Of a stretch of 51,441 bases of DNA, positions 1-51,441 are shown in pieces; the first letter of the stretch is position 1, and each line of letters starts with the position of its first letter. Source of the stretch: a virus; the IMG/VR virus record IMGVR_UViG_3300039448_000011, positions 1 through 51,441 of that record. One strand, 5' to 3'. The notes beneath the pieces were generated by a model, which ran no database searches, was not told the origin of the DNA, and saw nothing but the letters and a program-made list of their open reading frames with translations. A program made the translations under genes and the position numbers.

Positions 1-33
1 AGCGAATATCAAAAAACACCAAAGCTCAGATAA
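1..33 (+). CDS. Probable C-terminal end of the gene that runs off the right edge
   Basis: Frame 1 is open for ten codons from the first base and stops at TAA (31-33). The open frame at the right edge (51169-51441) ends exactly on a codon boundary, and joining the two edges keeps the frame, giving a product of about 101 residues. A random join would keep frame one time in three, so this is suggestive only. If true, the window is a circular or circularly permuted genome cut inside this gene. Confidence 0.45.
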   Translation, partial: SEYQKTPKLR

Positions 34-60
34 GAAGGGCCAAGCACTCAGGAAAAGCTC

Positions 61-159
61 ATGACTGAAATAACTAAATCCCCTCTCTGCTGGCCTGCTA
101 TGTGGCCACGAACAGGGCAGTCAAAAAGCAAAGGCGGAAGCCTTGCCCAGCGGAGGTAA
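61..159 (+). CDS. Possible small protein, 32 aa, unknown
   Basis: An ATG frame preceded by a purine-rich AGGAAAAG stretch encodes a 32-residue basic peptide with three tryptophan or proline-rich turns (CWPAMWPRTG) and a KSKGG tail. It ends four bases before the next start, so it would be translationally close to that gene. Part of the coding sequence (about 128-146) is an imperfect hairpin with a one-base bulge. I do not recognise the peptide. It could equally be the untranslated leader of the following gene. Confidence 0.35.
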   Translation: MTEITKSPLCWPAMWPRTGQSKSKGGSLAQRR

Positions 160-163
160 TTTC

Positions 164-391
164 GTGCAGATAAATCCTAAGTCAAAGTCCGTAAGCTACC
201 GGCTTGAAAAGCTGGAATGTATTGAAGATTCGCTAAATGAAATAGAGAGAATAGCTCTTGAGGGTGACGGGGTAAGTGGTCAATCTGCTAGAGGAATCGT
301 TAACAGTCTTAACGCTATCCGAGATGACTTGTGTATGAAGCGAGGCGTTCAGCGGCACCTGAAGTTTGCTCCAGGATTGAAGCAAAAATAA
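164..391 (+). CDS. Hypothetical early protein, 75 aa
   Basis: I chose the GTG at 164 because AGCGGAGG (149-156) lies eight bases upstream; the in-frame TTG at 143 has no such site. The product is a charged, mostly helical small protein (SYRLEKLECIEDSLNEIERIA, then a basic C terminus) with no family I recognise. It heads a run of short same-direction genes that would be the distal part of the rightward early operon if the genome is circular. Its stop is followed by a short GC-rich inverted repeat (GCGCG TTAT GCGCG) that may be a weak hairpin. Confidence 0.6.
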   Translation: MQINPKSKSVSYRLEKLECIEDSLNEIERIALEGDGVSGQSARGIVNSLNAIRDDLCMKRGVQRHLKFAPGLKQK

Positions 392-421
392 CTTACAGCG
401 CGTTATGCGCGAGGTTTTTAA

Positions 422-775
422 ATGAAAGCGAGAATCGAAAAAAAGGTATGTAAACGACTTGTGCAAGTTTCACCAAAGTTATTCGAAGACGCGTGGAAAG
501 AAGCCTCTAGCGAGATAACCGAGTTGGCGCACAAGCAAGGTTCAAGAGTCAGCGGAATATACCTGATTGGAGGCGGGCTTGATTATTGGGGTGAAGGAAC
601 GGACGCAGAGACACCACTACAATTCATGCGCTCTCATTTTCACTGGATAGGAAAATTTCCAAATTACCCCGAAGGCCATAAGTTTTCTAATCATCCAGAT
701 ACTCAAGGGTTTAAGCCAACAACTCGAAATTTGATTAATCTTGCGCGGAAGTATTGCGCACAACCCAAGTTTTAA
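422..775 (+). CDS. Hypothetical early protein, 117 aa
   Basis: ATG with GAGG seven bases upstream. The N-terminal 50 residues are basic and helical (KARIEKKVCKRLVQVSPKLF), followed by a Gly- and Trp-rich segment (YLIGGGLDYWGEG) and a C terminus with HPDTQGFKPTTRN. No signal peptide or membrane segment. No recognised family; typical of phage early genes that are variable between relatives. Spacing to both neighbours is short (30 and 18 bases), consistent with one operon. Confidence 0.6.
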   Translation: MKARIEKKVCKRLVQVSPKLFEDAWKEASSEITELAHKQGSRVSGIYLIGGGLDYWGEGTDAETPLQFMRSHFHWIGKFPNYPEGHKFSNHPDTQGFKPTTRNLINLARKYCAQPKF

Positions 776-793
776 CCGGAGAGGAATGTAGAG

Positions 794-1054
794 ATGAGCG
801 ATAGCGAAGAACGGAAAGACGAGTCCGAGTTGAGCGCCTTGTTAGCTGCGCATAAGCATAGAGAGATTAAAGTTTTTAAAGATGAACTGGCTGAAAAACT
901 TGATGAACTGGCTGATGTTTGCGAGCACTGGAAAAAGAACAGGGATAAAGGGCGAAACCCAAACGGCATAAGAGCAGCACTGCTTTATTTAGTTAGTGAA
1001 ATAGAAATAATGCGGAGCATGGAAGAGGCCATAAAAGTTTCTTGTGACAGCTAA
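794..1054 (+). CDS. Hypothetical charged early protein, 86 aa
   Basis: ATG preceded by GGAGAGGAATG. The product is rich in Glu, Lys and Asp and is predicted helical (DELAEKLDELADVCEHWKKN), so a coiled coil or small binding protein is likely. No catalytic motif is visible. Its stop codon is the first part of TAACCCC, the left arm of the attC-like palindrome at 1052-1109, so it may be the gene of an integron-type cassette. Function unknown. Confidence 0.6.
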   Translation: MSDSEERKDESELSALLAAHKHREIKVFKDELAEKLDELADVCEHWKKNRDKGRNPNGIRAALLYLVSEIEIMRSMEEAIKVSCDS

Positions 1055-1109
1055 CCCCGGAATAACCGGACGAGCGCCAGCGAGTTCCGCTGGTTAATTC
1101 ATTTGTTAT
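1052..1109 (+). repeat. attC-like imperfect palindrome A1
   Basis: Begins TAACCCC at the upstream stop codon and ends TTTGTTAT. Reverse-complementing the right half gives TAAC, then GAATTAACC, which matches the left-half GAATAACC with one extra base, the way integron attC arms have an extrahelical base. The centre is a perfect CCAGCG/CGCTGG stem (1077-1093). Only 17 bases separate it from the next start codon. No integrase gene is in the window, so recombination activity is inference. Confidence 0.4.
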
Positions 1110-1125
1110 TTACCATAGGTGAGCT

Positions 1126-1365
1126 ATGACGAAAGTTGCAGTTATTGGCGGTGGCCGATACTCCGAAGAGGTAGCGAAGATGCTAGCCGAGTTAGAAGGC
1201 ATTGAAGTGGTTGATGCTAAGAATGTTAGTAAGTCGGATGTACTGTCTATCTGCCCGACTGGGCATGAAGACTTCTCCAGCCTGAAGGTTCGAGCAGAGC
1301 CACTACTGGAGAACAACGAAACGTGGCGCGGTAGAGGAAAGCGCCGTAAGCCTATGTGTAAATAA
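1126..1365 (+). CDS. Hypothetical small protein with a Rossmann-like N terminus, 79 aa
   Basis: ATG preceded by AGGTGAG. The first 20 residues (TKVAVIGGGRYSEEVAKML) look like a beta-strand, glycine loop, helix start of a Rossmann fold, and the next segment (GIEVVDAKNVSKSDVLSICP) like a second strand and helix, so the whole may be a minimal alpha/beta domain. The C terminus is strongly basic (WRGRGKRRKPMCK). It lies between two attC-like palindromes with very short leaders, as integron cassette genes do. Nucleotide binding is only a guess. Confidence 0.55.
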   Translation: MTKVAVIGGGRYSEEVAKMLAELEGIEVVDAKNVSKSDVLSICPTGHEDFSSLKVRAEPLLENNETWRGRGKRRKPMCK

Positions 1366-1413
1366 CCCCAAGTTTTGCGGCAGCTTTAGCTGTCCGAAAG
1401 AATGGGTTGTTAT
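1363..1413 (+). repeat. attC-like imperfect palindrome A2
   Basis: Starts TAACCCC at the stop codon of the previous gene and ends GGGTTGTTAT. The inner stem CGGCAGCT/AGCTGTCCG carries a one-base bulge, and the outer arms TAAC-CCC and GGG-GTTA pair. The following gene starts 10 to 22 bases later. Same architecture as A1 and B1 although the sequence differs, which is how attC sites behave. Confidence 0.4.
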
Positions 1414-1434
1414 ACGTGAATAATGGAATTGATT

Positions 1435-1680
1435 ATGACTAAGCACATATTTATTTTAGCTGGTTCTCATAAAGAAGCCGCACACTTAGCAAGAGAAAAA
1501 GGATTACACCCTAGCAACTGGACTTTTTTACACAAGCCAGAACAGTTACGCGGTTTGCGTGGCAACCCTTATATTCGGTACGGTACGTGGAGATATCAAA
1601 GGTTTATTAATGATATAGAGAGAATGCTAGTTGAACGTGAAATGCAAGAATGCACAGACGTAAGAATTAAAGACGTATAA
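1435..1680 (+). CDS. Conserved-looking hypothetical protein, 81 aa
   Basis: Start at ATG 1435 (MTKHIFILAG) with GGA seven bases upstream; ATG 1423 is an alternative. The pattern is strand (HIFILAG), helix (HKEAAHLAREKGL), strand (NWTFLHKPEQLRGLRG), strand (YIRYGTWRY) and a final helix. This resembles a family of small alpha/beta proteins common in phages and cassettes that read I-F-V-L-A-G...LRG...GTW; function unknown. It is bounded by attC-like palindromes on both sides. Confidence 0.6.
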   Translation: MTKHIFILAGSHKEAAHLAREKGLHPSNWTFLHKPEQLRGLRGNPYIRYGTWRYQRFINDIERMLVEREMQECTDVRIKDV

Positions 1681-1722
1681 CGCGCAGTACGTGTGCCGAA
1701 GGTCACACGTATGCTGTGTTAT
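1678..1722. repeat. attC-like palindrome A3 between convergent genes
   Basis: TAAC...GTTAT with an inner TACGTGTG/CACACGTA stem around an eight-base loop and unpaired bases between stem and ends. Both flanking genes stop here: TAA of the plus gene opens it and TAA of the minus gene (1719-1721) closes it. It could simply be a bidirectional terminator-like hairpin, but the TAAC/GTTAT ends match the other five elements. Confidence 0.35.
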
Positions 1723-2006
1723 TGCTTGGGTATTACGATGATTTCAATATCAGGCATGGCGAACTTGGCGCGATCAACAAACCGAGCTTCATCCGGCTTG
1801 CAGATCAGCGCAATAACAGGCATTCGCCCCGTCATTTTTGAATAGTAAAGCGCCTGCCCTATTGCCTCTGCCCATTTGTTGCACCAGTCGAATTCGATGG
1901 CGTGAGTGGGGGTAAGGCAATCAACACGAGTGCGATCAGACAGAGTGATTTCAATCTGGCCGTTCATGTGTGGGCAATACGTTTCAACGTAGTCAGCTTC
2001 CATCAT
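1719..2006 (-). CDS. Small endonuclease-fold-like protein, 95 aa
   Basis: Residues 28-60 read VDCLTPTHAIEFDWCNKWAE followed by AIGQALYY and a strand PVIALI. This matches a widespread family of small phage and plasmid proteins with a D...ExD..xKWxEAIGQxLYY core that I would place near PD-(D/E)XK nucleases, with D, E/D and K as candidate metal ligands. No signal peptide, so it acts in the cytoplasm. It overlaps the upstream gene by 14 bases, so the two are co-translated. The family is recognised; nuclease activity is inferred. Confidence 0.6.
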   Translation of the reverse strand: MMEADYVETYCPHMNGQIEITLSDRTRVDCLTPTHAIEFDWCNKWAEAIGQALYYSKMTGRMPVIALICKPDEARFVDRAKFAMPDIEIIVIPKQ

Positions 2007-2181
2007 CGCATTGCTCGTTGGCGGCTAAGGTGTTTATAGCTGCAATATAGCCCAAGCGGAATGACATTGCGTCAACGATAAGCGGGTGACCCTCACTTAG
2101 GTCGGATATCGGAATGAGGGCCTTCTTTCCGCACGACAAGCGGGTGAGTATAGAGGTTTGAGTGATTGCTAAGACTTCCAT
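1993..2181 (-). CDS. Hypothetical protein, 62 aa, paired with the nuclease-like gene
   Basis: I chose ATG 2181 (MEVLAITQTSIL) because AAGGAG lies about nine bases upstream; a longer frame to 2238 exists but has no site. The protein has two strand-like segments and a helix ending ANEQCDDGS. It overlaps the next gene and shares one transcript with it. It could be a partner or immunity-type protein, but nothing in the sequence proves this. Unknown family. Confidence 0.55.
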   Translation of the reverse strand: MEVLAITQTSILTRLSCGKKALIPISDLSEGHPLIVDAMSFRLGYIAAINTLAANEQCDDGS

Positions 2182-2260
2182 GATTATATTCTCCTTATTG
2201 ATAGGGGTAATATTATTGTAATGGTGCGTAACAATCATCGTTCACATAAAGACAATTTAT

Positions 2261-2306
2261 CCAGATTGGAAAAAGTGGCAGTATTTGTCCAAATTAGAAA
2301 AACTGG
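2261..2306 (+). promoter_or_regulatory. Two tandem operator-like repeats upstream of the HTH gene
   Basis: CCAGATTGGAAAAAGTGG (2261-2278) and CCAAATTAGAAAAACTGG (2289-2306) are near copies 28 bp apart, and the similarity extends a few bases left (ATTTRTCCA). Each has CCA...TGG symmetry. The second ends nine bases before ATG 2315, so a bound regulator would block its own ribosome site. The arrangement suggests autoregulation by the following HTH protein. Confidence 0.55.
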
Positions 2307-2314
2307 GTAACAAT

Positions 2315-2761
2315 ATGCATAGTGCTGACGATTTCGGAACACGATTGAGGCAGGCACGTAAGGAGGCGGGCTTAACGGTAAAATGGATGGTTGACTTTCT
2401 GAATGGATATTTTGTTAGTGCAGGAGGCAGGCCGATAGGAGTTCAAACGTACTACAGCTGGGAGCGCATCGGCACACCCAGAGAAGTGAGCGGTAAGGCA
2501 TACCCCCACCCTGGCATCTACAAGCTGATGCTAATTCCACTGGGGGTTACTGGGTATTGGCTGTTCAATGGTGACATGGGCGGAAGGATAGTTAAGAGCA
2601 GGGAGGATTTACCGACACTGGAAGGTATAGACTATGGTATCGAGCAGAAGCACGCCATCCAAACGGGCGATAAGCTTAGAATTGAATTTAACAGAGTGGC
2701 TGGCAAGATGAATACGCATCAAAAACGCGGGCTTCTTGAGCTACTAAGGGCGACAAGATGA
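2315..2761 (+). CDS. Cro/CI-family (XRE-like) HTH regulator, 148 aa
   Basis: Residues 5-45 (DFGTRLRQARKEAGLTVKWM, then VQTYYSWER) fit a helix-turn-helix of the XRE type with an insertion between the helices. The C-terminal half has a DxGIEQKHAIQTGDKLRIEF segment and a helical end. I prefer ATG 2315 over the in-frame TTG at 2285, because the second operator-like repeat would otherwise lie inside the gene. It is the only recognisable regulator in the 1-3 kb region and probably represses itself and perhaps the divergent gene pair at 1719-2181. Confidence 0.65.
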   Translation: MHSADDFGTRLRQARKEAGLTVKWMVDFLNGYFVSAGGRPIGVQTYYSWERIGTPREVSGKAYPHPGIYKLMLIPLGVTGYWLFNGDMGGRIVKSREDLPTLEGIDYGIEQKHAIQTGDKLRIEFNRVAGKMNTHQKRGLLELLRATR

Positions 2762-2982
2762 CACTTTGGTCTGATGAATTCTGGGGGCTGCTCATGGGTA
2801 GCTATATATTGAGCATTATCATTGTTTTGTTTTCTGGCGGAGTACCCACAAAGTGGCAGACGTGGCCCATGGTTCACTTGGTTGCGCTCTCCTTTCCGAT
2901 ACTTGCAGTCGCCTCCTCCGTTCTGGTTGCCATCCCTGGCTTAATGGTTCTTGGGCTTATTGTGGCAGCCACCACTAGGTAG
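2758..2982 (+). CDS. Small membrane protein, 74 aa
   Basis: Starts in an ATGA overlap with the HTH gene, so it is translationally coupled to it. Two hydrophobic segments, about residues 10-28 (LLMGSYILSIIIVLFSGG) and 42-72 (VALSFPILAVASSVLVAIPG...), predict two transmembrane helices in the inner membrane. It overlaps the 3' end of the giant late gene by eight bases on the opposite strand. A holin or superinfection-exclusion role is possible but unsupported. Confidence 0.6.
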   Translation: MTLWSDEFWGLLMGSYILSIIIVLFSGGVPTKWQTWPMVHLVALSFPILAVASSVLVAIPGLMVLGLIVAATTR

Positions 2983-5900
2983 CATTAATAGCCCTTAGCT
3001 TGGGCGTCACCTTTTCTATGAGCTGGTTGCGTCTAAGTTTCAGTAGGTCAATCCGTCTACGCTTCTCTTCACCGCTCAAATCCTTATTCTTTTCGATGGC
3101 CTTGATTCGATTTCTAATATCCTGAAGTCTGCGGTTAACTTTATTCATTAGTTTTCTCATGCCTATCAGGTCGCCATTTTCTTCCATCACTTCAGCTTGA
3201 GAGGATAAATCTCCCTCTTCCCTGTAGCGCTTCAGGTCGGCATAGAGCCTATCCGCCTTGCGGATTGAGTCATAAAACAACTCTGAATCTTGTGTGTAGG
3301 TTGGACGGCCGGCATCGCGATAAAATCTACGAATCGGCTGGTATTCAGTCCAATATTTGGCGGGCTTGTCGCTTTCAGCAAGCTGGCCAATCACCATGTC
3401 CGGTATAGCAACACCCCAAGCGCCAACCTGACCAAGGAAGCCGCCAATCAGGTAGTCCATCTGGACTGGTGATAATGCATAGTTTGAGTCATCACCAAAC
3501 ACACCTGTAGAAATGGAGCTTAACCCTCTGGCTGCAAGGGTCGTATCTTCTTTTGTTCGATTCCCCTTGCTTAGGCGCTGCTGCCCCATGGTTTCAATCT
3601 GCCGCCCGGTGAACGAATCTTTGTTCGCATACACATCAAGCACTGGCTGAAACATTTGTGGCACCGGGCTAAACGAAAATGTCCCTGTTAGCATATGGCT
3701 AATACGCTCTCTGAATAACTTTCCTGTGGCGGTATCATCAACGGCCTGTTGAAGCAGGCGTTCAGTTATTGTCGCAATAGCGCCGACCTCAAACGGCTTC
3801 GGTATCGTAATTACATTATCGGTTCCGGGGATACGAAACCACCAGTACGAGTCTTTAAGCCAATCCGGTGCCTTCTTGTAGTCTTCGTCGTCTTGGTTGT
3901 GCAGAAACAATGCCATGGTCGCTGCAGACAGCGCACCAACGACCGCGGTAAATCTAGCCGCCGCTTTCTTATCATTAACACTGGCTTCGATTTTTCCTAT
4001 GCCGAGCATTTGCGCAGCGACTTTCGTTGTCGGCTTCACGCCTGAGCGGTAGAGTTTATCCAGACCTTGGAGTCGAGCGTTCAGAAACGGCACCACATCG
4101 ATCAAGAAACGAATTGCGGGCCATGCCCCGTGCGCTGAAAAGTCCATTAGATCTCTAGCCTGAAATGCAGAGTAGAGCGTACCCTTGCCAGCATCCTCAG
4201 ATTGCTTGAATGCCGCCGCGCGGTTTACGTTCTCAAGGCTGTTGTTCACATCTTGCCAGCGGTCCCAGCCTGCCTTGAGTGGTTTAAGCCCAAGCTTAAG
4301 TAGCTGCTTAGGATCTTTAATTACTTTGGCTCTGCGCATCTGACCGTCAATCTGGTATCGGATTGAGTCGGCATCTTCACCATAAACATGACCAAACGAA
4401 AACGCCCCACCCGTTGCCATTAGCCTTGCTCGCTCGTACCCGTTCCGATCCAGCAAGCCAAATGACTTCAGGCCCTGAGTGACGTTGCCAACCGCATTCT
4501 TACTCATGTCGGTCACCGCTACGGCGCTCATGGAGTCACGAAGCAGGTTGGCCACAACAAACTGAGGTGTACTGGTGGTTAGATTTGTAAAGGTTCTTTT
4601 AAACCAGCGCATTGCGGTCATTGCGTAACCATTCATTCCGGTATGGTTAAGGCTGGTCAGTGACGAATAGACCATGGGATCAACTATGTCGTACCACTCT
4701 TTTTCGCCATTACGAAGAATGAATGTGCTTTGCTTCTTGTCGCGCGCAGCCTCGGAGGTCTTCTCTGCAACACCAAGATCAACCGCGTTATCAACCCCTT
4801 GTTTGGCAGCCATGTTTTTCAGACTGGCATCAACCAGGTGGTGAAAGTTCATTAGGGTGTTTTGCAGGAGGTCATTTAGATTTTGAGTGCCGCCTTTCAG
4901 CTTCTTATAAGCTTGCTGGCGACTAAGCCCGCCCATCACTCTTGGGCCGGTCGTGTCTGTGTTGTCTTCATCCAACCGGTAAAATGGGACATAAAACTCG
5001 TTCGACCACATATCCCGATTTTCAGCAGTGATAACCCCGGATTCTTCAGCGATAGCTAACACGTCATCACGGTATTGCTGAAACTCCTTAAATACAGACT
5101 CGTAAAGCTTCGACCGTTCACGGCCGTCTTTTAGATTTCCGCCATCTAAACTCTTGAGGGCATCAATATCCTTCTGAGAGAACAGATTCTCTCGACCTTC
5201 CGCCATTAGCTTTTCGCCACGATTACCGGCGATCCAGCCCATGAAGCGCTCAACCTCAGCGCCAGAGCCAAGCTTATTAAGCGTATACATCAAACCTTGG
5301 CTGTCTTTTTTAACGTCGACAATGCCATCACCATTCATGAAGATTCGGCCAGCATTCATCATTGCCGATACGGCACCAGAGGCAGCATTGCTCATCTTGG
5401 CGCGCGCCCAAGCGGAGCGGGTTATATTCTCCTCACTGGTGATATTACCGTCGAGCAACTGCTTATCCAGCTCCATTAATCCGGCGTAGCGGTCAACCAA
5501 GCCCTGACGGACCTTTAGGCGCCAGTCATCCATAACGCCGCGTACCTTTTCAGCGGCGGATTCGATAGGGCCCTTTGGTCCTATTTTTGAAAGCGCCTCT
5601 TTCTGATCATTGCTAAGACTGCTATCACTAGCAAGGTCGTCAGATAGACGCATTAGAGCTGAATCTCCACGAGCCGGTTTGCGGTACATGGATTCACTGA
5701 TTTCAAAGTCTTTATTTCGCCCTTTATTTTCAATAAATCCAAAGCGCTTATAAAAACCAATGAGTCGTGATCGTGAAGTTGTTCCTTGAAAGTCATCCTT
5801 CAGCGCAGGGGATAGCGCAACAATTTTGGAGTTTTCATCGGCATAACCAATTATCATTTCTAGCGCCTTTGTGCCGATGCCGGAATTTCGATATTCTTTA

Positions 5901-8900
5901 TCAACTATAATCGAATCAAGTTTAATTTTTCCGCGAGACTCGTAAAGCGATATTGTTTTGATACCCTTTACGCCTTCAATCTCGCTTCGCAATTCGTCGA
6001 TATTTTTTGCATTGCCACCCTTGCCAACCGACGCAAGCGGCTTACCAGCCCCCTTACCTTCGTTACCGTACTTCTTAAGATGCCGTCTGCCCCTCTCGAT
6101 CAGTGCCAATGTATCGGTATCTGTCCAGTCGATATCAGGATTAATTCGGCGAATAAGGTCACGCAATGCAGCAATCATGCGACGCACAAGGCCCATCTTG
6201 CGGCCCTTTTCCGCCAAGTGTGCAATGTACTCCAGTACCGCAATGCGACGCTCTTCCTGATTATCGTAATTAAAATCATACCTTGAGATTTCTTTGTCGA
6301 TAGCGGGCTGGCCAGCGCGGTAATAAATCTCATCCAGCATGGCAAGGTATTCCTTACCACCGGCTTTTTCATTGGCCTTCAGGTAGCTAATGACACCACC
6401 ATGACCAATCACTTCATGGAGAAAAACACGCTTAGCATGGTGCTTGTCAATGATATTCCCGGCAACGATATATGTCTTTCCGGTTTTCGGATCATAAACA
6501 CCTTCGGATTGATTGAAGTGAGTACCAAGCTCAAGCTTTAATTTCCCCGGGAGATCTAGGCTAGTTTCAACAATCTCAATTGAACCCATCCCGCCAGTCA
6601 TATCCTTAAGCCATTCACGAACTTGGCTAGCGGTATTTTTTCGCTTAATACCAGAGGCGTTTCCAGTTTGTATTTGGCTTGAGAGAGATTTGATTTTTTC
6701 GTCTACATCTTTGGATAAAGATGCTAGTGCTTGCCCGTCAGGCTTATCAATTACAATAACCTTGGTATTGACGCCGGTAGGATTTAAAGATGATTTAAAT
6801 GCACCTTCAGGCAGAGACTGCTCCTCCGCGCCAAGTTCATCAAGCAACTCTCTGAATTTTTTATTTTTACTATTCTGTCTATCGCCTGCCATGCTGGACA
6901 CGATGGCGACAAGCCTTCCACCGGGCTTTAGGTGTTTATAGGCATGTATAACGTGGTCAATATCTTGATCCTTGCTAAATGGCGGGTTCATTAGAACTCT
7001 GTCGTACTCGGCCTTCGGTTCTAGCTCTAAAAAGTCATCACCAATAAGCTTGTGGCCTTTTTCTTTAAGAATTTCGCGAAGCTGGCCAGCAAGTTCCACG
7101 GTGTCTACGTCGGCACCACTTGCCTTCGCTTCATCTGCAAGTAAGCCATTGCCTGCAGAGGGTTCCAATACCTTCATGCCATCTTCAATATTGGCTAAGT
7201 CAGCAATTTCAACAGCTGTTGATTCCGGCGTCGGAAAGAAATCATTAAAGGCCTTCCGATTACCAAGCAAGGTTCTTTGTAGTGCCTGTTCAAGGTCGGC
7301 TAACTTGGTCTTGCGCTTCGGTCCTTCGGCCGATTTTTTAAGCTTGATAAATTCAGTTAAAACCGCCCGCAGAGTCGGAAGATTCTTAATTCCCATGCGC
7401 TCTAGCCGCTTGCGATTCATTGCCACATCATAGTGAGTGGTGTGCTTTTCTCCATGCTTAGTGACGAACTCTAATACCTTATCCCTCACTCTGGCGGGAA
7501 TGATAATGGGCTTTCCGTCTTTCGCGGAGCGAGCCTGAGCGCGCAATGCGTTCGCTGCTTGCTTAAATCCTTTGGTCGATTCCATTTTTTGAGCTAAGTC
7601 TTTAGCTGAATCTGGGTAATAGGTTTGCATTGGTAGCTGAGCAAACTGAACCATTTGCTCAGGTGTTACGCCTGACGCCCAGGAGCGGCGACTCATTCGA
7701 TCGCTCTCAAACAATTCCGGATCAGCATCGTAAATAAGTCGATTAGCCAGACTGTTAAGTAGCTCGATCTGTACTTTCTGATTAGCGTTTTTTAGGAGTG
7801 GATGGCCACCTTCTGAAATTTCCGCCATCACTTTGGCAAGTGTTTTTTGTGTCTCTGCTCGCGCAACTGCACCCGCTGCCATGTCGGCACGGCGCAGGGT
7901 GTTCGTATTCCGATCGGCGTTAAGGTTTTCGTCCGCATCCGACTTTAGCCGCTCGGCAATGTCACGCATTCTATCCGATGCGCGCTCAAGCTTTTGTTGT
8001 CTTCGCTCTTCGGATTTTTCGGATAGGTCGGCATCCTCGCCTTGCATCCAGTTCTTAAACTGATTGGCCTGTTCAATTGAGGGGAAGTAAAAGTTTCCGC
8101 GCCAATACCCACCGCTCATCGATCGAGCCATCGCGGCCGATTCTTTAAATTTATCCTTGCCTAGCCGATCAATTACCTTCACGTTAAAGATGATCTCACC
8201 GGTTTTGCCGTGAGTGCCCTCTTCCGGCTCACCCATTGCCACCGGCTCGTCAGATTGAAACCCCTTTCTCACATCCTCAATTGGAGTGTCACTCATCGCC
8301 TTTTCTGCAATAAGACGATCATACTGAGTTCGCTGTTCTAAACTCAGAGACTCGAAACCCCGAAGCTTTATAGCGTCCCTAAATTCTTCGAGTGTCTGCG
8401 GGTCCTTTAGTCCGTCAATCTGTTTTTTTCGCTCAGCTATAGCAGCGTCAATATTTTCCTTTCGCTCTCTGGCATACTCGGCAATAGTTGCATCAGTCAA
8501 TGAATCAATGTGATCTCGCGTCATCTGGGCGATGTCAGAGCCATGAGTCCATGAAATAAACACATCGCTATTACCAATAAACCGATATTTCTGAACTAGG
8601 CCGTCATAGGCCATGTTCACAAGTCTGTCTTTTTTCGTATCGGAGAAAACGTGACCGGTGGTCATCGGCTCAAGGTCAGCTTTCGTTAATTTGCGCAGCT
8701 CGGACTTGCTGGCATCAGGGTCAGTAACCAGCGCCTCAAAAGTATCGGATAGCTCCGCCCTAGTAACGGCCTCACCGCCACTTAGGCGTTTCATAACACT
8801 GTTAATTCCTTCGTGTGCCGGAAGCTGTGCAGGCTTTGTAGGTTCAGCATCAGACTCAGCCTCAACCTCAGGTTCGGCATCAGGCCCAAAATCGTCGTTC

Positions 8901-11900
8901 ACTTCGATGGTGCTTGCTCGTGGCGCGTTGGAAATATCGGCATTTCCAGCCACTGCCGCACCCTCAGGAATAGGATGAAGCTCAAAGCCACCGCTCACCT
9001 CGACCAACTCATAGCCCGCGTGACTCTTTAAAGCCTTGCGGGCAGCACCTTTGCTTTTGTACGGATTGCCAGCGGTGTTGCGAATGATTGGCCTGTCAGG
9101 CTTGGCTTCGGGTGCTGCATCTTCAATTGCGTACTCCTCACGCAACGCTTTCCATGCTTGGCGGTTGACTCCTTCAGGAGAGTCGCTGTTCAGCTGATTG
9201 AATTCCTCAAAGCTCAGATTTGCTTGAGCCTCATCGACAAGCGTCTCGTATTCTTCGGAAAGTTTATCAAGCGCATCTTTATAGCCCGGCGATGATTTCT
9301 TTAGGCCGGACTTGGCGGCCATTTTCTTAAGGTAGGCTGTTTTGGTGGCGGTGAGAATTTCTGGAAGGCCAGAACGAGAAACCCCGGCATTGGCCGGGGT
9401 TTTTTCATTACTTTGACTTAATCCGCCTGACTTTATCCAGTCATCGACCTTTTCAACCAAGTGGTTTGTAAGATCAACAAATTCGTTATACCGCCAGTCG
9501 TGACGCTTTCCATAAGGGCCAACTATTTTATCCTTGCCTCGATCGGCGTCATTAATGTACATATTGGCGTCAGCGAAATCATCAAGGTCTTCCCAGCCAG
9601 AAACCTTGGCAGGGTCGATAGTGCCGGATTCCACATCGTTTAGAATTTCTTTCTTGGCCACTTCGATGCGACGGTCGATAATTCCTTGCAACTCAGGGTC
9701 ATTGAAATCCACCCCCTTTCCATTCGTATATTCATTTGCGGGGGAGGTTATCCGATCATCATCCGTTAAACCATTACCTGTTTTTTTATTTGCGCTGGCA
9801 ACGACCTTGCTAATTTTCGTTGTCGGCTCCTTGTATTCGGCTGGCTTCTCAGCTTTAACGATAGTTCCAAAATCATGCCAATTGCCATTAATCTTGGCCT
9901 CTTTTCTTGATTGGGATATACCCTCAATCACACCACCCTTAAAGAAAGTTTTTTGCTTTTCGCTTTTAACGGCCTTCGCATACTCGCCGCGCTCAAATCT
10001 CTGCTCTATCGGCTCGCCATTTACCACTTTGTAGTTGGAAAATGAATCATTCCCTTTTTGGCTTGGCTCTGCTGGAGCGCTAAGTAGATCCTCTTGCCCT
10101 TGAGAAGCGGCAACGTCAGCAGTACGGCCAGAGCCAGACAGTGCAAAACCTTCCACCTCGGCATCAGCCTTTGCTTTTTTTGCTGCTTTCTCTTCTGCCT
10201 TAACCTTTTCTTTTTCTTCAGACTGACGCTTAGCCTCCATTTTCCGAAGGTCGTCTTCAGTATAAGAGCTTAAGAGTTCTTCTTCGGGTTCTGGCTCTTT
10301 GCTTTCTGCTCTTGTCCACCCTGGATCTTCTCGACCGGCGGTTTCTTTTTCCAGCGCTCGTTTAGCTCCAGCGCTTTCAACACTTGTGGGTGTAACTTCT
10401 TGGCCATTTTTATGTGCCTCGGTAAATACAAATAATCTTAAGCTAAATTCAACCGGGTCGTCGCCAAACACTTGAGCGATTTTAGTCACTACAGGTTCAG
10501 GCAATCCAGCATCAAGCGCTTCTTTAATATCGTCAGCAAGTGCCATACCGACACCATCAATACCATCAACCGCCGAATAGCTCTCTTCAGTAAAGCGCGT
10601 TTCCATGCTTGAGGCAATCCGCTTAATTCGATTGGCGTAACGATTCGGCACAGGGTTGGATTCGGCAAAGCCAGCCTCTTGAGGTGATAGTTCGCCTCGC
10701 ATTACTTTTCTGAATTTCGTTATTTGCTCTCTTTCAGGTATGGCATCGGTGCGTGCGTAATCGTTTCGCTCGTCGGTAATGACATCAAGTGCATATTTTA
10801 CCGCTCTCGCTTCGATTGGCTTCAGAGGCTTAGCGTTAACAGCCTTATCAATCGCTCGCTTAAATCCTTTTACGGATATCCGCTTTACATTCTCCGGAGC
10901 TTCCTGAAACCATGCGGGGTTTTGTGACGGCAAAAAATCAAAATACTTTTTATCGGGATTGTTTTTTGCCATCGGGTCCAAAGGAATTGTGGACATGCCG
11001 CCTTTGTATTGGATTTCGCTACCCATCTTCTCAAGCCGCCCCCGGTGCCATGTTCGCAATAAGCGCCCGTCATCAAGTCCTTTTGGCATCTTGAGGTTTC
11101 GTATTGCATCACGGTCACTATCGTTAAGTGACTCTCCCTCGCGAACATCCATCGTAGGTGGCAGCTCAACAACCTCGGGCAGCTCTGGGGTTGGCTGCTG
11201 ATCAATGGTTATTTCTTCTGCGGGGATAAACCGAACATCGCCTTTTTCTGGTAAGTCGGGGACAACTACTGGCGATTGACCTTGCTGCTCAGTAAATGTC
11301 TGCTCAGTAACTTTCTTGGCATTCTGTGCAGCTTCCGTTGGCGGCATATAGTAAGGCGCATCAACGGTAGAAGGTATCGAACGCGAAGGGTCAGGCTCAA
11401 AATCTGAAACCTCTGGCCGTGCTGCTTCCATTTCACTAAAGGTGTCAGCGTCACGCTCCATCGTAACTTCAGCCCGTGGTATGCCTTCAATGTACTCACC
11501 AACCGCAATGTACTCAGCTGGGAATTGAGCTGATGGCTCAGGGCTTTGCGGGTCAGGCTCACCCATCTGGGTGACTTCGCGGTAAATCTTCAGCGCACGC
11601 TCATTGAATCGCTTGGCGGATTCAGTGTCGCCTTCATTGGCGAACTCTTCAGCCATTTCAAAATTACGCTTGGCTGCACGAAGACGAACGACTTCATCTT
11701 CAAATCCTTGTGACTCTGCAATATAGATATCGTCATCAATACCCTTGTACTGCTGGCGCTCGGCCTTGATCTGGGATACGGCATCGACTAGCGATAGCTT
11801 TGGTTGTTCTGGCTGTGCTGGTTGTTCCTGCGCCTGAGGATCAACACCTTGCTCCTCGGCCTGAATTTCGGGCTTCTCTACGGGTGAGCCTTTAAAGGCA

Positions 11901-12991
11901 GCGCCCATGCCACCGCCCATGACGCCACCCATGACGCCTTCGTTTAGGGCATTAGTAACAACGCCCTGCATTGGGTCTCTATTGGTATCAGCCTCTTCAT
12001 TAATCATCGCACGGTTAATGCCATGCTGCTCCATGCCGCCCTGAATGGTCTCGGTACCACCTTGCGCAACGGTTTGAGCCAGTGCGTTCTTGATTCGACT
12101 GCCGGAGCCTGCACCACGAATAATGCGGTCAATATAATGGCCGCCGATCGCATCAAGAGTGAGATTGGTAATAACAACGGCAGGGTCTGTCTGCACTGCT
12201 GTGCTCACGCGCTCGGCCAGTGTTTTTCTGGCCATCGATCTAATCTCTCCAACACTATAGCTTGGCTGATCAACGCTTAATGTGTGAAAGATTTCGCGAA
12301 ACGCCTCCGACTCATCCAACTCAGATGATGACAAATTCATCACTTCTTCTTGGGCCTGAAGGCCCATCTGGCCACCAGTAATGCCAGCGCCAGCAAGTGC
12401 TTGGCCGGTGGTACCTGCGCTAGCTCGAATTACATTGGCGGCATATTTCGCGGCAACATCAGGCGTCATACCCTTGCGCAATCCGGATTTAATAAGCGCC
12501 TTAGTTGCAACCTTGGCGCCTACTTTCGCCGCCGCACCGGTAAGACCAAAACCTGTAACGACCTGCCCGGTTAGCTGGCCAGCCATTTTGCTAATCTGAA
12601 GACCTACAGATTCAGGATCAGTCCACGCCTCGCCAAATTGAGTGTCGCCATTCTCATCATCCTGAAAGAACTGCTTACTCATGGCTTCTTGGCCAGACGG
12701 GCTCATTTGATCAATCTGGCCTTTCGACCAGTTATTAGTGGCCTGAGCTAAATCGCCAAATGTTTCCGATCCAGACAGCGTAGAAACAGTTTCCGCCATC
12801 CCTGCTGCGCTATCACCGACGCCAGACTGAAAGGCATCAACTGCATCACCACCAAAACCCTGCTCATTGCCTTGCTTCTGCTCTTCGGCATCAGCTGCGG
12901 TTTTGTTGTCTTGTATGTGACTGGTTAAAGGAGGGGCATTTCTACCAAGCTCAAACATCTGCTCAAGCGATACTTTATTCTCATTACTCAT
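2975..12991 (-). CDS. Giant ejected polyvalent protein, 3338 aa
   Basis: One unbroken frame covering a fifth of the window, last gene of the late operon, directly after ejection proteins. Rough layout: 1-380 Gly/Ala-rich with hydrophobic patches; 380-620 Pro/Glu-rich linker; about 940-1000 charged coil; 1000-1900 several unknown domains; 1900-2070 a methyltransferase fold with VLEPSAGNGLL (motif I) and MNPPFS (about 2001-2006, motif IV of N6-adenine enzymes); about 2190 FLHEVIGHGG, a metallopeptidase-like motif; 2310-2440 a GNAT domain (YRNSGIGTKALEMIIGYAD); 2450-3338 a long helical region with TPQFVVANLLRD, like the LPD-type domains of phage polyvalent proteins. By analogy with P1 DarB and T7 internal virion proteins it is probably packaged, injected with DNA, and protects it. 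The activities are inferred from motifs. Confidence 0.8.
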   Translation of the reverse strand: MSNENKVSLEQMFELGRNAPPLTSHIQDNKTAADAEEQKQGNEQGFGGDAVDAFQSGVGDSAAGMAETVSTLSGSETFGDLAQATNNWSKGQIDQMSPSGQEAMSKQFFQDDENGDTQFGEAWTDPESVGLQISKMAGQLTGQVVTGFGLTGAAAKVGAKVATKALIKSGLRKGMTPDVAAKYAANVIRASAGTTGQALAGAGITGGQMGLQAQEEVMNLSSSELDESEAFREIFHTLSVDQPSYSVGEIRSMARKTLAERVSTAVQTDPAVVITNLTLDAIGGHYIDRIIRGAGSGSRIKNALAQTVAQGGTETIQGGMEQHGINRAMINEEADTNRDPMQGVVTNALNEGVMGGVMGGGMGAAFKGSPVEKPEIQAEEQGVDPQAQEQPAQPEQPKLSLVDAVSQIKAERQQYKGIDDDIYIAESQGFEDEVVRLRAAKRNFEMAEEFANEGDTESAKRFNERALKIYREVTQMGEPDPQSPEPSAQFPAEYIAVGEYIEGIPRAEVTMERDADTFSEMEAARPEVSDFEPDPSRSIPSTVDAPYYMPPTEAAQNAKKVTEQTFTEQQGQSPVVVPDLPEKGDVRFIPAEEITIDQQPTPELPEVVELPPTMDVREGESLNDSDRDAIRNLKMPKGLDDGRLLRTWHRGRLEKMGSEIQYKGGMSTIPLDPMAKNNPDKKYFDFLPSQNPAWFQEAPENVKRISVKGFKRAIDKAVNAKPLKPIEARAVKYALDVITDERNDYARTDAIPEREQITKFRKVMRGELSPQEAGFAESNPVPNRYANRIKRIASSMETRFTEESYSAVDGIDGVGMALADDIKEALDAGLPEPVVTKIAQVFGDDPVEFSLRLFVFTEAHKNGQEVTPTSVESAGAKRALEKETAGREDPGWTRAESKEPEPEEELLSSYTEDDLRKMEAKRQSEEKEKVKAEEKAAKKAKADAEVEGFALSGSGRTADVAASQGQEDLLSAPAEPSQKGNDSFSNYKVVNGEPIEQRFERGEYAKAVKSEKQKTFFKGGVIEGISQSRKEAKINGNWHDFGTIVKAEKPAEYKEPTTKISKVVASANKKTGNGLTDDDRITSPANEYTNGKGVDFNDPELQGIIDRRIEVAKKEILNDVESGTIDPAKVSGWEDLDDFADANMYINDADRGKDKIVGPYGKRHDWRYNEFVDLTNHLVEKVDDWIKSGGLSQSNEKTPANAGVSRSGLPEILTATKTAYLKKMAAKSGLKKSSPGYKDALDKLSEEYETLVDEAQANLSFEEFNQLNSDSPEGVNRQAWKALREEYAIEDAAPEAKPDRPIIRNTAGNPYKSKGAARKALKSHAGYELVEVSGGFELHPIPEGAAVAGNADISNAPRASTIEVNDDFGPDAEPEVEAESDAEPTKPAQLPAHEGINSVMKRLSGGEAVTRAELSDTFEALVTDPDASKSELRKLTKADLEPMTTGHVFSDTKKDRLVNMAYDGLVQKYRFIGNSDVFISWTHGSDIAQMTRDHIDSLTDATIAEYARERKENIDAAIAERKKQIDGLKDPQTLEEFRDAIKLRGFESLSLEQRTQYDRLIAEKAMSDTPIEDVRKGFQSDEPVAMGEPEEGTHGKTGEIIFNVKVIDRLGKDKFKESAAMARSMSGGYWRGNFYFPSIEQANQFKNWMQGEDADLSEKSEERRQQKLERASDRMRDIAERLKSDADENLNADRNTNTLRRADMAAGAVARAETQKTLAKVMAEISEGGHPLLKNANQKVQIELLNSLANRLIYDADPELFESDRMSRRSWASGVTPEQMVQFAQLPMQTYYPDSAKDLAQKMESTKGFKQAANALRAQARSAKDGKPIIIPARVRDKVLEFVTKHGEKHTTHYDVAMNRKRLERMGIKNLPTLRAVLTEFIKLKKSAEGPKRKTKLADLEQALQRTLLGNRKAFNDFFPTPESTAVEIADLANIEDGMKVLEPSAGNGLLADEAKASGADVDTVELAGQLREILKEKGHKLIGDDFLELEPKAEYDRVLMNPPFSKDQDIDHVIHAYKHLKPGGRLVAIVSSMAGDRQNSKNKKFRELLDELGAEEQSLPEGAFKSSLNPTGVNTKVIVIDKPDGQALASLSKDVDEKIKSLSSQIQTGNASGIKRKNTASQVREWLKDMTGGMGSIEIVETSLDLPGKLKLELGTHFNQSEGVYDPKTGKTYIVAGNIIDKHHAKRVFLHEVIGHGGVISYLKANEKAGGKEYLAMLDEIYYRAGQPAIDKEISRYDFNYDNQEERRIAVLEYIAHLAEKGRKMGLVRRMIAALRDLIRRINPDIDWTDTDTLALIERGRRHLKKYGNEGKGAGKPLASVGKGGNAKNIDELRSEIEGVKGIKTISLYESRGKIKLDSIIVDKEYRNSGIGTKALEMIIGYADENSKIVALSPALKDDFQGTTSRSRLIGFYKRFGFIENKGRNKDFEISESMYRKPARGDSALMRLSDDLASDSSLSNDQKEALSKIGPKGPIESAAEKVRGVMDDWRLKVRQGLVDRYAGLMELDKQLLDGNITSEENITRSAWARAKMSNAASGAVSAMMNAGRIFMNGDGIVDVKKDSQGLMYTLNKLGSGAEVERFMGWIAGNRGEKLMAEGRENLFSQKDIDALKSLDGGNLKDGRERSKLYESVFKEFQQYRDDVLAIAEESGVITAENRDMWSNEFYVPFYRLDEDNTDTTGPRVMGGLSRQQAYKKLKGGTQNLNDLLQNTLMNFHHLVDASLKNMAAKQGVDNAVDLGVAEKTSEAARDKKQSTFILRNGEKEWYDIVDPMVYSSLTSLNHTGMNGYAMTAMRWFKRTFTNLTTSTPQFVVANLLRDSMSAVAVTDMSKNAVGNVTQGLKSFGLLDRNGYERARLMATGGAFSFGHVYGEDADSIRYQIDGQMRRAKVIKDPKQLLKLGLKPLKAGWDRWQDVNNSLENVNRAAAFKQSEDAGKGTLYSAFQARDLMDFSAHGAWPAIRFLIDVVPFLNARLQGLDKLYRSGVKPTTKVAAQMLGIGKIEASVNDKKAAARFTAVVGALSAATMALFLHNQDDEDYKKAPDWLKDSYWWFRIPGTDNVITIPKPFEVGAIATITERLLQQAVDDTATGKLFRERISHMLTGTFSFSPVPQMFQPVLDVYANKDSFTGRQIETMGQQRLSKGNRTKEDTTLAARGLSSISTGVFGDDSNYALSPVQMDYLIGGFLGQVGAWGVAIPDMVIGQLAESDKPAKYWTEYQPIRRFYRDAGRPTYTQDSELFYDSIRKADRLYADLKRYREEGDLSSQAEVMEENGDLIGMRKLMNKVNRRLQDIRNRIKAIEKNKDLSGEEKRRRIDLLKLRRNQLIEKVTPKLRAINAT
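9381..9405. terminator. Terminator-like hairpin inside the giant gene
   Basis: ACCCCGG CATTGG CCGGGGT followed on the plus strand by T6; on the coding (minus) strand the stem is followed by TTTCTC. It encodes EKTPANAGVS near residues 1196-1206, a peptide typical of a translated terminator. It may be the relic of an intergenic terminator at a gene fusion point. Rho-independent termination from an antisense transcript is also possible. Confidence 0.45.
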
Positions 12992-13010
12992 TAATATTTC
13001 CAGTAACTAA

Positions 13011-14558
13011 TCAGAAGGATGCTAGGCCAGCATTTTTATCCACGCTGGTGTTGGCTTCGATAGATAGGTTTGCCATTTCTTGAGAAATCTTCGCAGCCTC
13101 TTCGCCGGTTATTCCTGGGGTAGAGAGTCTCGCTTGAAGGAATTGCATTTCCTCCTGATAAATCTCCTGTTTGGATCTTTTACCCGGCCTTGGTGGTGCT
13201 GTCGGGGTATTCCGCTTTGTGATTTTTGCCTTTAATTCATCGGCCTGCTGCTGGAATTTATCTCGCGCATTGTTTGGATAAACAGGGTCCATAGCCTTGG
13301 CCTCCAGCTCAGCTATCTGTCGCTCCTCTTCAGTCTTTGGCTTTGGTGGTGCAGATTGCACGGGGGCAGGCTGAGCCTGCGCAGAACTCAATCCCGGATT
13401 TTGCGCATCGGTAGATAAGGGCTGCTCAATCACACCCTGACGCCCTGTTGAGCCAGCTACAAACGCGTTTAGCTCTCTTTTTGTTAAAGGGCCATAGTCG
13501 CCAGCTTGGCGTTTAAGGTTCTGCGCCTGCTCGATTTGATCTACAGTTGCGCCATACAGTGCGACGGCATTATCGTTGACGGCCTGTATGGCTTGAGAGC
13601 GTGCAGCATCGTCGAGGAAATCAGTACTCGTGGCAACTTTGTTTCGAGCCTTAAATAACTCACTGAGATTAATCACTTCATCCTTTTGGTCTTTATCGCT
13701 AGGCGCTGCAACGCCGCCAAGATAGTGAGATACCTTGCCAGTCTTCTTATCAATTGCGGCCACCACCTTTCGACCAGTGGCCTTGTCGTAAACTTCTTTT
13801 GTATCGTAACCATCAGCACCGGACTGTGGGGCTAGGCGCTTTGCTGTAACTCCATAATAAAGAGAGTCTATAAATGCTTTTGGATCGTCCGCAGCTTTTT
13901 CAGCAAGATAGGCGGCGTTAGCTTGGGTTAGTGTCACTTCGGCCAATTCTTGAATTTTTGCCTCATCTAGCGTGATAACAGAATCATTTGCGTCTGCTGT
14001 TCCGTTGCGGGTCATTGGGGCTTTGTAGATGCTACCGTCCGGATTGGTAACACTAAGCTCTAAAGCGACCCGCCCATCTTTTAATTGTCGAGCGCCGGTG
14101 ATTTCACGCTGCAAGCCATCTTTTTCCGCTCTCGCCGTCAGTTGATCCTTGAGAACAACATTGGCAGCACCAAGTAAATCTGGATTGCCCCAATCCCCAG
14201 AGTCTTGCGCCCGCTTGAATATAACGCCCGCATCAATCATATCGTCACGACGGTTCGGGTCGCGCATCTTCCCTATACCGAGTGGTGCAAACATCTCATA
14301 GAAATCATCACCAAGCTCAGTGCCATTCTCGTAATGCTGCCGAGCAACCACCTTGAATTTTTCCATCAACTCTTGCCGTTCGGCGCTTTTAATCTTCATG
14401 TCATTCACCCGACTGTTTTGATTAAAAAGCTTTTTGTCTTGCTCCAATTTAGCCGATTGCATTTCTCGATTGGCTTGACGATCCTTCATCCCTTCCGCCA
14501 AGGAGAAACCCTGCGCTGCGCCAGAAACAAAACTTGCCGTACTTAATCCACCACTCAT
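13011..14558 (-). CDS. Internal virion / ejection protein, 515 aa
   Basis: Hydrophilic, highly charged and helical: an N-terminal Gly/Ala segment (FVSGAAQGFSLAEGM), a coiled stretch (residues 25-75), a central Asp-rich domain, a Pro-rich linker near 395-415 (QPAPVQSAPPKPK) and a helical tail. This composition and its place between the small Gly-zipper gene and the giant polyvalent protein match podovirus ejection proteins that leave the capsid with the DNA. No enzymatic motif. Call is by position and composition. Confidence 0.6.
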   Translation of the reverse strand: MSGGLSTASFVSGAAQGFSLAEGMKDRQANREMQSAKLEQDKKLFNQNSRVNDMKIKSAERQELMEKFKVVARQHYENGTELGDDFYEMFAPLGIGKMRDPNRRDDMIDAGVIFKRAQDSGDWGNPDLLGAANVVLKDQLTARAEKDGLQREITGARQLKDGRVALELSVTNPDGSIYKAPMTRNGTADANDSVITLDEAKIQELAEVTLTQANAAYLAEKAADDPKAFIDSLYYGVTAKRLAPQSGADGYDTKEVYDKATGRKVVAAIDKKTGKVSHYLGGVAAPSDKDQKDEVINLSELFKARNKVATSTDFLDDAARSQAIQAVNDNAVALYGATVDQIEQAQNLKRQAGDYGPLTKRELNAFVAGSTGRQGVIEQPLSTDAQNPGLSSAQAQPAPVQSAPPKPKTEEERQIAELEAKAMDPVYPNNARDKFQQQADELKAKITKRNTPTAPPRPGKRSKQEIYQEEMQFLQARLSTPGITGEEAAKISQEMANLSIEANTSVDKNAGLASF

Positions 14559-14569
14559 AATAAATTCAC

Positions 14570-14830
14570 CTAAAAAAGTTCGTAAGCTAGATAACCAGCA
14601 CCAGCACCGATTAGCATTCCGGCAGGACCGCCGATTGCACCAGCCTGCATACCAGCCATCATGCCAACCCCTGCACCAGTACCTATGGCATTCGCTCGCC
14701 CGGCCTTTCTGGCTGACTCAATATTCTCGCCAGCTATTTCGCGTTCAGATTCGCGCTTGGCGGCTTCCTTCAGCCCAGCCCTTGCGCTGCTGTCAAAGTT
14801 CTTCTGAATATCAACCAATCCATAAGGCAT
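14570..14830 (-). CDS. Glycine-zipper ejection/membrane protein, 86 aa
   Basis: The N-terminal half is charged and helical; the C-terminal half (residues 48-86) is a glycine-zipper hydrophobic segment (GTGAGVGMMAGMQAGAIGG, then PAGMLIGAGAGYLAYELF). Such segments pack tightly in membranes. Together with the neighbours it probably forms part of the channel that podoviruses build across the envelope during DNA entry. Start ATG is eleven bases from the next gene's stop... the spacing and direction place it in the ejection module. Function inferred. Confidence 0.6.
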   Translation of the reverse strand: MPYGLVDIQKNFDSSARAGLKEAAKRESEREIAGENIESARKAGRANAIGTGAGVGMMAGMQAGAIGGPAGMLIGAGAGYLAYELF

Positions 14831-14832
14831 GG

Positions 14833-15363
14833 TTACGCACTCCTTCCTAGTCTTGTCCCGGCAAGCAAAGCGTTTTGCCTATCGGTTGCTGAATCTCGTG
14901 CTGAATTTGAGGCGTCAACAAGTGAGGCCGCCATCTCTCGGCGGTTATCTTTATTTCTGTCTGCCCTTTGCGCCGTAGTGTCCTTCAACCCCAATCCGGA
15001 GCGACGAGCATTCTCTGCGGCGCTAGAAGTCTGAAAGCCGCTCTTTATGCCAGACTCGGCCTGATCGACGGCATTCTGTGTGTATTTATCACTCCTAACC
15101 TCGTCGCTATAATTAAGGATATATTCCATATCGTTCGCGACAAAATTATCCCAATCAGCACGAATTAAATCCGCTGAAGCTTGGTCTGCGCTATTGGTTG
15201 ATATTTTCCCATCCTCGGATTGATAGGTCAGATTAGCTGGATTGGCCGAATTGGTTGGATTGGCTGAATTAGCTTCCGCTTCCGCCGCAGTATCAGTCGC
15301 CTTCTTTATAGCGTTATTTATTCCACTCTTAATTCCAAAGTTTTTCCCAGGCATCATTAGCAT
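14833..15363 (-). CDS. Internal virion protein, 176 aa
   Basis: N terminus FGIKSGINNAIKKATD, then an Ala/Asn/Ser-rich stretch with the repeated tripeptides NSANPTNSANPANL at about residues 32-46, then a long hydrophilic helical domain ending GLKDTTAQRADRNKDNRREM and a Ala/Arg tail. Similar small, low-complexity proteins precede the large ejection proteins in epsilon15/P22-like phages. No catalytic motif. The AN-P repeat region is a likely place for slippage variation. Confidence 0.55.
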   Translation of the reverse strand: MLMMPGKNFGIKSGINNAIKKATDTAAEAEANSANPTNSANPANLTYQSEDGKISTNSADQASADLIRADWDNFVANDMEYILNYSDEVRSDKYTQNAVDQAESGIKSGFQTSSAAENARRSGLGLKDTTAQRADRNKDNRREMAASLVDASNSARDSATDRQNALLAGTRLGRSA

Positions 15364-15365
15364 GA

Positions 15366-16064
15366 CTAATCCTCAGTTCCGTTTGGTTTTTTGCTTGCAT
15401 AAGAAAGTCCAAAACCTGCAGCAGTGCCTGCAGCTTCACTCATTGCTGCATCGCTATTAAATTCAGAATAGGAGTCACTAATACTTTCTTGGTTTGATAT
15501 GCCTGCAATATCATTAAGCCCAATAACGGCTTCTGTTTTTTCACCGAGCGCCATTTTTACACGATTGCTTTTTCCGCCAAGATAAGCAGTATCAGCAGAA
15601 AACTCAGCCTCCCCCTTTCCTCGGCCAATAGAATCACCAGACGTTGTGCTTAGCTTTGTCCTTACCGCACCAGCAGCTCCAGAACTTGGATCAACACCGC
15701 GAGTGCGCAAGCTCTCATCAACATTACCTGAAGCAACCCCTCTGCCAGCAATTTCCTTTCGTCCGACCTTTGCCTTCGCATAATCTCGATACCCCTTAGT
15801 TCCAAGGCGCTCAATTCGACTTTCATACTCACTTTTCACGCCATCCATTTTTCGCGCAAAGTCGTATTCTTTAATTGCGACCTCGGCAGCCGCTTTGCTT
15901 GAGTCTGCCTCTTTGGGTTTTTCTTCTTTTCTATTAAAAAGCTTATCTCCAACGCCGGTCGTACCTCCAATCAAGCCGCCAGTGGCAATGTTTGTAAGCC
16001 CCTCGCTGGTTGTTGGGTCGATATTACTCAACCCTTCAGAGACTTTATTTTTAACCTTTGACAT
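15366..16064 (-). CDS. Internal virion protein, 232 aa
   Basis: Starts MSKVKNKVSEGLSNID, has a Gly/Thr-rich patch (ATGGLIGGTTGVGD, residues 27-40), a charged helical middle and a Gly/Ala/Ser-rich C terminus (AAGTAAGFGLSYAS). Overlaps the upstream gene by 14 bases and is followed after one base by the next gene, a tight module. I assign it to the ejection/internal virion set by composition and position; no family certainty. Confidence 0.55.
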   Translation of the reverse strand: MSKVKNKVSEGLSNIDPTTSEGLTNIATGGLIGGTTGVGDKLFNRKEEKPKEADSSKAAAEVAIKEYDFARKMDGVKSEYESRIERLGTKGYRDYAKAKVGRKEIAGRGVASGNVDESLRTRGVDPSSGAAGAVRTKLSTTSGDSIGRGKGEAEFSADTAYLGGKSNRVKMALGEKTEAVIGLNDIAGISNQESISDSYSEFNSDAAMSEAAGTAAGFGLSYASKKPNGTED

Positions 16065-16530
16065 TCAATAATCTCCCAACAGTTGCACCAACCAGCCACA
16101 TATCTTCAAATTTCTTATTGATGAGCTTTGCCTCTCGCTCAATACCTTCATCAATCATTCCTGACTTTTTCGCAAAGTGATAAACCTCAGGAAAGCACTT
16201 GGGTATTCTTGCTTGCAGCTTGTGAACTTTTGGGAGGTGCTTATCAATAAGTGCAACCAATTGATTTTGTGCTTTGTATTTATGGAATCGATACTCTGGA
16301 AGAATGTGAACATGGACATCAATCGTCGTGCCAGTAATCGCGGTTAGCCACCAGGCACCAATCAATTCACCATCAAAAAATATTCCAACAAAAAGGTCGT
16401 CATCGCCTTCATAGATTGATTCCTCGGTGACGCCATCCTCGGCTATTCTCGGAAAAATATCGGGATGTATAAATATTTTTTTAGCCATGTCGAATGGGAT
16501 GAACTTGCTGGTCATATCCGCTTCTTGCAT
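16051..16530 (-). CDS. GNAT-fold-like virion assembly protein (P22 gp14 / DUF2824 type)
   Basis: About 159 residues. Strands GIFFDGELIGAWWL and TIDVHVHILPEYR followed by a helix (KAQNQLVALIDKHL) and LQARIPKCFPEVYHFAKKSG resemble an acetyltransferase fold of the kind found in DUF2824 phage proteins such as P22 gp14. In P22 that protein is needed for infectious particles. A start at 16515 (MTSKFIPFD) is nearly as good as 16530. It directly follows a strong terminator, so it depends on read-through or its own promoter. Confidence 0.6.
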   Translation of the reverse strand: MQEADMTSKFIPFDMAKKIFIHPDIFPRIAEDGVTEESIYEGDDDLFVGIFFDGELIGAWWLTAITGTTIDVHVHILPEYRFHKYKAQNQLVALIDKHLPKVHKLQARIPKCFPEVYHFAKKSGMIDEGIEREAKLINKKFEDMWLVGATVGRLLNVKG

Positions 16531-16541
16531 ATAAACCCCAT

Positions 16542-16572
16542 AAAAAAACCCGATGCAGTTACCTGCACCGGG
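16542..16572 (-). terminator. Rho-independent terminator after the FN3 tail gene
   Basis: On the minus strand CCCGGTGCAG GTAA CTGCATCGGG followed by T7. A ten-base stem with one mismatch and a T run: a strong intrinsic terminator between late genes. Its presence inside the operon implies antitermination or partial read-through that lowers downstream expression. Confidence 0.8.
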
Positions 16573-16636
16573 CCATTGTGAATATAGAAATACCAGTATG
16601 GAAAAATCTACCCTTTGCTGCGCATAAAGTAAAGGG

Positions 16637-17587
16637 TTAGCTCCTAATGGCGGTTATTTGATAGCTCACTTCAAAGGCGTCAGTATTTGAAGAAAATAGT
16701 CTATTGGCGGAAATATGATAAGTAATTTCACCCACCGGAGGGGAATCAATAAAGTGATAAGTAAGTATATGAAGATACTTATTTTGACCATTGGTGTCCG
16801 AGTAGGTTACTTGTGTTCTTACTGGTGCAATTGTAGCAATACCCGTGGCGTCGCGAAGAATACTAACCGATACCGCATTTCCATCCTCTGGCAATAACTC
16901 AATACCATCCCAGACTTCCTCAGACTCAAACACCCCGCTAACTGAAAATATAACTTTGGGAGAGTCGGAGTCTGTTAATTCAAATACATGGTCAACCGTG
17001 GTTGTATTATCCAAAACGCCAGAAACGGCATCGCTAATATCAATATTCTTATTACTTACTTTTCCGTCCGCATAAAACGGTTCCAAGCTCGTCTCTTCAG
17101 CACCGTCGGAAAATAAACTATTCAGAGAATCCGATTGATGACGAACAAAATAAGTAAATGTCAGCTCATTGCCAACATCATAATCCGTGTATTGATTGGA
17201 ACTGGTCGTCCCAATACTTGAGGCGTCGCCAATAAGCCCGGTTGTTGAGCGATAAATCTCAGAGCGCACATGACCACCATAGGTTGGCATATCCCAGCGA
17301 ATAACAATCAACCCAGGAGAGGTTAGCGTAGATACTCCGGTTGGTATTGATGGAGCGCTACTATCGCCACCTGATAAGCCTCCAGTACTGCTGAAGCCGT
17401 TACTGGTACGCCCCTTTCGAAGCAGCTCTCTAACCTCTCTTAGTGATGGCCGCGCTTCATCCTCGCCCCTTTTCCCTCTAATTCCAACGCCGCCAAGTAA
17501 AGAAATGGCCTCAGCAACCTTGGCATTAAAATCTGGATCGGTTGGGTCGATGGCGTATGTTGCAACCTTATCCCTTCGTCTACTCAT
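16637..17587 (-). CDS. Tail-associated protein with a fibronectin type III-like domain, 316 aa
   Basis: Residues 1-75 are basic and hydrophilic with a Gly/Ser linker; 78-170 fits an FN3 domain (APSIPTGVSTLTSPGLIVIRW ... YTDYDVGNELTFTYFVRHQS); 175-316 is beta-rich and ends YHISANRLFSSNTDAFEVSY. FN3 modules with this pattern occur at the ends of tail-tip and fibre proteins. It overlaps the stop of the propeller protein gene by four bases and is followed by a terminator, so it is the last gene of the tail group. Confidence 0.6.
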   Translation of the reverse strand: MSRRRDKVATYAIDPTDPDFNAKVAEAISLLGGVGIRGKRGEDEARPSLREVRELLRKGRTSNGFSSTGGLSGGDSSAPSIPTGVSTLTSPGLIVIRWDMPTYGGHVRSEIYRSTTGLIGDASSIGTTSSNQYTDYDVGNELTFTYFVRHQSDSLNSLFSDGAEETSLEPFYADGKVSNKNIDISDAVSGVLDNTTTVDHVFELTDSDSPKVIFSVSGVFESEEVWDGIELLPEDGNAVSVSILRDATGIATIAPVRTQVTYSDTNGQNKYLHILTYHFIDSPPVGEITYHISANRLFSSNTDAFEVSYQITAIRS

Positions 17588-19176
17588 ACCAGCTCTCTTA
17601 GGCTGCTCGCCAGCGTCACGACATTAACCCTTCCGGCAGAAGACACCTTAAATACAATTCGGTCAGGCTTCCCGGGCGGCAACCTAAACCCCTTGTCGCT
17701 CACTACTGAAAATTCAGCATCAAAGATACTTGAGCCGCGCGTATTGCCTGTGATTGAAAATACTGAATCCTCATCAGAATCAACTCTTGCTGCAGTAAGG
17801 TTCGCATTGGCAGGCATTACAAATTCCCTAGACTGCCATTCCATTGTCTTTAGCTCGCCTTCGTCAAACGCAAGCACTGATCGAGTATTGTCAGTGTGTT
17901 TTACTAGCAGGTACAGCCTATTCTCTGGCGCATCAAAGTGCCCGCTTATGACCTGATCACTACTTACCGCAGTAAGCTCAAAAGGCCAATAACCAGTCTC
18001 AAGGTCAAAGATGAATGAGCCAGTCGAAGAAAAGCACAGGTAGGCATTGTGATAGCGATAAGCTCTGAATGAAGATGGATCAAGCGCTTGCCATTGCTCT
18101 GAAGTAAAAATTTGCCTTGTGACAACTTCAGCACCAGCGCTGCTTATCATCATCAGGCCTTCATAGCTTGGATATAATGCAAACTCCCCCATATCAACAA
18201 TGCCAAATCGACTTAGGTTCGACGCTTCAAAATCCAGCGGAATTACAGACATTGATGACGGGTGCGTACCTCTAAATATGTACGCCTTTGAATCTGTCGT
18301 GATCAATATTGCACCAGAAAAGGTTGATATCCCCACCACCTCATCGGGTATCGAATATTGATAGTCGATAGGCCAAGCATGAGGGTAAAATGGTTCGCAA
18401 AAGCAAACCGTATTCCCAAAATAACCAACCAATATCCCGTTGCCAGCATTGCCTAGCCCGCTTAACCCGTCAGGTGGCGGATTAAATTCTTCAGAGACGC
18501 ACTCGTAGGTAAGGTCTGCAGAATCCCGAGTGTCAGAATAACTTGGTGTCGCCGCAGTAAGCTCAGTCACAAACTGAAATATGCCATCGCCGTCGCTTCG
18601 ATAAATTCTGCGCTTAACCGCCCTCGCATCATTGGCTGAGTTAAGCGTTATCGGAACGCTGGCGGCGTCCCAGCGATTTATAACAATTGATACGTCCGAC
18701 GGCTCGGACTCCTCGCCCATCGCAGTTATGTTGGTGACATAATAAACGCTACGATAAATCGGAATACTCGGATCACCAGGCGTAGCCGAATTCCAAGAGT
18801 ATGATATTGCCGGCTTAGATGGTGGATCAATGCCCAGCTCAATGGTCTGAAGCGATCCACCACTCTCATAATGAACGAGAGGAGCACCGCCATCCCCTGC
18901 AGAATAGACGCGATTATAAGCGTCATTCGCAATTGGGCCGCGAACAATATCAGCGCTGTCCGTTCGCTCTATTGTTTTTGTGTTATCGAATGGAAATAGG
19001 GCCCAAGAATTTATGGTGTTTCCTGCGCTGTAAATTGTTGATACTGGCTCACGCAGTGGCCAGATAACCCCAGACCGTGGATAGGCATTTAGTGTGGCTG
19101 TTGCATAGTTATCTGGTAATAAGTGAGGCGGGACCGCAGGCATCATTCCTGCAAATTTGGAAATCGTTAATTTCAT
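17584..19176 (-). CDS. Tail beta-propeller/stabilisation-type protein (P22 gp10-like), 530 aa
   Basis: Opens KLTISKFAGMMPAVPPHLLP, the signature start of a podovirus tail family, then many short beta repeats (for example GILVGYFGNTVCFCEP, GAILITTDSKAYIFRG, GLMMISSAGAEVV) that fit propeller blades. In P22, gp10 closes the head-tail connector. Length and position between connector-type and fibre-type genes agree. No transmembrane segments. Confidence is good for the family type, lower for exact equivalence to gp10. Confidence 0.65.
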   Translation of the reverse strand: MKLTISKFAGMMPAVPPHLLPDNYATATLNAYPRSGVIWPLREPVSTIYSAGNTINSWALFPFDNTKTIERTDSADIVRGPIANDAYNRVYSAGDGGAPLVHYESGGSLQTIELGIDPPSKPAISYSWNSATPGDPSIPIYRSVYYVTNITAMGEESEPSDVSIVINRWDAASVPITLNSANDARAVKRRIYRSDGDGIFQFVTELTAATPSYSDTRDSADLTYECVSEEFNPPPDGLSGLGNAGNGILVGYFGNTVCFCEPFYPHAWPIDYQYSIPDEVVGISTFSGAILITTDSKAYIFRGTHPSSMSVIPLDFEASNLSRFGIVDMGEFALYPSYEGLMMISSAGAEVVTRQIFTSEQWQALDPSSFRAYRYHNAYLCFSSTGSFIFDLETGYWPFELTAVSSDQVISGHFDAPENRLYLLVKHTDNTRSVLAFDEGELKTMEWQSREFVMPANANLTAARVDSDEDSVFSITGNTRGSSIFDAEFSVVSDKGFRLPPGKPDRIVFKVSSAGRVNVVTLASSLRELV

Positions 19177-19802
19177 TCTTGATCCCTGTAATCAACTTGA
19201 TAGCCGTAGCGGTGGTTTATGCCCGCCTGAATAATGACAGGATTTGTCAGCCCTGAAGCGTAAGGTCCGTGCACAGTATTAAACGATTCAGAAAAAACCC
19301 TTAGCAGCAACTCTCCACCCTTGAAATACCAAAGAAACACATCGGTATTTTCTGGATCGTCTTTATTTTCTACTGTCAGGTAAATATCTTGAATGTCGGA
19401 ATCGAGTTCAAGCAGTGCGGGCAAGCCGCTTACTGGATCTCGCCACCAAATTCCCATTGTTCCAGTCACCCGAAGATAACCAAGAATCACATGGCCAGAT
19501 GGTGAGAACTCTAGACTGATTTTATTGAGCGGGTCTGTCAGTGTGAGCAACGGCCTCGGCACTCCATCCCACAAGCCGTTATAGATTTTCTTTTGCGCAT
19601 ACGCCTCACCATTAGCATGCACATATGCAACCCAAGGTGTCTGGTAGTTGCCTCGACTTAAACTAGGCTCTCCGGTGCCAGAAACAAAATCCCAAGGGCC
19701 ATAGGCAAGCGATTTATGAGCGTGATCAATATCAAGCACGGGAAGCATTCTAATAGGGCGAGTAAGCTCTCCGCGAGAAGAGGAATCAAGCGCCGGAATC
19801 AT
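19173..19802 (-). CDS. Hypothetical tail structural protein, 209 aa
   Basis: Beta-rich with many aromatic residues (YGPWDFVSG, WVAYVHANGEAYAQKKIYNGLWDG, LGYLRVTGTMGIWWRDP), like a receptor-contact or propeller-type virion domain. Overlaps both neighbours (4 and 17 bases), so it is translated with them. I do not recognise a named family. Its context between the duplicated tail proteins and the gp10-like protein supports a tail role. Confidence 0.55.
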   Translation of the reverse strand: MIPALDSSSRGELTRPIRMLPVLDIDHAHKSLAYGPWDFVSGTGEPSLSRGNYQTPWVAYVHANGEAYAQKKIYNGLWDGVPRPLLTLTDPLNKISLEFSPSGHVILGYLRVTGTMGIWWRDPVSGLPALLELDSDIQDIYLTVENKDDPENTDVFLWYFKGGELLLRVFSESFNTVHGPYASGLTNPVIIQAGINHRYGYQVDYRDQE

Positions 19803-20724
19803 AGCGACCCCAGGTAAACGTTATATCAAAACTCAGAGAGATGTACTGGGGCAGTGTTAATTCCGAATCAAGCTTGATCCACGGCGCCGTTTTCAACCAT
19901 CCTGGAGAATTAGGTGCTCCAGTTGGCTTCGGGAGTATCTCATCAAAGGTAAAATCCCCATCAGAATTTGAGTCAACCGACAGCGTGGCTACGCACTGCC
20001 TATTAATTAGATCTACGCTGTAAGTAATGCTTCCGGATGTGTAATTTGAACTATCTGACGACCTCCTTAGTTGGACATTTGCAGAGCCATAGCCGGGAAA
20101 CTCAAAAGGAGCGTCGTAAAGGTGCGCATGTACCCCGGATATTCTATTCCCGCCATTAATATAAGCCCCGGCCATGACTTGGTAATTGGAAGTGCCAAAA
20201 GAGGCACTAAAAACACCGGAATCTATTACGGGAGAGGATATTATGCTGTACAGGCTATATGTAACCCTTACTGTCTGCTCTGGTGTAACTGTTATTGTAA
20301 TTGGATCGCCACTCTCATCTTTAATTAATGACCTAGTTAGCAATGCTCCGTTTGATGCACCGCTCCTCAACCCAACCTCTGAAATGTCGCCAGAAATTCC
20401 CGTAAACTCAACCTCTTTAGATTGTTTGAATAGTTCCGGGTACGTCCCGATATCGCCAGCTATATCAAAAGCAGAAAATCCGGTTATCGCCTTCGAGGCA
20501 ATCTGATTACCTAGATTAGTGTCTGCGTATGTGGGGGTGGTCACAACTCCAGCCCCCAGACAAAAATAAAGCTTGAAGCTACCTGATGTATAGAATGGCC
20601 TACCTAGCGACAAGGCCGCATCTGTTATTAAATTATTGAATTCTCCCGAATCAAAGACAACGCCTTCATCGCCCACAACTTCGACTCGGTAAGAGCCCTT
20701 AATGAGACCGTTATTATTACTCAC
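19786..20724 (-). CDS. Tail protein, paralogue of the gene at 21292-22137, 312 aa
   Basis: N-terminal 190 residues share a clear pattern with the other copy: VVFDSGEFNNLITDAAL, then a strand-rich middle, then EFTGISGDISEVGLRSGA and a conserved YSLY segment. The C-terminal third differs (FPGYGSANVQLRRSSDSSNY...). The shared FDSGEFxNLI start is seen in phage tail fibre-like proteins. A 32-bp stretch (20369-20400) is identical to 21806-21837, evidence of recent duplication or gene conversion. Likely virion surface or fibre component. Confidence 0.6.
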   Translation of the reverse strand: MSNNNGLIKGSYRVEVVGDEGVVFDSGEFNNLITDAALSLGRPFYTSGSFKLYFCLGAGVVTTPTYADTNLGNQIASKAITGFSAFDIAGDIGTYPELFKQSKEVEFTGISGDISEVGLRSGASNGALLTRSLIKDESGDPITITVTPEQTVRVTYSLYSIISSPVIDSGVFSASFGTSNYQVMAGAYINGGNRISGVHAHLYDAPFEFPGYGSANVQLRRSSDSSNYTSGSITYSVDLINRQCVATLSVDSNSDGDFTFDEILPKPTGAPNSPGWLKTAPWIKLDSELTLPQYISLSFDITFTWGRYDSGA

Positions 20725-20734
20725 AATTAAATCC

Positions 20735-21289
20735 TTAAGACGTTGCTATGTTCGTTATCGGAGCTGATGTAATAACCGCTGTTTCACCGTCAGACTCTGA
20801 ATTGGAATCAAAATAATTAGGGAAGAAGGTCTGCTCAGTTTCTATGTTCGTTATCGGAGCTGATGTAATAACCGCTGTTTCACCGTCAGACTCTGAATTG
20901 GAATCAAAATAATTAGGGAGGAAGGTCTGCTCAGTTTCTATGTTCGTTATCGGAGCTGATAAAGTATCCGCTAACCACTCATCACCAATCGGACTGGGAT
21001 CGTTATTGTCCGTATCCGAACCAATATTTCCCCACATATCAAACCTGATTAAGGTAGCGGTCATGCCCACGCTTAAATTATTGGCAGAGGCGACTCCTTG
21101 AGAGTCTTCATCATGAGTACTGCCTAGGCCATCCCATCGGGTTTTTTTTGATTGAAGCTCAGATTCAACTGACAGATAAAATCGGTTATCGCGCCCGAGA
21201 ACCCATGGATAGGTATTCCAATCGCCCGAGACGGTCTCATATGGATTATGCTGATAAAGCGCACCCATGTTTGCAAATCCTGCAAGCAT
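20735..21289 (-). CDS. Repeat-containing virion protein, 184 aa
   Basis: The N-terminal 105 residues are a Trp/Tyr-rich domain (GALYQHNPYETVSGDWNTYP). The rest is two copies plus a partial third copy of a 32-residue unit with core PNYFDSNSESDGETAVITSA, acidic and Ser-rich. The gene sits between the two paralogous tail genes. Acidic repeats could be a flexible spacer or a surface display element. Copy number is likely variable because the DNA repeats are almost identical. Confidence 0.6.
   Translation of the reverse strand: MLAGFANMGALYQHNPYETVSGDWNTYPWVLGRDNRFYLSVESELQSKKTRWDGLGSTHDEDSQGVASANNLSVGMTATLIRFDMWGNIGSDTDNNDPSPIGDEWLADTLSAPITNIETEQTFLPNYFDSNSESDGETAVITSAPITNIETEQTFFPNYFDSNSESDGETAVITSAPITNIATS
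20747..20960. repeat. 96-bp tandem direct repeat, 2.2 copies
   Basis: Copies begin at 20747, 20843 and 20939 (partial), each starting TATGTTCGTTATCGGAGC. The two full copies differ at a single site near their end. The period of 96 is 32 codons, so changes in copy number keep the frame. Near identity points to recent expansion. Confidence 0.95.
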
Positions 21290-21291
21290 TG

Positions 21292-22137
21292 CTATTCCCT
21301 TGTGAATTCAAGGGTAAGGGTCAGGTCGTTATCTTCTGGCAAGGTAATGCTTTCAGCTAGTGAAACGACCGGGTAGCTTTCTGGATTATTCGCAGCCTCA
21401 AATCCTAGAATCTCACGATTTTCACCGACCGCTGGCCAGTTGATAATGACTTGCGTTTTTTGTGTTTCGCTATCAAAGGTCGCGCTAAATGAATTGCTAA
21501 GAACACTGCCACTTGGGTGAAGGTTTAGGCGCACCGCATTGGCTGCACTACTCCCAAATGGCGCATCGTAACGCCCAACAAAAATACCAGCCGGTGAAGA
21601 TATTTCATCAGATGGCTTAACCGTATAATCAACCGTATCACCGTAAGCGGTACTCAGAACGCCGCTATCAAGAATGTCCGGTATTTGGGTATAAACATAA
21701 TAAATAACATCTAATGTTTGGTGTGACTGAATCGGTATCTTTGTAAGGTTACCATTGCCATCACGAACAAGCGTTCGCGAAAGCAAATCACCAGCGCCAT
21801 TTTTAAACCCAACCTCTGAAATGTCGCCAGAAATTCCGGTAAAACTGCCAGACACAGATCTTTTTCCGTATCTCACGTTATCATCGAGAAAGATAGAGCC
21901 TTCGATTTCAAAGGTTGCGGCCGTCTGGCTAATTTGATTTTCAAGGGAAGTGTCAGACACGCTTGCCGCGGTGACCCCATCACCCACGATCAAGAAACCA
22001 CCACTAAATGGATCGGCCTCATCTAGCGCAGCGTTCATAATTAAATTACAGAACTCACCAGAATCAAAAGCAATATGATTGCCGTCGCGAACTCTTAATT
22101 GATAACTGGCTCGTGTGTTGCCAAGTGGTTTCTTCAT
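21292..22137 (-). CDS. Tail protein, paralogue of the gene at 19786-20724, 281 aa
   Basis: Residues 1-160 match its paralogue: ASYQLRVRDGNHIAFDSGEF, NLIMNAAL, GSFTGISGDISEVGFKNGAG, YYVYTQIP. The C-terminal part differs and ends in a beta-rich SITLPEDNDLTLTLEFTRE that both copies keep in form. Two versions of a likely fibre or fibre-adaptor protein in one virion would allow two binding specificities or a hetero-oligomer. Overlaps its upstream neighbour by four bases. Confidence 0.6.
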   Translation of the reverse strand: MKKPLGNTRASYQLRVRDGNHIAFDSGEFCNLIMNAALDEADPFSGGFLIVGDGVTAASVSDTSLENQISQTAATFEIEGSIFLDDNVRYGKRSVSGSFTGISGDISEVGFKNGAGDLLSRTLVRDGNGNLTKIPIQSHQTLDVIYYVYTQIPDILDSGVLSTAYGDTVDYTVKPSDEISSPAGIFVGRYDAPFGSSAANAVRLNLHPSGSVLSNSFSATFDSETQKTQVIINWPAVGENREILGFEAANNPESYPVVSLAESITLPEDNDLTLTLEFTRE

Positions 22138-22574
22138 AGCGGCTCAACATCCCCGTTCATATCCCACATAGCCTCTGCCTCATCGCTTTTGGCTCTGATA
22201 GCGACCAATGAAACCAGCGCACCAACCCCGACTCGAAGTTGAGACGTTCCTGGCGAATTAATAATACCCTCGTCGAGCGCCTGAACCTGAACAGCACCCT
22301 GCCCGTTATTTCTAATCTGAAAGCTCGTTCCCGGAATCGGATCACTCACCAAAAAGAACGTCATGGTGTTCAGGTCGTCATTCACCACAAAGTAAGTGAA
22401 CGCATCATCTTCGGTGCCTACAGTCCTCTGTATGGCTCCCGCCTCAACCTCAACGACACCCACGCCTGTGAGTGCAATTAGCGCCCAGTGTCGCGCACGT
22501 CCAGCCCAGTATGTCGCCTGATCAACTAGGTCTTTGCATCTTTGGATATAAGTCGGCAAATCAAATCCGAGCAT
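22134..22574 (-). CDS. Hypothetical virion protein, 146 aa
   Basis: Residues 1-35 form a Trp-rich amphipathic helix (YIQRCKDLVDQATYWAGRARHW) and the rest is a beta sandwich-like sequence (TFFLVSDPIPGTSFQIRNNG, ending LVSLVAIRAKSDEAEAMWDM). Such an anchor helix plus beta domain fits a short fibre, spike base or decoration protein. Family not recognised. Confidence 0.5.
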   Translation of the reverse strand: MLGFDLPTYIQRCKDLVDQATYWAGRARHWALIALTGVGVVEVEAGAIQRTVGTEDDAFTYFVVNDDLNTMTFFLVSDPIPGTSFQIRNNGQGAVQVQALDEGIINSPGTSQLRVGVGALVSLVAIRAKSDEAEAMWDMNGDVEPL

Positions 22575-22577
22575 GAT

Positions 22578-23138
22578 TTAAACTCCCATCACTTCGGTGT
22601 GCTTTTCTGTTACGTCCGCCTGAAGCGCTTCAAGGTATTCAAGTGTTTCGGGGTCAAGCTGATTAAATTTAACCTTGACGCCAATATCAAAAGTTGGGTC
22701 AAGATCAACGCTTACATTCACCGTGATATTTTGTGGTTCTTCTGCCAGTGCTTGCACATAAGTATCTGATTCGGTAGAGCTTTTTAGTCCAGACTTATAA
22801 ACACTTTGGCGGTAATCGTCAGCATCAAGACAGGCGCACTCACCAGAAACGATATGAACGAAAGTACCACTGCCTGAATCAACCAAAAATCTAATAATTT
22901 GAGAGCCGGAAAGGTCAGTGGTTATGGCATCTAAAATAATAACGGACATTTGGCCCAGTGCAGCCATTGCCACGTCAGGTGTGCTTTCTTCGGTGAAATG
23001 AGGCGCCTGATGGCCTTCAGATAATTCAACCTTAAGCGTCCATGCCGTAGTATCGATAACTGCACTCGTCTCGGCATTTATAAATGTCAGACGAAACGCC
23101 TTACCTTCACCGCGCAAAATTGGAGTAAATTGAATCAT
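22578..23138 (-). CDS. Hypothetical virion protein, 186 aa
   Basis: Beta-rich N-terminal domain (GKAFRLTFINAETSAVIDTT, TLKVELSEGHQAP) resembling phage proteins that present immunoglobulin-like folds, followed by an acidic segment and a short helical tail (LDPETLEYLEALQADVTEKH). It lies between connector-type and tail-type genes and overlaps the upstream gene's stop by four bases. Role unknown. Confidence 0.5.
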   Translation of the reverse strand: MIQFTPILRGEGKAFRLTFINAETSAVIDTTAWTLKVELSEGHQAPHFTEESTPDVAMAALGQMSVIILDAITTDLSGSQIIRFLVDSGSGTFVHIVSGECACLDADDYRQSVYKSGLKSSTESDTYVQALAEEPQNITVNVSVDLDPTFDIGVKVKFNQLDPETLEYLEALQADVTEKHTEVMGV

Positions 23139-23803
23139 GATTTATTCGCCGGATTGGAAGGCGAGACGCGAACATCATTCTGCATCTTCAGCCCTAATGC
23201 GTTGTATGCGCTTTTCAGGTGGGTTTGCGCAAGCGCCATATTGTAAGATTCCTCGGAATCCTTATCGAAGCACAGGAATAAAATGTATTCCTTTAACGCT
23301 TGGGTGTAGCGCTCATTAACATGAATAGTCACCACGTTCTCGTCATAATCCTTCTTGGTATGGCGCGAATTTGGAAGCATTGCCGACACTAGCTCAATTA
23401 GCGAGCCCTCTTGTGCTGGCGGATAAACATAGAACCATTTCGGGTCTCTTTCATCATAAACAAAATGCTGCTGCTCTTTGCTTGCGTTGTGTGAGTGCCA
23501 ATCAGGAATGAGACGGTCAATACGCTCACGACCAATTAAATTAATCGCTCGCATACTGCCTTCAAGATTTCTGGTGACATCAATAAGTCGCACAGAAAAA
23601 TCCGGTAGTTGCTGCCTAGTACCCGCAACGCATTCGAACGGTGAATTATCCGTAAAGGCTTCAGGCGCAACACCTATTAGCCAGTCGTAGGATTGGTTTA
23701 GATAATCAACCAATTCCGCTACCGTCCAGCGAATACCATCCGTGGTCGTTTCCTGCAGTGTCGTTCTAACCGATTTTAAAAACGTAGAAACAAGCAATGA
23801 CAT
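23135..23803 (-). CDS. Tail/connector adaptor protein (tail-tube-like), 222 aa
   Basis: Helical start VSTFLKSVRTTLQETTTDGI, WTVAELVDYLNQSYDWLIG, then beta strands and ERIDRLIPDW, YVYPPAQEGSLIELVSA, and a helical end (LAQTHLKSAYNALGLKMQND). This order (helical N part, DxxxFxYxxP-type strand, helical end) is the pattern of podovirus head-to-tail adaptor proteins. Position two genes after the coat cluster supports that. Exact homologue not claimed. Confidence 0.55.
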   Translation of the reverse strand: MSLLVSTFLKSVRTTLQETTTDGIRWTVAELVDYLNQSYDWLIGVAPEAFTDNSPFECVAGTRQQLPDFSVRLIDVTRNLEGSMRAINLIGRERIDRLIPDWHSHNASKEQQHFVYDERDPKWFYVYPPAQEGSLIELVSAMLPNSRHTKKDYDENVVTIHVNERYTQALKEYILFLCFDKDSEESYNMALAQTHLKSAYNALGLKMQNDVRVSPSNPANKS

Positions 23804-23805
23804 AG

Positions 23806-24402
23806 TTAAACCTCAAAAGGACCGCGAGTGACGCCAGCCCTTCCTAAGCGAGTGACGGAAAATTCATTTCTGACATCCGCCGCAGCGCCAAGCATTTCAG
23901 TTTCAAATTCCCTTTTGTAATAGCTACCAAGATTTGGGTTTGACCAATCCTGCTCTGGAATCATCATCATTCGAGCCTTAATGCCCTTTTCAAGACAGTA
24001 GCCCCAGCGATCCAGAATGTCGGTTGGTGCATCGCCATTCCCATGGCGCGGCATTAAAATAACGATCAACTCAGCTTCAGTGTAAGACGTTAATGATTCA
24101 TCAATCTCAATTCTTCCGAGTGCAGTGGATGACCACTCTCCCGGTAATATTGGACGGCCATCAATAACGATTTCAGCAACACCTATTACCATCGTCTCCC
24201 TGTGTGGCGACACAAGGCTGTAAGTCGTTACACCATCTTTCAGTGTAATCGTCAGCTCCTCACGGAATGCCAGTGTGTTTTCACAAAACTCAGAAAAAGT
24301 AGAGGCTGCAGCATTTAAAACAGTCGGCTCAAGTACGCCGGGTAACTCAGCCATTGCGGCTCTGGCAATGGCAGATAAGTCACTGAAGCTATGGTGAATC
24401 AT
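23806..24402 (-). CDS. Head-tail connector-type protein, 198 aa
   Basis: Starts with helices (FSDLSAIARAAMAELPGVLE), then a strand-rich middle (FREELTITLKDGVTTYSL), and an aromatic and Met-rich region RWGYCLEKGIKARMMMIPEQ followed by WSNPNLGSYYKREFE and a basic tail (TRLGRAGVTRGPFEV). The pattern 'helices, strands, W.NP.L...Y..' is shared with adaptor proteins of podoviruses. It is adjacent to a second adaptor-like gene, as in P22-like gene order. Confidence 0.55.
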   Translation of the reverse strand: MIHHSFSDLSAIARAAMAELPGVLEPTVLNAAASTFSEFCENTLAFREELTITLKDGVTTYSLVSPHRETMVIGVAEIVIDGRPILPGEWSSTALGRIEIDESLTSYTEAELIVILMPRHGNGDAPTDILDRWGYCLEKGIKARMMMIPEQDWSNPNLGSYYKREFETEMLGAAADVRNEFSVTRLGRAGVTRGPFEV

Positions 24403-24412
24403 TAATTAGCGC

Positions 24413-24928
24413 CTATTCAGACAGCTGTGCGTAAGCAGCGTTAAGCTCTTTAGAGCCAAACTCTGGTAGATCTTCACCGAACGTCGCACGTACCGCGTCA
24501 ATCTTAGGCTTGCCGCCGTCGGTATAATGATCCGGGTTGTTAGAATCAAGACTCAGGATTGCAGACACTAACTTGCCAAGAATCTCCGAATCTTCGCTGC
24601 CCTCGTCGTCATCGTCCATCTGTGCAGATGCATCGATTGCCGCCTGTGCACGAGCAAGCTCCGCCTGCGCATGAGCGAATTTCGCTTCTGCGTCTTCTTT
24701 TGCTTGAGCTTTTAGCTTCGCTTTAATTTCAGCTAATTGCTCTGCCTTAACGAACACTTTCTTGAATCGCAATAAACGGCCAGCCGCGCGCGGATCGACC
24801 GATTGAACATCACCAAAACCATCCCAAACGACGCCGGTACCAGAAATGGTATCGCGCTTAGTTTCTTTGTTGCCGATATATGCAATCGCAACAGGCTTGG
24901 TGAATTCATCAAATTTAGCTTCAGCCAT
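24413..24928 (-). CDS. Small head-associated protein, 171 aa
   Basis: Start at ATG 24928 (MAEAKFDEF) because GGAGG is six bases upstream. Residues 10-60 (PVAIAYIGNKETKRDTISGT, VVWDGFGDVQSV) match a domain often found next to coat genes in phages. Residues 65-110 form an Ala/Glu coiled coil and the end is a helical domain (VRATFGEDLPEFGSKELNAA). Likely a head completion or connector protein. It follows the terminator at 24943-24967. Confidence 0.6.
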   Translation of the reverse strand: MAEAKFDEFTKPVAIAYIGNKETKRDTISGTGVVWDGFGDVQSVDPRAAGRLLRFKKVFVKAEQLAEIKAKLKAQAKEDAEAKFAHAQAELARAQAAIDASAQMDDDDEGSEDSEILGKLVSAILSLDSNNPDHYTDGGKPKIDAVRATFGEDLPEFGSKELNAAYAQLSE

Positions 24929-24942
24929 GACGGCCTCCATAC

Positions 24943-24967
24943 AAAAAACCCGGCGCTTGGCCGGGTT
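24943..24967 (-). terminator. Rho-independent terminator downstream of the decoration gene
   Basis: Minus strand AACCCGG CCAAGCG CCGGGTT then TTTT. Strong stem plus T run between the decoration and connector genes, the point where high coat-level expression should be reduced. Confidence 0.75.
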
Positions 24968-24986
24968 GGGTTTAGTTGAAAGTTAC

Positions 24987-25397
24987 TTACAGGATCCCGT
25001 CGTACTTATACTCAGGCACAACAACAACGCTACCAGTACCTGCAGCATCAGTGATTGTTACCGTTAGATAAGCGCGACCAGGCAGCGAGTAAGGCTTCGC
25101 GTCATACGTTAAAGTACCTACAGCCGATGAATCAGCAACCGTCCCGAAGAAATCATCATCATCAGTCGCTTCACCGTCAGGGAATTCAAGACCAACCGTT
25201 AAGCCAGTACCTGCACCCATTGCATCACGATATGCTTTCAGACCAAGAATCGTCGAGCCTTCTGGAAGTTCCAAACAACGAACAACCGTATCAGCTGCGT
25301 CGCCATCAAAAATAGCAGTGCCTGAAGCTTTGCTGACATTGCCATACGAGCCATTAAAGACACGATTTTTAAGCGTGGCAGAATTTTTAGTAGCCAT
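24987..25397 (-). CDS. Probable capsid decoration protein, 136 aa
   Basis: A small beta-rich protein directly after the coat gene: NGSYGNVSKASGTAIFDGDAADT, then LELPEGSTILGLKAYRDAMG, and the C-terminal AYLTVTITDAAGTGSVVVVPEY. Similar sized beta proteins at this place coat the capsids of epsilon15-like phages. It sits between two hairpins, a perfect eight-base one upstream and a terminator downstream, so it probably has its own short message. No homologue is proven. Confidence 0.55.
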   Translation of the reverse strand: MATKNSATLKNRVFNGSYGNVSKASGTAIFDGDAADTVVRCLELPEGSTILGLKAYRDAMGAGTGLTVGLEFPDGEATDDDDFFGTVADSSAVGTLTYDAKPYSLPGRAYLTVTITDAAGTGSVVVVPEYKYDGIL

Positions 25398-25408
25398 TTT
25401 TTACCCTA

Positions 25409-25428
25409 TGGGCGACCCCTGTCGCCCA
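25409..25428 (-). promoter_or_regulatory. Perfect hairpin in the decoration gene leader
   Basis: TGGGCGAC AGGG GTCGCCCA (minus strand) lies 12 bases before the decoration gene start, which is preceded by AGGGTAAAAA. It lacks a T run, so it is more likely a 5' stabilising structure or processing site than a terminator. Confidence 0.5.
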
Positions 25429-25456
25429 GTTTGAGAGGAAGGTTTAACCAGTTAGA

Positions 25457-26695
25457 TTAAGCCGCTGATACCGCAGTATCGACAACCATCACACCCTGAT
25501 CATTTACGCGACCATTCTTGTCAGCGAAACGAATCTTCGCCTTGCCATCCATCCAGCGACAAGAGATTTCATGCGCGTTGCCATGGTCTGATTTCTCTTC
25601 GTGAATACCGACATAACCCATGTCGTCACCACTCTGAGAACCTGCATTACCGAACGCCCAACCAAGCGCCTGAGCACCCAGCAAGACACCGCGATGAATG
25701 TTTTCACCAACAGTAACTTGTGTCTCAGTAGCCGCATTGTTGTTCTGAGCAACATTAACTTCAGTGCCCGCCGCAAACTCAACCCAATTGCTATTCATCT
25801 TCTTAATCAGGATTCCTTCCCAGAAGTAGCAGTCACCGCTAAAGATCGGATTATTACTGATCGATGCAGTTCTCTTTGATGCCGCTGAGTACATTTCATT
25901 CCACTGCTTCGCGCTGGTCGTGGCCTTAAAGTCACGGAACTGGCGAGGAGTCAGATATAGAACGTACATCGGACTCTCGTCAGACATGATGTCGCCCTTA
26001 AGGCGAATAGGCTGCATGACCATGCTTTCCTGCTCGTCGATCTTCAGGCGCATATTCTCAACAGTGTCGAGAGTAAACACGTCCGCAGAATCGATGTTGC
26101 TTAGCGACGTTGCATCACCGCCGTAGAAGTGGCGGTCATACGTTGGCGCCTTGATCGGGTTAACCAGAATCTCATTGAATTCTGGATGATCAACACCCGG
26201 CACAATCAAGTGAGTTGCATTACGAGTACCACGAGCACCGGCAAGGTGGTACATGGTTGTCTCATCACAAAGACGGCTGTAGTAACCACCATTGCCTGCA
26301 AGCTCATTACGAGCAATAGCTTTAAGCTCATGCTCTGTACGCTGTTGGGCCATTTTGCCGCCCGGTTCAACCAAGTGTCGGCCCTGCAAGATTTTTAGAG
26401 CCATGGTAGATGCAGTCAAAGACTCACCACGACCTGCAATCTTTTTATCACCCATGGTTGGCAATTTATTGAGAATGTGGAACACGTCCATTTCAACTTC
26501 ATCACCAGCCACTTTTGCAAGGTTAGTAACACGAACAATCGGAGCGCCTTTGCCACTCTGACCACGAGTGCCACCATCTGCTTTTTTGTGACTCATATCA
26601 GCCGTATCAACCAATAAATTGGTAAAGGTTGGCTGGCGAGTCATGTCCGCAAATAGCGCACCATTTTGTACAACTTTAGGTTTTAATCCTGCCAT
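25457..26695 (-). CDS. Major capsid protein, N4-gp56 family, 412 aa
   Basis: Length and sequence fit the N4-gp56 coat family: an early LFADMTRQPTFTNLL, the basic Gly-rich stretch RGQSGKGAPIVRVTNL, then GDEVEMDVFHILNKLPTMGD, GRHLVEPGGKMAQQRTEHEL and a conserved YVLYLTPRQFRDFKA. The protein forms the HK97-fold icosahedral shell around the scaffold. Placed between scaffold (upstream) and decoration gene (downstream), the standard order. Good confidence in the family. Confidence 0.85.
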   Translation of the reverse strand: MAGLKPKVVQNGALFADMTRQPTFTNLLVDTADMSHKKADGGTRGQSGKGAPIVRVTNLAKVAGDEVEMDVFHILNKLPTMGDKKIAGRGESLTASTMALKILQGRHLVEPGGKMAQQRTEHELKAIARNELAGNGGYYSRLCDETTMYHLAGARGTRNATHLIVPGVDHPEFNEILVNPIKAPTYDRHFYGGDATSLSNIDSADVFTLDTVENMRLKIDEQESMVMQPIRLKGDIMSDESPMYVLYLTPRQFRDFKATTSAKQWNEMYSAASKRTASISNNPIFSGDCYFWEGILIKKMNSNWVEFAAGTEVNVAQNNNAATETQVTVGENIHRGVLLGAQALGWAFGNAGSQSGDDMGYVGIHEEKSDHGNAHEISCRWMDGKAKIRFADKNGRVNDQGVMVVDTAVSAA

Positions 26696-26724
26696 GATAG
26701 TTCTCTCTATTTAGCAGAAACCCA

Positions 26725-27708
26725 TCAGTACCAGCTCAGCACCTCATCAATCTGAGCCTGAGTCATGTTTGCCATTTCATCCTGAATTTGACCTTCAGAC
26801 ATGCCCTCAAGCCGCTCCTTTAACGACTTTTCAGCCGTAGGAGTTTGACCGATATCAGAGAGTGATTCGGGTACTGATGGATTTACTTTATCAATGATTT
26901 CCTTGGCGCGGTCTTTCGCGGATTTTTCCGGAGTTGCCGGGTCGCCAAAGGCTTGTTTTGTGAGTCTTTCCGCTTCGGCAAAGCGTTCTTCAAAGGTTTT
27001 TCCAGCCCATGCCGGGGAGTCTTTAAGGCGTTCGTCAATTGACTTGGCCATGTCCCAGCGGTCGGGGTCGGAGGTTTGCCATTTGGCGAGGTCTGGGTTA
27101 GCAGAAAGTGCGGCATTAACAGCTGATTGAACCTCAGGGCTTGGCCCTTGGGCTTTCTCAGCAACCTGCTCTGCTTGATTGACGTTCTTTATTTGCTGCT
27201 GCTGCAGCCGGAACATCGTTCGCGCATTTTTTGCTTCAATAGAATTGACGCCGTAGTCTTCCTCTACGTCGCGCAAATCTTTCTCGGTAATTGCATCAGG
27301 GTCGGAGAATGCATCTTCTACATTTACTCCGTTGCGCTCCATGCGCGTTTTTGCGTTATCGATTGCAGATTGATTTGCTTCAATCTTGCTATTTGCTTCC
27401 TGCAAGTCAGCCCTAAGCTGAGCCGCTTCTTTACGCGCAGCTTCTAGCACCGCGTAGGGAATGTCGTGCTCGCCATCCTTACTTTTAATTACCGGGGTTT
27501 TTTCGTGGCTGGACGTATCGCCATTGTCATCACCGCTAGGTTCATCTTTCGCTGCTGGTTCTGCTTCAACTTCAGCATCGTCAGTTGCTTCAGATTCATC
27601 CTTTTCGGCTCCAACTTCGTCCTCTTCCGAATAACCAGAGGCTGCCAGCGCTGCTTCAATTGCTGCCGGGTCACCACTTAAAATCGCATCATTCAATTCT
27701 TCGCTCAT
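26725..27708 (-). CDS. Scaffolding protein, 327 aa
   Basis: Very acidic and helical: an Asp/Glu-rich N terminus (SEEDEVGAEKDESEATDDAE), a coiled coil around residues 90-130 (EAARKEAAQLRADLQEANSK) and a helical C terminus ending MTQAQIDEVLSWY. It stands immediately before the coat gene. Assembly scaffolds have this composition and place; they guide procapsid assembly and leave before DNA filling. The basic coat-binding end expected in scaffolds is not obvious. Confidence 0.75.
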   Translation of the reverse strand: MSEELNDAILSGDPAAIEAALAASGYSEEDEVGAEKDESEATDDAEVEAEPAAKDEPSGDDNGDTSSHEKTPVIKSKDGEHDIPYAVLEAARKEAAQLRADLQEANSKIEANQSAIDNAKTRMERNGVNVEDAFSDPDAITEKDLRDVEEDYGVNSIEAKNARTMFRLQQQQIKNVNQAEQVAEKAQGPSPEVQSAVNAALSANPDLAKWQTSDPDRWDMAKSIDERLKDSPAWAGKTFEERFAEAERLTKQAFGDPATPEKSAKDRAKEIIDKVNPSVPESLSDIGQTPTAEKSLKERLEGMSEGQIQDEMANMTQAQIDEVLSWY

Positions 27709-27803
27709 TTCTCACCTGTCTGCTGTATCGCTAAGCTGCGTAGTTTTCGTTTGCCTTTCGGCGTTTTGCCGTCACGACCTCGGCTTTCGTGAATTCGGGA
27801 CAC

Positions 27804-27827
27804 AAAAAAACCCGCACTTGGCGGGTT
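27804..27827 (-). terminator. Rho-independent terminator between portal and scaffold genes
   Basis: Minus strand AACCCGC CAAGT GCGGGTT followed by T7 (27804-27810). Sits in a 135-base gap that otherwise shows only a second weak GC hairpin. It should separate low-level portal expression from high-level scaffold/coat expression. Confidence 0.8.
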
Positions 27828-27843
27828 CGTTGTTGAATTCTTT

Positions 27844-29871
27844 TTAGGCTGTTTGCAGCCAACTACTAGGAAGCGGCGGAGGCGTCTCTGATTCGCGCTG
27901 AATATCCGCAATCATTTCCTGCTGCTTCACTTTTTCTGTTTCGGTTTTGGCTTCAGTTAATTTAGCTTCGGCTTCGGTTTTATTGATTTTCCCAATCAGC
28001 TCTTCAAGTTTTAACTGAATATCTTTCATGTGAATATCCTTCAGCATTTCTTGTTCTTGCTGCTGCTTAGCCATGCCTTCTTGCTCTTCCGGCGTCATTG
28101 TTTCCGGATCAACATCACCCGTAACCTTCTGAACCAGCTTCATTAAATCAACGCGCTTCTCTTCAGGAATATCTAATTGCTCGACAACCAACCCAAGACC
28201 AGCCGCTTGAAACTCCCCGGGTAGCTTGCTAATGAAGTCCATAAGCATTTGAGAAACTTGAGCGCGGTAACCGGCAGACTGCTGAACCTCACCAAGAACA
28301 ACCTGTGTTTTAGCGTGTGCGATCGCATTGCTAACTTCGCCTTCTTCGCCTTCTTGCTGGTTTAGAACAACTTGCTTGGCACCCTTGCCGAGCTTGCCAG
28401 GAACCATGACAGAAACGTTTCTCTTTTCCGTGAGCTCTTCAACTTCATGTGCAAGCACCAGCTCACCAATCATTTGACGAGACATATGATAATTATCATT
28501 TATCTCCGCCAGTGTTGTTGCGCCTTGCTCAACAAGAGAATTAATTGCAACGCCAGACTTGGCACCACCTTCTTTCCCGAGGAACGAATCGTAAATACCC
28601 GCAACATCCTGAATGAGGGTTTTAGCTTCCTGCATTACTTGGAATTGCTGCCCGCTTATGCCTTGGTCTGACTCAACCTTAAATAACGGCCCATCTTTGC
28701 GTTTAGCGCTAAGACCGTTCAATTTAATAATGCCGTCCGCTTGATGGGCTTGCTGGCGCAAATCATTGTCAGTCATCGACGTGGCATCATCATCCATCGT
28801 AATGCGCTTGTAATTCAGATCGCCGGTTAAGCGAATTCGTCTGAAATTGATTTCATCTTGCGGGCTAAGCATTGGGCGAGCCAAGCCGTAAGGAATCCCC
28901 GTCTCATCTTCACGTGCACCAATAAACGGCACATACGGAAACATATTGCGCGGATGTGGGCTTTCCATGTCAGTGACAAAGTGGGGCCCTATATACCAGC
29001 TCAGGCGCAGACTAGGGATTGGACTGCGTGAAATATTGACTCGACCAGAGTTCACCAACGCAACGTGCATTGGATTGTTTTCATCGAACACGACTGCGCG
29101 ACCATCTTCAGTGCGTAGTACTACGCCGTCTTTCCATACGCGATAATACAGTTCGTAAACTTTCACCATGTCGCGATGGGGAAGTAGCCATTCTTTTTCA
29201 TCACGAGTGCTGTACTGATATTCGCGATACGCTTGACTTAATACATCACCCTTAACCGCAGATTCATTCATGTCGTAGGACGACCACATACCAAGCGACT
29301 GATCGATGATGTCTGCTTTATTTCTGAATGCGGATTTAGCCTCGTCTTTATCTACCCAGCGCTCACGTAGCAGCCAACGACAATTGCTTAAATCGTTGCG
29401 AGTTCGCCAATCAAAACTGATTTCATTTCTGTGCACTGGCTGAATTAAATACTTGGACGCCAGCGGATCTTTATTCTTTTTAACTTCGGCCCAGCCAATG
29501 CCGCCAACAATTTGAGCTTTGTACGATTCAGCACATGCATTGTTTGCTTTACCAGTTCGAAGCCCCTCATTGACTCGAACATTCAAACCTTCGGCTACGT
29601 CTTTGAATTCATCGTCATCGGCCTGCACAAACCAATCGGTACGACTGCGCGCCTCCATGCCCAAAACACCATTAATTGCTGGCTGAATTAAGTTGGTGAT
29701 CAATATCGGCATTTTTTTAGATTTCAGCGCCTCAATAACCTCAGGCGCTAATTGGTTGCCGTCGTAATACTGATGGCAGCGAGACGCCATGCCTCGCCAT
29801 TCAGGCTGATAGTCACGCTCTTGCAGTATTCTATTTAGCCGCATTGAGTGCTTAATATTGCTTTCCATCAT
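27844..29871 (-). CDS. Portal protein (P22-like), 675 aa
   Basis: Typical portal features: N-terminal helical domain with MASRCHQYYDGNQLAPEVIE, ITNLIQPAINGVLGMEARSR, EISFDWRTRNDLSNCRWLLRERW; central PHPRNMFPYVPFIGAREDETG-type segment (residues 310-330) and YGLARPMLSPQDEINFRRI; C-terminal coiled coil and Glu/Lys tail (residues 600-660). It forms the dodecameric DNA gate of the head. Starts in an ATGA overlap with the terminase large subunit gene. Confidence 0.85.
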   Translation of the reverse strand: MMESNIKHSMRLNRILQERDYQPEWRGMASRCHQYYDGNQLAPEVIEALKSKKMPILITNLIQPAINGVLGMEARSRTDWFVQADDDEFKDVAEGLNVRVNEGLRTGKANNACAESYKAQIVGGIGWAEVKKNKDPLASKYLIQPVHRNEISFDWRTRNDLSNCRWLLRERWVDKDEAKSAFRNKADIIDQSLGMWSSYDMNESAVKGDVLSQAYREYQYSTRDEKEWLLPHRDMVKVYELYYRVWKDGVVLRTEDGRAVVFDENNPMHVALVNSGRVNISRSPIPSLRLSWYIGPHFVTDMESPHPRNMFPYVPFIGAREDETGIPYGLARPMLSPQDEINFRRIRLTGDLNYKRITMDDDATSMTDNDLRQQAHQADGIIKLNGLSAKRKDGPLFKVESDQGISGQQFQVMQEAKTLIQDVAGIYDSFLGKEGGAKSGVAINSLVEQGATTLAEINDNYHMSRQMIGELVLAHEVEELTEKRNVSVMVPGKLGKGAKQVVLNQQEGEEGEVSNAIAHAKTQVVLGEVQQSAGYRAQVSQMLMDFISKLPGEFQAAGLGLVVEQLDIPEEKRVDLMKLVQKVTGDVDPETMTPEEQEGMAKQQQEQEMLKDIHMKDIQLKLEELIGKINKTEAEAKLTEAKTETEKVKQQEMIADIQRESETPPPLPSSWLQTA

Positions 29872-31349
29872 GCCATCCAGTGATCGGAGTTTGTTGTTTT
29901 CACGCTAGCGCCCGGTGTGGGTGGAGTTGTCATTGCTTCAATCAGCATCATTATCAAATACCGCATAGCGTCCATTAAGTGGTCATTCTCTTTCACGACC
30001 TTGCCGTTATCGTCGCGACGATAAAGACCTATCTCATGCCAGATACCGCTCAAATTACTGAATATTTTTAATCGACCGGTGGCAAACCGCTCATTGACTG
30101 CAAATATTCCGGCTTCCACTGCATTGTCGGCCTTCACTAAATTGAGCTTGTTATTTATGACGTAGATATCAAAAAGATTTTCACCGTCTTTTTGGCTTCG
30201 ACCTTTGGATGCAGGATCGATCGCACCAATCATCCAACTACCGCGGGCTTTAATTGCAGCCGAGTGTTCAGCGGGAGTTACGTGTCCCATGTAATGCTCT
30301 GAATACAGATAAACAACATCGTTATCCCTGTCCCACGCCCCCCAAATAACTGCTGTCTTCTTCCAGCCAACATCCATTCCAAATGCCTTAGGCCAATGCT
30401 TCGGCAAAATAAATGGCTTACATTTAAGGTCTTCCGGGTCGTAGGGGTAAATCGCACCTTCACCCAGCGAAGGCTCGCCATCCATTCGGGCTTTTAATTG
30501 GTGCGGTTTTAACTTCAGCGACTTAATGAGTTTATTTTTCTGCTCTTCAGTTAGGTGTGGCGCATGTTTCCAGCCAGCCTTAACTAAATAGCGGGGATTT
30601 TCTTTATCACCCAGAACCTGTTCTTTGCATGAATCAAGAAACGCAAGAACCAGGTCAGTCAGACCACTTAACGGAGTGAACGTTAGAATAAAAATACCGT
30701 CCGTGGTCATCGTTCGAATCAACGCCTCTTCATAAACGTCGTAAGGACACTCCTCATCCATCCAAATGATGTCTTCTTCCGTTCCTTGGAAGATTTTTCG
30801 CCCCTGGTCATAAGAGCGAAGCTTTAATATCGACCACTCACCACTTGTGTGCTTAACCGGCACTGAGTCATAAGCATCAGAAACACCCGGCTTAATTGTC
30901 GGCTTGCCAAGCAGGTGCTTGGGAATAATCCCAGTACCCCAAAGATCGGTACCGTATTTACCACCAAGCAATTTCTTTTGAATAATGTCCCGCGTTGTCT
31001 GGTTCGTATCACCCGCCGCCAGCGCAGCAACGTTCCGATTAAATCGCTTGCCATCCCACCATTCAGGATAAAGCCCAGAAAGGTGCAGATAAATTTCATA
31101 GCCGCCCGCTTCGGTTTTACCAACGCGGTTACCGGCCATGAATAGCCGTTCAGAGTGATAAGCGCCCGCTGTAAAAAATTCGCAGTGCTTCGTGTACCGC
31201 TCTCGACGAAATTCACCTTTATCAGGAAACAAATCAACAACGCGGTTGTACCTGTTCCGTCGGTCTCGCTCTTCACATAACGCGAGTAATTCTAATTTTT
31301 CCTCACGACTAAGATGATGCAGATGCGGTAAGTCTTCTGATCCGCTCAT
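29868..31349 (-). CDS. terL: Terminase large subunit, 493 aa
   Basis: Walker A MAGNRVGKTEAG (about residues 72-83), Walker B DIIWMDEE (about 195-202) with the following catalytic Glu, coupling motif LTFTPLSGLTD, and nuclease Asp in KAFGMDVGWKKTAV (about 330) with a later AIDPASKG and ENDHLMDAMRYL. These are the ATPase and RNase H-like nuclease of a packaging motor. Overlaps the small subunit gene by 41 bases. Whether packaging is headful or cos is not visible. Confidence 0.9.
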   Translation of the reverse strand: MSGSEDLPHLHHLSREEKLELLALCEERDRRNRYNRVVDLFPDKGEFRRERYTKHCEFFTAGAYHSERLFMAGNRVGKTEAGGYEIYLHLSGLYPEWWDGKRFNRNVAALAAGDTNQTTRDIIQKKLLGGKYGTDLWGTGIIPKHLLGKPTIKPGVSDAYDSVPVKHTSGEWSILKLRSYDQGRKIFQGTEEDIIWMDEECPYDVYEEALIRTMTTDGIFILTFTPLSGLTDLVLAFLDSCKEQVLGDKENPRYLVKAGWKHAPHLTEEQKNKLIKSLKLKPHQLKARMDGEPSLGEGAIYPYDPEDLKCKPFILPKHWPKAFGMDVGWKKTAVIWGAWDRDNDVVYLYSEHYMGHVTPAEHSAAIKARGSWMIGAIDPASKGRSQKDGENLFDIYVINNKLNLVKADNAVEAGIFAVNERFATGRLKIFSNLSGIWHEIGLYRRDDNGKVVKENDHLMDAMRYLIMMLIEAMTTPPTPGASVKTTNSDHWMA

Positions 31350-31890
31350 CTAATTGCTCATCTGTTAGTTTTTGTTCAAAAGGCTTGTCTTCTTTCTCAG
31401 CGTCCATGTTGAACGCTCGGCGCTCGATCTTGACTATTTTCTCAAGCGACGTTGTTAGTCCTGTCGCCGCCTTGGCCAAATAATCGAGAGGAATATCAAT
31501 CGTTATCGGCCCGTCGTTCGTATCGACCGTGATATTGCCCTTATCCAATTGCTCATCCATTTTGTTGAGCATTTTTCCAATAATGCTTCTGCATGATGCG
31601 GCGTAGGATCGGTGCTGAAATACAACGCTTGCAGCCGTCATTGCGGCGGCATTGATAATGTCGTCGTCACTTGGACGATCCACCGAAGACTCTTCTTTGC
31701 CAGCAATTAAAATATCTTTAGTCTTATCTTTGACTTTTTTGCTGAGGTCTTTTGTCCAGCCTTCGCGCTTTGCTCGCTTGCTAATCGTTCCAGTCTGAGG
31801 GCCGTGCATAGTCTCAAGTTGACGCAACGAGTACTGGCCAGTGCGATAGTCTCGCTCAACTGCAGCCCAGTCATAATTACGATTTTTCAT
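31309..31890 (-). CDS. terS: Terminase small subunit, 193 aa
   Basis: N-terminal DNA-binding region: WAAVERDYRTGQYSLRQLET, then GTISKRAKREGWTKDLSKKV, a helix-turn-helix typical of small terminase subunits. Middle helices for oligomerisation and an acidic C terminus with DEQLDERIRRLTASASS that would touch the large subunit. Start ATG has GGTGAG just upstream, right after the terminator at 31903-31932. Confidence 0.75.
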   Translation of the reverse strand: MKNRNYDWAAVERDYRTGQYSLRQLETMHGPQTGTISKRAKREGWTKDLSKKVKDKTKDILIAGKEESSVDRPSDDDIINAAAMTAASVVFQHRSYAASCRSIIGKMLNKMDEQLDKGNITVDTNDGPITIDIPLDYLAKAATGLTTSLEKIVKIERRAFNMDAEKEDKPFEQKLTDEQLDERIRRLTASASS

Positions 31891-31902
31891 AAACTCACCA
31901 AT

Positions 31903-31932
31903 AAAAAAGCCCTGACGTGGGCAGGGCTTTTA
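31903..31932. terminator. Bidirectional terminator upstream of terS
   Basis: AGCCCTG ACGTGG GCAGGGCT with T6 on the minus strand (31903-31908) and TTTTAAT on the plus side. Stem of seven or eight base pairs. It separates the lysis-type genes from the packaging genes. Confidence 0.75.
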
Positions 31933-31961
31933 ATCTCTTTAATTTTGTCGCTCGTCAGCTT

Positions 31962-32255
31962 TCAGAGTCCGATTCCCTGAGCTGTGTCCCGACAATACTC
32001 CACGTTACGGAAATAAATCAGCAGCGCGTGAATGTCGCGCTCCTTTAAAACAACTTCATCATCTAGCGCAGGTGGTAATGCTGGCACTTCTGGCAAGCAC
32101 CGGCTAACCATCATCACATCATCAACCGACACTGATTGATCATCATCAATCGGAAGAATTAGATCCTTCGCTGTCTTTAGTGTCGCGCACCCGCTCACGG
32201 AGAAAGCGCCTATTCCACCGACCAACAGGATCATCATTGATTTCTTCGATATCAT
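31962..32255 (-). CDS. Lipoprotein, candidate outer-membrane spanin component, 97 aa
   Basis: Signal-anchor MMILLVGGIGAFSVSGC with lipobox SVSGC, so the mature N-terminal Cys would be acylated in the inner or outer membrane. After the lipobox there is a Pro-rich stretch CLPEVPALPPALDDE, the kind of region found in Rz1-type o-spanins. It overlaps the gene at 32146-32352 in another frame, as spanin pairs often do. The true start may be the Met at residue 7 or 8. Spanin role is plausible but unproven. Confidence 0.55.
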   Translation of the reverse strand: MISKKSMMILLVGGIGAFSVSGCATLKTAKDLILPIDDDQSVSVDDVMMVSRCLPEVPALPPALDDEVVLKERDIHALLIYFRNVEYCRDTAQGIGL

Positions 32256-32352
32256 GGCGATACATATCCTCTTTTTTTGTTTTGATAAATGAACTGAGCA
32301 GACTGATAAACTCAGAAATAGATTTTATCGCTGCAACAAACCCGGTATTCAC
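32146..32352 (-). CDS. Hypothetical small lysis-region protein, 68 aa
   Basis: GTG start in a GTGA overlap with the upstream gene. The N terminus is a mildly hydrophobic helix (VAAIKSISEFISLLSSFI) and the rest is highly charged (HDIEEINDDPVGRWNRRFLR). The IEEINDDPVGRW segment resembles a small protein often found next to phage holin genes. No full transmembrane helix, so an i-spanin call is not supported. Confidence 0.45.
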   Translation of the reverse strand: MNTGFVAAIKSISEFISLLSSFIKTKKEDMYRHDIEEINDDPVGRWNRRFLRERVRDTKDSEGSNSSD

Positions 32353-32687
32353 TTTAGTGCCCGATCAACTAAGTTGCGGTCAATCTTAAGCCCTGACGTT
32401 TGCTTGGCCCTGAAAACTTGCAGTGCAAACAATTCCAGCAGCTTATACGCTTTCCCTAGCAGCAAATTGTCCCGAGGCGTCGGCGTTAGGGAGACTATGA
32501 TCGAAAACACCGGCACCAGCAGATAGAGCGCGGCGATAACTCGCTCAAATGTATTCAGCACAGACCACAATCCAATGACCATCGTCATAAAGTCGATATT
32601 AACCGCGGCGGGTAATGCTTCTTCCGCGAATACAGGAATAGCGAGCACGGAAAGTACCAGTGCCAATAATACTGTTAGGAGTTTCAT
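32349..32687 (-). CDS. Small membrane protein with signal-like N terminus, holin candidate, 112 aa
   Basis: N terminus KLLTVLLALVLSVLAIPVFA looks like a cleavable signal or anchor; a second hydrophobic span lies near residues 50-70 (VIAALYLLVPVFSIIVSL). The C terminus is basic (LKIDRNLVDRALK). Two membrane segments and its neighbours suggest a holin or pinholin-like role, but this is inference. AAGGAAATC precedes the ATG. Confidence 0.5.
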   Translation of the reverse strand: MKLLTVLLALVLSVLAIPVFAEEALPAAVNIDFMTMVIGLWSVLNTFERVIAALYLLVPVFSIIVSLTPTPRDNLLLGKAYKLLELFALQVFRAKQTSGLKIDRNLVDRALK

Positions 32688-32716
32688 GTGATTTCCTTGG
32701 TTTTTTTACTTAAGGG

Positions 32717-33061
32717 TTAGCTTTCTACAGATTCGCAGGCGTTAAGAGCGTCATCGTGGAGCTTTTGCTTAAGTGCGTAGCCTTCTAGCTCCCAGACTTG
32801 GCTTTGCGAGTTATCAATCGCAACTTTTTCACCAATTTCTGCGTTATCATTTTCTGGAGAAACGCTACAAGAGGGCTTACCAACAACCGCAAAGCCGTTT
32901 TCCATTGTCAACACAGCCCAGCGCAACGTCTGCCCTGTTTTTGTAACATGCTTAACAATTTCCACATCTGCAATTTTTTTGTGTAAGCCGTCGAGAGTGA
33001 CGCGAGGTGCATTTAGCCCTTTCTCTTCAATTTCTTTTTCAATGTCTAGGTCTTTCATCAT
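32717..33061 (-). CDS. N4 gp49 / Sf6 gp66-family protein, 114 aa
   Basis: The sequence has the family pattern: acidic start, EKGLNAPRVTLDGLHKKIAD, LRWAVLTMENGFAVVGKPSC, SVSPENDNAEIGEKVAIDNS and VWELEGYALKQKL. This family of 100-residue phage proteins is common but has no established function. It lies in the lysis/late-leader area. Start at the first of two adjacent ATGs. Confidence 0.75.
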   Translation of the reverse strand: MMKDLDIEKEIEEKGLNAPRVTLDGLHKKIADVEIVKHVTKTGQTLRWAVLTMENGFAVVGKPSCSVSPENDNAEIGEKVAIDNSQSQVWELEGYALKQKLHDDALNACESVES

Positions 33062-33071
33062 CTTACCCTAA

Positions 33072-33377
33072 TTATTTTGTTTCAAGCTCATACAGCAACA
33101 CGCACAAATAGTTTGTTGTAATGTGCGGTTCGTTTTGGCTTCTTTTTTTAATTGTGACTACCGGCCTCTTCATTGAGATAGCGCTTCCATCTGAAACGGG
33201 CTGCCATTCTCCATTCCAAACACCTTCACTACCCCTAAGCTCTTTCAACGCGGAGGCGAATAAATCAATGTGATCTTCAAGGTTATAATCCTCAGTCATC
33301 ACCAATTCGATTTTTTGAATTTTTTGCTTGGGCATTAAAAATGAACTCCCCTGAAGAGTGCTTTTTGAAGTCATCAT
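33072..33377 (-). CDS. Hypothetical late protein, 101 aa
   Basis: Unknown family. A basic N-terminal region (STLQGSSFLMPKQKIQKIE), then helices (LEDHIDLFASALKEL) and beta strands ending TTNYLCVLLYELETK. Overlaps the endolysin gene stop by four bases (ATGATG start), so it is translationally coupled. No signal peptide or membrane segment. It could be a regulator or chaperone of lysis, but there is no evidence. Confidence 0.5.
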   Translation of the reverse strand: MMTSKSTLQGSSFLMPKQKIQKIELVMTEDYNLEDHIDLFASALKELRGSEGVWNGEWQPVSDGSAISMKRPVVTIKKRSQNEPHITTNYLCVLLYELETK

Positions 33378-33856
33378 CTTGCCCCTGCTAATAAATTAAT
33401 CACATCCAGATTCGGACGCGGTGAAATTGTATTTCGAATGCCGTCTTTATCCTGCAACCAGATAATAGGATTACCACTCGCACTCGAACGAGTATCTAAG
33501 TGCAGCATGAGCGTTGGCTTATCGTTCAGCACCTTATCAAAATAAATACCGATACCGCCGAAACCGCAGCGAACTGCAATGAGTAGCGCATGGATTGGAT
33601 CGCAGTTAACAAACACATCACCCGCGCTACTTAATCGCATATTGCCGTCACTGCCAATGAAATGCTGACTCGTAACGCTACCATCCGTGCGAATCCAGCC
33701 ACCCTTAACCGGCGACGGATTAACCGTGCACGCTAACTGAACGCGAAAGAACTCTAATTTATAAATAAAATCCGGAGACATCTTCTCAAGAACGCCCGCC
33801 GGAAATTCACCCGGCGTAAAATTCTCAATATCAGACCAGTCAATGATTTGTTTCAT
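33374..33856 (-). CDS. Endolysin, M15-family peptidase-like, 160 aa
   Basis: Start at ATG 33856 (MKQIIDWSDIENFTPGEF), in an ATGA overlap with the upstream gene. The FTPGEF start, a His-containing segment (VTSQHFIGSDGN then AGDVFV) and GIGIYFDKV...LMLHLDTRSS match the M15/VanY-type fold, where His, Asp and His bind zinc (HLDxR near residue 130). It would cleave peptide bonds in host peptidoglycan at lysis. The SxxHxxGxxxD motif is longer than usual, so activity should be tested. Confidence 0.65.
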   Translation of the reverse strand: MKQIIDWSDIENFTPGEFPAGVLEKMSPDFIYKLEFFRVQLACTVNPSPVKGGWIRTDGSVTSQHFIGSDGNMRLSSAGDVFVNCDPIHALLIAVRCGFGGIGIYFDKVLNDKPTLMLHLDTRSSASGNPIIWLQDKDGIRNTISPRPNLDVINLLAGAR

Positions 33857-34209
33857 GTGAATGCCTTGTAAATTCTTAGCGCAGTACCAATCAGGAAGCA
33901 CAGCGGAATTACCGTTAGCGCCATTCCTACCTTTGCAACAACCCCAGCATCATAAAATTCTTCATTCTTATCCGCTTGCCATGCTTGTCGGCAATGATTA
34001 GGCCCATCGAGCGGCTTGAATGAGTAATTGATCAATCGCTCCTGAGCAACCCAGAAGCTATCCGATCCACGCGCAGCAAAATAACCAGTACGCGCAGAAA
34101 TGGTCGAGTCAGGATTTCCGCGGAACACTGCATTGCCGGATTGATCGAGTGACAGCAGCAGGTTGTGAACATACCCGTTCTTTTTGAGCTGTTTGAGCTG
34201 TTCGCTCAT
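33853..34209 (-). CDS. Late protein with C-terminal membrane helix, 118 aa
   Basis: N-terminal KQLKKNGYVHNLLLSLDQSGNA with the motif FRGNPDSTISARTGYFAARG, seen in a recurring phage family next to endolysins, and a C-terminal transmembrane helix (VGMALTVIPLCFLIGTALRI) with a short basic end. It overlaps both neighbours. The family is widespread in tailed phages; its role in lysis or assembly is not established. Confidence 0.55.
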   Translation of the reverse strand: MSEQLKQLKKNGYVHNLLLSLDQSGNAVFRGNPDSTISARTGYFAARGSDSFWVAQERLINYSFKPLDGPNHCRQAWQADKNEEFYDAGVVAKVGMALTVIPLCFLIGTALRIYKAFT

Positions 34210-34574
34210 ACTGCCTCCTGTTCGTTTCCCAATTCAGTTGATTCAGCCGCGGCAGCTTTGCGCATGGCGATGATCATGGCGTCGATTTCTTCCCAGCTCA
34301 TCGGCAACGTTCGCTCGTGATATACGTCGTTTCCGTCAGTGTGCTCAAGCATCGTGCTGAGTAACTTAAATTCATCATTGCTTAAGTAGCCTTCAGGCGT
34401 AACCGGGGTGCCGTCCTCATCTTGAAACTCAAGGCCACGCAACAGCCAGACGGTTAAAGGTTGGCCATTTTTAGTAACGTCCACAGGGATTGGCGTGTGA
34501 TTAGCACGCGGAATAACTGATTCAGCAATTAAAATAGAATACGTGTCCGCAGCGCGGCGGGTGGAAATACTCAT
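34206..34574 (-). CDS. Hypothetical late protein, 122 aa
   Basis: Contains a beta-type segment (TPIPVDVTKNGQPLTVWLLRGL) and helices with YLSNDEFKLLSTMLEHTDGN and SWEEIDAMIIAMRKAAAAES. Acidic, no membrane segment. Four-base overlaps on both sides make it part of the tail-fibre/lysis unit. It could be a fibre chaperone given its place after the fibre-like gene, but this is a guess. Confidence 0.5.
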   Translation of the reverse strand: MSISTRRAADTYSILIAESVIPRANHTPIPVDVTKNGQPLTVWLLRGLEFQDEDGTPVTPEGYLSNDEFKLLSTMLEHTDGNDVYHERTLPMSWEEIDAMIIAMRKAAAAESTELGNEQEAV

Positions 34575-35998
34575 GATGCTATCTCCAGTTTGCGACGGAA
34601 GCTTATGTTGCTGATTTCTGCGCCTATCGCGACGTTAGAATCGAACCATAAACCAGCCTTTGGAACCGCATAATCCCAAAGCACACGCCCCGCATTGGGC
34701 ACCGTGAGAAATTGATTTCCGCCCGCAGGATTTTGCGTGTACAACCGCAAGCCACTACCGGAATAATTAAAACCGACTTGATAAGTACCGGGAACCGAAG
34801 CATTCCCAAAGTTTTCACCCAACGGCCCCCAGGCATTAGAGTCTTTTGTGTACGTACCATTGCCGTCGTAAGTCCATGACACCGAGCCGTTGGACGTAGG
34901 CCCAAATAAGTTTTGAACGCCCAACCAATAGTCCCACCAACGTTTTTTCTCAATCTGCATCCAATCTTCAGGCAATGCGTTTTGCAGTATGACGCCTGAC
35001 CATTCGCGGATTGATACTGATTTAATCTGGGACAAGCTACCTTGCTCACGTAAAACGATCCAGTGTGTGGTGCTTACTGCTTCAAAGACAATCTCATTCA
35101 AACCCACCGACAGGAATCCATCTGTGGTTGATACTATTGACAGGTTTACACCGCCAGTACTGGAGTCAGCCAACAGAAGGTAGGAGAGGCCCACCGTTTC
35201 GGTATCAACTATTAACTTGTAAGATTTGCCTACAGTCAGGCCGGTGATTTGCTGCCTATATTCTGCTCTATTGGAAAAGTCGTCCCCATTTAAAATGGCG
35301 CACCCACCTTCTATAGATACGGAACCAGATCCTGTTGATTCATCCGACCAGTTATCCGGTGTTAAAAAGTAACCATTCGTAACCAACTCAGTCCCCGACG
35401 CCACCGCACGATTACGCTGGTAGTCAGAGCTGGATTCATCAAACGGCCCATTCAGAATTAAATTATCATCAACCCACCCTAATAAACCAAATGGTATGCC
35501 TGTGAATCTAGTTCCTCCGAACACAAAACATTTATCAAATCTAATTGCATCAGAAATAACAGTTGTACTAATTACGTTGCCATTAATTAAGGCAGAAACA
35601 GTATTATTAGATGACCGATTTAGCTCAATCACACAAAGCTTGTTATCCATCGACTGACTAGCAACAACCTCCCCTGCGTTGTGGTAACTACTACCTAACT
35701 GATAAACAAACTCGCCACTTGCATTTATATTTACACGCGAACGAGGCAACCCTAGCGCTTCATAATCTGCAAGATCCATTAAACCATTATTTGTAAACGA
35801 GGATGAGTACACTATCCACTGCAGCTTGAAAGGCGTATCAGAATCCACTAAAAAATCATCTGAAAACTCACCCCATTGAGTGCCGTTAAGCTCAAACACT
35901 GAACGCTTCAGGTACTCACGATAGCCGTCATCCCCAGGCACGAACGGCTTGCGTATCGCTGAGCGCATGGCGCTGTGCTTGATCGCGGACTTAATCAC
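34571..35998 (-). CDS. Receptor-binding/tail-fibre-like protein, 475 aa
   Basis: Beta-rich with two lectin-like modules: residues 40-170 resemble a concanavalin-type jelly roll (FSDDFLVDSDTPFKLQWIVY, KLCVIELNRSSNNTVSALIN), residues 200-330 read like a carbohydrate-binding module (GTELVTNGYFLTPDNWSDES, GSVSIEGGCAILNGD, YRQQITGLTVGKSYKLIVDT), and the C terminus is another beta region with many Trp. Such arrays occur in phage adhesins. It stands early in the late operon. Glycan binding is inferred. Confidence 0.6.
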   Translation of the reverse strand: MIKSAIKHSAMRSAIRKPFVPGDDGYREYLKRSVFELNGTQWGEFSDDFLVDSDTPFKLQWIVYSSSFTNNGLMDLADYEALGLPRSRVNINASGEFVYQLGSSYHNAGEVVASQSMDNKLCVIELNRSSNNTVSALINGNVISTTVISDAIRFDKCFVFGGTRFTGIPFGLLGWVDDNLILNGPFDESSSDYQRNRAVASGTELVTNGYFLTPDNWSDESTGSGSVSIEGGCAILNGDDFSNRAEYRQQITGLTVGKSYKLIVDTETVGLSYLLLADSSTGGVNLSIVSTTDGFLSVGLNEIVFEAVSTTHWIVLREQGSLSQIKSVSIREWSGVILQNALPEDWMQIEKKRWWDYWLGVQNLFGPTSNGSVSWTYDGNGTYTKDSNAWGPLGENFGNASVPGTYQVGFNYSGSGLRLYTQNPAGGNQFLTVPNAGRVLWDYAVPKAGLWFDSNVAIGAEISNISFRRKLEIAS

Positions 35999-36300
35999 TG
36001 ACTGCTAACGCTCACTGAATAATCAACGTTCGTCACCGTCGGAGTAACAACAACGTAATCAATTGCGCCCGCGTCCAGTTGAATCATCCCGTTTTCAGAG
36101 ACTATGTTTTCAGATTCGGCGCCAGGGTTAACTCTATTTGTTGAGCTATCAAAACCGTAGGGCACAACAGTAATCGTAATATCGCCAGTCGCGCCGGAGA
36201 AATACAATGTGTGCAGTGACGATCCGTTTGCAACCTGAATTAGTTGCTCACCCTGAAGCCCGTTTTTGATTTGTTTCTTTTGGATATCAGGCATTGTCAT
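35995..36300 (-). CDS. Hypothetical virion protein, 101 aa
   Basis: Almost entirely beta-strand in character (SSLHTLYFSGATGDITITVV, IQLDAGAIDYVVVTPTVTNV), a Gly/Thr/Val-rich small sandwich. Overlaps the fibre gene and the gene before it. It is likely a fibre-associated or structural protein rather than an enzyme. No named family. Confidence 0.5.
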   Translation of the reverse strand: MTMPDIQKKQIKNGLQGEQLIQVANGSSLHTLYFSGATGDITITVVPYGFDSSTNRVNPGAESENIVSENGMIQLDAGAIDYVVVTPTVTNVDYSVSVSSQ

Positions 36301-36532
36301 TGCTCCCGCGAGACTGTCTGTCAGTCAACACTGCAATATCCTTGTCGTGTTGACTAATTATTGATGCGTGCTCATCAAGTCGTGTCTGATGTCGAATGTG
36401 CTGCTCGTCATGCGATGAGAGTTTTGATGAAACGATGCCGTAAATGCGTCCAAGTCCAATGAGCTGCATAGCAAATGTTGCGAACAACCCTCCAACCGCT
36501 ACCAGCGTATTTGTATCGACGTTTTCGAGCAT
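36287..36532 (-). CDS. Membrane-anchored coiled-coil protein, first gene of the late operon, 81 aa
   Basis: Start at ATG 36532 (MLENVDTNTLVAVGG). One transmembrane helix (about residues 8-32, TLVAVGGLFATFAMQLIGLG) followed by a coiled coil (SSKLSSHDEQHIRHQTRLDE and onward). This layout fits a holin-like XhlA or an i-spanin-like protein, but there is not enough to decide. It begins right after the terminator at 36549-36581. Confidence 0.5.
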   Translation of the reverse strand: MLENVDTNTLVAVGGLFATFAMQLIGLGRIYGIVSSKLSSHDEQHIRHQTRLDEHASIISQHDKDIAVLTDRQSRGSNDNA

Positions 36533-36548
36533 GCTAAATCCCAGACGC

Positions 36549-36581
36549 AAAAAAGCCCGGATCAGATTTAACTGCCGGGCT
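36549..36581 (-). terminator. Strong rho-independent terminator before the late genes
   Basis: Minus strand AGCCCGG, 14-base loop, CCGGGCT and TTTTTT. It lies just upstream of the first late gene and about 70 bases after the proposed start point of a candidate late promoter, a layout like lambda pR'-tR'. It should block late expression unless RNA polymerase is modified. Confidence 0.8.
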
Positions 36582-36629
36582 GTTTATGTATTTATATTCG
36601 TTGAGGTCATTTAAGACCAGTATGACAAA

Positions 36630-36658
36630 AAGTTACTCTAGCTGCGCACTGGTGTCAA
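36630..36658 (-). promoter_or_regulatory. Candidate late promoter
   Basis: Perfect -35 TTGACA (36658-36653, minus strand), 17-base spacer, poor -10 TAACTT (36635-36630). A GGTC/GACC inverted repeat follows (about 36605-36618). The -35 is the strongest minus-strand promoter element in the gap; the -10 is weak, so confidence is moderate. Confidence 0.45.
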
Positions 36659-36745
36659 CACTCTGTTTTTAATTTGCTGCGGAAGTATGCAAGAGGTGTT
36701 GAAGTTGATAGCAGGCAATTCGCATTAATTTTAAATTATTTCCCT

Positions 36746-36780
36746 GTTTGTGTGTACAAACTAAAATAAAGGTGTATAGT
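36746..36780 (+). promoter_or_regulatory. Promoter with inverted-repeat operator for the accessory genes
   Basis: GTTTGT-gtgt-ACAAAC (36746-36761) is a perfect inverted repeat placed where a -35 box should be, followed by -10 TATAGT (36775-36780). The 36586-36850 gap contains this site and the oppositely directed candidate late promoter and nothing else I can support. An inverted repeat in the promoter is also typical of regulated anti-CRISPR operons. Confidence 0.5.
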
Positions 36781-36850
36781 TATTTACATGGAAGGCAACA
36801 ACGCCAACCAGCCGACCAAGCGGGACTTGGAATAGAAAGCGAGAAAAATC

Positions 36851-37258
36851 ATGACTACAATCACTATCAACGACCTACCAAAATCATGCGCCCTAACAAA
36901 AATTGAGCTTTGTGGCGATCATGAAACTATCATCGAATTAGTTCGCAGCGTCACCACATACCCAACAATCAAAAACAAATCTGGAAATCTTGAGCTAGAC
37001 GCTAGCAAAAAAGACATTGCAGGTGTTTACAACGCGGTATTTGCACACAATGATCGCGTCAAAAAATCAGAATCCAAGCCATCTACAACTCAAACCACCG
37101 AAAAACCAGCAGAGCGCTATGTTGAATTACTCGCTACCGCTGAATTTGAGAATTTAAACCACGGTCGCGCTTGGTATTGCTCTGAGCTAGACATTGAAAC
37201 CAAAGGCGCCTCTCCTGCATGGGAAGGCGAGCAAATCTGTTACGTTTATCCAAACTAA
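36851..37258 (+). CDS. Accessory protein of unknown function, anti-defence candidate, 135 aa
   Basis: Starts TTITINDLPKSCALTKIEL, has a Lys/Ser/Thr-rich linker (KKSESKPSTTQTTEKPAER, residues 75-93) and a C-terminal Trp/Tyr/Glu segment (GRAWYCSELDIETKGASPAW). No known family, no membrane segment. It opposes the surrounding minus-strand genes, has its own promoter, and lies 250 bases from the CRISPR-like element. That context makes an inhibitor of host defence a reasonable but untested guess. Confidence 0.6.
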   Translation: MTTITINDLPKSCALTKIELCGDHETIIELVRSVTTYPTIKNKSGNLELDASKKDIAGVYNAVFAHNDRVKKSESKPSTTQTTEKPAERYVELLATAEFENLNHGRAWYCSELDIETKGASPAWEGEQICYVYPN

Positions 37259-37264
37259 TTAATA

Positions 37265-37280
37265 GGCGGGGTAACCCGCC
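37265..37280 (+). promoter_or_regulatory. Perfect intergenic hairpin
   Basis: GGCGGG GTAA CCCGCC between the two accessory genes, followed by AATCGGAGAA and the next ATG. Without a T run it is unlikely to terminate; it may tune the ratio of the two proteins by RNA processing or translation. Confidence 0.5.
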
Positions 37281-37295
37281 AATCGGAGAATCAGA

Positions 37296-37514
37296 ATGAT
37301 TAAATATAGTGTTGTGAGCGAAAAACAGGATGTTGGCGGCGATATTATCGAAATATTTAGTGTTGTTGACGACGATGGAATGCCAATCAATGACGGGCAT
37401 TTTACCGTTGAGTCAGATGCAAACTACGTATCAGAGAAAATGAATACAGGTAAATTTGGCGGAGACGATGTGTCGAATTTATGCAAATTAATGGATAGCT
37501 GGATAATCTGCTAG
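37296..37514 (+). CDS. Small acidic accessory protein, anti-defence candidate, 72 aa
   Basis: RBS GGAGAA upstream. Strand-rich acidic protein (MIKYSVVSEKQDVGGDIIEI, FSVVDDDGMPINDGHFTVES) with a helical end (CKLMDSWIIC). Size and acidity are like many DNA-mimic or anti-CRISPR proteins, though this is not diagnostic. Its stop codon touches the 3' end of the CRISPR-like element on the other strand, so the element's terminator hairpin lies immediately after the gene. Confidence 0.6.
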   Translation: MIKYSVVSEKQDVGGDIIEIFSVVDDDGMPINDGHFTVESDANYVSEKMNTGKFGGDDVSNLCKLMDSWIIC

Positions 37515-37602
37515 AAAAAATCCCCACATAGTGGGGAACGGAACTACTTAGAAACAGACATTCTATGTCTATGTGGTTCATCCCCGCAAAACGGGGAACT
37601 GC
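37515..37602 (-). CRISPR. Two-repeat type I-E-like element (repeat, 32-nt spacer, repeat)
   Basis: Read on the minus strand: repeat 1 (37602-37575) is GCAGTTCCCCG TTTT GCGGGGATGAACC, repeat 2 (37542-37515) shares GTTCCCC...TGTGGGGAT with it, and they are exactly 60 bases apart, leaving a 32-base spacer. Type I-E repeats are 28-29 nt of the form GAGTTCCCC...GGGGATAAACCG with 32-nt spacers, so length, stem, GTTC/GAAC ends and the ATGAACC 5' handle all fit. Repeat 2 ends GGGGATTTTTT, so it doubles as a terminator. No cas genes are nearby. It could feed or jam a host Cascade. Confidence 0.6.
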
Positions 37603-37631
37603 ACCCTCACGGGCACGCTCATAGCAACATC

Positions 37632-37659
37632 AATTTACATGGTTTTTTTAATCTGTCAA
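37632..37659 (-). promoter_or_regulatory. Promoter for the CRISPR-like RNA
   Basis: Minus-strand -35 TTGACA (37659-37654) is perfect; -10 TAAATT (37637-37632) follows after 16 bases. Predicted start near 37625, giving a transcript of about 110 nt that ends at the repeat 2 T run. The site overlaps the start region of the oppositely directed gene at 37671. Confidence 0.5.
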
Positions 37660-37670
37660 TGGGTAATAAA

Positions 37671-38096
37671 ATGAAAAAATCAACGTTAGATAAGTATTTG
37701 GCATTCGCCAGCCCTCTCACTGGCTATGGCCACGACTTCTACTTTAATGGTTATATCGCTGGCCTCAATGCCTACTATGCGCGCCTAAAGCAGCTAAAAA
37801 CGCTGGATAAACACGAAGCCGAGCTTGAGCGTGCTCGCATGGTTTATCCGACCGTTGAGTCGGCAGACGGTATCTCAGACGGGCTCGATGGCCGCCCACC
37901 TTCGGGTTACGTCCAAGAGCAAAGCCACTTAGCCGGGAATGATCATGCTGTTAAAGATGCCGAACCACGCGATAATCGTGTGATCATTCGCTGCAGTACG
38001 ACAAATAAAACGCGCTGGGATGCCCACAAAAAACCATCAGAATCCCGCGCTGATTTTATCACCCGTGTGCTGAATGCCTACTGCGACAATCAATAA
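37671..38096 (+). CDS. Probable ribbon-helix-helix regulator, 141 aa
   Basis: Start ATG 37671 (37659 is an in-frame alternative with no ribosome site). N-terminal helical region (KYLAFASPLTGYGHDFYFNG) and coil; C-terminal residues about 103-141 (RVIIRCSTTNKTRWDAHKKP, then SRADFITRVLNAYC) fit an RHH/Arc-type DNA-binding end: a strand then two helices. Being beside the accessory genes and the CRISPR-like promoter, it may be their regulator, comparable in position to Aca proteins, though Acas are usually HTH. Confidence 0.5.
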   Translation: MKKSTLDKYLAFASPLTGYGHDFYFNGYIAGLNAYYARLKQLKTLDKHEAELERARMVYPTVESADGISDGLDGRPPSGYVQEQSHLAGNDHAVKDAEPRDNRVIIRCSTTNKTRWDAHKKPSESRADFITRVLNAYCDNQ

Positions 38097-38112
38097 GCAC
38101 CAATAACAAGCA

Positions 38113-38137
38113 AGGGCTGAGAGTTCTACTCAGCCCT
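38113..38137. terminator. Bidirectional hairpin between convergent genes
   Basis: AGGGCTGAG AGTTCTA CTCAGCCCT, a perfect nine-base stem between the end of the accessory regulator gene and the end of ssb. The T runs on either side are weak, so it may pause rather than fully terminate. Confidence 0.6.
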
Positions 38138-38156
38138 ACCCTAACCTTTATGTCAT

Positions 38157-38762
38157 TCAGAACGGAATATCATCGTCAAAGTCATCAAAGTTATTGCTTG
38201 GCTGCTGCATTGGCGACGGCTGCTGCACAGGCTGCTGGTAATTCCCTTGTTGAGGTGCTGACTGCTGAGCTGCACGCTGAGGGCTTTGCATTGATTGTGG
38301 TGCTTGCTGTTGAGGCTGCTGGTAACTTTGCTGCTGTTGAGGTGCCTGCCTAGGTTGTGGGGCTTGTTGTGGGGCTTGTTGCTGATAACCACCCTGCTGT
38401 CCGTCACCCTGCTGTCCACCGCTCTGCGGTCTACTATCCAGCATCATCATGTCGTTACAGACAATTTCAGTCGTGTAACGCTTAATCCCGTCTTTTTCCC
38501 ATTCGCGAGTGCGGAGCTTGCCTTCAAAGTAGGCACGCGAACCTTTCTTCAGGTACTGCTGACAGATTTCTGCAAGCTTGCCGTATACCGTAATGCGGTG
38601 CCATTCAGTCTGCTCGACTTTTTGACCGGTCGCCTTATCGTTATAGCTTTCATCTGTTGCGAGAGAGATATTTGCAACCGCATTGCCATTCGGCATATAA
38701 CGGACTTCTGGATCGCGACCCAGAGTACCGATTAATGTGACTTTGTTTACTGATCTGCTCAT
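38157..38762 (-). CDS. ssb: Single-stranded DNA-binding protein, 201 aa
   Basis: Canonical SSB: OB fold at residues 1-110 ([70 protein letters not shown]), a long Gln/Pro/Gly linker, and the acidic tail DFDDDIPF that recruits partner proteins. It protects ssDNA in replication and works with the RecT-like annealase and exonuclease of the rightward operon. AAGGTGAG precedes the ATG. Strong call. Confidence 0.95.
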
Positions 38763-38812
38763 TTTTACTCACCTTTCGTATTTATCCTAGCCCTGCCAGG
38801 ACGGTTATCGTC

Positions 38813-38841
38813 ATGTATAGATTATTCGATTTTCTATACAT
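38813..38841 (-). promoter_or_regulatory. Long inverted repeat at the ssb promoter
   Basis: ATGTATAGA-11 bases-TCTATACAT is a perfect nine-base inverted repeat 50 bases upstream of the ssb gene. Its arms contain TATAGA/TATACA, which look like -10 boxes on both strands. It probably is a promoter with operator. The 121-base gap holds this site and attC-like B3. Confidence 0.5.
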
Positions 38842-38886
38842 AACACTTCAGAGCGCGGGACGTTCCGCCCGCGTCCATTCTTGTTA
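38840..38886 (-). repeat. attC-like palindrome B3
   Basis: Minus strand: TAACAAG at the stop codon of the small membrane protein gene, a GCGGG/CCCGC-type core (CGCGGG ... CCCGCG) and the end GTTATG. Total about 47 bases. The outer ends TAAC and GTTA are complementary and the arms match at about half their positions, with bulges. Confidence 0.4.
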
Positions 38887-39039
38887 TTCGTGTTCGGTGA
38901 TTTCCGAACACTTAAACGTTTTTTTGCCAACATAGAACGACCCTTGACGCTCGCACTCTGTAGCTATTGTCGAATGTGCCCACTCCCAGCCTATCCATAC
39001 GCCGAAAACCAGCATTAACAATGCGAAGAACATTTTCAT
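38884..39039 (-). CDS. Small membrane protein, 51 aa
   Basis: Start at ATG 39039 behind a strong GGAGAGGTG site; a longer open frame upstream has no site. One membrane helix (MKMFFALLMLVFGVWIGWEW) followed by a short Cys-containing tail ATECERQGSFYVGKKTFKC. The pattern 'TM then ECEKQGSF...G...YxC' recurs in small phage membrane proteins. Located between attC-like B2 and B3. Function unknown. Confidence 0.65.
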   Translation of the reverse strand: MKMFFALLMLVFGVWIGWEWAHSTIATECERQGSFYVGKKTFKCSEITEHE

Positions 39040-39050
39040 CACCTCTCCGA

Positions 39051-39109
39051 ATAACAAACATTTGAATCGTGGACTGTCGCTACGCTCCAGCCCATTAAAA
39101 TCTGGGTTA
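39051..39109 (-). repeat. attC-like palindrome B2
   Basis: Minus strand TAACCCAGATTTTAATGGG ... ATTCAAATGTTTGTTAT, 59 bases. Reversing the right half gives TAACAAACATTTGAATCGTG, which shares TAAC, ATTT, AAT and CTG with the left half in register. It begins six bases after the stop of the zinc-ribbon gene and ends 11 bases before the next start. Confidence 0.4.
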
Positions 39110-39115
39110 TAACTC

Positions 39116-39364
39116 TTAATGGCATTCACATAAGCCGCCATTGTAATCATAAGCACCTTCATACTGCTCACCGTTATAGTGCTCTCCAGCCTCGCCATAC
39201 CAATCTTCGCCGTTACCGCAGCAATCACACACTTGAACATCGTGCTCAGGTGTTGCCGCAATCCATTTAAGAATATCGTCTTGACTCATTGGCTCTTCGG
39301 TTTCCGGTAATTGCTCGTAATTTAAGAATCCAGTCCCAGAACATCTAGTACATATTATCGCCAT
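39116..39364 (-). CDS. Small zinc-ribbon-like protein, 82 aa
   Basis: Start at ATG 39364 with GGAGGCAAGT directly upstream (an in-frame TTG at 39376 is less likely). Cys pairs CTRCSGTGF near residue 5 and CDCCGNG near residue 50 suggest a zinc-binding ribbon, and the C terminus (EAGEHYNGEQYEGAYDYNGG) ends CECH. The middle is acidic and helical. A DNA- or protein-binding role is likely; no homologue is named. It lies between attC-like B1 and B2. Confidence 0.6.
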   Translation of the reverse strand: MAIICTRCSGTGFLNYEQLPETEEPMSQDDILKWIAATPEHDVQVCDCCGNGEDWYGEAGEHYNGEQYEGAYDYNGGLCECH

Positions 39365-39386
39365 ACTTGCCTCCAATTAATCCGTT

Positions 39387-39429
39387 ATAACAAAGTATTG
39401 CAGCGGACAAACCGCTGACTACGGGGTTA
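39387..39429 (-). repeat. attC-like palindrome B1
   Basis: Minus strand TAACCCCGTAGT, core CAGCGG TTTGT CCGCTG, then CAATACTTTGTTAT. Shares the TAACCCC start with A1 and A2, the CAGCG-type core with A1, and the TTTGTTAT end with A1 and B2. Right before the ribosome site of the zinc-ribbon gene. Confidence 0.45.
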
Positions 39430-39600
39430 TGCGCTTGGTAAACCTTCAAAATCGTCAATATTACCATTAAAAACTGTAGTCGAACCCTTGTAACCAGCTA
39501 GCTTTTGCAATTTTGCGTATGCTTCTAGCCACGGTTCGTGATTATAAAAACCCCAGCCATTTTCTGTTCTATGACCTTGTGAGTGTAATCCCCAATCCAC
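39427..39600 (-). CDS. Possible overlapping reading frame, 57 aa
   Basis: A frame starting at GTG (39600) runs 57 codons to TAA at 39427, which is also the TAAC of the attC-like B1. The product reads ENGWGFYNHEPWLEAYAKLQ and KLAGYKGSTTVFNGNIDDFE, plausible as protein. It overlaps the last 76 bases of the next gene in another frame. No good ribosome site. It could be a separate cassette-type gene or the true end of the upstream gene after a frameshift. Confidence 0.3.
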   Translation of the reverse strand: MDWGLHSQGHRTENGWGFYNHEPWLEAYAKLQKLAGYKGSTTVFNGNIDDFEGLPSA

Positions 39601-40268
39601 TTATCCAACGGACGTAGCGACTGGTCATCAATTTTGCTGATTTCCGACATAATGATTTGCCAAATATATTTCCACTGGCGCGACCAATTTCTAGTATCAA
39701 TATTCCGGTCGCGGGAGGCCATTAATCGACCAACTTCATTCACTTGGCTCGACGATAGATCCATAGTCTTAGGCGTTTGACCTTCAATCGCTGGTGATAT
39801 TGACTCTCTGTAGTGGCATAGAGCGCAGTAGATTAAGTCCATCATCGCTGCACGCCTCTCTGGCGGCGTGCTTGGGTGTTGCTGTTGCAGATTTTTCATA
39901 CAGATTCGATACAGATGGTTTTGTATCTGCATGACATCAGCATGACTCGCCTCACCCTCTGGCTTGTAGAGTAAATTTCCCAGCGCACGGCAAAACACGG
40001 GCAACCTGTTAATCTCTGAGCGCAGGTGCATTTTTTGTTGATCACACCATATTTGGGCTACGTTTGAACTGAAGCCCCCGAAGTCGGCATTCGCGACCTT
40101 GGTCTTTTTCCAATCTCCAGACATTGCGCTGGACGCATTCGATTTTATACCGAGCTTTGCCGTTTCAATACATGAAGACAAGGCCGAGTCGGCACCGTAG
40201 AAATATATCCAGTGCCACAGGTTTCGGGCTATTAGTGGGTACGGAAGGCTTCGAGTAGTATTAGTCAA
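39525..40268 (-). CDS. Hypothetical protein in the position of a late antiterminator, 247 aa
   Basis: Basic N-terminal half (IARNLWHWIYFYGADSALSS) with a helical body (HADVMQIQNHLYRICMKNLQ; AAMMDLIYCALCHYRES) and a C-terminal helix-rich part (VNEVGRLMASRDRNIDTRNW). No match to Q that I can see. It directly follows ninG, where lambdoid phages keep Q, and the late promoter-terminator leader at 36549-36658 requires such a function. Position only; could be another family. Confidence 0.4.
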   Translation of the reverse strand: MTNTTRSLPYPLIARNLWHWIYFYGADSALSSCIETAKLGIKSNASSAMSGDWKKTKVANADFGGFSSNVAQIWCDQQKMHLRSEINRLPVFCRALGNLLYKPEGEASHADVMQIQNHLYRICMKNLQQQHPSTPPERRAAMMDLIYCALCHYRESISPAIEGQTPKTMDLSSSQVNEVGRLMASRDRNIDTRNWSRQWKYIWQIIMSEISKIDDQSLRPLDKWIGDYTHKVIEQKMAGVFIITNRG

Positions 40269-40959
40269 GGTGCAGCTCCTCTTTCAGTTTTTTCCAGCGA
40301 GCGTCACACCAGCGGCGCACGATTTTTAATTGCTTCGCGTCCCGCGTGAAATTCGGTTGCTTCCGTTCGAGATAGCTCATACGTTTTTCGTATTCTTCTA
40401 TGCCTCGGCGTCTTTTAAGGCCCTCTAAATATCCACGACTGTTTTTATTGCCGGTAATATTGCCGGAAAGGCCTTTGTTGCAGTAACGATTGCACTGCAG
40501 CTCAGTGTTGAGCGTGTTAAATCTCAATTCCTCATGAGCACCTACGGTCTTCAAGTGACCGCAGGCAAATTCACCAAGAGCATAATGGTCCGCGATTTTT
40601 GAGCAGCTAATGCACGATGGTGCTTTGCAATCATCTAAAAGCTCTTTGTACCGCTCTAACTTGATCATCCGGTTGAATGAAATCTGAGTGAGCTTCAACT
40701 GCTTTGAGACATCATTGTCGTAGTAATCTCGTTTTTTACGACCAGCCTCCTTTTTCTTTTCAGCCGCCTTCTTTTTCGTGACTCGCTGAACGTAGCAATC
40801 CAAGCCTTGGCGTAACTTTTCACGCTCTTTCTTAAGGGCTTCCAGTCCAAATTCTTCCATACAGCTAAAGGAATAGAATTTCTTTTTGTGATAGATGGTT
40901 GTGCTTGCCGCAGCCGTAGGGATGGCTCTGTCGCAACCGCATTTGCAACGTCGGGTCAT
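40261..40959 (-). CDS. ninG: NinG-like recombination protein, 232 aa
   Basis: Residues 1-40 hold a Cys-rich cluster (RRCKCGCDRAIP), the middle is a long basic coiled region (KKAAEKKKEAGRKKRDYYDN), and 115-185 is the core with CISCSKIAD, ACGHLKTVGAHEELRFNTLN and QCNRYCNKGLSGNITG, an HNH-type metal-binding arrangement. NinG (Rap) acts on branched DNA in lambda recombination. Overlaps the next gene by eight bases. Strong family match. Confidence 0.8.
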   Translation of the reverse strand: MTRRCKCGCDRAIPTAAASTTIYHKKKFYSFSCMEEFGLEALKKEREKLRQGLDCYVQRVTKKKAAEKKKEAGRKKRDYYDNDVSKQLKLTQISFNRMIKLERYKELLDDCKAPSCISCSKIADHYALGEFACGHLKTVGAHEELRFNTLNTELQCNRYCNKGLSGNITGNKNSRGYLEGLKRRRGIEEYEKRMSYLERKQPNFTRDAKQLKIVRRWCDARWKKLKEELHLD

Positions 40960-41390
40960 AGCTCACCGCCCTTAAGACTCTTTATGAGCTCATCATATGA
41001 AAACGCCGAAGGCTTTAGATCTTGGCGAAAATTCAAGCCCGATGGGATTTTGTTGATTTCTATCGGTGGCATTTTGGCGGCGGCGAGCTTATCAATTTCA
41101 TCTCGGGAGTAGTCAATGCCAAGGAGAATATCTGCCTGCCCCTCCAGTCGCTGCATTTCAGCAAGCAGAGCATCCAAATCAAAAAGAGCCGACCTTTCGC
41201 AATTCGGACGCTCCCTAAAAGCTGCCTCAAACGCCTCTATTCTTGCCTCCGTTTTCCGCAAATCTTCAGCCGCTTTAATCAGCGGGCTTTGCTTAACTGT
41301 TAATTTTGAAATCACCAACCAAAAAAAATAAAGAACCGATAAAGCAAGGAGAAAAATCGCCCAAAAGTTAGTTATTAATTCCCAAATCAT
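40956..41390 (-). CDS. Membrane-anchored coiled-coil protein, 144 aa
   Basis: One N-terminal transmembrane helix (WAIFLLALSVLYFFWLVISK, residues 9-28) followed by coiled coil (DLRKTEARIEAFEAAFRERP) and an acidic tail. Sits between ninG and ninB with four-base overlaps, so it is expressed early with replication genes. Similar layouts occur in Rz-type and membrane-tethering proteins, but the early position argues against lysis. Unknown. Confidence 0.5.
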   Translation of the reverse strand: MIWELITNFWAIFLLALSVLYFFWLVISKLTVKQSPLIKAAEDLRKTEARIEAFEAAFRERPNCERSALFDLDALLAEMQRLEGQADILLGIDYSRDEIDKLAAAKMPPIEINKIPSGLNFRQDLKPSAFSYDELIKSLKGGEL

Positions 41391-41929
41391 TCAGTCGCCC
41401 CCTTCTTCTGCATTAACTGCGCTAAATACTCACGTTCAGCCGCTACTTCCCGCTCCCGCTCTAATGGCCACTTAACACCCATTTCAACGCCCTGCGCGTA
41501 GATGAATTCGATAAATTGCGAATATTCCTTCCTGTTAAAGTCCTCCGTACTAGCCCTAAGGCTAACCATCCTTTCACCATCTATGGATGATGTGACCCGG
41601 CTAGGATGTTCCAGCCAATCACCCATACCTATCAGGTCTTTCTCAAACTGATCAACAAGCTTCGCCTTCCATATCTGCAACTCAAATTTTTTACCATATA
41701 CAGAAACCTGCTTAGAGATTTCTCCAATTAAGCTATGTGCTTTTTCGCGTTGCGCTCTCGTTCGGCTTGGACGACGAATCAAAACCGACACACCACCACT
41801 CAGGAGCATCTCAATAACAAATGCTTTAATCGCTGCCATTGCAGCTCTAGCGTTAGACTGATCAAAATTAAATTCTCTAGCCACGTCTTTGATTCCTATA
41901 TTCAGAAGCAACGGCATGAAGATACTCAT
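41387..41929 (-). CDS. ninB: NinB-like recombination protein, 180 aa
   Basis: I use ATG 41929 (MSIFMPLLL) because a TTG further up (41989) has no site; the ends are uncertain. Residues 30-180 align in pattern with lambda NinB: FNFDQSNARAAMAAIKAFVI, SVLIRRPSRTRAQREKAHSL, IGEISKQVSVYGKKFELQIW, MVSLRASTEDFNRKEYSQFI, AQGVEMGVKWP. NinB binds ssDNA and branched DNA and helps annealing-type recombination, so it complements the RecT/exonuclease pair. The first ~20 residues are an unusual extension. Confidence 0.75.
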   Translation of the reverse strand: MSIFMPLLLNIGIKDVAREFNFDQSNARAAMAAIKAFVIEMLLSGGVSVLIRRPSRTRAQREKAHSLIGEISKQVSVYGKKFELQIWKAKLVDQFEKDLIGMGDWLEHPSRVTSSIDGERMVSLRASTEDFNRKEYSQFIEFIYAQGVEMGVKWPLEREREVAAEREYLAQLMQKKGATE

Positions 41930-41990
41930 TCGCAATTCTTCGGCCTGTGCGGTTTTTAGCTGAAAACTTCTTTTCGTATTCCAGAGCAAC

Positions 41991-42086
41991 TTACTGTTGC
42001 TTACTTTTTGGAATTACTGCCATTCGAGCGGCAATCCAAGATCGGTCAGATTCGTTCTTGCCCCGATAGTGATAAAAGCGAGGCAT
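41991..42086 (-). CDS. Possible small protein, 31 aa
   Basis: ATG frame in the gap between ninB and the next gene: PRFYHYRGKNESDRSWIAAR then MAVIPKSKQQ. No ribosome site is clear. It stops right at the potential TTG start of ninB, so it may simply be a leader. The basic aromatic composition resembles small phage peptides, but nothing more can be said. Confidence 0.35.
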   Translation of the reverse strand: MPRFYHYRGKNESDRSWIAARMAVIPKSKQQ

Positions 42087-42109
42087 GATCAAGCTGTTGG
42101 TATCGACGC

Positions 42110-42334
42110 TCACGCAACTACCCGCTTTTCGTACTTCGTCACATAGCCAGACTTACGCATTTCAGCGTCCAGTTTCTGGGCGTATTTTTCGGCTACTGAG
42201 CGAATTCGTGTTCGTTCGCCGCCCAATAGTGCCCAGCCGTCTTTCTTGTGAAGACCAATGACAATTCCTCTCCCAGAGGTAATGTCCTGGTTCATATTGC
42301 TCACTTCGTTTCTGTCTGCGTACTCTCGACTCAT
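42110..42334 (-). CDS. Hypothetical protein, 74 aa
   Basis: Starts in an ATGA overlap with the gene upstream, with GAAGGTG in front. Contains ITSGRGIVIGLHKKDGWALL and TRIRSVAEKYAQKLDAEMRK, a strand-turn then an amphipathic helix ending in a basic tail. Could be a small nucleic-acid-binding protein of the replication operon. No family recognised. Confidence 0.5.
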   Translation of the reverse strand: MSREYADRNEVSNMNQDITSGRGIVIGLHKKDGWALLGGERTRIRSVAEKYAQKLDAEMRKSGYVTKYEKRVVA

Positions 42335-42897
42335 GCAACACCTTCCCGGTCGGAAGTAACTTCGTCGATGCTCGTCAGATCTTCCGCTATCGAATCCAGT
42401 ACTTCGCTAATGTCGTCCTTCATAATTTCCGAGAGACGGCGAACAACGGCAATTTTCAATTCCTTCTCAGAAATACAAATAGGCAATGGCGCTGCAAGCT
42501 TGCTTTCGACTTCGCCTATACTGCGCAATACGGAATTAATTTTGTCGTCTGAAGTTGCTGTTTTTGCTGAATTTACCACTGCCAATTCCTCTTTAAGTTT
42601 GCTTTTGTCGAGAACTAAAACTTCAGGCTTGCGGGCTTTTGGCATTGCCTTTGGTTTTTTCTTTTTAGGTTTAGGCGCCTCAATGACGACTCCCTTGAAT
42701 TTCGCAATACCTTCTCGCGTTGGTCGATAAACATGCAGGCCATCACGAGAAATTAGCTTTTCGGTTACCAGCTCATTGATTGCCCGCGTAAATGCATTGC
42801 CCATCTCTACACCAATACACATAGCAATATTTGCAAGCCTGGCCTTTTCGAGTTTTATCAACGCTTGCAATATTGCGCTTTTCATTATTTGGCTCAT
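42331..42897 (-). CDS. Winged-helix-like DNA-binding protein, 188 aa
   Basis: Start 42897 (MSQIMKSAILQALIKL) in an ATGA overlap. Residues 5-70 look like a winged helix (KLEKARLANIAMCIGVEMGN, AFTRAINELVTEKLISRDGL, VYRPTREGIAKF), followed by a Lys/Pro-rich linker (KPKKKKPKAMPKARKPEV) and a helical, acidic C terminus. Early operon regulator or replication accessory. The linker would make it a two-domain tether. Confidence 0.55.
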   Translation of the reverse strand: MSQIMKSAILQALIKLEKARLANIAMCIGVEMGNAFTRAINELVTEKLISRDGLHVYRPTREGIAKFKGVVIEAPKPKKKKPKAMPKARKPEVLVLDKSKLKEELAVVNSAKTATSDDKINSVLRSIGEVESKLAAPLPICISEKELKIAVVRRLSEIMKDDISEVLDSIAEDLTSIDEVTSDREGVA

Positions 42898-43064
42898 GCG
42901 TCCCAATCACTCACTTTCTGCAACTTCTCGTCGCGATATTCTTCCGGCTCGCTCGCACTATCACGACGAACCCACGTCAGGTGTTGGCTAGACTTGGTAA
43001 TGACGAACGCTTGCGCCCCATCGGGAAGCTTCACGCCATCCCCTGCTTGAAAATCAGTTCTCAT
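42894..43064 (-). CDS. Hypothetical small protein, 56 aa
   Basis: Start at ATG 43064 (MRTDFQAGDGVKLPDGAQAF), in an ATGA overlap with the P gene stop; the longer frame to 43133 has no site. A strand-rich small domain (AFVITKSSQHLTWVRRDSAS) with an acidic tail. The pattern GDxVxLPDGxxAxV is reminiscent of small beta-barrel or SH3-like proteins that bind DNA or RNA. Unknown. Confidence 0.5.
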   Translation of the reverse strand: MRTDFQAGDGVKLPDGAQAFVITKSSQHLTWVRRDSASEPEEYRDEKLQKVSDWDA

Positions 43065-43732
43065 AAAGACTCCATTAGGCTGCGTATATTTCTCTGAGCG
43101 CGGTTTGGCTCCGTAGGCTTGTGCATCAAGCATTCAGAATCGCGCAACGGTTTAAACTCATTCCACGGTCGCCCAGACTTCCAGTGCTCAATTGTTTTAA
43201 GCCGTGCAGAAATAATCATTTCCGTAACGTACTGAGTGTTTTTTCTGCGAGCCTCACCTTGATCCATGATCGACCAAATGTGATACCCAGCGCCGGTTAG
43301 GCGCGTTCGGGGAATTCGGATTTTCGTTAGAATTAAATCAATCGCATTTTTTTCGTTTGGAATACCAGCGCTTATCGCGGCTTCATCCCAGCACCATTGG
43401 CAAAACTGTCCGGCGGCAGGTGGACGCACCCAGCCAGTGGCTCTCGCAGCTTTTAATCCGTGCTCAATGAGCGGGTGTGAATTAACACCAAACTCGATCA
43501 TGGTTTGCAGCCAGACATTGCGAATGCCATTAATTTCGTCCGCTGAGCGGTATAGTTCCCGCCACTTCGGAAAAATCAGGGTTATCTGAGTAATCAACCA
43601 GTTCACCAGTTTCGCGTCCTCCTGCGTCGGCTGAATCGCTGAAGGGGTTTTTACCGAAGTCCTTGAGCCAGTCTGTGGATTCGAGCGCTTCGCGCTGGTC
43701 AGGGCCTGAATTGAATTGCTGACTTGATCCAT
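43061..43732 (-). CDS. P: Replication protein P-like helicase loader, 223 aa
   Basis: Start ATG 43732, with GAGGTAAC seven bases upstream. Residues 50-200 carry lambda P features: VNWLITQITLIFPKWRELYR, WLQTMIEFGVNSHPLIEHGL, AARATGWVRPPAAGQFCQWC, WDEAAISAGIPNEKNAIDLI. P brings the host DnaB helicase to the O-bound origin. The gene's first 203 bases overlap the O gene in another frame, much more than usual. The first 35 residues are a Ser/Thr/Gln linker that may absorb this overlap. Confidence 0.7.
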   Translation of the reverse strand: MDQVSNSIQALTSAKRSNPQTGSRTSVKTPSAIQPTQEDAKLVNWLITQITLIFPKWRELYRSADEINGIRNVWLQTMIEFGVNSHPLIEHGLKAARATGWVRPPAAGQFCQWCWDEAAISAGIPNEKNAIDLILTKIRIPRTRLTGAGYHIWSIMDQGEARRKNTQYVTEMIISARLKTIEHWKSGRPWNEFKPLRDSECLMHKPTEPNRAQRNIRSLMESL

Positions 43733-44495
43733 TGCCGTTACCTCGTTGATTTTTAATATTCTGGTGCTGCACCCAAGCGCGCTGAGTCGATTTAAAAAAT
43801 GAAGTTTCGTAATTCCCGCCAAATGGTTTTTTATTCGCGGTTAGCCAAAATCCAACAAACTCAGGAATGCAATCACGAATAAATTCCTCAGGGATGTTCA
43901 GCATTAAAATTCTTTGGATCGTTGTTTGTTCGGGTTGCCAGCGCTCGGTCAGCTCCTCAGGAGAAGTAAATTCCTGAAGAGGTTCAGATTCAAAAACTTT
44001 TGCCTGTTGTTGTAGTTGTTTATTCCCTTCCCCTTCCCTTTCCCTTTCCCCTTCCCCTTGATAAAGATCGTTACGCGTGGGCGACGCGTCATTCACGCGT
44101 GAAGTATTGGTTAAATTATTAGTATTCATGGGGTCTTCAGCGTGCTGCGCTTCAACTTGGTCGGCAGAAGGAATGACCGATGCCTTTTCTCTGTTATTGA
44201 CAACTTGGTGACGTGAGAAAGACGGAATGCACCCATAGCCTTTGCCCTGAACCGTGTACTGAAAAACAAAACCACGCGTGGCTAACGCGTCAAGCACGCG
44301 TGAAAAGTCAATTTCATCGTATGGCATTACATCTAATTTTAATTGTCTAGGTCGCCACTCAAATCGACCCTCTCTGTCACAACAGGTAAACAAACCTATA
44401 AATGCAAGACGCAGCGGAAGCTCGGTTTCTTTTTCCGCTTCGAATAAATCTTCATGTCGAAACAATTCAGGCTTCACCGTTCTGATTCTGGCCAT
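43530..44495 (-). CDS. O: Replication initiator O-like protein, 321 aa
   Basis: N-terminal winged helix of replisome organisers (RIRTVKPELFRHEDLFEAEK, LPLRLAFIGLFTCCDREGRF, DEIDFSRVLDALATRGFVFQ), a central polar region encoded in part by the origin-like DNA, and a C-terminal DnaT-like segment (FIRDCIPEFVGFWLTANKKP, FGGNYETSFFKSTQRAW). It would bind the iterons inside its own gene and recruit P and DnaB. The low-complexity GEGEREREGEG run comes from the polypurine tract. Weak ribosome site. Confidence 0.75.
   Translation of the reverse strand: MARIRTVKPELFRHEDLFEAEKETELPLRLAFIGLFTCCDREGRFEWRPRQLKLDVMPYDEIDFSRVLDALATRGFVFQYTVQGKGYGCIPSFSRHQVVNNREKASVIPSADQVEAQHAEDPMNTNNLTNTSRVNDASPTRNDLYQGEGEREREGEGNKQLQQQAKVFESEPLQEFTSPEELTERWQPEQTTIQRILMLNIPEEFIRDCIPEFVGFWLTANKKPFGGNYETSFFKSTQRAWVQHQNIKNQRGNGNGSSQQFNSGPDQREALESTDWLKDFGKNPFSDSADAGGRETGELVDYSDNPDFSEVAGTIPLSGRN
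44024..44059. repeat. Polypurine/polypyrimidine mirror repeat
   Basis: The minus strand is 36 bases of G and A only, with seven or more G runs of three or four. The order is nearly mirror-symmetric around AAAGGGAAA, so triplex (H-DNA) or G-quadruplex structures are possible. It sits just beside the first iteron cluster, the place of the asymmetric tract in lambda ori. Confidence 0.7.
44073..44301. other. Candidate replication origin: two triple ACGCGT iteron clusters
   Basis: ACGCGT occurs at 44073, 44084, 44095 and again at 44274, 44285, 44296, always 11 bases apart; the two 31-bp clusters match at 26 positions. The period of 11 is a helical turn and not a multiple of three, so protein repetition cannot explain it. 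Lambda keeps its origin iterons inside O as well. Confidence 0.65.
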
Positions 44496-44598
44496 TAATA
44501 CAAACCCGCAAAGTCGCTTAAAAGTAAAAACACATCAGTACCTTTTCAGGGCCTTAAAAAAACAATTACTAATTTCAAATAAATTAGTAGATAAAATA

Positions 44599-44675
<77 letters not shown>

Positions 44676-44744
44676 AAAATACGTTACGTGATCGACTAAA
44701 ACCCACGCGCCTGACTAAATCATTCGTGTGTGTAACGCATTGAA

Positions 44745-44855
44745 AAGCCACCCCTCAAAGAATGCACTCGGTACGCCTTGCTCCCGCTTTTAACGGCAAG
44801 TACACTCCGGAGTGGCTTATCAATACGTCCTCTGCTGTACTGCGCTAGGCAGAGG
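44745..44855. other. Structured noncoding region of unknown role
   Basis: Outer stem AAGCCAC (44745-44751)/GTGGCTT (44812-44818) encloses GTAC-TTGC/GCAA-GTAC arms around a loop; a second hairpin CCTCTGC/GCAGAGG follows at 44829-44855. The 345-base gap 44676-45020 has no credible gene. Such nested structure suggests a small RNA or a transcription regulatory leader, on either strand. Confidence 0.45.
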
Positions 44856-44950
44856 CTCTAGCTTGGGGAAGATTTAAGGATTCATGGCAATTCTCCAGTT
44901 GATTAACTTTTCTTCTATGGTTCGAATGAGGATTGACCTCTAGCACCCAG

Positions 44951-45007
44951 AAAGCCCGCAGTAGCGGGCTGAGATTTATGCTTTAAAAAGTCCCCGCCGG
45001 AGCGGGG
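44951..45007 (-). terminator. Tandem terminators after the early leftward regulators
   Basis: On the minus strand GCCCCGC TCCG GCGGGGAC followed by TTTTT (44985-45007) and then AGCCCGC TACT GCGGGCT followed by TTCT (44953-44970). The first is a strong intrinsic terminator 14 bases past the stop of the 45021 gene; together they resemble an attenuator before O that needs antitermination. Confidence 0.75.
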
Positions 45008-45020
45008 CAAGGAGTCCGCC

Positions 45021-45242
45021 CTATGCGGAATGCACCAACCTGCAATGGGTTCTCTTTGTTACATCTACATTTTCACGCATAGATTTAATTTCGCTTTGCA
45101 ATGCAGAAAGCAATTCAGACGAACTTTCAGCGCCTTTAATTTTTTTTCTCAAAATATTGAGAATTTCTGCTTCACTTATTCCAAAGTGCGCCGCAATAAC
45201 GTCTAAGTCAGACGAATATTCAGTCTTAATTCTCCCAGTCAT
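45021..45242 (-). CDS. Hypothetical early protein, 73 aa
   Basis: Strong GGAGGGAG site before the ATG. N-terminal half could be a small HTH (DLDVIAAHFGISEAEILNIL) with a basic helix after it (RKKIKGAESSSELLSALQSE), and the C terminus is basic (DVTKRTHCRLVHSA). Position after the RHH-like and cro genes, before terminators, resembles the cII/N slot of lambdoid phages, but homology is not visible. Confidence 0.5.
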   Translation of the reverse strand: MTGRIKTEYSSDLDVIAAHFGISEAEILNILRKKIKGAESSSELLSALQSEIKSMRENVDVTKRTHCRLVHSA

Positions 45243-45302
45243 ACTCCCTCCAGATTTCGCGGCCCTAATTCTGACCTTCTGTTATTTTTTTAAATCAATA
45301 AG

Positions 45303-45611
45303 CTAGTGACTTACCGCAATATTTCCGGAGTTACTTTCTAAATGCTGCTTATCAATCTCTCGACGAAGTGCGCGGATAGAATCTTGAATATCAAGCTGCT
45401 CAAGGCGCTGATCCAGAATAATGTTTTGCTGCATACTGGAATAGCGAACGCCATAGCGATCCAAACCCTCACGAACAAGCTCGCCAATCAGAGTTCCAGC
45501 CTGAGTGCCCAGCGCATCAACCAAAACACAAAGGCGCTCATCGTCATATTCAGAGAGGCGGCACTTTCTACCGTCGCCAGCCTTAACTTGCTTTCGGTCT
45601 TTGTATGTCAT
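45303..45611 (-). CDS. Probable ribbon-helix-helix-like early regulator, 102 aa
   Basis: Residues 12-50 (GRKCRLSEYDDERLCVLVDA then GTQAGTLIGELVREGLDRYG) fit a strand followed by two helices. The C-terminal half is a coiled coil (LDQRLEQLDIQDSIRALRRE). It overlaps cro by 29 bases and has AAGG eight bases upstream, so it is made together with Cro from pR. Could act like CII or as an extra repressor. Confidence 0.5.
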   Translation of the reverse strand: MTYKDRKQVKAGDGRKCRLSEYDDERLCVLVDALGTQAGTLIGELVREGLDRYGVRYSSMQQNIILDQRLEQLDIQDSIRALRREIDKQHLESNSGNIAVSH

Positions 45612-45789
45612 CAGTGCTGCCTTTTTTTGGAGTTGCCTTTAGCGCCCCACCCGTCAGTGCTTCAATTTGATATTGACGCCCCAGTGGTGGGTATTCGCCC
45701 CAGCTTGATATTGTCGTGTGCCAGCAGCCGAGAGCCTCGGCAATCTTTGTTTTTGTACCAAAGTGCTTAACGACTTCTTTAGTTTTCAT
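45583..45789 (-). CDS. cro: Cro-like repressor, 68 aa
   Basis: HTH: KEVVKHFGTKTKIAEALGCW, HTTISSWGEYPPLGRQYQIE. This matches the small Cro family (HFG..T.IAxALGxxxxxISxWG..P.GR.YQIExLTGG). Begins the leftward early operon, divergent from cI across three operator-like sites. It should switch off cI and favour the lytic path. Clear call. Confidence 0.85.
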   Translation of the reverse strand: MKTKEVVKHFGTKTKIAEALGCWHTTISSWGEYPPLGRQYQIEALTGGALKATPKKGSTDDIQRPKAS

Positions 45790-45799
45790 TTCTCTACCT

Positions 45800-45871
45800 T
45801 TGACAGTATTTCGTCAATTCTATACACAGCACTCTGTCAATGTCCAACATTACAATGATAAATAATTGTCA
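45800..45871. promoter_or_regulatory. oR-like operators and divergent promoters between cro and cI
   Basis: Operators: TTGACAGTATTTCGTCA (45800-45816), a weak TTGACAGAG half-site (45840-45824, minus), and TGACAATTATTTATCA (45871-45856, minus). Leftward promoter for cro: -35 TTGGAC (45847-45842), 17 bases, -10 TATAGA (45824-45819), overlapped by the first two sites. Rightward -10 TACAAT (45851-45856) probably serves cI. The consensus also occurs three times before the rightward operon. Confidence 0.65.
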
Positions 45872-45883
45872 TTAGGAGATTTT

Positions 45884-46522
45884 ATGTCGTTCAATGATCG
45901 TGTTAAGCAGAGACGAAAGGCGCTGAAGCTCACACAGCAAGCGGTTGCTGATAAAGTTGGCATTTCACGCAGCGCGGTCAATAGTTGGGAAATGGGTGAT
46001 CATATTCCGGGGGGCAAAGCTGCCATGGCCCTTCCGAAGGTTTTGCAATGCTCCTGGGAGTGGCTAGAGACCGGCAGGGGAAGTCCAGAGGTTATGATTG
46101 CCAAGCTGGAAACGAATGAGCATAAAGTGAAGCTGGTACCACTCCTTGCCAAATCAGAAGTAATCTCTTACCTGGAGGGCACAAAAAACCCTGATCAATT
46201 CCTATCAGAGTCGCTATCTCTCTTGCCAGCAATGTTGAATGGATCAGATCAGTGTTTTGCTATACGGGAGGATTCGCCGGGAATGACCCCTAGAATAATT
46301 CCTGGCGAATTAGTGATAATCGACCCAGAACACGGAGGCGTTCCGGAATCCGGCGGCGAGTGGGCGTTTAATATTGATGGGCAGTTAACTATAGGTGTTG
46401 CAAGATGGACGCCCCGAGGGCTGATGCTGTCATTTTACAATAGAGAGCCGGGGTGGGAGCCGGTGAATATTGGTAGTGATTTGGCGCTAGGAAAGATTTT
46501 GGCATCTATCCCAGCGCCATGA
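45884..46522 (+). CDS. cI: CI-like repressor, 212 aa
   Basis: ATG 45884 follows AGGAG; an in-frame TTG at 45866 is unlikely. HTH at residues 5-45 (VKQRRKALKLTQQAVADKVG, ISRSAVNSWEMG). C-terminal part looks like the S24/LexA fold (FAIREDSPGMTPRIIPGELV, IIDPE): the Ser region has an insertion (DSPGM), and the Lys expected in the xVKRx strand is missing (TIGVARWTPRG). It may therefore resist RecA-stimulated cleavage. Maintains lysogeny; no integrase is seen, so it could be a plasmid-like prophage. Confidence 0.8.
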   Translation: MSFNDRVKQRRKALKLTQQAVADKVGISRSAVNSWEMGDHIPGGKAAMALPKVLQCSWEWLETGRGSPEVMIAKLETNEHKVKLVPLLAKSEVISYLEGTKNPDQFLSESLSLLPAMLNGSDQCFAIREDSPGMTPRIIPGELVIIDPEHGGVPESGGEWAFNIDGQLTIGVARWTPRGLMLSFYNREPGWEPVNIGSDLALGKILASIPAP

Positions 46523-46529
46523 AAAATTA

Positions 46530-46916
46530 CTATTCGTAGCCAGTGCACGAATTTTCACTATCGCAAATTTCTAGTCTATTCGTTGTTTTTGCATACGTCC
46601 CTGCATGATTAAGCTCGTTACAGCCGGGGTCGCCATTTGCAGATGAGGCATAAGAGTAGATGCAGGTATTGATGTAATACGTTCCTTGATTCTGATTTCC
46701 TGAAACTCCGATTCTACAGTTGCACTGAGCGCCATCATCATAAATAAAACTCAACTCCCTGTACCCGCTAAACGATGCGCCGCTCAAATCGAGCGTTGTC
46801 GTCTTATCCGCGGACTCTGTCCACAAGCTAAACAAATCCTTTTCTGATTCGCTACCAGAAGAACCCCCGCAAGCGGCAAGAAAAGCACACACGGCAATAG
46901 TTAAGAAAATCTTCAT
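46530..46916 (-). CDS. Lysogeny-region lipoprotein, 128 aa
   Basis: ATG 46916 behind GGAGGTGGGT. Signal peptide MKIFLTIAVCAFLAACGG with lipobox LAAC, so it is a lipoprotein; the mature part starts GGSSGSES and has many Cys residues (CNCRIG, NTCIYSYASSANGDPGCN, ICDSENSCTGYE) that could form disulphides. It lies between cI and the rightward operator, on the opposite strand, where lambda keeps rex. A conversion or superinfection exclusion gene is likely. Confidence 0.6.
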   Translation of the reverse strand: MKIFLTIAVCAFLAACGGSSGSESEKDLFSLWTESADKTTTLDLSGASFSGYRELSFIYDDGAQCNCRIGVSGNQNQGTYYINTCIYSYASSANGDPGCNELNHAGTYAKTTNRLEICDSENSCTGYE

Positions 46917-46960
46917 ACCCACCTCCAATTTGTTGGTTGTCCCATATTAGCAAAAATAAA

Positions 46961-47039
46961 TGACTAAATACTGTCAAAACTGTTTGACAGTTTACCGTCG
47001 TGCGTATAACTTTAAATCCACATGACGAATAACTGTCAA
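46961..47039 (+). promoter_or_regulatory. pL-like promoter with three operators
   Basis: TTGACAGTATTTAGTCA (46977-46961, minus), TTGACAGTTTACCGTCG (46984-47000) and TTGACAGTTATTCGTCA (47039-47023, minus) match the oR consensus at 16, 14 and 15 of 17 positions. The middle one contains the -35 TTGACA; -10 TATAAC (47005-47010) follows after 15 bases. The first two form a perfect ACTGTCAAA/TTTGACAGT repeat. Confidence 0.65.
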
Positions 47040-47052
47040 TAAGGAGCACGAC

Positions 47053-47454
47053 ATGGGTAGACATTTCTTTAGACCGGTTCGCGGTAGTCAGAACTTCAGT
47101 TCAGATCAAGACCACTCTGAGCTGTTAACTGACGCACTGAACACGCTACTAAACGGCGACGAGCTGGTTACTCATGTTGCCACTCACTCAATGAGTGATG
47201 TTATGCAGCGCCTGCATGATAACGCTGATGACAGCACGAGTCTTGAGAGTGCACTTGTCAGCCTAAACACCGCCGACCTAAACGGCATTGACTTTCTAGT
47301 TGCAAAAATTCGCGAACTTCAGCGCCGTACTGCAAACGAGTACATCGACGAAATTGCGGCTGAGCTTATTGAAGCTAAAAGCGTAAGTCGTGCTCAAGAG
47401 GCTGCCGAAATGCTAGTAGAGCAACGTGAAATGGATCGGGATTACCACTTGTGA
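47053..47454 (+). CDS. Hypothetical first gene of the recombination operon, 133 aa
   Basis: AAGGAG just upstream. Basic start (GRHFFRPVRGSQNFSSDQDH), helical acidic middle (NADDSTSLESALVSLNTADL) and a coiled coil C terminus (LQRRTANEYIDEIAAELIEA). No known family. In lambda-like operons this position often carries antitermination or inhibitor genes; nothing in the sequence proves either. Confidence 0.5.
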   Translation: MGRHFFRPVRGSQNFSSDQDHSELLTDALNTLLNGDELVTHVATHSMSDVMQRLHDNADDSTSLESALVSLNTADLNGIDFLVAKIRELQRRTANEYIDEIAAELIEAKSVSRAQEAAEMLVEQREMDRDYHL

Positions 47455-47645
47455 GTAAGGCATTTGAGGACGCATTTAATGAAATCTTTAAAAATAATTC
47501 AGGGCAGAAAGCCAGCGGGCCGGTTTCACAGAGCGCCGATATGGGTGGCACGACTGATACACGAAGACGGAACAAAAGAAGAGCTATCGAGCAGAACCCC
47601 AATTGGGTTGAACGCCCTTTTGCAACGTCGAATAGATCAAATTAA
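47451..47645 (+). CDS. Small reading frame overlapping the next gene, 64 aa
   Basis: GTG start in a GTGA overlap with the previous stop, giving AFEDAFNEIFKNNSGQ and then a Gln/Ser/Thr/Arg-rich, low-complexity half (TTDTRRRNKRRAIEQNPNWV). It shares most of its length with the ORF at 47479-47664 in another frame. One of the two is probably real; both could be if this is dual-coded DNA. Confidence 0.4.
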   Translation: MSKAFEDAFNEIFKNNSGQKASGPVSQSADMGGTTDTRRRNKRRAIEQNPNWVERPFATSNRSN

Positions 47646-47664
47646 TTCAGGAGAAGTGGCATGA
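47479..47664 (+). CDS. Small reading frame coupled to the annealase gene, 61 aa
   Basis: ATG 47479 (MKSLKIIQGRKPAGRF) with GAGG ten bases upstream, ending in an ATGA overlap with the RecT-like gene. The sequence IWVARLIHEDGTKEELSSRT, PIGLNALLQRRIDQINS has good hydrophobic periodicity. The stop coupling favours this frame over the overlapping one. Family unknown. Confidence 0.45.
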   Translation: MKSLKIIQGRKPAGRFHRAPIWVARLIHEDGTKEELSSRTPIGLNALLQRRIDQINSGEVA

Positions 47665-48578
47665 ATCAGGCTGTTAGATTGCACGAAGAAGCAAAAAGTA
47701 AATCCATTCAGGGCTGGTACGAACAATACCCGGATTTGGCCATACGTGGAATTGATGAGCAAATTTGGAACGCCTTGTCTGCAACGCTTTACCCGGGCGC
47801 TCAGATGCAAAGCATTCTGATGGCTTGGGATTACTGCGCAGCCAGAAAGTTAGACATTATGCTGAAGCCTGTTCATTTAGTGCCAATGAGCATTAAAACC
47901 GGAATGAAGGATAACGCTGGAAAAGATATTTATGAAAGTCGTGATGTTCCAATGCCGGGAATTGGGCTGTATCGAATTCAGGCAAGTCGCACAGGCGACT
48001 ACGCCGGGTCGAGCGAGCCGGAGTTTGGCCCTGCCGTTACTCACGAGTTCGCGCACGAATACAAAGGCAACGCCACAAAAAAGAAGGTCACGTTTCCGGA
48101 GTGGTGCAAGTACACCGTTCAAAAGTTAATTGGTGACCGAATTGTTAGCTTCTCTGTTAAAGAGTTTTGGCTAGAAAACTACGCAACGCAAAGTCGATAT
48201 TCAGACCTGCCAAACGCGATGTGGGAAAAGCGCCCCTATGCTCAGCTAGCTAAGTGCGCAGAAGCCCAAGCATTGCGTCGCGGCTGGCCAGAAATAGGCC
48301 AAGACCCTACGGCAGAGGAAATGGAAGGCAAGGCTTTTGATATGGCTAAAGATGTTAGTTATGCAAATGGCGGGCATGACATTGGCCTTGTCGAATCATC
48401 CCGCCCAACCCTTGAGTTATATGCGGACGAAAAATTCAACAAAAAATTCTCAAACTGGCAGGCGCAAATCTCAAGCGGCGAGCGCACTGCGCAGGATGTG
48501 ATTGCAACAATTTCAAGTCGCTTCGAAATGACCAGCGAACAAATTAATAAAATTGAAAGCGTGGAGATAGCCCAATGA
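47661..48578 (+). CDS. bet: RecT/Bet-family ssDNA annealing protein, 305 aa
   Basis: Core pattern of the Bet/RecT family: WNALSATLYPGAQMQSILMA, WDYCAARKLDIMLKPVHLVP, GIGLYRIQASRTGDYAG, AVTHEFAHEYKGNATKKKVT, FWLENYATQSRYSDLPNAMW, KRPYAQLAKCAEAQALRRGW. It anneals complementary single strands left by the exonuclease. Its C-terminal 70 residues are helical and may bind partners. Directly followed by the exonuclease gene with a four-base overlap, the standard pair. Confidence 0.85.
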   Translation: MNQAVRLHEEAKSKSIQGWYEQYPDLAIRGIDEQIWNALSATLYPGAQMQSILMAWDYCAARKLDIMLKPVHLVPMSIKTGMKDNAGKDIYESRDVPMPGIGLYRIQASRTGDYAGSSEPEFGPAVTHEFAHEYKGNATKKKVTFPEWCKYTVQKLIGDRIVSFSVKEFWLENYATQSRYSDLPNAMWEKRPYAQLAKCAEAQALRRGWPEIGQDPTAEEMEGKAFDMAKDVSYANGGHDIGLVESSRPTLELYADEKFNKKFSNWQAQISSGERTAQDVIATISSRFEMTSEQINKIESVEIAQ

Positions 48579-50251
48579 AAAAACTAAATTTAGTTCAAGG
48601 TAGAGAGCAGTGGAAAGCGGTTCGTAATAAATTTTATCGCACCGCCTCCAGCGCCAGCATGATGATGTCATCGCATAGCAATGTAACGCGCGACGAACTT
48701 CTTCACATGAAAGCTACTGGCACCGAGCAAGAGTTCTCTGATTTTGTTCATAAATACGTTCTTGATAAAGGCCACGAAGTAGAAGCAAATGCGCGTCCAT
48801 TCATGGAGCAGAAAATCGCGGATTGGTTTTTTGATGGTGACACCGATGACGCAATGCTTTATCAGGTTACCGCTACTGATGATGAAGAATACCTACTAGG
48901 CAGCACTGACGGCCTCACCGATTGCGGTACGGTTGGCTGGGAGTGTAAGCAGTGGAATGAATCAAAGGCTGCGGACGTTGAGGCTGGCATACTCCCTGAG
49001 TGCGATAAGTGGCAAGTTATTCAGTCGCTTGTTATTACTCGCGCAAAATATTGGGTCTACACGGTTACCGATGGCACACCAGAGAAAGAAGTTAGCATGG
49101 TGGTTTCTCTGACGGACGCCGACGAAAAGGCACTGATGGCCGGTTGGAAGCAATTCGACGAAGACCTTGCAAACTACGAAGTCAAGGAAGCCAAGCCGGT
49201 CGCGATTGCCGAAGCTATCCCATCACTTCCAGCGCTTAATATTGAATTGTTTGGCGAGGTAAAGGGCAGCAACCTTCCCTCTTTCGCAACCAGCGCCAAG
49301 CAAGTTATCGAAAGCATTAAGACTGACTTGGTTACAGATCAAGACTTTGCTGACTCGGAAGCCATTGTTAAGTTCCTAAAGTCAGGCGAACAGCAATTAG
49401 CTGAAGCTAAAAAGACTGCACTTTCTAAAACGGAAAGTATTGAGGCCCTATTTCGCGCCGTGGATGACTTAAGTGAAACCATGCGCCAGAAGCGCCTCAC
49501 TCTTGAAAAGCTGGTCAAGGCTGAAAAAGAAAATAAGCGTAACGCAATTTTTTCTGCCGCCAAGCAAGAGCTAACCGACCACATCCAGAAAGTAAACGCT
49601 TCGTTCTCAATTCGAGTCGCTCTGCCAGATATTACTACCGATTTTACCGGTGCAATGAAGGGTAAGAAATTACTTTCGAACATGCAGTCGGCGGTTAACG
49701 ACGTGCTGGCCAAGGCAAAAATCGAAGCAAATCAGTGGGCTGAAAAAATTACCGCGAATATCAACGCTTACGCAGAGGCCGTGAAAGAAGAGTATCGCGC
49801 CCTCCTCTTCCCTGACCTGCCAACTTTGATCCTTAAAGATCAAGACGACTTCATTGCATACGTTAATAACCGCATTGCTATGCACGAGCAGCAAATTCGC
49901 GAACGCGAAGAGCTGGCCCGCAAGCAAGCCGAAGAATCTGCTCGCTTAAAGGCTGAGGCTGACGAAGCTACACGATTAGAAGCCGAAGCCCGCCGCATTG
50001 CTCAAGATGCGCAAGATGCGCAGCGTATGGCCGAAGCTGAAGCTCTGGCCAAGAACTACGCTCCAGCCCTCGCAGACATTCCACTCACCACGGGCGCTGC
50101 AATGAAAGCCGCTGCGCAAAGTAACGATCAAGTGACGCTGTTCGATGCTCTGACTCAGTTCTGCAATGAGCGCGGACTTAACGAATCAACCTGCAATGAC
50201 TTAATTTCGCTTGTTGGTAGTTACACAAGCCTAAATCAGAAAGCTGCATAA
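48575..50251 (+). CDS. YqaJ-type recombination exonuclease with a coiled-coil extension, 558 aa
   Basis: Residues 1-200 are a YqaJ/lambda-exonuclease domain: [34 protein letters not shown] (metal-site region), [20 protein letters not shown] (D...ExK signature) and [15 protein letters not shown]. Residues 240-490 add a long coiled coil with Lys/Glu runs ([20 protein letters not shown]), and the tail is helical. Five-prime to three-prime resection then feeds RecT. The 350-residue extension is longer than in lambda Exo and may mediate oligomers. Confidence 0.8.
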
Positions 50252-50262
50252 GGAATTTAATG

Positions 50263-50454
50263 ATGCTTATTTTAACCCGCCGTGTAGGTGAAACGCTGAT
50301 GATTGGCGATGAAATTACCGTCACTGTCTTAGGCGCGAAAGGCAATCAGGTGCGTATTGGTATCAACGCACCGAAGGATACGCCGGTTCACCGTGAAGAG
50401 ATTTACCAGCGCATTCAGCGTGAAAAAAACGGCCCTGAATCGGGCAATAAATAA
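50263..50454 (+). CDS. csrA: CsrA/RsmA-family RNA-binding regulator, 63 aa
   Basis: [55 protein letters not shown]: this is CsrA across its full length, with the RNA-contacting LTRRxGE start and the VHREEIY segment intact. I choose ATG 50263 over 50260. CsrA blocks ribosome sites that carry GGA, so a phage copy could redirect host metabolism or motility. Rare in phages. Very clear family call. Confidence 0.95.
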
Positions 50455-50537
50455 CGGCACCCGCCTCCGGTTTGCGGCACCGGGTATCAGCAGGATGCTG
50501 GTAGACGCCGCGCAAATTTATTAAATCGGAGATAGAT

Positions 50538-51089
50538 ATGAAGCCAGTAATCTTTTACGACACAGAAACAACAGGACTTCCAGAATGGCAGGTGCCTTCT
50601 GATCACGAAAGCCAGCCACATCTTGTTCAGGTTGGTGCAATTGTGTGTGATATCGAAACCGGAAAAGTCATCAATACTCTTGATGTGATTATCAAGCCTG
50701 ATGGTTGGGTTATTCCTGACGAAGTGGCTGCAATTCACGGCATTACAACCGAATACGCATTACAGGTCGGCATTAGTGAAGAGCAGGCAATTAAGACTCT
50801 TATTGAAATGACAGGCGATTTTGAGCGCTGCGCCTATAACAAAACCTTCGACCAGCGAATTATTCGTATCGGATTGAAGCGCTACTTCTCTGAAGCTGAG
50901 CAAGAAAAATGGGGCGACAAGGATAACCATCATTGCGCTATGCGAATGGCACAAAAAGCAATGGGCGGGAAAAATCCAAAGCTAGTAGATGCCTACAAGT
51001 TTTTCACCGGCGAGGAGCTAGAGGATGCCCACACGGCTATGGCCGACGCCAAAGCATGTATGGATGTCTATTTGGCAATAAACAAGTAG
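50538..51089 (+). CDS. DEDDh-type 3'-5' exonuclease (DnaQ-like), 183 aa
   Basis: ExoI VIFYDTETTGLPEW (D and E), ExoII AYNKTFDQRII (the Asp of N..FD), ExoIII DAHTAMADAKACMDVY (His and Asp of HxAxxDA). All catalytic residues of the DEDDh fold are present. About 180 residues, catalytic domain alone with no polymerase fused. Likely acts in DNA repair or trimming in the recombination operon. The preceding 83-base gap shows only a CAGCA/TGCTG hairpin. Confidence 0.85.
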   Translation: MKPVIFYDTETTGLPEWQVPSDHESQPHLVQVGAIVCDIETGKVINTLDVIIKPDGWVIPDEVAAIHGITTEYALQVGISEEQAIKTLIEMTGDFERCAYNKTFDQRIIRIGLKRYFSEAEQEKWGDKDNHHCAMRMAQKAMGGKNPKLVDAYKFFTGEELEDAHTAMADAKACMDVYLAINK

Positions 51090-51109
51090 CCCTAAGCGCA
51101 GGTTTCGCC

Positions 51110-51131
51110 AGCCCCTTTATTGGGGCTTTCT
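51110..51131 (+). terminator. Possible terminator after the exonuclease gene
   Basis: AGCCCC TTTATT GGGGCT followed by TTCTG on the plus strand. Short six-base stem, so moderately efficient at best. It separates the exonuclease gene from the last gene in the window. Confidence 0.5.
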
Positions 51132-51168
51132 GGGTAGAAAAATATGGAAATGGAAATAGGGCCGAGTT

Positions 51169-51441
51169 ATGAAAATCGCTAAACCGAACGAAAAAGATCT
51201 TAAGGGTGCCGCTGACTTGCTGCACATTCTTTCGTCAATCGCACAAGGTTACATGCCTGATGGCATGGAAGCAGTGCAAGAAGGTGTTGAGTTATTCGAT
51301 CTTGACGATAGCGCAGACTGCAAGATGGTTTTTAAAGCGCTAATTGAAATCGAAAACGGCTGCAATTTACAGCGTGTCGTGTGGGGTATGGAAACTTTAA
51401 TGGACTCTGAAAATAGCGTCATAGATCAAGAATCCGAGACG
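51169..51441 (+). CDS. Hypothetical protein, cut by the window edge
   Basis: ATG 51169 opens 91 codons with no stop to the edge: KIAKPNEKDLKGAADLLHIL, SSIAQGYMPDGMEAVQEGVE, LFDLDDSADCKMVFKALIEI, CNLQRVVWGMETLMD. A small helical phage protein family with a D...HxxLE..L..VxxGMxxLM pattern, of unknown function. The frame continues into bases 1-33, giving about 101 residues if the molecule is circular. Confidence 0.6.
   Translation, partial: MKIAKPNEKDLKGAADLLHILSSIAQGYMPDGMEAVQEGVELFDLDDSADCKMVFKALIEIENGCNLQRVVWGMETLMDSENSVIDQESET

Follow-up and report, generated by a model that had tools for sequence, protein, structure and literature searches.

The window (the whole 51,441-base stretch of viral DNA analysed here) carries podovirus-type head genes, a CI-like repressor, RecE/RecT and SSB. 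The element under study fills the 144-nt gap between the end of a 72-aa open reading frame (ORF) at 37514, the base adjoining the T-run of the second repeat, and the start of a 145-aa ORF at 37659. Read on the minus strand from 37659 to 37515, it consists of a promoter-like pair of hexamers, a leader hairpin, a first repeat, a 32-nt spacer and a second repeat running into six T residues (Table 1). A preliminary description had listed a TTGACA -35 hexamer, a leader, a repeat, a 32-base spacer and a T6-ending second repeat with a period of 60 bases, and we found all of these in the sequence; its 28-base repeat length holds only when the preceding GCA is counted, the string that it printed being 25 nt long.

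Table 1. Features of the putative RNA gene and of the neighbouring ORFs (window coordinates).
Feature	Position	Strand	Basis and remarks
-35-like hexamer TTGACA	37654..37659	-	Sequence; shares bases with the earliest potential start codon of the divergent plus-strand ORF
-10-like hexamer TAAATT	37632..37637	-	Promoter scan; spacing of 16 from TTGACA
RNA start (predicted)	~37626	-	
Leader hairpin GUGCCC-GUGA-GGGUGC	37601..37616	-	RNA fold; at the predicted 5' end
Repeat 1, type I-E-like, GTTCCCCGTTTTGCGGGGATGAACC	37575..37599	-	Exact pattern match; ends in the handle GGGGATGAACC
Cas6e cut in repeat 1 (predicted from sequence)	between 37582 and 37581	-	
Predicted 8-nt 5' handle AUGAACCA	37574..37581	-	GAAC predicted to pair with GUUC at 37544-37541
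32-nt spacer CATAGACATAGAATGTCTGTTTCTAAGTAGTT, with AGACAT-AGA-ATGTCT	37542..37573	-	Sequence and target searches
Repeat 2 fused to intrinsic terminator, GTTCCCCACTATGTGGGGAT	37515..37539	-	GTTCCCC-ACTATGT-GGGGA-T6; terminator scan, 7-pair stem and T-run
Orphan ORF, 135 aa	36851-37258	+	No Pfam, PHROG or NCBIfam match
Orphan ORF, 72 aa	37296-37514	+	No Pfam, PHROG, NCBIfam or phage tblastn match
Orphan ORF, 145 aa (141 aa if from 37671)	37659..38096	+	Divergent from the RNA; no Pfam, PHROG, NCBIfam or phage match

The TTGACA/TAAATT pair is the sole 10/12 site and the best promoter-like site between 35000 and 40000, a region in which promoter-like sites as a class are no commoner than expected by chance (8 against 9.7 in shuffled sequence). 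Over 25 nt the repeats share 76% identity, repeat 2 being the diverged one, and repeat 1 has no T-run. Both arms and the handle of repeat 1 are exactly those of type I-E, and only the loop is one base short compared with canonical I-E repeats. The pattern GTTCCCC-N7-GGGGATGAACC gave this one exact match, while dinucleotide shuffles gave 0.01 matches even when three mismatches were allowed.

In type I-E systems Cas6e cuts after the repeat stem, leaving an 8-nt handle ahead of a 32-nt spacer, after which comes the hairpin of the following repeat. Here the predicted Cas6e cut and the GTTCCCC of repeat 2 lie 42 nt apart (8-nt handle + 32 + 2), the canonical spacing. The period is 60 rather than 61 because both hairpins are one base shorter, such that 60 minus the 18-nt hairpin gives the same 42 nt as the canonical 61 minus 19; among neighbouring repeats of our viral set a period of 61 occurred 193 times, far above any other period. 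The original view that the format is that of a type I-E crRNA except for the shorter loop is upheld.

The 111-nt RNA from 37625 to 37515 (minus strand) has a predicted folding energy of -44.9 kcal/mol, against -28.7 ± 3.5 in shuffled sequences (z = -4.63; 0/200 as stable). The AGACAT-AGA-ATGTCT palindrome pointed out in the preliminary description is real, and the folding of the spacer alone is marginally unusual (permutation p = 0.04); the 42-nt unit including the handle exceeds every one of 25 GC-matched natural units in stability. The handle GAAC is predicted to pair with the spacer-end GUUC with a probability of 0.99, a level reached by 5 of 216 natural units. This pairing was first noticed in the window element, after the fact, and the single independent test is a viral contig of the same layout described below (L004), where the pairing probability is 1.00, as high as in only 3/216 natural units. 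Strong handle pairing is not shared by another viral contig, L112, or by the host CreR units.

CreRs are crRNA-like RNAs that let Cascade repress its own cas operon (PMC12737573, PMC12948488). When ~85,000 species genomes were scanned for a repeat followed by a terminator-repeat, 11 loci were found, 8 of which had a gap of exactly 42 nt. Six of the loci (L113, L114, L115, L118, L120 and L122) are flanked by cas3 and cas8e in type I-E operons, as determined by tblastn with E. coli Cas proteins taken from L124. The layout of the window element with its 42-nt gap recurs in five of the six, the gap in L115 being 34 nt. In 6/6 the spacer has a match in the cas promoter region nearby, flanked by an AAG PAM and agreeing at 12-14 of 15 seed positions; because of these matches and their position beside cas8e, we regard the six elements, on sequence grounds, as cas-regulating RNAs (CreRs). 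The anatomy of the window element matches that of such a CreR, but the element resides in a phage, with no cas operon in the window. In two of the host units (L118, ~4475-4570, minus strand, and L122, ~2698-2784) the first repeat reads GGTTCATCCCC...GGGGATGAACC, a palindrome that would pair the handle away and make these candidate handle-locked CreRs. A scan of viral contigs for such palindromic repeats gave one match, which was unrelated and terminator-like and was rejected.

The layout also recurs in viruses. When IMG/VR was scanned for the short-loop repeat, six stretches were returned; in one of them, L004 (IMGVR_UViG_3300038312_000355), a repeat, a 42-nt gap and a terminal hairpin with a T-run reproduce the arrangement of the window. 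Two further contigs (L111 and L112) also show this arrangement, but their first repeat either differs or is truncated where the contig ends. Four pattern matches (L008, L110, L116 and L117) look like chance or ordinary terminators and were set aside. A broader scan of IMG/VR with canonical I-E repeats gave 101 stretches, comprising 32 with a solitary repeat, 17 with a strict repeat and a degenerate partner, 19 with two strict repeats and 33 with at least three; a repeat fused to a T-run was present in only one of the 101 (L046). L004 also has a type I-C-like repeat, GTCGCGTGTCGCCCTCCGGGGCGTGGATTGAAAC, on its minus strand upstream of 2911, whose end lies ~12 nt ahead of the I-E-like repeat-terminator unit, possibly making one RNA against two CRISPR subtypes. 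A separate contig (IMGVR_UViG_3300017963_000668; L002 and L006) holds short-loop I-E repeats in two pairs, spaced 48 and 59 nt apart, and in the crRNA from at least one of these pairs the spacer would be much shortened. Two-repeat elements whose spacers measure ~22 nt were seen in one viral stretch (L012) and in two host loci beside cas8e (L229 and L231), and guide units truncated in this way may be frequent among CreR-like RNAs.

As to the genomic setting, tblastn with E. coli Cas proteins found no cas genes in the 51-kb window, in agreement with the preliminary statement that none are near. The 145-aa ORF has no relatives in viral_contigs. Phages with 78-82% terminase identity were found, and no orthologous RNA is present among 80 terminase-matched loci. 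Two loci that span the junction (L132 and L134) lack the element and hold a different ORF between ssb and the gene matching window positions 36287-36550, and because a different gene occupies the same junction, the RNA and the three orphan ORFs look like an exchangeable accessory cassette, a common site of counter-defence genes. Searches with the terminase, RecE, replication protein and SSB returned mixed, mostly gammaproteobacterial, relatives, and RecE had no close match across 369 sampled genomes (the class of L123's genome). Rfam gave no match at the gathering score, and the result is uninformative, an E. coli K-12 iap-cas2 control stretch likewise giving none. Elsewhere in the window, positions 44599-44675 encode a phage tRNA-Arg(TCT); CreT toxins guard CRISPR systems by sequestering tRNA-Arg(TCT) (PMC12737573), and the phage copy could blunt such a guard, a speculative idea given that this phage tRNA is common. 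Positions 2975-12991 encode a polyvalent protein of 3338 aa, which has an LPD38 domain and matches acetyltransferases and methyltransferases weakly; it is probably an internal virion protein that is injected.

The search for a spacer target that had been suggested at the outset was run on genome, viral and plasmid sequence and returned no I-E-compatible target. With every sixth base left free to reflect I-E tolerance, spacer positions 1-26 had no match in genome_contigs (~85,000 genomes) and positions 1-23 had none in viral_contigs (IMG/VR). BLAST of the spacer against phages and plasmids gave weak and partial matches only, which were rejected as targets. No AAG-flanked seed match is present within the phage itself (the 51-kb window) or inside 30 sampled cas8e loci, and in the 369 sampled genomes seed matches occurred at the level of the reversed control, none of them near cas genes. 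A missing target is nevertheless weak evidence, because most spacers have no known target and the searches were only partly mismatch-tolerant.

Taking these findings together, our best explanation, which we would put at about an even chance, is that the element is a self-contained gene encoding a single type I-E decoy crRNA that would act much like an RNA anti-CRISPR. The phage would transcribe an RNA of ~110 nt from its own promoter, ending at the hairpin of the second repeat. Cas6e of the presumed host, which would have to carry a type I-E system, would bind and perhaps cut repeat 1, and would also bind the terminal hairpin, after which no handle follows. The product would be an RNA of the canonical 8 + 32 + hairpin layout, lacking a known target and having its 5' handle folded back onto the spacer end; it would occupy Cas6e, and probably Cas7 or the whole of Cascade, without productive targeting, thereby protecting the phage. 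A decoy had already been proposed in the preliminary description, and the lack of a target in the collections searched and the handle folded into the spacer uphold that idea. The hidden handle would mimic RacrIF1, an inhibitory RNA without a usable handle that forms a Cas6f-Cas7f complex with no Cas5f or Cas8f (PMC10651486). Even an aimless assembled Cascade would still help the phage, since a non-targeting crRNA alone likewise weakens immunity (PMC10651486). The I-C-like repeat beside the same layout in L004 is what a module directed at several CRISPR types would be expected to carry. Also in favour are the exact I-E repeat and handle, the 42-nt spacing ended by a terminator-repeat, the stable fold, the lack of cas genes in the window, the position within a cassette of orphan ORFs, and the engineered precedent in which a T-run-fused repeat ends transcription and its RNA enters Cascade (PMC4499155).

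Against a decoy stand the use of the same architecture by host genomes for guided repression, the restriction of strong handle pairing, itself a post hoc observation, to units other than L112 and the CreRs, and the lack of a relative of this phage with an orthologous RNA among the 80 terminase-matched loci. An alternative, absent from the preliminary description, is that the phage carries a CreR, i.e., a working guide that would take host Cascade to a promoter with which its seed is partly complementary; the host cas promoter would be the most useful target, as cas expression would then be shut off. The identical layout between cas3 and cas8e in five host loci and the spacer match to the local cas promoter region in all six, L115 included, argue for such a guide, as do the diverged repeats, which are usual in ectopic mini-CRISPRs of the CreR kind (PMC9458426). 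However, the window has no cas operon, searches for an AAG-flanked seed match were negative in the phage, near cas genes in the 369 genomes and in the 30 cas8e loci, and the folded handle and spacer would hinder guiding; we therefore rate a phage CreR as a credible minority reading, less likely than the decoy crRNA. Were it true, the host's own Cascade would be made a repressor of the cas operon or of another promoter, in effect an RNA-guided transcriptional anti-CRISPR. A match to CATAGNCATAGNATGTC with an AAG flank beside a host cas8e would favour the CreR, while a matching host repeat without a promoter match would favour the decoy.

It is also conceivable, though in our judgement unlikely, that the element is an ordinary virus-borne mini-array with one spacer, whose crRNA would target a competing phage or plasmid. 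Two-repeat viral arrays are common (19/101 double strict, 17/101 strict and degenerate), and virus-borne arrays targeting related viruses have been documented (PMC6858448), but no target for the spacer was found in genome_contigs, viral_contigs, phages or plasmids, the handle is predicted to be paired, and repeats of only 76% identity are at odds with the host-identical repeats of published viral mini-arrays. Least probable of all, and very improbable in itself, is that two ordinary terminator-like hairpins resemble repeats by chance, or that the element is the dead relic of a captured array. Repeat 2 is indeed a good minus-strand intrinsic terminator; however, an exact handle and two exact arms (0.01 expected), a first repeat without a T-run, the exact 42-nt spacing and the recurrence of the layout in unrelated contigs and genomes all speak against such an origin.

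The closest described relatives of a decoy crRNA are the Racrs, phage RNAs mimicking CRISPR repeats, which include RacrIE1 and RacrIE2 and of which the I-E members have been shown to work (Camara-Wilpert et al. 2023, PMC10651486). Like them, the window element is a phage-encoded, intergenic repeat mimic with no cas genes nearby and a predicted Cas6 binder, and it resembles the repeat of a known subtype. The earlier comparison with solitary-repeat RNA anti-CRISPRs does not strictly apply, because two repeats are present, the second 60 nt downstream of the first and acting as a terminator, which gives a full crRNA layout. SRUFinder drops mini-arrays, as well as any candidate whose 100-bp flanks contain a >70% match to the repeat (PMC10651486); it would discard the window element, which therefore lies outside the published Racr survey by design. 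As that survey discarded two-repeat elements, it would have overlooked any class of phage genes for complete decoy or regulatory crRNAs, and the 42-nt gap, the repeat fused to a T-run and the handle pairing offer search rules for further cases.

With CreRs the element shares two diverged repeats, a 32-nt spacer, a terminal repeat with a T-run and the 42-nt gap, whereas CreRs adjoin a host cas operon and match its promoter; the window has no cas genes, and no such promoter match turned up in the window, near the seed matches of the 369 genomes or in the 30 cas8e loci. Virus-borne mini-arrays, some of which target related viruses (PMC6858448; reviewed in PMC11656645), are similarly viral, have two repeats and one spacer and would use host Cas proteins, but they differ from the window element in its diverged repeats, its terminator-repeat and its spacer, for which no target was found. 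In the pG8_crRNA unit, built in E. coli in 2015, a repeat hairpin fused to a T-run is the intrinsic terminator of a working crRNA gene whose RNA enters Cascade; unlike the window element it is artificial, its unit-sized crRNA is transcribed directly and its spacer is a targeting one (PMC4499155). The layout, called a new design in the preliminary description, is thus not unique, being present in other viral contigs, in host CreRs and in this engineered unit; what looks new is the use of a repeat-spacer-terminator-repeat layout by phages. It joins two separately described RNAs, Racr and CreR, and makes testable the question of whether Cascade is jammed by phage decoy crRNAs or reprogrammed to silence cas genes.
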